Shown here: piece after piece, positions 1 through 36,296 of the stretch
Position numbering within the stretch: the stretch's first letter is position 1
How the letters are laid out: the number at the start of each line of letters is the position of its first letter
Translations under genes and position numbers: made by a program
Notes under the pieces: generated by a model
Told to the model about the DNA's origin: nothing
The model's database searches: none
What the model saw: only the letters and a program-made list of their open reading frames with translations
From: Leptolyngbya sp. FACHB-36
GTDB lineage: Bacteria > Cyanobacteriota > Cyanobacteriia > Leptolyngbyales > Leptolyngbyaceae
Assembly (NCBI RefSeq): GCF_014695955.1
Contig: NZ_JACJPG010000436.1
Span: 1 to 36,296, forward strand
Direction: 5' to 3'
DNA: 36,296 nucleotides

Positions 1-272
1 GTGACCGCACCGATCGCCAACTCACGATTTTCCGGCTGGGTAATTTTCTTTGCCACGACAACATCCAGCGGGCAGCCCAGAACCCGCGCCACCGAACTTG
101 CAATTGGCAATCCACCTCGCGGCAGCGCGTAGACCACACAGCGCTTTGCCCCCTCAATTGGGAGCTGAGCGACCTCGGCTAGCACTGCCTGCGCCAGCTT
201 TTCGCCTGCTTCATGGCGGTTTTCAAACAGACTGGTAGAGTTAGAATTCTCGAATGGCTCGATCGCCGACAT
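1..272 (-). CDS. Phosphoribosyltransferase-family protein (5' part only)
   Basis: This gene reads leftward from an ATG at 270-272 and leaves the window still open, so only about 90 N-terminal residues are visible. They include FENRHEAGEKLA, YALPRGGLPIA and VVVAKKITQPENRELAIGAV, the hallmark opening of the predicted phosphoribosyltransferases of the COG1926 type, in which the PRGG(L/V)P segment lies at the start of the nucleotide-binding fold. Such proteins are presumed to act on a phosphoribosyl substrate in the cytoplasm; the real substrate is not known. The PRPP-binding loop itself lies outside the window. Upstream (273-422) there is no other gene and no strong SD. The family assignment is fairly safe, while the specific function is unknown. 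Confidence 0.85.
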   Translation of the reverse strand, partial: MSAIEPFENSNSTSLFENRHEAGEKLAQAVLAEVAQLPIEGAKRCVVYALPRGGLPIASSVARVLGCPLDVVVAKKITQPENRELAIGAV

Positions 273-422
273 ACCGCCTCCAACCACGATCGACCTTTTC
301 TGCAAGGTCTGACGTTCCCTCCATGATGCCTGAATTTTTCTAAACCAACTGGATTTCAGCATGTTTTTTGAGAAAACTTGCGTCTACACCCGGTTTAATC
401 GATTTTTCAACGCGATTCAGAC

Positions 423-1871
423 TCACAGGTTGGGCGATCGTCGATGCCACTCGGTCGATTGCTCATAGGCGTACGCAACCTGAAGCACTTGGTCTTCCCG
501 CAGCACATTGCCGATTAGCTGCAGCCCGATCGGCAGCCCTTGCCCGTCGAAGCCGCAAGGAATGCTGATGCCGGGAAGCCCTGCTAGATTGACCGGAATC
601 GTCATCAGGTCGATGAGGTACATACTGAGCGGGTCGGCAGCTTTGTCACCAGACTTAAATGCCGTTGTTGGCGCTGTCGGACAAACCAGCACATCCACCT
701 GCCCAAAGGCTTGCTCAAAATCCTGCTTGATCAGCGTCCGCACCTTCTGCGCCTTCAGGTAGTAGGCATCATAGTAGCCAGCCGACAGCGCGTAAGTGCC
801 GATCATGATGCGGCGCTTCACTTCTGCACCAAAGCCTTCTGCACGGGTGCGCGTGTACATCTCCATGAGATTTTCGGCGTCAGCCACTCGCGCTCCGTAC
901 TTGACCCCGTCGTAGCGGGCGAGGTTTGCCGACGCTTCCGAAGGCGCAATGATGTAGTACGCCGCAATACCGTAGCGGAAGCGCGGGCAGGAAATTTCCC
1001 GCACTTCGGCTCCTAGAGTTTTGAGGTGATCGATCGCTCCCCGCACGGCTTTCTCGACCTCTGGGTCCAAGCCCTGACCAAAGGTTTCTTGAATCACGCC
1101 AACTTTCTTGCCCTTCAAGTCAGTAGTGAGGAATTGCGTGTAGTCGGGAATCTCAACCTTTAAACTGGTGGCGTCTTTGGGGTCGTGTCCGGCGATCGCG
1201 GTTAGCAAAATCGCGGCGTCCTCTACGCTATGGGCAAACGGACCAATTTGATCCAGTGACGAGGCAAACGCGACCAATCCGTAGCGCGACACCAGCCCGT
1301 AGGTCGGCTTCATCCCGACAATGCCGCAGAAGGAGGCTGGCTGACGAATCGAGCCGCCTGTATCAGAGCCGAGGGCTACGGTGCATTCGTCGGCTGCAAC
1401 CGCGGCAGCGGAACCCCCAGACGAGCCGCCCGGAACCCGCGAGATGTCCCACGGATTCGCGGTTTTTTGAAACGCGGACGTTTCCGTTGAGCCGCCCATT
1501 GCAAACTCATCCAGGTTGGTTTTGCCAACCATGACGGCACCCGCCGCAAACACTTTCTGCGTCACGGTGGATTCGTAGGGCGGCACGAAGTTTTGCAAAA
1601 TCCGCGAGGCGCAGGTCGTCGGAATGCCCTGCGTGCAGAGATTGTCTTTGATGCCGATCGGAATTCCCGCCAGCAGCCCGATTTCTTCGCCTGCTGCCAA
1701 TTTGGCGTCTATCTGTCGCGCTTGTTCAAGTGCTCGATCGGCAGACACATGCAGAAAACTATGCAGCTTTGGTTCTCGTGCCTGGATCGCGTCTAAAGCG
1801 GCTTGGGCAATTTCAACTGCCGATCGCTGTTTCTGAATCAGTTGTTGGTGGAGTTCACGAATGGATGCCAT
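423..1871 (-). CDS. gatA: Aspartyl/glutamyl-tRNA(Asn/Gln) amidotransferase subunit A
   Basis: GatA is the amidase subunit of GatCAB. It releases ammonia from glutamine so that mischarged Glu-tRNA(Gln) or Asp-tRNA(Asn) can be amidated in the cytoplasm. The amidase signature is complete: GIPIGIKDN around Lys75, the [10 protein letters not shown] loop with Ser150, and [10 protein letters not shown] with the nucleophile Ser174. The spacing matches the Lys-cisSer-Ser triad of the family, and the length (482 aa) is normal. I start at the ATG at 1869-1871 ([10 protein letters not shown]), the usual GatA N-terminus. A TTG ten codons upstream (1899-1901) keeps the frame open, but its extension is not family-like. 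gatB and gatC are not in the window, as is common in cyanobacteria where the three genes are scattered. Confidence 0.97.
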
Positions 1872-1980
1872 GTCCCATGCCCTAGCAGGCTCAAAGTCCA
1901 ACTTTACAGTATACGGTGAATGCGTAAATTAAATGGGCGGACCTCGTTGGGCTGGAGCGACCGTCTTAACCCAGCAGCTT

Positions 1981-2005
1981 CTGAGCCAATTATCTGAGCC
2001 AATTA
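1981..2005. repeat. Short tandem duplication
   Basis: The 12-mer CTGAGCCAATTA occurs at 1981-1992 and again at 1994-2005, a 13-bp period, in the gap between dps and gatA. This is probably replication slippage; no function is evident. Confidence 0.6.
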
Positions 2006-2013
2006 AATGCTGT

Positions 2014-2053
2014 AGCCTCCAGATCCTCTTTCGTAAGAGAAGATCTGGAGGCT
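2014..2053 (-). terminator. Strong hairpin downstream of dps
   Basis: The 12-bp arms AGCCTCCAGATC and GATCTGGAGGCT are perfect, and an inner CTCTT/AAGAG pairing gives a long stem with a small TCGT loop. It lies 60 bp past the dps stop and before gatA. No T-tract follows on either strand, so it is either a weak or factor-assisted terminator or an mRNA 3'-end stabiliser. Confidence 0.5.
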
Positions 2054-2113
2054 AATTCAGTTAATCTTCAGGTGTTAGTCTGAACTAAACCGCTAGACGC
2101 CGATCGCTAGTCA

Positions 2114-2680
2114 CTAATTGCCAGCCGCGCCCACAGGGAACTTCACGTCCTCTTGAGGTAGTTTCCCATCGGGTTCGATCGCGATCCCGTCAATGAACGA
2201 ACGCAGCATCCACGCCATTTCTTCATGCCCTTCCATCAGTCCGGTGAGGAAGTCAGCCGTTCCTTCGTCATGGAACTCTTCCGAACACTGATCAATGTGC
2301 TCACGCAGGCCGCGAATGATCGTCTCGTGGTCTTCGATCAGGTTGGTCACCATCTGACGAGCGGGAGGCACATTTCCCGTATGCTCTTTGATCGAGCCAA
2401 AGCGCAAAAAGCCTTCAGCAGTTCCCACGGGGAAGTTACCCAGTTGACGGACACGCTCGGCGATCGCATCGATGCTCTCGCTCAGGGTTTGGTACTGCTC
2501 TTCCCACAACTGATGCAAAGAGCGGAATTCCGGTCCGGTGACATCCCAGTGATACTTCTTGGTTTTGATTTGTAGCAGATAACTGTTTGCTAAGTCAGTG
2601 TTCAGCAGTCCGCAAACGCCATTGCGTTGCTCCTCTGACAAGCCAATGTTAAGTTTACGCATCGAAGTTGCTCCAGTCAT
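2114..2680 (-). CDS. dps: Dps-family ferritin-like DNA-binding protein
   Basis: This is a Dps miniferritin, which forms a 12-subunit shell that oxidises and stores iron using peroxide and can protect DNA. The inter-subunit ferroxidase ligands are all present with exact family spacing: His44 (KKYHW), His56 (SLHQLWEE), Asp71 and Glu75 (SIDAIAERV). The C-terminal helix LTGLMEGHEEMAWMLRSF is also typical. The length (188 aa) is normal for the long-tailed cyanobacterial members. Two ATGs compete: the one at 2680 has AAGGA immediately upstream, and the one at 2662 (MRKLN) has GGAG at better spacing, so the mature N-terminus may be 6 residues shorter. The gene is monocistronic, with the 620-bp gap upstream presumably holding its promoter. 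Confidence 0.95.
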   Translation of the reverse strand: MTGATSMRKLNIGLSEEQRNGVCGLLNTDLANSYLLQIKTKKYHWDVTGPEFRSLHQLWEEQYQTLSESIDAIAERVRQLGNFPVGTAEGFLRFGSIKEHTGNVPPARQMVTNLIEDHETIIRGLREHIDQCSEEFHDEGTADFLTGLMEGHEEMAWMLRSFIDGIAIEPDGKLPQEDVKFPVGAAGN

Positions 2681-3301
2681 GTTCCTTTTCTAGGAAACCA
2701 AATCTGCCCCAAGTAGGGCATCGATCGAAGGTGAGATACTTTGAGGGCCGCGTTATTTCTGAAGTGAGACTGGTTAAAAATCGTTAGGCAGCAGGAGCAA
2801 ACAATGGTGGACCAACTTTAGACTGAGAAAGCCATCAGCGCGAATGGCTGTCAATCGTTTGCGAGGCACGATCGCCGCCTTATACCAATTCGTAATTCGG
2901 AAATCGCAATTCGAAATTGCAGAAGCTGCAGTCCGTCTACGTTTTAGTGGTTTGATCTGTAGCTGGAATTTAGAGAATTGGTATCACTTGCTGAAAGTTT
3001 GTGCAGGGGTCGATCGACTGCTGCCGAGATTCCCACGACTCTTACGGGTCGTAATCCTACGGCGTCTCTGGATCAACATCGAGTTCTTGGAGTCTCGCGG
3101 CTAGGCGTTCTTCTCACTGTGGCTCTCGACTCTGGGCGATGAAGCTTCAAGATTGCAGCCTCTACTTGATCGATCCCCTGATCCTGCTTTTGATTCCCGT
3201 GTTTTTCCAGACCCACGCTCCCTTGTCATACCGCCCTGGAAACATTCCCGAATCATTCCGCTTCAAGTGAACTGTTCAGGCAGTTTGGCTGACTTTCTCT
3301 T
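2681..3301. other. Gene-free stretch between dps and the TPR gene
   Basis: These 621 bases hold the divergent promoters of dps and of the gene at 3302. The only structure I see is an inverted repeat at 2882-2984 within AT-rich sequence. An 86-codon open frame at 2844-3104 crosses that repeat and translates it, so I do not accept it as a gene. Confidence 0.6.
2882..2984. repeat. Inverted repeat ATACCAATTC / GAATTGGTAT
   Basis: There are 10-bp perfect arms at 2882-2891 and 2975-2984, with ATTCG/AATTCG-rich sequence between them. The layout (about 100 bp, AT-rich, intergenic) resembles a remnant of a small non-coding element. Its identity is not established. Confidence 0.4.
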
Positions 3302-5641
3302 ATGCGCGATCGCTCGATTATTGCTTCACTTCTCGGTTTGCTAATCACTACAACCCTGCCAATTTTTCCTCAGGAGCAAGTTTTCGCTCAAAGCTGTCAA
3401 CCCCAGTTTATTTACGATCAATATCGTCGGATCCCTTATCCAATCCAACCCCTACCGGATGAGATTGCTACTAACTCTGTTTCGCGCCAGCTTGCCGTAC
3501 TGACTGAAATCGCTGCTTCCAACACGATCGAGTCAAATGTTCAAATCAGTCTTGATCAGTGGCTGATTGGTAGACCGGGTGCTAGTCGTCCAGATGCGCC
3601 GACTCCACCGCAAATGGCGCTACTGCTCAAAGAACTATCGCTCAAACCGCAGTCGGGCGAAACGGCTCAGCTTTTACAGATATTCGATCGACTGGCGGCT
3701 CAGATTGAGCGGCTCGACGATCCACAAGTGAAGGTTGGGCTAATGTCTGGACTCGCACGCTTTTACCAACAGCTTGGTTCATCCGATCGCGCCACCACTA
3801 CCCTCACTCGCGCTATTGAATTCAGCCTAAAACAACTTAATCCCCGCATTGGCGTTTCTAATTTGGGTCGGGTGTTGACAACTGCTTTAGAACTAAAACA
3901 AGCACCAAAGATTGCACCCCTATTAAACTCAGTTGAATCCTCGATCGAGTCTCTCATTCAGCCCGCAGGACCGAACGAAAACGCCACAGTGTTTCAGGTA
4001 ACAATTCCATTAACGTTGGCACAGGTGTATGTCGAAACTCAGCAACCTGAAAAAGCGCTGCGACTCGTCGATCGAGCGGCAAAATTCGCGCCACCCAATC
4101 AGCAAAATCCGGATCTCGCTCGGCTATATCTCCAACTCAATCAAGCAGACAAAGCGAAACCCTACCTCAATGCGATCCTCAAAGGCTACATTCCTGTGGA
4201 GGATCCGCGCTATGCCGTCCTAGTCGCAACCTATGACACGCTCAAGCACCCTCTTTCACAACAGCTTTTTAACGCAGCCTGGGAGAGCGCTAAAAACCCT
4301 ATCCCTGAGAGCCGAGGCGACTTTGTCAGCCGCTATCTTGAAGCAGGCGGGAACCTCGATCGAGTTGCTCAGGCGCTCCGGTCAAGTCCCCCTGAAATGC
4401 GGGTCGATTACCTGCTGACGGTGGCAGGAGCGTATCGTCAACGCAACCAGCCCCAACAATCCACTCAAGCGATCGAGCAATTTGTTCAAGCCGTTCAGCA
4501 GCTTCAGAACTATCAGGACGGCAGCAGCGCGATCACACAAGCGATTGAGCAAGCTTATGTCCCAGAAGCCAGCCTTGCCTTTCAACGGCTAGCTAGGTTG
4601 AGTGTGATAGCTGCCAATCCCTACACCACGATTTATCTCGCTCAAGCTACCAATTCGTTAGAGGCGATCGAGCCTACAATACAGCGCTTGAGCAAAACCA
4701 AGCCAGCGCTGCGGACTGACTTACTTCAGCAACTCGCGATCGCGTATGCGCAAAGGCAGAATGTTGATAAAGCAATGACCCTTGCTGCCCAGATTCCGCT
4801 GCAAGATTCTGACCCGACTCGCTCTCCCCAAATCGAAACGTTGGCGCAGGTTGCAGCTGTTCTGTATCAAGCAGGTCAAGTGGCTCCAGCTCAAACGGTC
4901 TTTGCCAAAGCAATTAATTCCGCTCAAGGAATCTCAGCCCCGCACATTCGGGCAACTGCCTACGGCGCGATCGCCCGCGCCTATACCAAAACAGGACAAG
5001 GTGAAGCAGCGGAAACCGCTCGTCAGAATGCAGTCAAATGGGCAAAAGCAATTCGAGCCGATCCCAACACAGGGATAGCAACAAACTACGTGTTGTCTCT
5101 GGTCTCGCAACAGTTTCTCAACCACACTCAAGTTGAAGCAGCTTGGAAAACACTGCAAGAAATTTCCAAGGACGCATACAAAGAAACCAACATCGATAAC
5201 CTTATAGTGAGCGCTATGATGTCGGGTCAGCTAAACATTGCTCAACAGGCATCTGAACTGATTGCTGCCTATCAGACACCCGAGGCCTTCTACCAGATTG
5301 CACCAAGCATTGCTCAGGCGTATCTCAACCGGAATCGTCCTGTGGAGGCGATCGCACTGCTCGATCGCGCCACGAAAGTCTTGAACAGCCAAAAAAAGCG
5401 CTCAATTAATACGTTGGCTGAACTGATTCGGCTCTACGCCCGAGCGGGCCGAATTGATGCTGCTCAACAGTTGCTGGCAACGTATCCAACTTCAGGTCAA
5501 ACCGGTATGGATCAGCGCAGGCAAGAACTTCAGCAGTATGTGAGCTGCTATGCTCGACGGGTTAGCCTTCAAGCGCCAGGGCAATCGGCTGTCATTTCAA
5601 GTCCTCTGTGGCTGCGTTCACCGTCAACTCAGACTCTGTGA
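3302..5641 (+). CDS. Exported TPR-like helical-repeat protein
   Basis: This 779-aa protein starts at an ATG (3302) with a clear Sec signal peptide: MRDR, a hydrophobic run to about residue 20, and VFAQS as the likely cleavage site near residue 30. The rest is built of short alpha-helical repeats rich in Ala, Gln and Leu, for example SSDRATTTLTRAIEF, QPEKALRLVDRAAKF, QVAPAQTVFAKAINSA and RPVEAIALLDRATKVL. Each has the A/G/Y spacing of tetratricopeptide repeats. Two cysteines sit near the mature N-terminus and the C-terminus (SCQPQ, SCYARR) and may pair. The protein probably acts as a scaffold in the periplasm. There is no catalytic motif and no partner gene next to it, and no good SD is visible. 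It is a conserved-looking hypothetical. Confidence 0.85.
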   Translation: MRDRSIIASLLGLLITTTLPIFPQEQVFAQSCQPQFIYDQYRRIPYPIQPLPDEIATNSVSRQLAVLTEIAASNTIESNVQISLDQWLIGRPGASRPDAPTPPQMALLLKELSLKPQSGETAQLLQIFDRLAAQIERLDDPQVKVGLMSGLARFYQQLGSSDRATTTLTRAIEFSLKQLNPRIGVSNLGRVLTTALELKQAPKIAPLLNSVESSIESLIQPAGPNENATVFQVTIPLTLAQVYVETQQPEKALRLVDRAAKFAPPNQQNPDLARLYLQLNQADKAKPYLNAILKGYIPVEDPRYAVLVATYDTLKHPLSQQLFNAAWESAKNPIPESRGDFVSRYLEAGGNLDRVAQALRSSPPEMRVDYLLTVAGAYRQRNQPQQSTQAIEQFVQAVQQLQNYQDGSSAITQAIEQAYVPEASLAFQRLARLSVIAANPYTTIYLAQATNSLEAIEPTIQRLSKTKPALRTDLLQQLAIAYAQRQNVDKAMTLAAQIPLQDSDPTRSPQIETLAQVAAVLYQAGQVAPAQTVFAKAINSAQGISAPHIRATAYGAIARAYTKTGQGEAAETARQNAVKWAKAIRADPNTGIATNYVLSLVSQQFLNHTQVEAAWKTLQEISKDAYKETNIDNLIVSAMMSGQLNIAQQASELIAAYQTPEAFYQIAPSIAQAYLNRNRPVEAIALLDRATKVLNSQKKRSINTLAELIRLYARAGRIDAAQQLLATYPTSGQTGMDQRRQELQQYVSCYARRVSLQAPGQSAVISSPLWLRSPSTQTL

Positions 5642-5876
5642 CTGGCTCTAGGGCGCATTGATTCGTACGGTCAAGCGCTTTAGCGGCTTGAGCTTTACTG
5701 CCTAAATCCGCTCCAAGATTTAGCCATCGAACCGAAACTTTGGGATAGACAGCCGCGTCAAACATCCTAGGTAGTAGATTTGATTTCACCAACTGTCGTG
5801 AAGTCCGAGTAGGATTGGGTAGGCTACCGATCGTCTAACGTGCGTCTCATTCACCGTTTCCCTGAGTTCATTGGCC

Positions 5877-6389
5877 ATGCCCATGTTGTTCTCTCCGCCA
5901 CCTTTAAAGCTGTCCGCGATCGTCCTATTAGCTCTGCTGCTAGGGAGTGTGGCTCGTGTGCCCATAGGACGAGTTGCTAACGCGCAAACGAACTCCGGGC
6001 AGCCGATGCGGCTCGAAGCCGATATCCAGGAGGCAAACGCTAAAACGGGCGTTGTCACAGCGCGAGGTAATGTCCGTATCACCTACCCATCGCGTCAGGT
6101 GCAGGCAACGGCAGCTCAAGCACAATACTTTAGCCGCGAAGGTCGTATCGTGCTTAGCGGAAATGTCTACGTGTTGCAGCAGGGCAACAGTCTGCGCGGC
6201 GAAACGGTGACCTACTTACTCAATGAAGGACGCTTTGTCGCCCTTCCCCAATCGCAGCGGCAGGTAGAATCGATTTATATCGTTCCAGAAGCATCGCCGC
6301 CCCCTGCGCCAGCGGCAAGCCCGCCATTCAGCACCGAGTCGGAATTTTCTGCTCCCAGCGGCACGTCTTTACCGCCGGGTCAGCGCTGA
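5877..6389 (+). CDS. lptA: LptA/OstA-family lipopolysaccharide transport protein
   Basis: This is the periplasmic LptA/OstA-type protein, which bridges the inner-membrane Lpt complex to LptD and carries LPS across the periplasm. It has a signal peptide (hydrophobic LSAIVLLALLLGSVA, cleavage after ANA near residue 34) followed by the OstA beta-jellyroll pattern: MRLEADIQEANAKTGVVTARGNV and then YFSREGRIVLSGNVYV. A proline/serine-rich tail follows. It is the first gene of an lpt operon, with lptB 67 bp downstream. An upstream TTG at 5871 is in frame; I chose the ATG at 5877, though the ATG at 5883 is possible too. The length (170 aa) is normal. The E. coli symbol is used for the family. Confidence 0.88.
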   Translation: MPMLFSPPPLKLSAIVLLALLLGSVARVPIGRVANAQTNSGQPMRLEADIQEANAKTGVVTARGNVRITYPSRQVQATAAQAQYFSREGRIVLSGNVYVLQQGNSLRGETVTYLLNEGRFVALPQSQRQVESIYIVPEASPPPAPAASPPFSTESEFSAPSGTSLPPGQR

Positions 6390-6456
6390 TGCCAGTCTGC
6401 TTTTGATAAGATGTCGGCAGATGATTGTTTAACGCGGCACAACCAGGAGTGGGCTG

Positions 6457-7185
6457 TTGAAGATTGCGCTGGAAAACGTTCACAAGTCCTACGCTTCGCG
6501 GGTGGTTGTGAGTCGGGTTAGCCTCTCGGTGGCTCAGGGAGAAGTGGTAGGGCTGCTGGGTCCCAACGGCGCGGGCAAAACGACAACGTTCTACATTGCG
6601 ACGGGGCTAGTGAAGCCGAATCAGGGTCGCGTTTGGCTGAATGACCTGGAAATCACCACCATGCCAATTCACCAGCGGGCGCGATTAGGCATTGGCTACT
6701 TAGCACAGGAGCCGAGCATTTTCCGACACCTCACGGTTCGGGAAAATATTTTGCTGATTATGGAGCAGACGAAGATTCCTCGACGAGAGTGGGAGGGACG
6801 GCTCAACGCCTTACTGAAAGAGTTTCGGCTAGAGAAGGTGGCGCAGACGCTGGGAGTGCAAGTGTCGGGGGGTGAGCGTCGTCGTACCGAGCTTGCTCGG
6901 GCACTGGCGGCAGGACGGGATGGTCCGAAGTTTCTGCTGCTGGACGAGCCGTTTGCTGGGGTAGACCCGATCGCCGTTGCCGAAATGCAGCAGTTAGTCG
7001 CGCGACTGCGCGATCGTCAGATGGGAATTCTGATTACCGATCACAACGTGCGCGAAACCCTGGCAATTACCGATCGTGCCTACATCATGCGCGACGGTCA
7101 AATTTTGGCCGCTGGCAGTGCGGAGGAACTCTACAGTAACCCTCTGGTGAGACAGTATTACTTGGGCGACAATTTTCAGCCATAA
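6457..7185 (+). CDS. lptB: LPS export ABC transporter ATP-binding protein
   Basis: LptB is the ATPase that powers LPS extraction from the inner membrane with the LptF/LptG permeases. All ABC motifs are intact: Walker A GPNGAGKT at residues 35-42, Q-loop YLAQEP, signature VSGGERRR, Walker B FLLLDEPFAG and H-loop TDHNVRE. The LptB-specific sequence LLDEPFAGVDPIAV is a strong identifier. The start is a TTG at 6457-6459, fixed by a good SD (AGGAG at 6445-6449, 7 bp upstream) and by the family N-terminus (MKIALENVHKSY). The length is 242 aa. It lies between lptA-like and permease genes on the same strand, so it is surely part of the same transcript. Confidence 0.97.
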   Translation: MKIALENVHKSYASRVVVSRVSLSVAQGEVVGLLGPNGAGKTTTFYIATGLVKPNQGRVWLNDLEITTMPIHQRARLGIGYLAQEPSIFRHLTVRENILLIMEQTKIPRREWEGRLNALLKEFRLEKVAQTLGVQVSGGERRRTELARALAAGRDGPKFLLLDEPFAGVDPIAVAEMQQLVARLRDRQMGILITDHNVRETLAITDRAYIMRDGQILAAGSAEELYSNPLVRQYYLGDNFQP

Positions 7186-7227
7186 GCTGATAGCTGTTGC
7201 CATTCGCTTCCCTTGTTTTGCAGGCGT

Positions 7228-8406
7228 ATGACTTTAGATTCTCCGCTCGATAAGCGTTCGCTCAATCCCTTCGGCTGGTTGGGAATCTCTGTGATGGACC
7301 GCTACATCGCAGGTGAGTTGATCATGCCGTTTTTGTTTGGGGTGGGGGCATTTTCGTCGATCGGCGTTTCCGTTGGGGCGCTGTTTGATTTGATGCGGAA
7401 AATCACCGAGTCCGGATTGCCGCTGATGGTGGCGCTCCAGGTGTTTTTGCTCAAGATGCCCTACTTCATCAGTCTGGCGTTTCCAATGTCAATTTTGCTG
7501 TCGTGCCTGATGGTCTACGGGCGGCTGTCTGGCGACAGCGAGCTGATCGCTCTGCGAAGCTGCGGGGTGAGCGTGTATCGCTTGATTACTCCCGCGATCG
7601 TGATGGGCTTGATCGTCACGGGCATTACGTTTGCGTTTAACGAGGCGATTGTACCGGCTGCCAACCTTCAGGCGTCTCGCACGCTTGATCAAGCGCTGAA
7701 TCGGGAGCAGCCGACCTTTCAGGAAAGAAACATCGTCTACCAGGAATTCCGTAAAGGCAGACAGGCGAATGACGAGCGAATCGACCAGCTCTCGCGCATC
7801 TTCTACGCCAGCGAATACGATGGACGGCGCATGAAAGGCTTGACGATTCTAGACTTCTCGCAGAACGGCCTGAGCCAAATCATCGCTGCCGAGTCCGCCA
7901 CCTGGAACTCCAGTACCAAGATCTGGGATTTCTTTAACGGCACGATCTACGTTATTGCGCCCAACGGCTCCTACCGGAACATTCTGCGATTTCAGCAGCA
8001 GCAGCTCCAGCTTCCCCGTACGCCGTTGGACATCGCCGAGTCCATCGCGGACCCTGGCGAAATGAATATTGCTCAAATCCGGCAATACCTAACGCTGCTA
8101 AATGCTACGGGAAACCAAAAGCAAATTCGCCGCTTCCGCCTCCGTATCGACCAGAAAATGGCGTTTCCGTTCGCCTGTCTAATCTTTGCGCTGGTTGGCT
8201 CCACGCTGGGTGTACGTCCTCAGCGGACCAGTCGAGCAACTGGCTTTGGGATTAGCTTAGTAATCATTCTCTGCTACTACCTGTTTATCAGCGTGGGTGA
8301 GGTGCTGTATCAATTCGATATTCTATCCTCAACTGTGGCGGGCTGGCTACCGACGCTGATTGGGTTAGCAGCAGGAACTGCGCTACTGGTTAGAACTGGA
8401 AAATAG
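7228..8406 (+). CDS. LptF/LptG (YjgP/YjgQ) family permease
   Basis: This is the membrane component of the LPS exporter. It shows the YjgP/YjgQ pattern: MDRYIAGELIMPFLFGVGAFS (first membrane segment), a second and third segment around LKMPYFISLAFPMSILLSCLMVYGRLSGDSELIALRSCGVS, a periplasmic jellyroll in the middle, and three more segments from about residue 300 (MAFPFACLIFALVGSTLGV). E. coli has two such permeases (LptF and LptG). Only one gene follows lptB here, as in many cyanobacteria, where it may act as a homodimer or with a distant partner. I use the ATG at 7228, as the TTG at 7213 is unlikely; the internal ATG before DRYIAGEL could also be used. The gap from lptB is 42 bp. Confidence 0.93.
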   Translation: MTLDSPLDKRSLNPFGWLGISVMDRYIAGELIMPFLFGVGAFSSIGVSVGALFDLMRKITESGLPLMVALQVFLLKMPYFISLAFPMSILLSCLMVYGRLSGDSELIALRSCGVSVYRLITPAIVMGLIVTGITFAFNEAIVPAANLQASRTLDQALNREQPTFQERNIVYQEFRKGRQANDERIDQLSRIFYASEYDGRRMKGLTILDFSQNGLSQIIAAESATWNSSTKIWDFFNGTIYVIAPNGSYRNILRFQQQQLQLPRTPLDIAESIADPGEMNIAQIRQYLTLLNATGNQKQIRRFRLRIDQKMAFPFACLIFALVGSTLGVRPQRTSRATGFGISLVIILCYYLFISVGEVLYQFDILSSTVAGWLPTLIGLAAGTALLVRTGK

Positions 8407-8413
8407 CGATCGC

Positions 8414-8444
8414 AGCGTAGCGACCGCCCATCGATCGCTACGCT
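8414..8444. terminator. Hairpin between convergent permease and response-regulator genes
   Basis: The perfect 10-bp arms AGCGTAGCGA (8414-8423) and TCGCTACGCT (8435-8444) close an 11-nt loop between the 3' ends of two convergent genes. The right arm overlaps the response-regulator stop codon region (from 8438). It probably acts in both directions; there is no T-tract, so efficiency is uncertain. Confidence 0.5.
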
Positions 8445-9160
8445 CCCGCTTCTTGCTTCATGTCTAGCGGAGCCTCAAACTTGTAGCCAACTCCGCGAAC
8501 AGTCTGAATCAGAGCAGGCTGACTGGTATCAATTTCAATTTTTTTGCGGATCTGACCGATATGCACATCGACGACTCGCTGGTCGCCAACGTATTCGTAG
8601 TCCCACACTTCTTGAATGAGTTCTGCTCGTCGCCAAACGCGACCCGGATGGCTTGCCAGAAAGTGCAGCAGATCAAACTCTAGCGCCGTTAGCGGCACCA
8701 GATCTTCGTTCAGTTTGACCTCGCGACGAACCGGGTCAATGACCAGCTTGTCAAAGGTGAGGCACTGCTGTTCCGCCGTAGTGACAATACGCTGACGCTT
8801 AAGAATTGCTCCAACTCGCACGCCGAGTTCACCAAGACTAAAAGGCTTGGTGATGTAGTCGTCAGCGCCCTGAGTGAACCCTTTGATTTTGTCTGCCTCG
8901 TCCGTGCGGCTTGTCAGCATCAAGACAAACACACTCGTACGGCTTTGCATTTCTTGACAAAGGTTATAGCCATTCGCGTCAGGCAAGTTCACATCCAGAA
9001 TCACTAGGTCGGGATTGAATTGCTCAAAGAGCGTCATCGCGTTCTTGCCGTCTTCAGCAGACTCCATCTGGTAGTTTTGTTTGGTCAAGAAACGGTGAAT
9101 CAGGTTCCGGACGGCGGGATCGTCATCAACCACAAGAATCTTGGCAGGAGCCATAGCCAT
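8438..9160 (-). CDS. OmpR/PhoB-family DNA-binding response regulator
   Basis: A receiver domain (residues about 7-120) has the acidic pair Asp12/Asp13, the phosphoacceptor Asp56 (LVILDVNLPD), LTSR and the conserved Lys in ITKPFSLGEL. A winged-helix output domain follows (about 135-232), with LTALEFDLLHFLASHPG and the recognition stretch RVVDVHIGQIRKKIE, ending VRGVGYKFE. It is therefore a two-component transcription factor, but no histidine kinase is adjacent, which is usual in cyanobacteria. I do not recognise it as RpaA, RpaB or NblR with any certainty. The start at 9160 is followed by a second ATG two codons on (9154), which has the better spacing from AAGG. The protein is about 240 aa, a full-length member. 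Confidence 0.94.
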   Translation of the reverse strand: MAMAPAKILVVDDDPAVRNLIHRFLTKQNYQMESAEDGKNAMTLFEQFNPDLVILDVNLPDANGYNLCQEMQSRTSVFVLMLTSRTDEADKIKGFTQGADDYITKPFSLGELGVRVGAILKRQRIVTTAEQQCLTFDKLVIDPVRREVKLNEDLVPLTALEFDLLHFLASHPGRVWRRAELIQEVWDYEYVGDQRVVDVHIGQIRKKIEIDTSQPALIQTVRGVGYKFEAPLDMKQEAGA

Positions 9161-9516
9161 AACCTTGCATCAGGAGTAATAGGGGTGAATAAGGCGTCCT
9201 TAGCAGCGAGGAAAACAGGGAGAGTAGATACACAGAATAAAAAACCGCTGTAAGAGACATTACGTATCCAACATTCTAGACAATAGTTTACGAATCGCCT
9301 GATATTGAGTTAGACGAAGCATATTGACTCTGCGGATGCTGGAGTGTTTTTGATCGCAATCTCCCGATTGTTATGACACCTGCTAGAGTGCTCCATCAGG
9401 ATTCAAGCGCTGTTGCTTTTGCTAGCATACTCAAACATCCGAATCGTTCCCATACATAAAGGCTTGTGAACAGGTTTAGACTAGGTTAGCTTGGAAGGGA
9501 GGTGGAGTAATCGGCA
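9161..9516. other. Divergent promoter region
   Basis: These 356 bases separate the response regulator (minus) from the CPP1-like gene (plus). I see no gene, RNA or strong repeat; promoters for both genes must lie here, but no convincing -35/-10 pair stands out. Confidence 0.6.
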
Positions 9517-10134
9517 ATGAGTAATCAGAGTCCATACGAACAGCTTGGGGTCACAGAAGAGTCGAGTTTTGAGGAAATTCAGGCGGCTCGCGATCGTCTG
9601 TTTGCTCAGCACACGGGCGATCGCAAGCAGCTAGAGTCTGTCGAAGCGGCTTACGACGCGGTGCTGATGGAGCGCTTGCGGATGCGCCAGGAAGGAAAAA
9701 TAAAGGTCCCCGATCGCATTCGCTTTCCAGAAAAGCTCGTTCAAGCCCCCAGCCCTGCTCCGTCTCCGACGAGCCAGTCTCCTAGTTGGCTTCAGCGACT
9801 GATTGATACCCCTTCCCCTAAAGACATTTGGCTTCCGGCAGGTGTTCTAACAGCGCTGTCTGTGCTGACTGCGCTGGTACCATCGCCGAACGTGCTGCAA
9901 ATTGCCTGGATTGCGGCATTGGGGTCAAGCTTCTACTTTCTGTACCGCAAAGAGTGGAAGCTGGGTCGAGCGGTACTTCTGGGGCTGCTTGGGTTGATCG
10001 TTGGCTTCTTTGTTGGCAGTTTATTTGGGGGACTCCTCCAGCCTCAGCTTGCGGCGATCGCCCTCAGGCAAGAGGTTTTTGCCACAGCCGCCACGTTCTT
10101 CATTCTGTGGCTCGTCAGCAGCTTCCTGCGCTAG
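9517..10134 (+). CDS. CPP1-like J-domain-like membrane protein
   Basis: The N-terminus (SPYEQLGVTEESSFEEIQAARDRLFAQH) is J-like but lacks the HPD tripeptide needed to stimulate DnaK. A basic linker and a proline-rich segment follow, then four hydrophobic segments: DIWLPAGVLTALSVLTALV, VLQIAWIAALGSSFYFLY, AVLLGLLGLIVGFFVGSLFG and TAATFFILWLVSSFLR. This architecture matches the CPP1/Cdf1-like family (DUF3353). The plant relative is a chloroplast envelope and thylakoid chaperone-like protein that stabilises light-dependent protochlorophyllide oxidoreductase. A role in chlorophyll synthesis here is inference from that relative. The purine-rich GGGAGGTGGAG ends about 10 bp upstream of the ATG. It is a single gene, convergent with hppD. 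Confidence 0.85.
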   Translation: MSNQSPYEQLGVTEESSFEEIQAARDRLFAQHTGDRKQLESVEAAYDAVLMERLRMRQEGKIKVPDRIRFPEKLVQAPSPAPSPTSQSPSWLQRLIDTPSPKDIWLPAGVLTALSVLTALVPSPNVLQIAWIAALGSSFYFLYRKEWKLGRAVLLGLLGLIVGFFVGSLFGGLLQPQLAAIALRQEVFATAATFFILWLVSSFLR

Positions 10135-10142
10135 CGGCTTGA

Positions 10143-10163
10143 ACTACACGCAGAAGCAAAATT
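10143..10163. repeat. Copy A of a split word shared with 15645-15680
   Basis: ACTACACGCAG (10143-10153) is followed directly by AAGCAAAATT (10154-10163). The same two words occur at 15645-15655 and 15671-15680, there separated by 15 bp. It lies in the gap between the convergent CPP1-like and hppD genes. Confidence 0.45.
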
Positions 10164-10222
10164 ACATGGAGCTAGGCTACCGTGCACCGCTTCTGCATGG
10201 CGATTTGCAGATGGCGATCGCG

Positions 10223-11317
10223 CTATTCGTGGTGGGCAATTCGGGCAAGGCTGCCTCGCTTCATTTGTTCGCGCTCGATCGCCTCAAACAGCGCTCGAAA
10301 ATTGCCTTCACCAAATCCCTGAGCGCGTCTCGACGCATTAGCGCTAGACACCTGGCGCTCGATTAGCTCGAAGAAGAAAGTGGGCAGCCCAAAAATTGGC
10401 TGGGTAAAGGTCTGGAGCAAAACGGCATCGTCGCCGTCCTGCCAGTCCACGAGAATTTCCTGCGCCTCAACTTGCTGCAAGTCGATTTCCGACAGAGGCA
10501 GCCGCGATCGCTGTCGTAGCTGTGTGTAGTAGCTGCTGGGCACTTGAAGTAGAGACACACCCCTGCAACGAAGCTGGGCGATCGCCGAGACTAAGTCCAC
10601 GGTTTCCAGAGCGATATGTTGAATTCCCGGTCCGCGATTGATGTCCAAAAACTCCTGGATCTGAGAGTTTGGCGAGGCAGGCTCATTAATTGGCAGTTGC
10701 ACCTGACCGAGAGGGTGCCGCATGACCCGACTGCACAAGCCAGAGTACGAGGTTTGGATGTCGAAGCGCTGCTGCGGCTGAAATCCTAAAACAGCCTCGT
10801 ACCATCGTACTGCCTGCTCTAGCTCGCCGCTAGCGACGTTGAGAACAAGATGGTCGATGCCGATGAACGAGGATCGGTGGGACGAAAAGGGGATGGACGG
10901 GTGCGGAGCGGGCAATAGGGAGGTGATGCCTGATCGCTCAACAAAGGTATGAGTCAGGTCGCCCCACGCTGCGATCGTGGCCCACTTGAAGCAACCGCTT
11001 TGCTGTCGTTCGATTTGGAGCGGCTGCCGCAGGGTTGCTCCATGCCTAAGCGCTTGGGCGACTGTTGCCTCAATATCGGCAACGCAGAATGCTACGTCTG
11101 CTACACCGGGCGGATGCTGCTGCAAAAAACCCGCAATAGGACCCGTGGGTGTCAGCGGCGAGCACAGCACCACGTAGACGGAGCCGCTACTTACAACTTC
11201 AAAGCAGCCTTGAGCATCTTGACTGCTGGCAAGCGATCGAAACCCCAACTGGTGCACAAACCACTCGCGGGTAACGCTGGCATCCTCCACGTAAAAGCGA
11301 ACATGGTCAATCTTCAT
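10223..11317 (-). CDS. hppD: 4-hydroxyphenylpyruvate dioxygenase
   Basis: HppD is an Fe(II) non-heme dioxygenase that converts 4-hydroxyphenylpyruvate to homogentisate. In cyanobacteria this feeds tocopherol synthesis (plastoquinone there uses a different route). Two vicinal-oxygen-chelate halves are visible: MKIDHVRFYVED at the N-terminus and GIDHLVLNVASGELEQAV from residue 153. The 2-His-1-Glu iron site is complete: His156 (GIDHLV), His234 (GIQHIAL) and Glu317 (FFFELIERQ). The length (364 aa) is normal. The ATG at 11315-11317 is the only sensible start. The upstream 265-bp gap is shared with the divergent RodZ-like gene. Confidence 0.95.
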   Translation of the reverse strand: MKIDHVRFYVEDASVTREWFVHQLGFRSLASSQDAQGCFEVVSSGSVYVVLCSPLTPTGPIAGFLQQHPPGVADVAFCVADIEATVAQALRHGATLRQPLQIERQQSGCFKWATIAAWGDLTHTFVERSGITSLLPAPHPSIPFSSHRSSFIGIDHLVLNVASGELEQAVRWYEAVLGFQPQQRFDIQTSYSGLCSRVMRHPLGQVQLPINEPASPNSQIQEFLDINRGPGIQHIALETVDLVSAIAQLRCRGVSLLQVPSSYYTQLRQRSRLPLSEIDLQQVEAQEILVDWQDGDDAVLLQTFTQPIFGLPTFFFELIERQVSSANASRRAQGFGEGNFRALFEAIEREQMKRGSLARIAHHE

Positions 11318-11582
11318 ATCGCTGTAAACCCAGGCTAAAGGCGTTTCTGAGTGTCAATTCTGCCCTGATCTACATAATTCTCTGGTCATCCTTTGGGATG
11401 TTGTCGGTTTTTCCGTTTCTCGCCCACGTCCGATCTCGTCTTGAATCTTTACATGTATTCACGGTTTTATCTATCATACTGACGGCACTGGACCTTACAG
11501 AACACAGCGACCAACAGGGTTATGCCTGATGTACTAAAGCATCACAGCTTACCTTGCGCTTTTTAAGACGGCACAGAGGGCA

Positions 11583-12386
11583 ATGACGAAATTAGATGCG
11601 GCTCAGGTCGAACAACTGAAGACCATTGGTGAATATTTGTACAGCGAGCGTGAGGCGCGCGCCATTCCTCTCGAAGAGGTGGCAGTAAGAACATTCATTC
11701 CGCTGCGTCTTCTGCAAGCGCTAGAAGTCGGGCAGGTCGATCGCCTACCGGAACCCATCTTCGTTCAAGGATTTATTCGCCGCTATGCCGACACGATCGG
11801 CTTGGACGGCATGGCGCTCTCGAAGACCTTCAATCCTGAACCTGCGCCCGTGGTGATTAAACCGTTAGAAGTCGAACCTGTCGAAGTGCTTCAGCCACCG
11901 CATGAACTGGGTACGCCACTTCCCCCTCGTCCAGTTGAATCTGCGGCAGCACCGCAGTCGATTCCGCCCTATCTATCGATCGCCCTTGCGGGAGTTGCTC
12001 TGCTGCTAATCGGCGTTGGGGCATTCAGCCTGCTAAACCGTCCGAGGTCCGTTGCCCCATCGTCAGCGTCTAGCTCTGCTGCAACCCAGCAAGCACTCAG
12101 GCCTTCAAGTAGCTCTTCCGCGCCTAAGTCAGCATCCGCAGGCTCGAATGCTCCCGTGCAGGCGACGATCGAGCTAAAGGACGACTCCTGGATGCAAATC
12201 ATCGCAGACGGCAAGACAGAGTACGAAGGTATTCTCAAGAAAGGCAACAAGAAGACTTGGAGCGCTAAGAAGAGCCTGGTGATCCAGGCAGGCAATGCTG
12301 GTGCAGTGCTGGTGTCCTATAACCAGGAAGCTGCAAAACTGCTAGGTGCCCCTGGAGAGGTCAAGGACATCGCCTTTCCTCCCTAA
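11583..12386 (+). CDS. RodZ-like helix-turn-helix membrane protein
   Basis: The order of parts is that of RodZ: a cytoplasmic xre-type helix-turn-helix (residues about 10-75, with IPLEEVAVRTFIPLRLLQALE and PIFVQGFIRRYAD), a proline-rich linker, one transmembrane segment (about 130-151, YLSIALAGVALLLIGVGAFSL), a Ser/Ala-rich spacer, and a C-terminal periplasmic domain of the DUF4115 type (VQATIELKDDSWMQIIADGK to the end). In rods RodZ links MreB to the wall elongation machinery. In cyanobacteria the role is less studied, so cell-shape function is inference. The length is 267 aa. AGAGGG lies just before the ATG. There is no mre gene nearby. Confidence 0.85.
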   Translation: MTKLDAAQVEQLKTIGEYLYSEREARAIPLEEVAVRTFIPLRLLQALEVGQVDRLPEPIFVQGFIRRYADTIGLDGMALSKTFNPEPAPVVIKPLEVEPVEVLQPPHELGTPLPPRPVESAAAPQSIPPYLSIALAGVALLLIGVGAFSLLNRPRSVAPSSASSSAATQQALRPSSSSSAPKSASAGSNAPVQATIELKDDSWMQIIADGKTEYEGILKKGNKKTWSAKKSLVIQAGNAGAVLVSYNQEAAKLLGAPGEVKDIAFPP

Positions 12387-12434
12387 GTCAGCACAAGCCC
12401 ATTGAGGCGTGATCTCAGCCGTTGGTTTGGCGTC

Positions 12435-13331
12435 TTAGCGAGTTGACAAGCTGCGCGGAGGCGTTGAAGCCGTAATCGAGGGGGGAGTTAGCACGATCGA
12501 GCGCCCTTCGGCTGCCATGAAGCTGTTGGGAAACGCCTCAGCGACTTGTTCTCCAACGCTATTGAGAAACTCGTCATCGTGCAGGGGGTCGTGGTGGAAA
12601 ATCACCAGGGTCTTTACGTTTGCGGCGATCGCGATTTTGACGGCTTCCTGCCAGGTAGAGTGCCCCCAACCAACTTTGCTTGACTTTTCCGAGTGGTACT
12701 CCTCATCGGTGTAGGTCGCATCGTAGATCAACACATCTGCCTCACGCGCCAAGTGCAGGACATTCTCATCTAACTGGTTGGGCAAATGCTCGGTATCGGT
12801 GACATACGCTGCTGAGCACCCACCCCAGTTGACCCGATATCCGATCGCCTGACCAGGATGGTTCAGCAAGGCATTTTCAACCACCACGTCGCCGATTTCG
12901 ACAGACTCCCCAACTGCCAAATCGTGAAACCTTAGATCGGCTCCCATAATTTGCAGCGGCACAGGAAAGTTGGGGTGGAGCATTTGGTCGTTCAACCGCT
13001 GCTCGATCGTGGAACCATTAGGCGCGATCGCGCCGTAGATGTGAAACCGATTGCCCTGAATGAACGCAGGCGTGAAGAAGGGAAAGCCCTGAATGTGATC
13101 CCAGTGAGAGTGCGTAAAAAAGATGTGCCCTTCAGTGGGCAATTGTGACAGAAGCGACTGTCCCAAGACCCGAATCCCTGTACCGCCGTCAAAAATTAAG
13201 CGGTGCCCTCCCATGCACATCTCGACACAAGGGGTGTTGCCGCCGTAGCGTACAGTTTTGGGTCCCGGGGAGGCAATACTGCCCCGAACTCCCCAAAACG
13301 TAATGATGAATTGGTTGTGCCAACTGGACAT
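12435..13331 (-). CDS. Metallo-beta-lactamase-fold hydrolase
   Basis: The zinc-binding HxHxDH motif is present as THSHWDHIQG (His74, His76, Asp78, His79). Other metal-ligand candidates lie in LLNHPGQ, YVTDTEH and IFHHDPLHDDE. The N-terminus ITFWGVRGSIASPGP with RYGGNTPCVE belongs to the branch of the fold that includes cyclic-phosphodiester and phosphonate-type (PhnP-like, RNase Z-like) hydrolases, and active-site completeness suggests a working enzyme. The real substrate cannot be read from the sequence. The length (298 aa) includes a short Ser/Pro-rich tail. It is convergent with the RodZ-like gene and has its own 110-bp upstream gap from surE. Confidence 0.88.
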   Translation of the reverse strand: MSSWHNQFIITFWGVRGSIASPGPKTVRYGGNTPCVEMCMGGHRLIFDGGTGIRVLGQSLLSQLPTEGHIFFTHSHWDHIQGFPFFTPAFIQGNRFHIYGAIAPNGSTIEQRLNDQMLHPNFPVPLQIMGADLRFHDLAVGESVEIGDVVVENALLNHPGQAIGYRVNWGGCSAAYVTDTEHLPNQLDENVLHLAREADVLIYDATYTDEEYHSEKSSKVGWGHSTWQEAVKIAIAANVKTLVIFHHDPLHDDEFLNSVGEQVAEAFPNSFMAAEGRSIVLTPPSITASTPPRSLSTR

Positions 13332-13448
13332 GGGGTTACGACCGTCGCGCTCCTATGCAAACTTTACTGAGTTTCCCGACTTCTGGCAGATGACAGCAAA
13401 TGGATTGTTCTTAGAGTACCTATATTTTGAGATACATCAATCATAGCT

Positions 13449-14243
13449 TCATGATTTAGGCTGAAATTTCCAGTTGTGCAGGCGCTGCAAGCCTAATTTT
13501 GAGGTCAAGTTGTACTGAAGCGGGGTAATCGTGATGTAGTTATCCCGGATTGCCTGGACATCAGTTGGTACATGCTCCAGTTCGTCGGCTGGTTGCTCCA
13601 CCTCTTCCAGCAGCTCGCCAGACAGCCAGTAGTAGGTGCGTCCTCTAGGATCGACGCGCTTGTCAAACACGTCGATGTAGCGGCGAACTCCCTGACGAGT
13701 CAGGGCAACACCCGCGATCGCTGCCTGCTCAACCGCAGGAACATTCACGTTCAGCAGCAGCAGTTCGGGAAGGGGTTGTTCGGCAAGCTGGGCAATCAGC
13801 GATCGAGCAAACGTGGCGGCAGGCTGAAATTCACGAGACGAAAAACTGGTAAGGCTAAAGGCAATGGCGGGAATGCCTTCGATCACACCTTCCATTGCCG
13901 CCGACACTGTTCCCGAATACAGCACGTCTGTTCCTAAATTTGAGCCGTGGTTGATTCCAGACAGAACAAAATCGGGAGGGCTATCCAGCAGCGCCCACAG
14001 TGCTAGTTTAACGCAGTCGGCAGGAGTTCCAGAACACGCCCACGCCTTGACGGTTGGGTGAAAGACCGACTCGACAATTTCAGCGCGGATGGGATGATGC
14101 AGCGTTAGCCCATGCCCCGTTGCCGATCGCTCCTGATCGGGGCACACCACCGTCACCTCATGCCCCGCTTCTGCCAATGTATCGGCGAGCGATCGGACAC
14201 CCTGAGAAAAAATCCCATCGTCGTTACTAATCAACAGTTTCAT
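13449..14243 (-). CDS. surE: 5'/3'-nucleotidase SurE
   Basis: SurE is a metal-dependent phosphatase of nucleoside 5'- and 3'-monophosphates, linked to stationary-phase survival. The metal site is intact: Asp8 and Asp9 in LLISNDDGI, Ser40 in [10 protein letters not shown] and Asn98 in [21 protein letters not shown] and [11 protein letters not shown] are further family marks. The length (264 aa) and N-terminus ([10 protein letters not shown]) fit the family exactly. It lies divergent from pheS across a 190-bp gap and upstream of the MBL-fold hydrolase on the same strand, 117 bp away, so co-transcription is possible but not shown. Confidence 0.96.
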
Positions 14244-14434
14244 CGTGAATCACTTGCACGTCCTACATCCCACACCCTACACCTCGCGCTTGGGTTTTGG
14301 GCCGAGATTTTTGTGCTTGATGGGTAAGGAGCCGCCGCAGGCTGTGAAATTGCTGGGAGAAGTCCAGTTCAACCTCTAAACTGATAGGGTGGAGAAAAGA
14401 GTTTTGCCTCCCGTTGACCCTCAAAGCTTTGACT

Positions 14435-15436
14435 ATGACTGTTCAGTCCACAGACCTTGAAGCGCAGCTAGACGCCATTCGTCAAGAAGCCCAGCAGGCA
14501 TTAACCGCCGCCGACACCTTGGAGCAGCTAGAACAACTGCGGGTGAAATACCTGGGTAAGAAGGGTCCAATCCCGCAGGTGCTAGGCGGAATGGGCAAGC
14601 TCGATCCAGCCGATCGTCCCCGCATTGGCGCACGAGCAAACGAGGTCAAGGATGCGATTCAGCAGGATCTCGATCGTCGTCGCACCGATTTACAAGCCGC
14701 CCAGATTCAGGCGCAGCTCGAAGCAGAAACTCTCGATGTGACGATGCCCGGAGTCTATACCCCTCAAGGACGCGTGCATCCAGTGAATGCCATGACCGAT
14801 CGCGTTGTCGATATCTTCGTTGGCTTAGGCTACACAGATGTCGAAGGTCCGGAAATGGAGACTGATTACTATAACTTCGAGGCGCTGAATTTTCCACCGG
14901 ATCACCCAGCGCGAGACATGCAGGATACGCTGTTTCTGCCAGACGGCAATCTGCTAAGAACGCACACGTCCTCGGTGCAGATTCGCTATATGGAAGCGAA
15001 CGATCCGCCTGTGCGAATTGTCATGCCGGGACGCTGCTACCGCCGAGACACGGTTGATGCTACCCACACCGCCGTGTTTCATCAGATCGAGTTCTTGGCG
15101 ATCGACGAAGGACTGACCTTCACCGACTTAAAAGGCACAATCCGGGAGTTTCTAACGCAGCTGTTCGGCGAGGTGCCGATTCGGATGCGCCCCAGCTTCT
15201 TCCCGTTCACAGAACCCTCTGCTGAGGTAGATTTGCAGTGGAAAGGTCGCTGGCTGGAGATTATGGGCTGCGGCATGGTAGACCCCAACGTGCTCAAATC
15301 CGTCGGGTACGACCCGGAGGTTTACACGGGATTTGCAGGCGGTATGGGTGTCGAGCGTTTAGCAGCGGTGCTGCACGAAATTGATGACATTCGCCGCCTA
15401 TACACCAGCGATTTACGGTTTTTGCAGCAGTTCTAG
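14435..15436 (+). CDS. pheS: Phenylalanyl-tRNA synthetase alpha subunit
   Basis: PheS is the catalytic alpha chain of the (alpha-beta)2 enzyme that charges tRNA(Phe). The N-terminal coiled coil (residues about 1-85) carries [12 protein letters not shown]. The class II core follows: [19 protein letters not shown], the motif 2 region [20 protein letters not shown], and motif 3 [20 protein letters not shown]. The protein ends DLRFLQQF, as is usual. I start at the ATG at 14435 ([15 protein letters not shown]); a TTG seven codons upstream is in frame but adds nothing conserved. The length is 333 aa. pheT is not adjacent, which is common in cyanobacteria. Confidence 0.97.
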
Positions 15437-15463
15437 TGGCTGCTAGTGGTCTGTCAGATTTAG

Positions 15464-15538
15464 TTTGACGAGTCGCCGAGAGCCACGGGGTTGATTAGGG
15501 AAATTTTGACGGGTCTTCGACTCGTCAAAATTTCCCTA
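15464..15538 (+). terminator. Hairpin after pheS with a competing upstream strand
   Basis: The 16-bp perfect arms TAGGGAAATTTTGACG (15496-15511) and CGTCAAAATTTCCCTA (15523-15538) form a hairpin 60 bp after the pheS stop. TTTGACGAGTCG at 15464-15475 is the exact reverse complement of CGACTCGTCAAA at 15518-15529, which is part of the loop and right arm, so the two stems exclude each other. There is no T-tract. It may be a terminator or 3'-end structure, or part of the repeat cluster that follows. Confidence 0.5.
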
Positions 15539-15567
15539 GCGACACATTGGGAATGAGTGGGCAATGC

Positions 15568-15597
15568 GTTGGTCGATCGTTCCACCGATCGACCAAC
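15568..15597. repeat. Perfect inverted repeat
   Basis: The 12-bp arms GTTGGTCGATCG (15568-15579) and CGATCGACCAAC (15586-15597) surround a 6-nt spacer. A small hairpin, GTCCG-ctttaaa-CGGAC, follows directly. This is the second palindrome in a 325-bp gene-free stretch (15437-15761). Confidence 0.6.
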
Positions 15598-15620
15598 CGT
15601 CCGCTTTAAACGGACATCAA

Positions 15621-15746
15621 GTATAGCGGTTCTCGCTCGGTTAAACTACACGCAGCCCTGCCCGAAACGGAAGCAAAATTTCCCCTTCCCGCGAGGGAAG
15701 AAGGCAGGTTCTTTAGGCGTACCTTGCTGAATTGGAAACGCTATAC
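15621..15746. repeat. Possible small MITE-like element
   Basis: The 126-bp segment begins GTATAGCG and ends CGCTATAC, 8-bp perfect terminal inverted repeats that extend imperfectly inward. Inside are the split word also seen at 10143 and a hairpin, CTTCCC-GCGA-GGGAAG (15685-15700), capped by a GNRA tetraloop. There is no open frame. The reading as a mobile non-autonomous element is inference. Confidence 0.4.
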
Positions 15747-15761
15747 CTAGCAGCAAATAGC

Positions 15762-15968
15762 TTAACTCGCAGGATTGCGGCGCAGTCGCGCCCGTTCGAC
15801 CATTGCTTGAAGCCGCTCTAGTGGATAGTCTGCAACAAAGCTGTCCCAGGATCGGGCGTGTCCCGCAGCATCGTAGACGTACAGTTTGCCATTAATCGTT
15901 CGGCTGGAGACAACCAAATCCAGTGCTCTAGCCAGGTTAAGGCACTGCGTAACCTCACTGTGGGTCAT
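15762..15968 (-). CDS. Small hypothetical protein
   Basis: This is a 68-residue frame with protein-like composition. An N-terminal helix (EVTQCLNLARALDL) is followed by an apparent beta-hairpin (VVSSRTINGKLYVYDAAGHA) and a C-terminal helix with basic residues (LERLQAMVERARLRR). I do not recognise the family, though the pattern suggests a real small cytoplasmic protein of cyanobacterial type. The ATG at 15966-15968 has no clear SD. No neighbour suggests a role; it lies between the repeat cluster and the acetyltransferase gene. Confidence 0.6.
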   Translation of the reverse strand: MTHSEVTQCLNLARALDLVVSSRTINGKLYVYDAAGHARSWDSFVADYPLERLQAMVERARLRRNPAS

Positions 15969-16167
15969 GGGCGTTGTGGAAACGAAGGTGTAAACGAGGA
16001 TGGAAAAGCAAATCGATCAAGCGCTATTTCCACAAACGCCTAAAGCGTCAATTGCTGGCGCTTACAGAGCGTTAGGGCGACGATCGATTCAGGAATTCTC
16101 CTCATCCTAAGCGTAGAGGTAGGAATTTCCCTAGCGGTTTCTGAGGTGGTGACATGAAAATTTGCAA

Positions 16168-17025
16168 TTACTTTTCTCTAGTGAAGAATTGGTAATTACG
16201 CCAATCAGTGACCGGTTGGTAGCCGATCGCCTGATAGATTTTGTTGGATGTGGAATTTGCTAGATCGGTGAACAAGGTGCAGTACTGGTAACCGCGATCC
16301 AGAAACCGCTGGCTCAGTGCCGCAACACACGAGCTGGCATAGCCCTGCTTGCGATACTCAGGCGGCGTATAGACCAGATTCAGGTGCACCCCACGGTCCA
16401 AGAACGGCTGTGCACAGGCGATCGATACAGACGTTCCGTCTTGCCAAAAATACGCTGACTTCTGCTCCAGCACGCTTGTCAACCAGCGCTCTCGCTCAGC
16501 GGGATCTTGCGCCACTATTTCCAGTGCCTCTGCATTAAAAGCGTCGTACCACGACAACAGTCGATCGCGATCGACCTCGGTTGCTTGCCGCAATAAGCCG
16601 CTGGCTCTGGGTACAGGCTGTACTGCCGTCAATTGATGGATGCGGAGCGCCATGTCGAGTTGATAAGACTGCCCCGTGAGCGCTTGCCAGCACTGAGCAA
16701 ATCTCTCCGCTTCGGCAGTTGGGGCATTAACGCCGGGGGTACCCAAGCTGCTGTCGTAGAGGTCGCGGGCAATCAGGTTCAGAGCCGCCATATCCGAAAC
16801 GTGTGACAGTACAATCGGATATGGCGGCGTTCTGGCTGCAACGGCAACAACCTCTCCTGCCGTTTCTACAACCACTAGGTAGGGTAGCTGTGGGTAGCGA
16901 TCGGGATCGCGCATCAGCCGATTGCCAAGCCGCAGTAATAGATTGTGCGTCACTTCCGCTTGGAGCAGGTAGCCGTTAGCACGCTGCACAAACTCGTGGG
17001 CGCTATTGAATCGAACCAGTTTCAT
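16168..17025 (-). CDS. GNAT-family N-acetyltransferase
   Basis: The C-terminal third carries the GNAT acetyl-CoA loop, VYTPPEYRKQGYASSCVAALS (R/Q-x-x-G-x-A pattern), followed by CTLFTDLANSTSNKIYQAIGY, the typical strand-helix end of the fold. The N-terminal half (residues about 1-150) is an extra domain with a degenerate fold of similar kind, as in two-domain GNAT proteins of unknown substrate. The length is 285 aa, the start ATG at 17023-17025. The substrate cannot be told. It follows htpX on the same strand but is separated from it by a strong terminator, so it must have its own promoter or be read at low level. Confidence 0.88.
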   Translation of the reverse strand: MKLVRFNSAHEFVQRANGYLLQAEVTHNLLLRLGNRLMRDPDRYPQLPYLVVVETAGEVVAVAARTPPYPIVLSHVSDMAALNLIARDLYDSSLGTPGVNAPTAEAERFAQCWQALTGQSYQLDMALRIHQLTAVQPVPRASGLLRQATEVDRDRLLSWYDAFNAEALEIVAQDPAERERWLTSVLEQKSAYFWQDGTSVSIACAQPFLDRGVHLNLVYTPPEYRKQGYASSCVAALSQRFLDRGYQYCTLFTDLANSTSNKIYQAIGYQPVTDWRNYQFFTREK

Positions 17026-17068
17026 CCGCTTTCTCGTATGCCGATGGAGAAGACTACACGAGCACTAC

Positions 17069-17106
17069 AAAAAAATCGGACTTTCGATACTTCGATCGAA
17101 AGTCCG
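17069..17106 (-). terminator. Intrinsic terminator of htpX
   Basis: On the minus strand a perfect 12-bp stem, CGGACTTTCGAT / ATCGAAAGTCCG (arms 17077-17088 and 17095-17106), with a 6-nt loop is followed directly by ATTTTTTT. It lies 37 bp beyond the htpX stop and before the acetyltransferase start. This is a textbook rho-independent terminator, an arrangement not often so clean in cyanobacteria. Confidence 0.87.
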
Positions 17107-17111
17107 AGCGT

Positions 17112-17137
17112 TGAACTAGATAAATGAACTAGATAAA
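17112..17137. repeat. 13-bp tandem duplication
   Basis: TGAACTAGATAAA occurs twice in direct succession (17112-17124 and 17125-17137), between the htpX stop and its terminator. This is probably slippage. Confidence 0.75.
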
Positions 17138-17142
17138 CCCTT

Positions 17143-18024
17143 CTACGCCGCCACAGCTGGCTGCGCTTGCTGCTGGGCAATTTGCAGCAGGCGCTGAATT
17201 CGCTCTTCAGTTGAGGGATGCGTGCGGAACAGCGATTGCAGCCCTTCTGCCGATAGCGGATTGACAATCAGCAGTGGCGACATGGCGGGATTGCCATTCA
17301 TGGGAATTTGGTGACCGACTGCTTCTAGCTTTTCCAGCGCACGAGCAAGGGCGATCGGATTTCCCGTAATCGCAGCCGATCCCTGATCGGCGGAGTACTC
17401 GCGAGTGCGAGAAATCGCTAGCTGAAGCAGCGTGGCAGAAAGCGGTGCAACCACAATCAGAAACAGCAGACCGACAGGATTCGGTCCTCGGCGGCTGTCT
17501 TGCGTGACGGGACCAAACATAAATCCAAAGCTAAGGATTTGCCCCAAGTACGAGATGGCTCCGGCGATCGTCCCTACGACTGCTTGGGTTAGCGTGTCCC
17601 GATTCTTGACGTGCGTTAGCTCATGTGCCAGAACACCTTCGAGTTCCTCAGGGCTGAGCAGTTCCAAAATCCCTTCAGTTACAGCAACGGTAGCGTGTTC
17701 GGGATCGCGTCCGGTGGCAAACGCATTCGGGGATTTAGTCGGCGCAATAAAAATTTTGGGCGTGGGGATGCCAGCGCGATCGCTCAACCGCTCCACCATG
17801 CTATACAGCTCTGGTGCTTGCTCACGGTCTAAAGGCTGTGCTTGATAGGCTGCCAGTGCTGCCCGATCTGAGTAGTACCAAGAGCCAAAACTGCTCAGAG
17901 CGGCAAGAACCAAGCCAATAATTAATCCGGTTTCGTCACCAACCAGGTAGTAACCACCCAGGACTAAAATTCCACTTAGCAGCCCTAATAGAGCCGCCGT
18001 TTTCAATTGATTAATTCCAAGCAT
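17143..18024 (-). CDS. htpX: M48-family membrane zinc protease HtpX
   Basis: HtpX is a membrane metalloprotease that degrades damaged membrane proteins. Two N-terminal membrane segments (about residues 8-28 and 33-50) precede the catalytic domain. The zinc motif HELTH (His134, Glu135, His138) lies in EGVLAHELTHVKNRD, and the third ligand is Glu209 in SRTREYSADQGSA. Two more membrane segments lie between them (about 146-172 and 184-204). FRTHPSTEERIQRL near the C-terminus is conserved in the family. The length is 293 aa and the start is the ATG at 18022-18024. Transcription ends at the terminator at 17069-17106. The gene is probably monocistronic. Confidence 0.96.
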   Translation of the reverse strand: MLGINQLKTAALLGLLSGILVLGGYYLVGDETGLIIGLVLAALSSFGSWYYSDRAALAAYQAQPLDREQAPELYSMVERLSDRAGIPTPKIFIAPTKSPNAFATGRDPEHATVAVTEGILELLSPEELEGVLAHELTHVKNRDTLTQAVVGTIAGAISYLGQILSFGFMFGPVTQDSRRGPNPVGLLFLIVVAPLSATLLQLAISRTREYSADQGSAAITGNPIALARALEKLEAVGHQIPMNGNPAMSPLLIVNPLSAEGLQSLFRTHPSTEERIQRLLQIAQQQAQPAVAA

Positions 18025-18234
18025 ACGGCTTCAGTCATTGTTTGTTTCAGCCTCGCAAATTTCAGCGCAGAGGATGTCTACCAACTGAATGACTTTAGCT
18101 CCGCCGCTGGTCTAGTTCTTACTGGTGTAGTTCTTACAGCCGCCTAAAGAATTACCGCTACACTCCTTGCACAAATAGCGCCGCTTGCCGCATTCTAGGT
18201 AATCGCTATTCGCGTGTTCCTGCTCTAAGGCAGC

Positions 18235-18603
18235 TTATAGTAAATCTCGATACATTGAGATCTCATCAACTCGCAGTTCGTAGGGCAGTTCTTGCGCGTC
18301 GGGGGGACAGATGCGAATCTTTGCGTCCTTGGAAAATTCAGCCAGTTGCGTTCCCAAGAGAACTAAGTTGTTTACCACGCGCCAATTCACCGTCATGTCT
18401 GGACATTGAATCACGAGCATCATGGCGCTGGCGTCGATCGTGACGTACCACTCGCAGCTTGATAATACAGACTGCGTAACGCCATCGCACGACTCAAACA
18501 AATATTTGGCGATCGAGGCTTCAAGCTGCTGGCGCAGCAGGGCATCGAGTTGATCCACCTGAGGCGGCGGCAAATCATCGGGTGGAAGGAAAGGCGTCAT
18601 CAT
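18235..18603 (-). CDS. Hypothetical protein
   Basis: This protein of about 122 residues does not match a family I can name. It begins with a proline-rich stretch (FLPPDDLPPPQVDQLDALL) and continues with a helix (QQLEASIAKYLFESC) and alternating beta-like segments (WYVTIDASAMMLVIQCP, WRVVNNLVLLGTQLAEF, KIRICPP). This suggests a small globular cytoplasmic alpha/beta protein. The frame opens at a GTG (18615), but I prefer the ATG at 18601-18603 (second ATG next to it); there is no SD in either case. Codon use resembles the neighbours, so it is likely native. It stands alone between htpX and the Nudix operon. Confidence 0.7.
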   Translation of the reverse strand: MMTPFLPPDDLPPPQVDQLDALLRQQLEASIAKYLFESCDGVTQSVLSSCEWYVTIDASAMMLVIQCPDMTVNWRVVNNLVLLGTQLAEFSKDAKIRICPPDAQELPYELRVDEISMYRDLL

Positions 18604-18746
18604 AAATTCACTCACTCATTGCTACAGCGAGACAGTTGAGCCGCTCAGTCTTAGTCCTAACAAGCCCGATGCATAATGCTGCTGAACTTAAGAATGATTT
18701 AGCAAGAACTCTCAAAACGCTTCGGGGTTGCTTACAAATCCTTACT

Positions 18747-19172
18747 TCATTCGCTCCAATAATCATTCAAGAAACTTAGCGCACATTGTGTCGTTAAGGT
18801 TGTATCAACCGGGAGATTCGTAAGGTCAAACCAGCGCAAATCGCTGTGCTTATTTGGTTCCATGTTTTTGGGAATGCCCGCGATAATTTTTACTAAAAAA
18901 ACGGGTGCGACCCAATGAACCGCCGCTTCGGGCAGGATATGATTCACAACACCTAGCAGCCTGAGAATTTCGCAATCGACTGATAACTCCTCTTTAACTT
19001 CTCGTCGAATCGCATTTTCGATCGTCTCACCAAACTCGACAGCCCCACCTTGAATGCTCCAACAGCCTGCTTCTGGCTCTTTCAACCGCTTTAGCAGCAG
19101 AATGCGATCGTGTTCGACAATCACGGCTCCAACCCCAACTCCAATGTAGTCTTTTCCCTTCTGAGGCATCAT
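18747..19172 (-). CDS. Nudix hydrolase
   Basis: The Nudix box is complete: Gly43 (QGGAVEFGE), five residues, Glu49, seven residues, then Arg57-Glu58-Val59-Lys60-Glu61-Glu62 (IRREVKEELSV). Ser64 stands where Gly is usual, a common variant. Such enzymes cleave nucleoside diphosphates linked to another moiety; the substrate is unknown. The correct start is the ATG at 19170-19172 (MMPQKGKDY), because it overlaps the TGA of the preceding acetyltransferase as ATGA (19169-19172), the mark of translational coupling. The frame would also open at an upstream TTG inside that gene. The protein is 141 aa. It is the last of three genes in an operon with the acetyltransferase and LOG protein. Confidence 0.92.
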   Translation of the reverse strand: MMPQKGKDYIGVGVGAVIVEHDRILLLKRLKEPEAGCWSIQGGAVEFGETIENAIRREVKEELSVDCEILRLLGVVNHILPEAAVHWVAPVFLVKIIAGIPKNMEPNKHSDLRWFDLTNLPVDTTLTTQCALSFLNDYWSE

Positions 19173-19735
19173 GGCAGAGGCTGTACGTGGTAAGCGGCAC
19201 GATCGGACTGACAATCAGGCTGATAGGTGAGTCGATCGATCGAGAAGTACAGCAGGTCCAAGCCATTTTCAACGACGCGCTTGTCAAGGCGAAATCCTGC
19301 CCGCTGCACTACGTTGGCAGACGCTAGATTTGCGACATCCGTGTTCGCCACAATTTGCTGGAGCCGTTGAGCTTCAAATGCGTAGCGAACAATGGCTTTT
19401 ACCGCTTCGGTGGCGAAGCCTCGTCCCCAGTAGTCGGGATGCAAGCCATAAAGCATCTGTAGCTGTTCCGATTCTTCAACGTCGCTAAAGCCAGCAAACC
19501 CAATCAAATCCGTTGTCTCTTGAAGAAAAACGCACCACTGCCCCAAACCTTGCTGCTGAAAGCAGGCCAGAGCACGATCGATGGCGGCAGCAGCCCATGC
19601 CTTCGACACAACGTTGTCATCGAATAAATATCGCCGCACATGGGGATCGGTCCACAGCGCGTGAAGCGCGTCTAAATCCTCAAGCGTGTAAGGACGCAGC
19701 CTTAAGCGATCGGTGTAGAGTTCAACGAGTGTCAT
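19169..19735 (-). CDS. RimJ/RimL-type GNAT acetyltransferase
   Basis: The N-terminus TDRLRLRPYTLEDLDALHALW and the acetyl-CoA loop LHPDYWGRGFATEAVKAIVRYAF identify the RimJ/RimL-like branch, which acetylates protein N-termini, amino acids or small molecules. ANTDVANLASANVVQRAGF is the usual C-terminal helix with the Asn/Ser pair. The length is 188 aa. It starts at the ATG at 19733-19735, only 3 bp after the stop of the LOG gene, and ends in the start codon of the Nudix gene (ATGA). The three therefore form one tight operon. Substrate unknown. Confidence 0.9.
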   Translation of the reverse strand: MTLVELYTDRLRLRPYTLEDLDALHALWTDPHVRRYLFDDNVVSKAWAAAAIDRALACFQQQGLGQWCVFLQETTDLIGFAGFSDVEESEQLQMLYGLHPDYWGRGFATEAVKAIVRYAFEAQRLQQIVANTDVANLASANVVQRAGFRLDKRVVENGLDLLYFSIDRLTYQPDCQSDRAAYHVQPLP

Positions 19736-19738
19736 GGT

Positions 19739-20320
19739 TCAGGCTTGGTCCGATCGAATCCACTTGTCCACAAATTGCGGCTGGTACTCGGCTAGTAACG
19801 TCAATAAGCGTTCCGGTTCTGATGCTTCTAGCACCAGATTACGCAAGGCAGGCTTGAGGAACTGTTCCCTTACGGCATGATCAAACAAGGTCAGCAGCGA
19901 ATCGTAATAGCCTGCCACATTCAACAGCCCGTGTGGTTTTTGATGCAGCCCTAGCTGCGCCCACGTTAGGACCTCGCAGAATTCTTCCAGCGTGCCATAG
20001 CCGCCAGGAAGCGCCACAAAGGCATCCGACAACTCTGCCATCAGCGCTTTGCGATCGTGCATCGAATTCACCACGTGCAGCTTCGTCAGTCCTGTATGAG
20101 CAATTTCCTTAGTAGCCAAAAATTCTGGGATCACGCCGATCACGTTGCCGCCTGCAGTTAGAACCGCATCCGCTACAGTGCCCATTAGCCCTACGTTGCC
20201 GCCGCCGTACACCAGCGTCAATCCATGCTGCGCGATCGCGTTACCCATCGCCTGCGCTGCCTGTCGATAGACCGATCGCGTCCCAAAACTTGAACCGCAA
20301 AACACACAAATGCTGTTCAC
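19739..20320 (-). CDS. LOG-family (TIGR00730-type) Rossmann-fold protein
   Basis: LOG proteins are cytokinin riboside 5'-monophosphate phosphoribohydrolases in plants and many bacteria; others in the family are nucleotide-5'-monophosphate nucleosidases or nucleotide-binding proteins. The motif PGGYGTLEE (105-113) is intact, with catalytic Glu113 and the conserved Arg90-Lys91 in MHDRKALM. VYGGGNVGLMG is the nucleotide-binding loop. The length is 193 aa. The start is a GTG (20318-20320), supported by a very strong SD, AAGGAGGAG, four bases upstream. It is the first gene of the LOG / acetyltransferase / Nudix operon. Cytokinin activity is inference from the family only. Confidence 0.93.
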   Translation of the reverse strand: MNSICVFCGSSFGTRSVYRQAAQAMGNAIAQHGLTLVYGGGNVGLMGTVADAVLTAGGNVIGVIPEFLATKEIAHTGLTKLHVVNSMHDRKALMAELSDAFVALPGGYGTLEEFCEVLTWAQLGLHQKPHGLLNVAGYYDSLLTLFDHAVREQFLKPALRNLVLEASEPERLLTLLAEYQPQFVDKWIRSDQA

Positions 20321-20445
20321 AACTCCTCCTTATTGCAGCGGTTTCCACGTCGCAGCGTACCGGATGCACGATGAAAAACTTCTCTGCAATTTACCTCACG
20401 TTTTATAACTTTCTAGAAATTTAGTGATCGTGGCTGTCCTTGTAT

Positions 20446-20459
20446 GGTACATTTGTACC
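20446..20459. promoter_or_regulatory. Candidate LexA box
   Basis: GGTACATTTGTACC matches, at every constrained position, the RGTACNNNDGTWCB consensus described for cyanobacterial and Gram-positive LexA. It is the core of a 16-bp palindrome (TGGTACATTTGTACCA, 20445-20460) in the 204-bp region between the divergent LOG operon and the gene at 20525. TATAGA at 20464-20469 could be a -10 for the plus-strand gene, which would place the box over the promoter. GTA-N6-TAC spacing excludes a normal NtcA site. Confidence 0.45.
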
Positions 20460-20524
20460 AAATTATAGAAAACAGTATAAGCGTACTAACTAGTCCCTTA
20501 TTAGATTAGCTGGATGTCGCCATC

Positions 20525-21535
20525 ATGGAAAAGCCTCAAGCCCGATTACGATCGCCCAGAGCCTTCCCAACGGAGCAAAATCTGGCGAAGCAGCCCGAAC
20601 CCTTTGAGCCACTGCCCAACCCTACCGAAATTCACCCGGTACCGGACCCGCCTGCCGCTGCAAAAAAGTCTCGCAGCAAGCGCAAGCCTGTGATGACCTT
20701 TCGGCAGGTGTGGGAGACAAATCAGCAGTTGGTGACGGATGAACTTAAACGGTTAGAAGTGCAAGCCGAACGCATCAATCACTTGCTGGCACGCACCAAA
20801 CTGCGATCGCAGTCTGCGCCAATTCAGTCGATCGCTCAGCCATTGCCCACTGAACCTGACGCCGAGGACACCTCCAACAACGACCTCGACAGCTTGCAGA
20901 TGCAGGCAAAACGCATCAATCAACTGCTGGCAGATCTGCATACGGCGATCGCGGAAGCCCGTGAGATGACCTCAGATCCCGCGATTTCAGATCCTACAAT
21001 TTCAGGTCCTGTGATTTCGAATCCTGCGGTTTCAAATCCTGCGATTTCAAATCCCACGATCGTGCCTCCTACTCCGGCTCCGGCTTCCAATCCACCTGAA
21101 TCCACAGCGGACTTGTCCCCTGAAACCGCTGAGGCTGCCGCCGCTTTGCGTCACCTTGCAAGTCGGGAGCGAGCCTCGCTACCCGATCGCCCCCCAACTC
21201 CCGTCGTGGCTCAGCCACCGCTGGTTCGTCCGCCTTCGTTGCGCAAATCCAAACCTCGAAAATTTCAGCTACGCCAGCTTCTACAGCTTCCGCGAAAACC
21301 AATCGATCGTCTGGGCGATGCCGCGCTGTGGATTGTTCTTGCGGTGGTGGCGCGGATTGGCTGTCGCTTGCTGCTGGTGGCAGTTCCGACGCTGACGCCG
21401 ATCGTGTTGCTGCTGATGCTAGCTCCGGCGACGTTTGCGGTGTATTTGGCAATCTTTACGCCAAAGGCAGGCGTTCTCTCAATTTACCGATTATTCCTCG
21501 TCACTCTAGGTCTACTACTTGGCGGCAAACTCTAA
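20525..21535 (+). CDS. Hypothetical membrane-anchored protein with repeats
   Basis: This 336-aa protein is of unknown family. The N-terminal half is charged and proline-rich, and contains a duplicated helical motif, LKRLEVQAERINHLLAR (about residue 75) and LDSLQMQAKRINQLLAD (about 121), likely a short coiled coil. A tandem of six five-residue repeats of the form (D/G/N)-P-x-(I/V)-(S/V) follows (about 151-180), then a proline-rich linker and a basic stretch (KSKPRKFQLRQLLQLPRK). The C-terminus has two hydrophobic segments (DAALWIVLAVVARIGCRLLLVAV and TLTPIVLLLMLAPATFAVYLAIF) and a weaker third. The layout suggests a cytoplasmic coiled coil tethered to the membrane at its C-terminus. A candidate LexA box lies upstream. 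The next gene starts 13 bp after its stop. Confidence 0.75.
   Translation: MEKPQARLRSPRAFPTEQNLAKQPEPFEPLPNPTEIHPVPDPPAAAKKSRSKRKPVMTFRQVWETNQQLVTDELKRLEVQAERINHLLARTKLRSQSAPIQSIAQPLPTEPDAEDTSNNDLDSLQMQAKRINQLLADLHTAIAEAREMTSDPAISDPTISGPVISNPAVSNPAISNPTIVPPTPAPASNPPESTADLSPETAEAAAALRHLASRERASLPDRPPTPVVAQPPLVRPPSLRKSKPRKFQLRQLLQLPRKPIDRLGDAALWIVLAVVARIGCRLLLVAVPTLTPIVLLLMLAPATFAVYLAIFTPKAGVLSIYRLFLVTLGLLLGGKL
20975..21064 (+). repeat. Six tandem 15-bp units coding (D/G/N)P-x-(I/V)-(S/V)
   Basis: The units run from 20975 to 21064 inside the preceding gene and differ mostly at third or first codon positions (for example GATCCCGCGATTTCA, AATCCTGCGGTTTCA). The number of units probably varies between strains. 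Confidence 0.8.
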
Positions 21536-21548
21536 TCTTCACGTTCCA

Positions 21549-21929
21549 ATGGACCATACCCCCATCCTTCCCAAGCAGCTTATGGCTGGCGGTACCCTAC
21601 TGCTGGCGCTGGGTCTGCTTCTGGACTTGCAGACGTTGCCCTCCTTTAATCAGAAGTCGTCTGACGAGCCGTGCCAGACCGTCGTTCAGTCGCAAGCTCG
21701 CCTGTCAAGGGCGCAGTTGGCGCAACTGCTGACCGTGCCCGAAGGCAATCGCAAGCAGCGCGTGCGGGCGATCGTCAAGGACCCATTTTGCAAACTGGCA
21801 GACCTCCAGGTGCGAGCGGGAGCCGTCGCCCAACGCGAAGCGTACCCGCTGGAGTTTGATCCTGAAACCTGGCTGGTTGTCCTCTACGAAGGCGAGCAAT
21901 ACGTCGGCTACCGCTTCGATGTTCGATAG
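21549..21929 (+). CDS. Hypothetical small anchored or exported protein
   Basis: This protein of about 126 aa has an N-terminal hydrophobic segment (LMAGGTLLLALGLLLDLQTL) that could be a signal anchor. A soluble domain follows with two cysteines (EPCQTV and DPFCKL) that could form a disulphide outside the cytoplasm. Its C-terminus (FDPETWLVVLYEGEQYVGYRFDV) looks like a small beta domain. The sequence VPEGNRKQRVRAIVKDPFCKL is the most conserved-looking part. I do not know the family. The start is the ATG at 21549, 13 bp after the upstream stop (a TTG at 21519 would overlap it, and an ATG at 21582 is also possible). It is probably co-transcribed with the gene at 20525. Confidence 0.72.
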   Translation: MDHTPILPKQLMAGGTLLLALGLLLDLQTLPSFNQKSSDEPCQTVVQSQARLSRAQLAQLLTVPEGNRKQRVRAIVKDPFCKLADLQVRAGAVAQREAYPLEFDPETWLVVLYEGEQYVGYRFDVR

Positions 21930-22000
21930 CTAGTAGCAAGTCGTCAAGTCATCCATACAAAACAGACCATCGATACAGAGAACCACTACTTCCTACAACA

Positions 22001-22933
22001 ATGAAGCCAACGTCCCTGGTCTTTCTCATCTTGCTCGCGGCAAGCCTGAGTGCGATTCAGCCTGCCTATGCTGACAGTGTCGCGCTGGATTTTTCTCCAC
22101 CTGATACCGAGCAGAGCGATCGCACACCCGATCGTGCTGACGAGGTTAGCCAGCGGGCATCGGAAGCGCCACGATCAGACGCGCCACGATCAGACGCGCT
22201 CAGTTTTTCACCGCAAACCGTGCGGGAACCACCAAAGATTCAGCCAGTCGCACGGCGATCGACTGACCCTACTGAATCTCCAGCTCAGTCTCCAGCGTCT
22301 GCTGATCTGTTTGTGGGTGGCTCCGATTCGCTAGTTGCCCGCACTGTCGGACATGCCGAGGGCACGCGCGGAGCCGACGGCAGCAAAACGTCTGCTTACC
22401 ACGGGCACCGCGATCCCGGCAATGGCGTGTGGAACCTGGGCAGCTTTTCCTTCCAGCACTGCCGCGAGGCGCAGTATCAGTGCCGCACACCGGAAGAAGC
22501 CGACGTGCACCAACTACGACGCTTGCAGGGTCAGGCACAAGCGTTGCAGGCGCGATCGCGGACCACGGGTGTAGAGATGACGCTGGAAGAGCAGCTCAAC
22601 GGCATCGACTTGGCGAATCAAGCTCCCCTTGCTGCCCTCGGTTCGCCAGGATACGTCGAACGGCTAAAGCAGGCGCACCAGCTAGGTCTGCGAGGCTCAG
22701 ATGCCGTTCTTTGGGCGCGAGTGCGCTCTTACTGGAATCCGGAGCAAAATCGCTGGGATGCTCCAGGACTCGGCAATACAGAGGCTGGCATTACTCACGA
22801 TCAAGCACGTCGTCAACAAGCCATTGATCACGCGATGCGGCACCGCACGTCCATTGCACGACGCGATGAGCGAGCACAGCGAAACCAGGTAGCGGAGCAA
22901 ATTATTTTTCAGGATTTACCCAAACAGAATTAG
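22001..22933 (+). CDS. Exported hypothetical protein, possibly lysozyme-like
   Basis: The ATG at 22001 opens a 310-aa protein with a clear signal peptide (SLVFLILLAASLSAIQPAYA, cleavage after AYA near residue 24). A low-complexity stretch includes a 15-bp direct duplication (22166-22180 and 22181-22195, coding APRSD twice). The mature domain begins about residue 105 with VARTVGHAEGTRGADG, YHGHRDPGNGVWNLGSFS and two cysteines (QHCREAQYQC). It continues through LNGIDLANQAPLAAL, RSYWNPEQNRWDAPGLGN and a Arg/His-rich tail. The first block, with a single conserved-looking Glu followed by small residues, is reminiscent of goose-type or phage-type lysozyme active sites, but this is only a guess. It is the third plus-strand gene in a row, after a 71-bp gap. 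Confidence 0.75.
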   Translation: MKPTSLVFLILLAASLSAIQPAYADSVALDFSPPDTEQSDRTPDRADEVSQRASEAPRSDAPRSDALSFSPQTVREPPKIQPVARRSTDPTESPAQSPASADLFVGGSDSLVARTVGHAEGTRGADGSKTSAYHGHRDPGNGVWNLGSFSFQHCREAQYQCRTPEEADVHQLRRLQGQAQALQARSRTTGVEMTLEEQLNGIDLANQAPLAALGSPGYVERLKQAHQLGLRGSDAVLWARVRSYWNPEQNRWDAPGLGNTEAGITHDQARRQQAIDHAMRHRTSIARRDERAQRNQVAEQIIFQDLPKQN

Positions 22934-23058
22934 CCCGATCGTAGATAGGTAGGGTGCTGTATGGGCTGCGCTGTTCAAGAAAAGCGATCGTGTCACGGAG
23001 CCGAAGGACACCGTTTCAGATGGTAAACTCGTTGCTGGAAATCGCCTTAACACTGGAT

Positions 23059-23085
23059 TGATTGAATCAAGCACTGATTTAATCA
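23059..23085 (+). promoter_or_regulatory. Twin palindromes upstream of exbB-exbD
   Basis: TGATTGAATCA (23059-23069) and TGATTTAATCA (23075-23085) are two copies of the palindrome TGATTNAATCA with centres 16 bp apart, so both would lie on nearly the same helix face. TATTAA at 23099-23104 could be a -10 element. The position, 145 bp before exbB, fits an operator. ExbBD genes are often iron-regulated through Fur, but this is not a standard Fur box. Confidence 0.35.
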
Positions 23086-23229
23086 GGCACTCAGGCTCTA
23101 TTAAACTTTGCTTAACCATGAGCCAGAGCCGTTCAGGTATTCTAGGCGTCAGGAGCAGTGTGTTAAGAACCTAGAAGTGCACCTGCGCTGTTGCACCGTC
23201 CCCGTTCGTGTCATTCTGATTTAGGCTTT

Positions 23230-23919
23230 ATGGCTGCTAATGTGTTTCAAGAGTTCGTGGCGAAGGGCGGTCCAATCATGTACCCGCTGGTGGGACTGTC
23301 GATCGCAACCTTAGCCTGCGCGATGGAACGGGGAGTGTTCTGGTTCAAAACGCTAAGAAGCGAACGAAAAATTGTTCAAGACGTGATGGAGACGGCTCGC
23401 TATAGTCTGACGGAAGCACGAGAAATTGCCGCACAGGCAGCAGTCACTCCGATCGGTCGGTTCCTGCTGGCTCCACTGAAGCTGAATCATCCAACGCCTG
23501 ACACCTTCCGGTTGGCGCTGGAAGCAGCAGGCGAAAAAGAGTTTGTCCAGATGCGGAAGGGAGACAAGCTGCTAGAAACGGTGGTAGGAATTGCACCACT
23601 GCTGGGACTGCTTGGAACCGTGACGGGTCTGATTCGGACCTTCGTGAACCTGCGGATCGGTGAGGCGGGTGGTGGTGAGGGCACGGCTGAAGCGGCAGCG
23701 GGTATCGGTGAGGCGCTGATTGCAACCGCAGCCGGGATGATCGTCGCCATCTTGGCGCTGGCATTCTTCCGCGTGTTTGTCACGCTGCAAGCGCAACAGG
23801 TAGACTACTTCACTGAGATTGGCAGCGAGCTAGAGTTAATCTACCGTGAAGTCTGGTACGAGCCGTTTCTGAGCGATCGTCCTCGCCCTCCGGCATCGGA
23901 AGTGTCGATCCATAGTTAA
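23230..23919 (+). CDS. exbB: ExbB/TolQ/MotA-family proton channel protein
   Basis: ExbB forms the pentameric scaffold of the TonB-ExbBD motor that uses the proton gradient to energise outer-membrane import of iron chelates and other ligands. The first membrane segment (IMYPLVGLSIATLACAMERG) is followed by a cytoplasmic region and the pair of C-terminal segments VVGIAPLLGLLGTVTGLIRTF and GIGEALIATAAGMIVAILALAF, the MotA/TolQ/ExbB signature. The start is the ATG at 23230; the frame opens at a TTG 13 codons earlier. The length is 229 aa. exbD follows after 50 bp. No tonB or receptor gene is in the window. Confidence 0.9.
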   Translation: MAANVFQEFVAKGGPIMYPLVGLSIATLACAMERGVFWFKTLRSERKIVQDVMETARYSLTEAREIAAQAAVTPIGRFLLAPLKLNHPTPDTFRLALEAAGEKEFVQMRKGDKLLETVVGIAPLLGLLGTVTGLIRTFVNLRIGEAGGGEGTAEAAAGIGEALIATAAGMIVAILALAFFRVFVTLQAQQVDYFTEIGSELELIYREVWYEPFLSDRPRPPASEVSIHS

Positions 23920-23969
23920 CTGCTGCAACCAGCGGCAGGTCCCAGCTAACCTCTAAAAGGAACGATCGG

Positions 23970-24380
23970 ATGAAGTTCAAAAAGCAGCACTCGGGTTCTG
24001 GAATGCCAGAGGTAAATCTGGTGCCGATGATGGACGTCATCATGACGATTCTGACCTTTTTCATCGTCGTGTCCATGACGCTGACAAACTTTCAGTCGGT
24101 GAAGGATGTAGCGCTGCCCAGCGCAGAGCAGGGAACAAGTTCAGATCGCCCGGTCGATCCACTGGTGGTTGGTGTCGATCGTCAGGGACAGACGATCGTC
24201 AACAACGTGGCGGTTAACGACACGCAGCTGGCGCAGCAAGTTGTCACCTACTTTCAGGGCAATCCCAAGGGAACGGTGGTGCTGAAAGCAGACAAGCAGT
24301 TAGCATACGAGAAGGTCGTGCAGGTGTTGGGAACGCTGCGAGATGTGGGCGGAGATCGCGTCTCGCTTGCGATCGAATAA
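23970..24380 (+). CDS. exbD: ExbD/TolR-family biopolymer transport protein
   Basis: ExbD is the single-span partner of ExbB. The proton-carrying aspartate is Asp22 in EVNLVPMMDVIMTILTFFIVV, the diagnostic motif of the family. The periplasmic domain follows (about residues 45-137), ending VGGDRVSLAIE. A strong SD (AAAGGAAC, 23957-23964) precedes the ATG. The length (136 aa) is normal. With exbB it makes a complete motor pair. Its stop lies only 8 bp from the convergent ACT-domain gene, without a visible terminator, so read-through into antisense is likely. Confidence 0.95.
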   Translation: MKFKKQHSGSGMPEVNLVPMMDVIMTILTFFIVVSMTLTNFQSVKDVALPSAEQGTSSDRPVDPLVVGVDRQGQTIVNNVAVNDTQLAQQVVTYFQGNPKGTVVLKADKQLAYEKVVQVLGTLRDVGGDRVSLAIE

Positions 24381-24388
24381 GCCGTTAA

Positions 24389-24772
24389 TTACGATTGAAT
24401 CTTGTGACCGCAGGCAGATAAGGTGTCGATCGCGGCAGCTAATTGCGCTTGTCTGACCAAGACGTAATCCGTCTCGTAGGTCGAAACGGCAAAGACGCTG
24501 ATTCCTGCTTCAGCTAGCGGTGCTGCCACCGCGACAAGAATTCCAGTCAAATTAAAGTCAAACGGACCTTCAAACTTCAGCGATCGCCAGCCCCGCTCAC
24601 ACACAACATCAGCAGGAATGTGCGCTTCGGGGCAGACGATCGACAGCTCATCCTGCGTTCGAGTCACTGAAAAGAACGACGCCGCCATCGCCCAGGTGGG
24701 GAGATCAGAGGCGCGATCGCATCGACAAATTGCTAGCGATTCAGGCAACACAGTTAGCGTCAGCGTAATCAC
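24389..24772 (-). CDS. ACT-domain-containing protein
   Basis: The sequence contains two ACT-like units. The C-terminal one is clear: KFEGPFDFNLTGILVAVAAPLAEAGISVFAVSTYETDYVLV is the CASTOR/ACT_7-type ligand-binding fold that senses amino acids. The N-terminal half (LTLTVLPESLAICRC ... DELSIVCPEAHIP) fits the partner half. The length is 127 aa, the typical free-standing size. The ligand is unknown, though such proteins often bind an amino acid and control biosynthesis. The start is GTG (24770-24772), with no visible SD. It is convergent with exbD. Confidence 0.85.
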   Translation of the reverse strand: MITLTLTVLPESLAICRCDRASDLPTWAMAASFFSVTRTQDELSIVCPEAHIPADVVCERGWRSLKFEGPFDFNLTGILVAVAAPLAEAGISVFAVSTYETDYVLVRQAQLAAAIDTLSACGHKIQS

Positions 24773-24928
24773 GTGAATTTGCGAATAACGTTTTTACATC
24801 TGCACGATCGCCATTAGATAACCTAGGATTCAACGCCGATCGTCAACAGTAGGCGACGAGCAATAACTGCATCACGGGTTATGAGGACCGAAGCAAAGAG
24901 TAAGGTCAACTACGGGATTATTGCTGCT

Positions 24929-25285
24929 CTAGTGAATTCGCTTCGAGAGCAGTTGCTCTTCGAGTGCTGCAATGCGATTGTAGGCGGCAGTTAGCTGAGC
25001 CGTGAGCCGTTGAATTTGAATTGCGGGGGATAGCTGACGTTCGCTTTGTTGCGTCGCCGCATCCAAGCTATCTCCATCCACAAGAATGTCTTTGTGTCCC
25101 ATTGAGGCATCTAAGCCACGTGCGCGATATCCTGAAGTCTCACCTTCTGAACGCTGAATTTGGTCCGATCCAAACTTACACTCTACCGCTACATCCGATA
25201 GTTTGCTGCTCAACTGCTCGATGCGCTGGGACAATGCCTCAACCTTTTCGCTCAGAATATTAACTTGCTCTTGTAGCATGTCCAT
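24929..25285 (-). CDS. Hypothetical coiled-coil protein
   Basis: This 118-aa protein begins with a clear leucine/valine heptad coil (LQEQVNILSEKVEALSQRIE, residues about 4-35). A polar, glycine- and serine-rich middle follows, and a second amphipathic helix at the C-terminus (IQRLTAQLTAAYNRIAALEEQ). One cysteine (VECKFG) is present. There is no enzyme motif. It is probably an oligomeric adaptor; nothing nearby suggests its partner. Two ATGs near the start (25285 and 25279) are possible. Composition is like the neighbours. Confidence 0.7.
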   Translation of the reverse strand: MDMLQEQVNILSEKVEALSQRIEQLSSKLSDVAVECKFGSDQIQRSEGETSGYRARGLDASMGHKDILVDGDSLDAATQQSERQLSPAIQIQRLTAQLTAAYNRIAALEEQLLSKRIH

Positions 25286-25546
25286 TGATGTCCCACTTCC
25301 CCGAGAATACTGCTCGCTAACTATTCTAGGCAGTGGCTCACTAAAATCGGATTGATTCCTGAATCATTTAACCTTTGGTTTGGAACCGTTGATTCCACCC
25401 GTTAAGCGTTAAAACTGGTTAAAAACTGTAACGCCAGTGGTAACTTAACAGTTGCTGACGGGTATTAGGGCATCGCCTGACCATTCAATTCAGAGAAAAA
25501 TCTTAGAATGAACGACAGAACGTAAATCCATTTCTATTGGAGAAGA

Positions 25547-26188
25547 ATGCTAAGTTTTCAAGAGTTTTTTACGGTCTGTGCAGGCACTTGGATCACTGAA
25601 AGAACCTATCATTACCCACTAGAAGCAGACGTAGAACGCTCTCACACAGAGTTTCGCGTTAACCCGCTTACTGCCGACGAAAAGCAGAAAATCTTACCGA
25701 TTTCGGAGTCATCCTCTAGCCTTCAAATCGACGTTGCCAAATTCAGCAGCGACGAAGCAGGCTGTCCTGGTTTTTCGATCGCCTTCGATACGCGATCGGA
25801 ACGCGGAGAGCAGGTTTCGATGAGCTTGCAGGCGCTATTTGTTCCGGACAGCTATGTGACCAATGCAAGCGCGATCGAAAGCCCACCGCTACCGCTTGTG
25901 GCTCAGGTGGCTGCGGATGCTACAGAGGTAATCCGAGGATTTTACCTGCGCAACGAAGGCTACTCGGAAGGCGGAGCGATCGCGGGGCGCTTTACCTATC
26001 AGCCCACGCGCCAAACGCTAGAAATGACAACTTACTACAAGCGCTCGGTTGCTGTAGACCAGATGCGAATGATCTCGCCAGACACGCGGCTGCGCACGAT
26101 CGTCACCTACCAGCGCCCTGAGGTTGGACAGCCGCCAACGATCATCAACTTAGTTGGATTTGGCGTAGAGCAAAAGCAGCTAGGGTAG
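25547..26188 (+). CDS. Phycobiliprotein chromophore lyase, CpcS/CpeS-like
   Basis: CpcS/CpeS lyases are lipocalin-like beta-barrels that attach phycocyanobilin or phycoerythrobilin to cysteines of phycobiliproteins. The N-terminus (MLSFQEFFTVCAGTWITERT, cf. the family F-W-x-S/T-x-R-T pattern) and the barrel strands that follow fit the family. Conserved-looking parts are AIAGRFTYQPTRQTLEMTTYYKRSVAVDQM and the final strand INLVGFGVEQKQ. The length (213 aa) is normal to slightly long. A good SD (GGAGAAG) lies just before the ATG. I cannot say which phycobiliprotein subunit it serves, or whether it is CpcS or CpcU. The downstream Tat lipoprotein gene starts 33 bp later. Confidence 0.78.
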   Translation: MLSFQEFFTVCAGTWITERTYHYPLEADVERSHTEFRVNPLTADEKQKILPISESSSSLQIDVAKFSSDEAGCPGFSIAFDTRSERGEQVSMSLQALFVPDSYVTNASAIESPPLPLVAQVAADATEVIRGFYLRNEGYSEGGAIAGRFTYQPTRQTLEMTTYYKRSVAVDQMRMISPDTRLRTIVTYQRPEVGQPPTIINLVGFGVEQKQLG

Positions 26189-26221
26189 GAACAGAGGAGT
26201 GGAGAAGAGAAAAAGAGCAGC

Positions 26222-27436
26222 ATGTCAAATCCAAAATCCATCATTCATCATTCAAACTTCACTCTGGGACGGCGATCGTTCCTAACAGGCGCGTCAGCAA
26301 TGCTGCTGAGCCAACTGCTAGCAGGCTGTAGTGGGCAGAGTCAGTCAACGCTGACCGTGCGATCGCTCAGCGGCTCGGTGCCGCCCCAAATTCTCAACGA
26401 GTTCCGCAAAGGGCTGAGCAACGCGGCTTTGAACGTTTCACCGGAGGCAGAGCTACAGACGCTGTTTACTCTGCTGCAAACATGGAAGCAAGAAGCGAAA
26501 CCGCCATCTGCTAGCCGGTGGCCGAGTTGGGTTCCGTTTGTGGGTAGCTCGGAGGCTGCGATCCCAGACCTCGTGACCTTAGGCGATTACTGGCTAGAAA
26601 AAGCGATTCAGCAGCAGTTGATTGCGCCGCTTGATCCGACTCAGCTTCAGGGTTGGGCGCAACTGCCGCTGAACGATCGCTGGAAGGCGATTGTCACCCG
26701 CAATGCTCAAGGGCAACTCGATGCGAAGGGGCAGGTTTGGGGCGCACCCTACCGCTGGGGCAGCACTGTGATTGCCTACCGAACCGATATTTTTCGAGAG
26801 AAGGGTTTGCAGCCGCCAACGGACTGGTCCGACTTGTGGCGATCGGACCTGCGCCGTCACCTGTCCCTGCTTGACCAACCGCGCGAAGTTATCGGGTTGA
26901 CGCTGAAGAAGTTGGGTAAATCCTATAACACGCAGGACTTAGGCTCGGTTCCAGATCTTGACGCGAACCTGCGTGCCTTGCAACAACAAGCCAAGCTCTA
27001 CAGTTCCAGTGCCTATTTGCAACCGCTCATTTTGGGCGATACGTGGTTAGCCGTAGGTTGGTCTACTGATATCCTGCCAATCATTCGGCGCAATCCGAAC
27101 ATTGCCGTGGTGATACCGCAGTCGGGAACCGCTCTGTGGACAGATATGTGGGTGCGTCCAGCCGCAACCTCGACAGCGTCCTCCTTGGCAACGCAATGGA
27201 TCAACTTTTGCTGGCAGCCGTCGATCGCCGCCGAACTCGCATTACTCAGTCGGGCAAGTTCTCCTGCCGTGTTGCGGACCGATCGAGCAAGTCTGCCTCA
27301 GGCGCTCCGCGACAATCCGATCCTGCTGCCGGACACCGCAATCCTTGAAGCCAGCGAATTTTTGCAGCCGCTTCCTACTGCTACGGTGCAGCAGTATCGC
27401 GATCGTTGGAAGACCCTCCGCCAAGCGGTGAGCTAG
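26222..27436 (+). CDS. Tat-exported solute-binding lipoprotein (PotD/polyamine-type fold)
   Basis: The N-terminus combines a twin-arginine signal (LGRRSFLTG, Arg17-Arg18) with a lipobox LLAGC (Cys36), so the protein should cross the membrane folded and become lipid-anchored. The mature part is a type 2 periplasmic-binding-protein fold: DLVTLGDYWLEKAIQQQLIA, WGAPYRWGSTVIAYRTDIFRE, DWSDLWRSDL and WVRPAATSTASSLATQWINF. This pattern is common to spermidine/putrescine-type receptors. No permease or ATPase gene is adjacent, so it may act as an orphan receptor or in assembly. The length is 404 aa. Its last 56 bp overlap the 3' end of the minus-strand gene at 27381. Confidence 0.83.
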   Translation: MSNPKSIIHHSNFTLGRRSFLTGASAMLLSQLLAGCSGQSQSTLTVRSLSGSVPPQILNEFRKGLSNAALNVSPEAELQTLFTLLQTWKQEAKPPSASRWPSWVPFVGSSEAAIPDLVTLGDYWLEKAIQQQLIAPLDPTQLQGWAQLPLNDRWKAIVTRNAQGQLDAKGQVWGAPYRWGSTVIAYRTDIFREKGLQPPTDWSDLWRSDLRRHLSLLDQPREVIGLTLKKLGKSYNTQDLGSVPDLDANLRALQQQAKLYSSSAYLQPLILGDTWLAVGWSTDILPIIRRNPNIAVVIPQSGTALWTDMWVRPAATSTASSLATQWINFCWQPSIAAELALLSRASSPAVLRTDRASLPQALRDNPILLPDTAILEASEFLQPLPTATVQQYRDRWKTLRQAVS

Positions 27437-28079
27437 ACTGTCCCCGAAAGCCTGCTTTTCCGGTGGAATCGAGCAGAATGCTGCACGGCAGGTCGGCAGC
27501 AGGGGCGAGCGTCAATTGGCTTGGGTCAACCGCGCGAAAATCGCAGGTGTACGCCGCTACGAGGGTCGCCTGATTGTCAAACACGCGCAGGTTATAGCCA
27601 TAGCTACTGGCAGCCGTGCCAAATTTGTGCAAGAACGTGTAGCGGTCCAGGTAATTCAACAAGCTCCAAAACTGACGGTTCACCACAAAATCAACTCGCC
27701 CTGGCTGGCGGTTTTGACTCGGATAGGCAATCCAATTTTCCAAGAGCTTATTTGTCGATGCCTGCTGGTCCACATACTGTTCTCTGACCCACCAGAGGCT
27801 AGGAATTGTTAGTCCAGTCGTGGAGATTGTTGTAGAAGTCACCACAGAGCTTGGCGGAGAAGGCGCTTGCAGCACGTTGACATCGAGCGGCTCCGTAGTC
27901 GGGCGCAGCTCGATCGTGGAGGCGGGATCGGCTGCCAGCGATCGCTCTGTTACAGCCGCTGCACCTGCCAAGCTAGTGCAACCCAGAAACAATGCCGTGA
28001 GTACGCGACCTACGCGATTGGTCAGCGATCCAGATCTCGCCGATCGAGATTTACAGATAGCGAGCATCCTGCCAGACAT
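27381..28079 (-). CDS. Exported hypothetical protein of cyanobacterial type
   Basis: This protein of about 232 residues has a basic N-terminus, a hydrophobic segment (VLTALFLGCTSLAGAAAV) and a likely cleavage site near SLAADP, so it is probably exported. The mature part contains a striking conserved-looking core: SLWWVREQYV, LLENWIAYP, PGRVDFVVNRQFWSLLNYLDRY and FLHKFGTAASSYGYNLRVF. Two cysteines follow (YTCDF, LPCSI). The function is unknown. The start is probably the ATG at 28077-28079 or 28065-28067, both inside the 3' end of comFB; the frame opens at a GTG at 28124. It overlaps comFB by up to 29 bp (same strand) and the lipoprotein gene by 56 bp (opposite strand). Confidence 0.8.
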   Translation of the reverse strand: MSGRMLAICKSRSARSGSLTNRVGRVLTALFLGCTSLAGAAAVTERSLAADPASTIELRPTTEPLDVNVLQAPSPPSSVVTSTTISTTGLTIPSLWWVREQYVDQQASTNKLLENWIAYPSQNRQPGRVDFVVNRQFWSLLNYLDRYTFLHKFGTAASSYGYNLRVFDNQATLVAAYTCDFRAVDPSQLTLAPAADLPCSILLDSTGKAGFRGQSSSPLGGGSSNDRDTAAP

Positions 28080-28548
28080 GGGTGTCGGGTGCAGGTGCCT
28101 GCTTGCGCCAGGTAATGTCTCCACGAGATGTTCGGATTAGCGTGTGCTCTACCACATTCACCAGGGTACTCCAAGAAAGCTCCTCGCGTCGCAGTAGCTC
28201 CTTTAACCCTTGCAGCGCGATCTGAGCCTCCTGTGCTGCGTCTGCCCGTAGTGGAAGCGTCGAGCGGATGGGGTCGCGCCGCACCGCTGCGATCGCTTGG
28301 CGCACCGCCGCCACAACTTGATGGCTCAGTTCTTTGTGCGCCCGCGATCGATGCTGCTGCCATCCTTTTTGGCTAGTCGCATACAGCGACGGCAGTCGAT
28401 TTAAGGCATATGCAATGACTTCGACCTTACTGAGACAGTTGGCAAGCTTGACTGGAAGCAGCTTAAATTGCTTCTCGACCTCTTCTACAACCAAGGTCTC
28501 CATCACATTACGGTAGGCTTGAGCACGCTCTGTCTGTGCTGTGTTCAT
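28051..28548 (-). CDS. comFB: ComFB-family protein
   Basis: The core AYRNVMETLVVEEVEKQF, LPVKLANCLSKVEVIAYALNRLPSLYATSQKGWQQ is the ComFB signature. This family is widespread in cyanobacteria, and cyanobacterial relatives have been reported as cyclic di-nucleotide receptors. ComFB is named after a Bacillus late-competence operon. A role in second-messenger signalling, cell size or competence is known for relatives and is only inferred here. The long C-terminal part (residues about 80-165) is basic and helical. A strong SD (AGGAG) lies 6 bp before the ATG at 28546-28548. The following gene (27381) overlaps its end, suggesting co-translation. Confidence 0.88.
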   Translation of the reverse strand: MNTAQTERAQAYRNVMETLVVEEVEKQFKLLPVKLANCLSKVEVIAYALNRLPSLYATSQKGWQQHRSRAHKELSHQVVAAVRQAIAAVRRDPIRSTLPLRADAAQEAQIALQGLKELLRREELSWSTLVNVVEHTLIRTSRGDITWRKQAPAPDTHVWQDARYL

Positions 28549-29161
28549 ACCAAACTCCTAATAGCAACTCGGAGAGATGCAAAGACGCAAGACTAGGAAG
28601 GCACCGTTTAATCGTGTTGCTCAGAAAATGTAGAGCTACTGTGCAACTCCTTAGCCCTGCCGCCTTCAGGGCAAAGTTTCCGCCCAAAGATGTGCATTTA
28701 CTGACTGTACGTAATCTTATCAGATAAACCCAATAACTTAACAAATTTAGACTTCCTTGACCAGAGGGCGAGACCCCTCATCTCCAATTTAGAAATGGCT
28801 TGCAAAATGGGTGAATCTAAAAGAATAGTGGCTCCAGGTGGCGCCTCAGCTGAGGCTCAGCTTACTGGCACAGGCTTTGACGAAACCCTTGGTTAATCGC
28901 TTGTTGACCACAGAAATGCCTCAGCAAGACCTGAGCAATTCTTTAAGTTTGATAAAGATTCTAGACTTTTTTGCTTTAAGCGCTATTCTGTGCATCAAGT
29001 CATTGAATCGTGCCCCAATTTGTTTTATACGATGCATTTGTCGCATCGGGTTCTGGGTAGGCTCTTGATGTAGCGTCATACAGTACTTGTCACCTATAAA
29101 TTGTGTTTCTCATCCTGCTTAAGAAATACTCCTGTAGGTATATACGTCCGTCCTCAGAAAT

Positions 29162-29179
29162 GTTACAGTTATTAACATA
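29162..29179 (+). promoter_or_regulatory. HLR1-like direct repeat (RpaB-type site)
   Basis: GTTACAGT-TA-TTAACATA compares with the HLR1 pattern, two (G/T)TTACA(T/A)(T/A) units separated by 2 bp. The match is 14 of 16 positions, one mismatch per unit. It lies about 275 bp before the group 2 sigma-factor start. HLR1 is the RpaB binding site in cyanobacterial light-stress promoters, and some group 2 sigma genes are RpaB targets. Confidence 0.4.
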
Positions 29180-29338
29180 TGCTTCAGACAATTAAATCGA
29201 CAGACCAATGGACGCCTTGGCTGAATTGCCGCTGTACTTCAGTTGCTATCGCTTAAAGGCTCAGGAACCCCAGGTGTTAGTCTCCCTTCAAGTTCAATAG
29301 CATCGCGTCAAGCCTAGTTCTGTGTGGGGTGCTTTTAA

Positions 29339-29396
29339 CCAGTGAGTGTCACTGGTAGCTCTGTAGCTGTTCTGCATCGAGAAGCCTTGTCTCGAT
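29339..29396 (+). other. Two hairpins in the sigma-factor leader
   Basis: CCAGTGA-gtg-TCACTGG (29339-29355) and ATCGAGA-agccttg-TCTCGAT (29376-29396) are both perfect 7-bp stems. They are followed by TCACCTCCT (29407-29415), which equals part of the 16S rRNA 3' end. The start codon at 29455 has no good SD of its own. This may be a leader controlling translation. Confidence 0.45.
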
Positions 29397-29454
29397 TGTT
29401 TATCCTTCACCTCCTGTCCAGTTCGTTGTCTCCGTTCACTTTCCTTGGCAGCCC

Positions 29455-30411
29455 ATGAAGACTGTTCAAACCTCAACCGATTCAGTTCGCACTTATCTCC
29501 GTGAAATCGGTCGTGTCCCGTTGCTAACCCACGAGCAAGAAGTTGTTTACGGGAAGCACGTGCAGCGGTTATCTCTGATATATCAGGCGCGAGAAGCTCT
29601 GGCGCTGGAATTGGGTCGTGAGCCAACCCCAGCGGAGTGGACGCAGACCGTAAACCTTTCTGAAGCCGAACTAGAAAAGGTAGTCGCTGAGGGTGAGTAC
29701 GCCAAGCGCAAGATGGTGGAGGCAAACCTGCGCCTTGTAGTATCCGTTGCCAAGAAGTACACCAAGCGCAACGTGGATCTGCTGGATCTGATTCAGGAAG
29801 GCACGATCGGCATGCAACGCGGCGTTGAGAAGTTTGATCCCACAAAGGGCTATCGCTTTTCTACCTATGCTTACTGGTGGATTCGCCAAGCCATTACGCG
29901 GGCGATCGCAGAAAAAGGACGCACCATTCGTCTGCCTATTCACATCACCGAGAAGCTCAACAAGATTAAGAAAGCGCAGCGTCAGCTGTCTCAGCAGCTT
30001 GGACGTGCCGCAACGGCTGCTGAACTTGCCCAAGAATTGGAGCTTACTCCGCGTCAAGTGCGTGAGTACTTAGAGCGAGCGCGAGTGCCACTGTCGTTGG
30101 ATTTGCGCGTTGGCGACAACCAGGACACAGAACTGGGTGAACTGCTGGAAGATATGGGAGCATCGCCAGAAGAGTTTGCGATGCAATCGTCGCTGCGGAC
30201 CGATTTAGAACAGCTCATGACCGATCTGACGCCGCAGCAGCGTCAAGTTCTGTCGCTGCGGTTTGGACTGGAAGACGGGCAAGCGCTGACTCTAGCAAAA
30301 ATTGGCGACTTACTCAATATCAGCCGCGAGCGAGTGCGCCAAATTGAGCGAGAAGCGCTGACCAAGCTGCGCAAGCGCAAGTCGGCGATCGGTGAATACT
30401 TGGCAAGCTGA
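29455..30411 (+). CDS. Group 2 RNA polymerase sigma-70 factor
   Basis: This is a non-essential (group 2) sigma-70 protein of 318 aa. It has region 1.2 ([21 protein letters not shown]), region 2 ([29 protein letters not shown], and [19 protein letters not shown] for -10 recognition) and region 3 ([26 protein letters not shown]). Region 4 ends with the helix-turn-helix [19 protein letters not shown] and the tail [14 protein letters not shown]. It is too short for the primary SigA. Cyanobacteria have several such factors (SigB-SigE); I cannot decide which this is. The start is the ATG at 29455, as no upstream in-frame ATG or GTG exists after the stop at 29356. A long structured leader precedes it. 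Confidence 0.95.
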
Positions 30412-30415
30412 GGTT

Positions 30416-30459
30416 CAGAGTAGAGAAGTTCAAACTGAAGCATCTCTCTACTAACTCTG
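30416..30459. terminator. Likely bidirectional terminator
   Basis: CAGAGTAGAGA and the imperfect complement ending ACTCTG (to 30459) form a stem with two one-base bulges in the 39-bp gap between the convergent sigma-factor and tsaB genes. The right arm reaches into the tsaB stop region. There is no strong T-tract. Confidence 0.4.
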
Positions 30460-31083
30460 TGGTGTAACTGGATGTTGACCGTAGAAGGGCAGCGCCTCCG
30501 ACCAATGGGGGCGCTGCCCTTGTTTCCAGGCGGCGTGGGCTAATTCGAGCAGACTGCCAACCGTTTCGCCTAATCCGTCCTCGGCTGACACCAACTGGTA
30601 GGGTGTTTTTAACTGCTCTAGCGTTTGTTGCCACTGCTCAGCGCTCATCAAGGTATCTGGCAAAAGGGTCTGGAGTTCAGAGTCTACCGATTGGTAGACA
30701 GCACCAAAGAGTTCGCCACGTTGAGCACGCATTTGCACCGCGATCGCCCGATCGTTCGCTCGGTTCGCCCAGGCGATCGCGGCTAGCGTTGAGACGGCAA
30801 ACAGCGGAATCTGAAGCTGCTGTGCTAGCGTGCGGGCAGTGACAACCCCGATACGGGTGCCAGTGAAGCCGCCCGGACCGTTTGCAACAGCGATGAATGC
30901 TAGATCCGTCCAAGTCTGTGGCTGCAGAAACTCGGCTAGATGCTGATGCAAATAGCTAGAAACCTCGCGCCCCAAGCCCCAAACCTGCACACGGATGTCT
31001 CCCGTGAGCGGACCGATCGCCAGTCCCAATTCTGGGCTGGTGGTGTGAATGGCTAGTCCATAGGTAGTGCAAGGCAAATTCAT
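30451..31083 (-). CDS. tsaB: tRNA threonylcarbamoyladenosine biosynthesis protein TsaB
   Basis: TsaB is the inactive dimerisation partner of TsaD in making t6A37 on ANN-decoding tRNAs. The N-terminus YGLAIHTTSPELGLAIG is the ASKHA-fold phosphate-1 region, and ANGPGGFTGTRIGVVTARTLA is the family signature (GPGSFTGLRIG type). The middle (AVSTLAAIAW, MRAQRGELFGAVY) also fits. The length is 210 aa. The start is the ATG at 31081-31083, with no obvious SD. tsaD and tsaE are not in the window. An uncertain open frame lies 16 bp upstream on the same strand. Confidence 0.94.
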   Translation of the reverse strand: MNLPCTTYGLAIHTTSPELGLAIGPLTGDIRVQVWGLGREVSSYLHQHLAEFLQPQTWTDLAFIAVANGPGGFTGTRIGVVTARTLAQQLQIPLFAVSTLAAIAWANRANDRAIAVQMRAQRGELFGAVYQSVDSELQTLLPDTLMSAEQWQQTLEQLKTPYQLVSAEDGLGETVGSLLELAHAAWKQGQRPHWSEALPFYGQHPVTPQS

Positions 31084-31099
31084 CTAAGTTTGAGCTGTG

Positions 31100-31585
31100 T
31101 TAAGGGACGTGTGGGGTAGCGTAACGTTCAATCCGAGCCTCGGCAACCCATACCGCTGCTTGATGCAGAGCATTGATAAAAGGTATGCGGGATTTGACAG
31201 CATATTTTACTCCAGCCATACTCCGGGCGGAATTAAGCAGCGATCGCGCCGTGAACACAGAAATTGGGTAGCTGAGGTGAGAAACCGCGTAGTCGAAACC
31301 AATACAATCCTGTTTCAAGCCGCTGAAACTGAGCAATGGCGATAATAAGTCGGATTGATGCCTGATTATTTGCGCAGTTGGGCAGACTGGACACGGATCG
31401 ACAGCCGAGTCGATCAGAAAGTCCTCATCGATAGCCAAAGCATTAAGCGTGCTGAAATAGTGAGTCAGGCGAGCGGCGATCGTGATCGCAGACAGCAATG
31501 GTGTTATTGAAAAAAGCTTTTGGCAATTGGGATTGCTTTTCAGCTGGACAGGAGAGATAACGGCGTTTACCTCGACGATGAGCAA
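31100..31585 (-). CDS. Uncertain open reading frame upstream of tsaB
   Basis: This is a 161-codon frame without stops on the minus strand, 16 bp before tsaB. The only in-frame start is a TTG (31583-31585) without an SD. The sequence (for example ITIAARLTHYFSTLNALAI, DYAVSHLSYPISV, and a CPVC motif) matches no family that I know. The complementary plus-strand frame in the same codon register also looks protein-like (NPYRCLMQSIDKRYAGF), but is broken by two TAA and a TGA codon. I therefore list the minus frame as weakly supported. It could be a decayed gene on either strand. Confidence 0.3.
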   Translation of the reverse strand: MLIVEVNAVISPVQLKSNPNCQKLFSITPLLSAITIAARLTHYFSTLNALAIDEDFLIDSAVDPCPVCPTAQIIRHQSDLLSPLLSFSGLKQDCIGFDYAVSHLSYPISVFTARSLLNSARSMAGVKYAVKSRIPFINALHQAAVWVAEARIERYATPHVP

Positions 31586-31672
31586 ATCACCATCTTGAGT
31601 AGGAAGACGGAAACAGAATCAGAGGTCAGAATTCAAAGAAGGTTTTACACATAGATTAAGAAAGGAGGCATC

Positions 31673-32128
31673 ATGAAAGTTCTGGTCAGCAGTTTGCTTT
31701 TCAGCATTGCGTTATCATTTGGACCAGTGGCACATGCACAAAATCGCCCAACTTCGACTGGTCAAGTAACGGCAATGGTGGAAGCTCTGCGAAAAGCAGC
31801 ACCTAGAACTGGCAAGCAGAATGATGGTCTGTATAGTGATTGGCAAGTGAAACCCGAAACGGCTCGTGGTTGGTCAAAGCAATGTTTAGGACGAGAAGTC
31901 ACGCCCTCTCAGTTTGAAAGCAGTCCTGCAACTGCAAGGCAGGTTGTGACGTGCGTTGTGCAAGATGAATTCAACAAAATGCTGCGTGCGACATCCAACA
32001 ATGAAACGAGAACGGTGCAAAGCGTGGCGTGTTGGTGGATGACGGGTCAATACAACAGTTGTAGAAGTGGGGCGACAGCAACTTATGTGCAACAAGTCAC
32101 TCGCTTTTATCAACAGCAGCGCCCCTAG
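31673..32128 (+). CDS. Small secreted four-cysteine protein
   Basis: The ATG at 31673 has an excellent SD (AAAGGAGG, 31661-31668) and opens a 151-aa protein with a standard signal peptide (KVLVSSLLFSIALSFGPVAHA, cleavage after Ala22). The mature 129-residue part contains exactly four cysteines (71, 94, 120 and 130), which suggests two disulphides, and aromatic-rich segments (NDGLYSDWQVKPETARGW, CWWMTGQYNSC). The family is unknown to me. Its codon use is more A+T-rich than most of the window and it is at the beginning of the accessory-looking right end. Confidence 0.85.
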   Translation: MKVLVSSLLFSIALSFGPVAHAQNRPTSTGQVTAMVEALRKAAPRTGKQNDGLYSDWQVKPETARGWSKQCLGREVTPSQFESSPATARQVVTCVVQDEFNKMLRATSNNETRTVQSVACWWMTGQYNSCRSGATATYVQQVTRFYQQQRP

Positions 32129-32246
32129 CTCAGACTAACGACTCCTACAAGCAACAAAATAGCTGGACAAGCTTGTTGACTGACAAACCTTCAGAAGACT
32201 TCTCCCAACTTCTCTCCAAAGCAGAAAGGAGACAAATTCCAGTTCG

Positions 32247-32263
32247 CTCTCCTCGCAGGAGAG
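32247..32263. repeat. REP-like palindrome
   Basis: CTCTCCT-cgc-AGGAGAG lies within a sequence (GTTCGCTCTCCTCGCAGGAG, then AGGGTTAGGG) of a kind found as dispersed intergenic repeats in cyanobacteria. It abuts the kinase fragment. The statement about dispersal is from general knowledge, since only one copy is in the window. Confidence 0.4.
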
Positions 32264-32492
32264 GGTTAGGGAAACTGCTCAGTAACGCTATCAAGTTTTC
32301 GGAGACAGACAGTACTGTTTAGCTGAAAGCAGACCACAAGCAGAATCGAACATCGACTGTGATCATCACCGCGATCGATCAGGGGCGAGGAATTCCGGCA
32401 GACAAGTTGCAATTATTTTCGATCGCTTTCAGCAGGTGGATGCTTCCGACTCCCGCAAAAAGCGAGGTACCGGCTTGGGGCTGGCAATCTGC
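32264..32492 (+). pseudogene. Histidine-kinase ATPase-domain fragment
   Basis: Plus-strand translation gives the HATPase core of a sensor kinase in broken form. The N-box LGKLLSNAIKFSETDSTV is followed by an in-frame TAG (32320-32322), then LKADHKQNRTSTVIITAIDQGRGIPADKLQ (G1 box). Near 32410-32415 the frame shifts, and IFDRFQQVDASDSRKKRGTGLGLAIC (F box and G2 box) continues in another frame to about 32492. Homology then fades. No dimerisation domain, sensor or start is present. The order and spacing of N, G1, F and G2 boxes leave little doubt about the origin. It is not functional. Confidence 0.88.
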
Positions 32493-32623
32493 TGCAACAG
32501 TAAGAGAAGTCGTTATAGCAGTATGCAGAACAACATAGCAGCTATTTGCTGTTTCTTGCAGCGGGTGAATAGTCTTGGTATCCTAATCTATCCACCCACT
32601 GCTGTAAATCTCAAGATGTTATC

Positions 32624-34129
32624 CTAGATCTCTTTAGTCTGGATATTTTCTTCAGCATGATTACGAAGATAAAGATACAGAACAAAGAGAATTCCAAAGG
32701 TTAGATCAATCACACCTGAAACCAAATAAAACGGATGAAGATTGCCGAACAGAGTGTGATAAGCCAGTACTGTAAAGACGCTGAATTGAGCATAGATTCC
32801 CAGCTTTATAATGGCATCATTTTTAGTAATGTCCTGGCTAACCCACCAGTAGCCAATTCCAATAATAAAGACTAATCCGTAAACAAGTTGGGAGTATTCA
32901 GTGTTGACAAGGGGTTCAGTGTTAAGTGCCTCACGTATCCATCGATCGCCGACTAAAAGGATTACTGCTTCAATCCAGTTGATCACAGCCTTTGTTTGAA
33001 ATACAAGTTTCCAGGGAATCGTGTTATTCATAAAGATGAGCCAGGATTTTGCTTGATAGCTGCTGTTACTTGGGCTAACAGAAGGTTGCGGAGGTGAAAA
33101 GGTTTTTTGTTCCTGCTGCTGTTCCTGTAGGTTGCTTTTTGCCGCCTTAAAATCAGTTGCCAGTGTCTTTTGCTGCTCGGAACTTAAATTATCTTTGATT
33201 CTGGGAAAGATGTCCCTCTCTTCCTGATCAATATGACCTCGGACTGCAAGCCTTAGCTGCTCAACCTGAGCTTTAAAATTAGGATTAGCAGGATTAAACG
33301 ATTTCATTTTGTTTAACAGTTCGATGACGTGATCGGTCTGGTCAACGATCTCCTGCATTTGGTCGTAGTAGGGGCTTAAAGCTGGATAAAGAACTTGTTC
33401 TTCTGCTAACCCATGAACTTTGACATCTTGATACAGTTGTCCAAAATACTCCCGAATTTTTTGCGGATCATTGTTGCCTAAAACTTCTGCAAATAGAATG
33501 TCCGTTTTGCTGTGGTCCATTAACAGCACATCGCGGATGCTCATTTCATCATCAGTACGTGTTACCACGCTGCCAACTACTCCCGTAAAAGCCGTGATCG
33601 CATCCTCAGTCCGTGCCTGAACTCCTTGATCTGGTTCCTGTCCGGTTAACTCCAATACACCCAGGATTTCTAAACTCCCTTTGAGTTGCTCCTGGTGAGC
33701 ACGGTTTTCAAAGTTGATTGTGTGTAAGGGAGCGATCGCAACTTCAACATCAGCACCGACAATTTGTGCCGCTTTGTGAATAATTAGTCCCGCCATTGTT
33801 TGCCGATGTTTGAGCAATTCATGCTGGAGCAATTTCTCAGATGGAGTTAACTTGGAGCCTTCTATCAGGCTTCGAGTTCTCTCCAAATTTTGCTTAACAG
33901 CGTCTTTAAGCTCTGCCTGAACACCATACTGAATCATCACGGTATCTAGAACACCCAGATTCTTCTGATCCTGTTCCAGCATGTTCTGTAGCTGTTGGTG
34001 AACGCTGTCATCATTCACCTCATTCATCAGCCGCTGCTCAGTGAGAATGAGTAGATTTTGCACTGCTTTCATCTCTGCTAGTTGCATGGCGATCGCGGTG
34101 CGTTTTGCATCCTCAAGCTCAACTGGCAT
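32624..34129 (-). CDS. Hemerythrin-domain protein with a C-terminal membrane domain
   Basis: Three parts are seen in this 501-aa protein. Residues about 1-165 form a helical ferritin-like region (DAKRTAIAMQLAEMKAVQNLL, LLQHELLKHRQTMAGLIIHKAAQ). Residues about 195-330 hold an HHE hemerythrin domain with a full diiron ligand set: His206 (LMDHSKTD), His239 and Glu243 (VHGLAEEQ), His267 (QTDHVIE), and His299 and Glu303 (RGHIDQEERDIFP). After a glutamine/proline/serine-rich linker (335-360), residues about 372-490 form three or four membrane segments (AVINWIEAVILLVG, LVYGLVFIIGIGYWWVS, LGIYAQFSVFTVLAYHTLFG, FYLVSGVIDLTFGILFVLYLYL). Hemerythrin domains bind O2 or sense oxygen, NO or iron. The SD GAGGAG precedes the ATG by 8 bp. 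It follows the stress-protein gene (28-bp gap) on the same strand. Confidence 0.9.
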   Translation of the reverse strand: MPVELEDAKRTAIAMQLAEMKAVQNLLILTEQRLMNEVNDDSVHQQLQNMLEQDQKNLGVLDTVMIQYGVQAELKDAVKQNLERTRSLIEGSKLTPSEKLLQHELLKHRQTMAGLIIHKAAQIVGADVEVAIAPLHTINFENRAHQEQLKGSLEILGVLELTGQEPDQGVQARTEDAITAFTGVVGSVVTRTDDEMSIRDVLLMDHSKTDILFAEVLGNNDPQKIREYFGQLYQDVKVHGLAEEQVLYPALSPYYDQMQEIVDQTDHVIELLNKMKSFNPANPNFKAQVEQLRLAVRGHIDQEERDIFPRIKDNLSSEQQKTLATDFKAAKSNLQEQQQEQKTFSPPQPSVSPSNSSYQAKSWLIFMNNTIPWKLVFQTKAVINWIEAVILLVGDRWIREALNTEPLVNTEYSQLVYGLVFIIGIGYWWVSQDITKNDAIIKLGIYAQFSVFTVLAYHTLFGNLHPFYLVSGVIDLTFGILFVLYLYLRNHAEENIQTKEI

Positions 34130-34157
34130 TCTTGATTCTCCTCAATTGCTTAATTAT

Positions 34158-34706
34158 TCACACAGCCGGATAAATGCCCCAATCCTGAATGTCCTGCCGG
34201 CTAAACACCTGCTCAGCACTTTGAATTTCGTCAGAACTGCCTTCTACCATTACCAAGTAGTCTCCTTGCAGAAGACGATCGCCATAAACGCTAGCTTGGG
34301 CTTCGGGAATACCTAAGTGAGTGAAGGCTTTAACAACATTGTGTGCTGCCAGTGCCCCAATTCCTGTGCCCACCGTTGTTGCAGCCAATGCAGCACCTAG
34401 GCTACCCGCTGCCAAAATGGGACCAATACCCGGTAAAGCGAGACTCGTCAAACCCACCAACACAAACGCCCAAGAGCTATGAGCAAAGGTATCCTTAACG
34501 ACTCCCAGCGGAGTTTTCACATTCTGGTCACCAATGCGATCGGTGACCTCAGCCCCACTCACTTGCTCCTCTTCACCCACCTGTTTAGCCACAATGGAAA
34601 CGTGCTCCATTGGAAAGCCAGATGCCTTGAGTTCGTTTAATGACTGTTCTGCCTGTTGCTGATTGGCAAACACGCCAACTGCTCGTTTTTTGTCATCGTT
34701 CTGCAT
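34158..34706 (-). CDS. General stress protein of the YflT type
   Basis: The N-terminal fold (RAVGVFANQQQAEQSLNELK, then GFPMEHVSIVAKQ) is the YflT/general-stress-protein 17M-like domain. A central hydrophobic, glycine-rich stretch (about residues 80-125: LVGLTSLALPGIGPILAAGS, LGAALAATTVGTGIGALAAH) could form a membrane hairpin. A C-terminal part (YGDRLLQGDYLVMVEGSSDE, EQVFSRQDIQDWGIYP) closes the fold. In bacteria such proteins are induced by heat or oxidative stress; the biochemical action is unknown. The start is the ATG at 34704-34706, with TGGAGAA just upstream; the frame opens at a GTG four codons earlier. The length is 182 aa. It is the first gene of an operon with the hemerythrin gene. 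Confidence 0.85.
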   Translation of the reverse strand: MQNDDKKRAVGVFANQQQAEQSLNELKASGFPMEHVSIVAKQVGEEEQVSGAEVTDRIGDQNVKTPLGVVKDTFAHSSWAFVLVGLTSLALPGIGPILAAGSLGAALAATTVGTGIGALAAHNVVKAFTHLGIPEAQASVYGDRLLQGDYLVMVEGSSDEIQSAEQVFSRQDIQDWGIYPAV

Positions 34707-35321
34707 AAATTTCTCCACTTAATCGTTCGTTCAACCGTTGTGGTTGCCAGGATCTACTAGAAGTGCCAGCGCCGCGATGTTTAACACTGCGATCGCGCTC
34801 CATTTTGCGCTGGACTGGGTGTTTAACCAGGTAGAAACGCTGGGATGGGCTTGCCCATTGAAATCCCCTTAGACGCGATTGTCTGCAATGAGTTCAATCC
34901 ATCTGAACGTTAACGATGGGGCTATCTTTATCCTTCTATCCAAAGGGATGAAATGAGTTAAGCGGAGCGGTGAGCACAAATACAACGCCTCTGTTTCAGC
35001 TACTAGAGCGGTTTGATAAAGATATTAGAAACAACAGGTTAGCTTCACCTTCGCCACGATTCTTACTGTTATAAAACTTTGCTGTTGTAAAACTTTATTC
35101 CTGCTTGGGGCAGAAATCCAAGAGAGCGATCGCCGCTCTTACCAGCACCAAACGTGTAGTGCAGCCTTTGCGACTGCTTGCACAGTTTCATTTCGTATGG
35201 GCGATACCGGATTTGAACCAGTGACCCCTTCCGTGTAAAGGAAAAAGTTAAAACTCTAAAATGCCTTGCTAGAAGCTGTTTTAAGTAATTTTATAAATTG
35301 GTATCCCTAAAATAATACCTA
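34707..35321. other. Gene-free stretch containing a tRNA fragment
   Basis: Apart from the tRNA-Val 3' half (35199-35243), I see no gene in these 615 bases. A 31-codon frame at 34777-34872 (MFNTAIALHF...) has no SD. The sequence should hold the promoter of the stress-protein/hemerythrin operon. Confidence 0.6.
35199..35243 (-). pseudogene. tRNA-Val(UAC) 3' half, probable attachment-site scar
   Basis: Reading the minus strand from 35243 to 35199 gives the 3' part of a tRNA. The anticodon arm TTTCC-TTTACAC-GGAAG has anticodon UAC, followed by a GGGTC variable loop, the T arm ACTGG-TTCAAAT-CCGGT and the acceptor strand ATCGCCC. All stems pair. The sequence before it (35244 onwards) contains no D arm or 5' acceptor strand (no GGGCGAT within 300 bp). 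A 3' tRNA half is what tyrosine-integrase elements leave or duplicate at attachment sites. Confidence 0.75.
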
Positions 35322-35323
35322 TT

Positions 35324-35378
35324 GTGTGTGAGATACCCTTTAAGTAACCAGAACGCTTATACCAGTTGTCTCACACAC
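35324..35378 (+). repeat. Inverted repeat near the start of the next frame
   Basis: GTGTGTGAGATA (35324-35335) and TGTCTCACACAC (35367-35378) are complementary at 11 of 12 positions with a 31-bp spacer. They lie over the proposed 5' end of the frame at 35328. They may form an operator, an mRNA stem or an element end. Confidence 0.45.
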
Positions 35379-35675
35379 TCTGACTTCCAAAACGCCGATC
35401 TCGTCCTCACCCCTACCGGACGCCTCGGAGCTGTACAGTCCTCACTATGGGAAAGGCACCATCACCTGCTGGTGCAACTCGACACGGGCGAAACCTACTG
35501 GTTTCTAACCAGGATTGTGCAGCCAGCAGAGCAGCCCTCAAGCGGCGGAGAAAGGCGGCAGGAGGAGAGCAGCGCGGTGGATACCAGCCAAGCGCCTCTT
35601 ACGGTTTGGGAACTGGACACGTCGCAGTGGTCGGACGCGATCGCGCTGCTAGGTCTCTTGACGGATTGCTCCTGA
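35328..35675 (+). CDS. Hypothetical small protein, possibly truncated
   Basis: This is a 115-codon frame without an ATG. GTG (35328) or TTG (35322) could open it, but there is no SD, so the true 5' end may be lost. The sequence is nevertheless protein-like: ADLVLTPTGRLGAVQSSLWE, HHLLVQLDTGETYWFLTRIVQ is a small beta-barrel (SH3/KOW-like) pattern. A polar linker and LTVWELDTSQWSDAIALLGLL follow. I do not know the family. It is adjacent to the tRNA fragment and probably belongs to the mobile or accessory segment. Confidence 0.45.
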   Translation: MRYPLSNQNAYTSCLTHSDFQNADLVLTPTGRLGAVQSSLWERHHHLLVQLDTGETYWFLTRIVQPAEQPSSGGERRQEESSAVDTSQAPLTVWELDTSQWSDAIALLGLLTDCS

Positions 35676-35885
35676 AAAAAGACGAAACCCGTTTCCAATT
35701 GTTGTAAAGGAGTGTTGAGCGATTGCTGGCTGAGTTCTCGGTATTGAAGCTGCAGGCGCAGATGGCGATCGTCTCTCAACTGACTGGAGCGCAAGCACGC
35801 GAATTTGTGGGACTGTAGCTTCCCCTAGAACAGCGATCGGCTTTGCTGGTGGGCACAATAGGCTTAAAGCATTCATGGATTAGTA
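35676..35885 (+). other. Short degenerate coding-like stretch
   Basis: A frame at 35717-35818 reads ERLLAEFSVLKLQAQM then AIVSQLTGAQAREFVGL before a TAG, with an AAAGGAG motif at 35706-35712. Only a TTG (35723) could start it. It looks like the tail of a small helical protein that lost its front, or a very short gene. There is nothing else in the gap. Confidence 0.3.
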
Positions 35886-36296
35886 GTGATTCCACAGAAC
35901 ATCAGCCGAGGTGACGTTATAAAAGCGATCAAGCGGATTCAAGCCGAAGGCATACCCAATAAACGACAATCGTCAAAGTTTGACTTGCTCTATCAGTGCT
36001 TCCGGTTTCCACCAAAGCTCATCCTCTCTATTGCAAACGAGTATGCTAACGGTGAACCGCTAGACTACGACTTATTCTCTAGTGGTGACGAAGCAAACAC
36101 TTATCTATCGAGCTTGGGGTTTGAAATCGTTCTGAAAGAACCTGAAAAAGTTCAATTGGTGGACCCGGAGGAAGAGGAGTTTCCTGAAGGTAAAGTTCTT
36201 TACCGTCGGCATTGTACTTACGAACCTGACCGAAGGTTGGTGACAAAAGCGAAGCAGCGGCGCAAGCGTGAGACAGGTTCTCTTGATTGCGAGGTG
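35886..36296 (+). CDS. HNH endonuclease with ScoMcrA-like N-terminal head (5' part only)
   Basis: From a GTG at 35886 an open frame of 137 codons runs off the right edge. The N-terminus IPQNISRGDVIKAIKRIQAEG, KFDLLYQCFRFPPKLILSIANEYANGEPLD, and YLSSLGFEIV match the ScoMcrA-type N-terminal head domain that precedes HNH nuclease domains in modification-dependent restriction-like enzymes. The last visible residues EGKVLYRRHCTYEPDRRLV, KQRRKRETGSLDCEV are the start of the HNH domain, in which CEVCG normally follows. The catalytic His-Asn-His is beyond the window. Such proteins cut foreign or modified DNA. The absence of ATG makes the start somewhat uncertain. Its position next to a tRNA scar fits a defence-type island. 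Confidence 0.8.
   Translation, partial: MIPQNISRGDVIKAIKRIQAEGIPNKRQSSKFDLLYQCFRFPPKLILSIANEYANGEPLDYDLFSSGDEANTYLSSLGFEIVLKEPEKVQLVDPEEEEFPEGKVLYRRHCTYEPDRRLVTKAKQRRKRETGSLDCEV

Follow-up and report, generated by a model that had tools for sequence, protein, structure and literature searches.

Islands in tRNA genes are known to form by integration between attP and attB sites with regeneration of the tRNA (Islander, PMC4383910), and integration is also a described source of tRNA fragments (PMC9897764). Class A islands of the Islander scheme combine an intact tRNA gene with a displaced 3' fragment that reaches the tRNA end, the two sharing replicon and orientation and flanking the element, have their break at the anticodon stem-loop, and carry a tyrosine integrase near the tRNA (PMC4383910). 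Type V-K CRISPR-associated transposons (CASTs) also occur in cyanobacteria, where they mostly target tRNA genes (PMC11406308).

We analyzed a locus of Leptolyngbya sp. FACHB-36 within a stretch of 36,296 bp (the window), which comprises the whole of contig C375 in an assembly (G000) of 692 contigs that is 82% complete. The window contains GCGATCGC repeats and a CpeS gene, marks of cyanobacterial DNA. Toward its right end lies a tRNA-Val 3' half that is very probably the 3' end of the chromosomal tRNA-Val(CAC), displaced to the attR site of an integrative element. As in class A islands, there is an intact tRNA together with a displaced 3' fragment that extends to the tRNA end; the break lies at the anticodon stem-loop, with identity in the window from position 28 onward, and a tyrosine integrase is found near the tRNA in sister elements. 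The locus differs from that class in that only one end lies in the window, the intact tRNA-Val(CAC) being on an unlinked contig, C186. V-K CASTs share with it the use of tRNA genes as safe sites in cyanobacteria, but their insertion beyond the tRNA is guided by RNA and displaces no tRNA half. It is well supported that the window case represents ordinary biology of a known kind, of which it is itself a new instance.

Integration of pLBA into a valine tRNA gene

Integration of this sort can be seen directly for plasmid pLBA of Leptolyngbya boryana IAM M-101 (NZ_AP014639.1). This plasmid carries a tRNA-Val 3' half at 47314-47358, its attP, and an integrase at 47512-48576 that is homologous to the integrase family represented on contig C97 of our genome. 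It is recorded as a plasmid in IAM M-101 and dg5, and pLBA DNA is integrated in the tRNA-Val(GAC) gene of a relative (L059 and L060; G029:C1 1387270-1465084). As this relative belongs to the family of our genome, L. boryana is probably a member of that family too. In a comparison covering the end flanks only, the flank after the intact tRNA of this relative is 100% identical to pLBA over 9,740 bp (attL), and the flank before the displaced half is 100% identical over 9,130 bp (attR). The two tRNA copies lie 77,814 bp apart, compared to 77,793 bp in the plasmid record. That pLBA is an integrative element, which integrates by recombination of attP with attB and regenerates the tRNA, is visible from these junctions. 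It resembles the window case in its integrase of the C97 family, its attP consisting of a tRNA-Val 3' half, and a crossover at about the same place; it differs in its use of tRNA-Val(GAC), its size of 78 kb, and its other cargo.

The displaced half and its parent gene

The half occupies positions 35198-35243 on the reverse strand and corresponds to tRNA positions 28-73 in an attR-type scar. The earlier note on this DNA had proposed a tRNA-Val 3' half here, and the half is real (E = 1e-14 against the genome's own intact tRNA-Val(CAC), C186:4427-4502), although it starts at 35198 rather than 35199 and measures 46 rather than 45 bp. The parent had been named as tRNA-Val(UAC); instead, the half matches tRNA-Val(CAC) at 44 of 46 positions, compared to 33 of 46 for the intact tRNA-Val(UAC) on C532 and 31 of 46 for tRNA-Val(GAC) on C97. 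Identity with tRNA-Val(CAC) ends at position 28 on one side and 1 bp past the tRNA end on the other. The two mismatches are C34T and A63G in the T stem, of which the former creates an apparent UAC anticodon. Every intact relative that ranks among the best matches of the half has a CAC anticodon; the "UAC" stems from the C-to-T substitution at position 34, in a copy that is displaced and no longer functional. Its pairing, described in the note as perfect, includes wobbles at T51.G63 in the T stem and at position 27 against 43.

None of the window shuffles reproduced even the last 22 bp of the half. ARAGORN called no tRNA at 35198-35243, while Rfam yielded a forced full tRNA with a broken 5' half that scored 22.3 bits, below the gathering score of 29. 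As the earlier note had stated, no 5' half is present within the window. Cyanobacterial tRNAs can hold group I introns, and the apparent UAC anticodon would suit an intron-split gene or a trans-spliced tRNA-Val(UAC), the note itself having named a 5' half joined through an intron as the finding that would speak against an island. However, a search of the flank of the half revealed neither a 5' half nor an intron family, the break at position 28 falls ahead of the anticodon loop, and the tRNA-Val(UAC) on C532, so much less similar to the half, is intact. This explanation is exceedingly improbable, and an intron-bearing or split tRNA-Val is ruled out as far as can be judged from the DNA.

We instead favor a model in which the attP site of the element, itself a duplicate of the tRNA 3' half, recombined with the attB site in the tRNA gene through a tyrosine integrase like those that adjoin valine tRNAs here. 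The crossover at the anticodon stem-loop would have linked the tRNA 5' half to the 3' half supplied by the element, which left an intact tRNA (now on C186), and would have moved the original 3' half to the far end of the element. Once displaced, this half would have been free to drift, which would account for C34T and A63G. The DNA to the right of 35243 lies on the 5' side of the half and would therefore be element DNA under this mechanism, with chromosome or an older neighbor to the left of 35198. By analogy, we infer that the window half arose through the same route as the C97 and pLBA cases.

On the chromosome side, the first gene beside the half encodes a YflT-domain protein (34158-34718, reverse strand; Pfam PF11181) and is accompanied by a hemerythrin-domain gene (32624-34129, reverse strand; Pfam PF01814). 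The G+C content is 0.44-0.45 in the stretch with the hemerythrin gene and 0.46 in the region that contains both genes, 31000-35198, compared to 0.535 elsewhere on the contig. No orthologues of the two genes in relatives were found beside tRNA-Val, and G016 has its YflT gene on a contig without tRNA-Val. Given this low G+C content and the absence of these genes beside tRNA-Val in relatives, the stretch to the left of the half could itself be an older insertion. No empty site for the window insertion was found among the compared genomes, none of which belongs to the same genus.

Valine tRNA elements in the same genome and in relatives

The genome contains a complete 22.2-kb element on C97 (L053/L117, 14-22322), located between an intact tRNA-Val(GAC) at 14-87 and its own repeated 3' half at 22274-22322 (49 bp, one mismatch). 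A tyrosine integrase at 217-1308, with a PF00589 domain plus arm-binding and SAM-like domains, lies 130 bp from the tRNA. The element also encodes a VapE/DUF3854 primase-helicase, an actin-like ATPase, a pentapeptide-repeat protein, and other plasmid-type genes. It shares with the window case the genome, the kind of att repeat, and the use of a valine tRNA, and its backbone genes are related to those that follow tRNA-Val(CAC) on C186. In contrast, the C97 element occupies another isoacceptor (GAC) and its integrase adjoins the tRNA, unlike on C186.

Past some displaced halves, at distances of about 10-40 bp, we observed TGTCGTCGGTGACAA-type repeats, namely on C97 (22334-22400; L117:4335-4400 in G000) and in G017 (L041:1050-1140). 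These presumably resemble the ends of type V-K CAST transposons.

The follow-up that the earlier note had proposed, a search for an intact tRNA and a second copy of the half, leads to the tRNA-Val(CAC) on C186 that the half matches at 44 of 46 positions. On its 3' side, the DNA resembles that of plasmids, and four genes there share 49-94% amino acid identity with genes in the middle of the C97 element. The 5' flank of the tRNA carries an actin-like ATPase gene and a small gene (L003:2969-4227), which are kept beside tRNA-Val(CAC) in G005, G007, G020, G021, and G061; the ATPase upstream of the tRNA is 74-76% identical in G005, G007, and G020. Although genes of this sort typically occur on plasmids, the family has retained the pair directly 5' of tRNA-Val(CAC).

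Two tRNA-Val(CAC)-type copies, and no more, were found in the genome: the intact one on C186, with element genes on its 3' side, and the displaced one in the window, with probable element DNA on its 5' side. They are most simply explained by a single element, whose two ends are fairly likely to be C186 and the right-hand end of the window. We hold this pairing with some reserve, given the lack of a join between the contigs, the tandem insertions seen in relatives, and the gaps in the assembly. Alternatively, C186 and the window may border different insertions at one tRNA-Val(CAC) locus, whether a second or a tandem element. This site is a hot spot, two of the relatives (G061 and G121) have two 3' halves each, and single tRNA genes are known to host tandem arrays (Islander, PMC4383910); however, a further half would then be expected, and only two CAC-type copies were found, in an assembly that is only 82% complete. 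Two separate insertions seem rather unlikely to us.

The comparison extends to relatives in which the same kind of half recurs. Among 15 family genomes, 23 genome pairs had ORFs in common in the 8.5 kb upstream of tRNA-Val(CAC), and no pair did in the 8.5 kb downstream. Displaced tRNA-Val 3' halves with the same break were detected in 12 other genomes: halves without a 5' half derive from CAC in G006, G014, G017, G019, G041, G061, G098, G121, G174, G204, and G215, and from GAC in G029. A weak extra 3' half was seen in G012. In all pairs, the stretch that is identical between intact tRNA and half starts 5' in the anticodon stem-loop, at positions ~20-32. Both copies share one contig in G041 and G204, 9.6 and 3.9 kb apart, respectively, and also in G215, at a distance of 3.3 Mb.

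The tyrosine recombinase that the earlier note had suggested looking for was located in part: one family occurs beside tRNA-Val in relatives and on C97, but none was seen in the 1.05 kb to the right of the half or beside tRNA-Val(CAC) on C186. C97-type integrases lie just downstream of intact tRNA-Val genes in eight genomes (G002, G006, G027, G029, G030, G041, G098, and G121), with that of G006 cut by a contig end and that of G041 being a fragment, and one adjoins the half in G017. As judged from these genomes, tRNA-Val genes are recurrent integration sites in cyanobacteria. The island border claimed by the earlier note is likewise supported, by the C97 element, C186, the halves in 12 other genomes, and the pLBA/G029 case. 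A second, different integrase family adjoins the tRNA-Val halves of G061 (L105 and L106), and a relative of it is encoded on C460 of our genome (4087-5271; L055), without a tRNA half in view.

Could the half instead be the homing spacer of a type V-K CAST, whose guides match tRNA genes? The CAST-like end repeats that follow the attR of C97 would fit such a transposon. However, a guide match is short and would not cover 46 bp up to the very 3' end of the tRNA, and no CAST-like repeats were seen at the window half. We give this possibility almost no weight, and return to the half as the attR border of an element inserted by an integrase.

The probable element side of the border

To the right of the half, 1.05 kb of the putative element is in view (35244-36296), ended by the contig end. 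The two frames that it contains are both rare in relatives. A 117-aa frame (35322-35675, forward strand), found in only four of 57 other genomes, encodes a small protein that also occurs in a related element: it shares 36% identity over 78 aa (E = 4e-10) with a G061 frame (L106:6238-6612) that sits inside an integrase-bearing element ending in a tRNA-Val half. This G061 element also contains three genes weakly similar to those on C186 and has a primase in common with C97.

These frames bear on whether the half is instead an old scar, orphaned when its element was lost or rearranged long ago, with the HNH-type gene and the small frame as later, unrelated arrivals. The two differences between the half and its parent tRNA and the lack of an integrase near the half are in line with this, and the separation of half and tRNA in G215 by 3.3 Mb on one contig indicates that rearrangement happens. 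Yet two differences do not exceed those in the other intact/half pairs (0-5), a relative of the small frame lies within the G061 element at tRNA-Val, and element genes still follow the tRNA on C186. An orphaned half is therefore a minority reading in our estimation, and we retain the interpretation of 35243 as the border of an element.

The second frame (35886-36296, forward strand) starts 643 bp away from the half and runs off the contig; it encodes the first 137 aa of what is probably an HNH endonuclease and breaks off ahead of the catalytic HNH motif. Its last 50 residues are ~60% identical to the linker that precedes a PF01844 domain in G037. The first 84 residues are 42% identical to a protein of the Thermococcus plasmid pTBMP1, which carries DUF7662 without an HNH hit. 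Only one of 96 other relatives has this frame. The fragment had no match in Pfam, NCBIfam, PHROGs, or PDB sequences, and its N-terminal domain is named by no library searched. No relatives were found in viral contigs and phages, compared to one match of 41% among genome contigs; a search of the genome for the rest of the gene found nothing, and a search of solved structures with the Thermococcus relative gave nothing useful. PADLOC returned only JetB at E = 0.012, which is not meaningful, and no defence model scored above noise. The earlier note had described a ScoMcrA-like HNH gene less than 700 bp from the half; the distance holds and the HNH assignment is probable, but no library confirmed a likeness to ScoMcrA. 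That a defence system is among the unseen cargo of the element is a guess.

A broader proposal, which we consider quite doubtful as a whole, is that valine tRNAs might form a shared landing ground for integrative plasmids with an actin-like ATPase, whose integrases would have switched between GAC and CAC, that RNA-guided transposons might use the same spots, and that the window element might carry a new HNH-based defence gene. At the locus itself, the half would place the border of a cyanobacterial mobile element precisely. The pLBA/G029 case gives attP, attL, and attR letter for letter and provides a start for an integration vector; these att sequences also help to locate islands, with their cargo, in such organisms.
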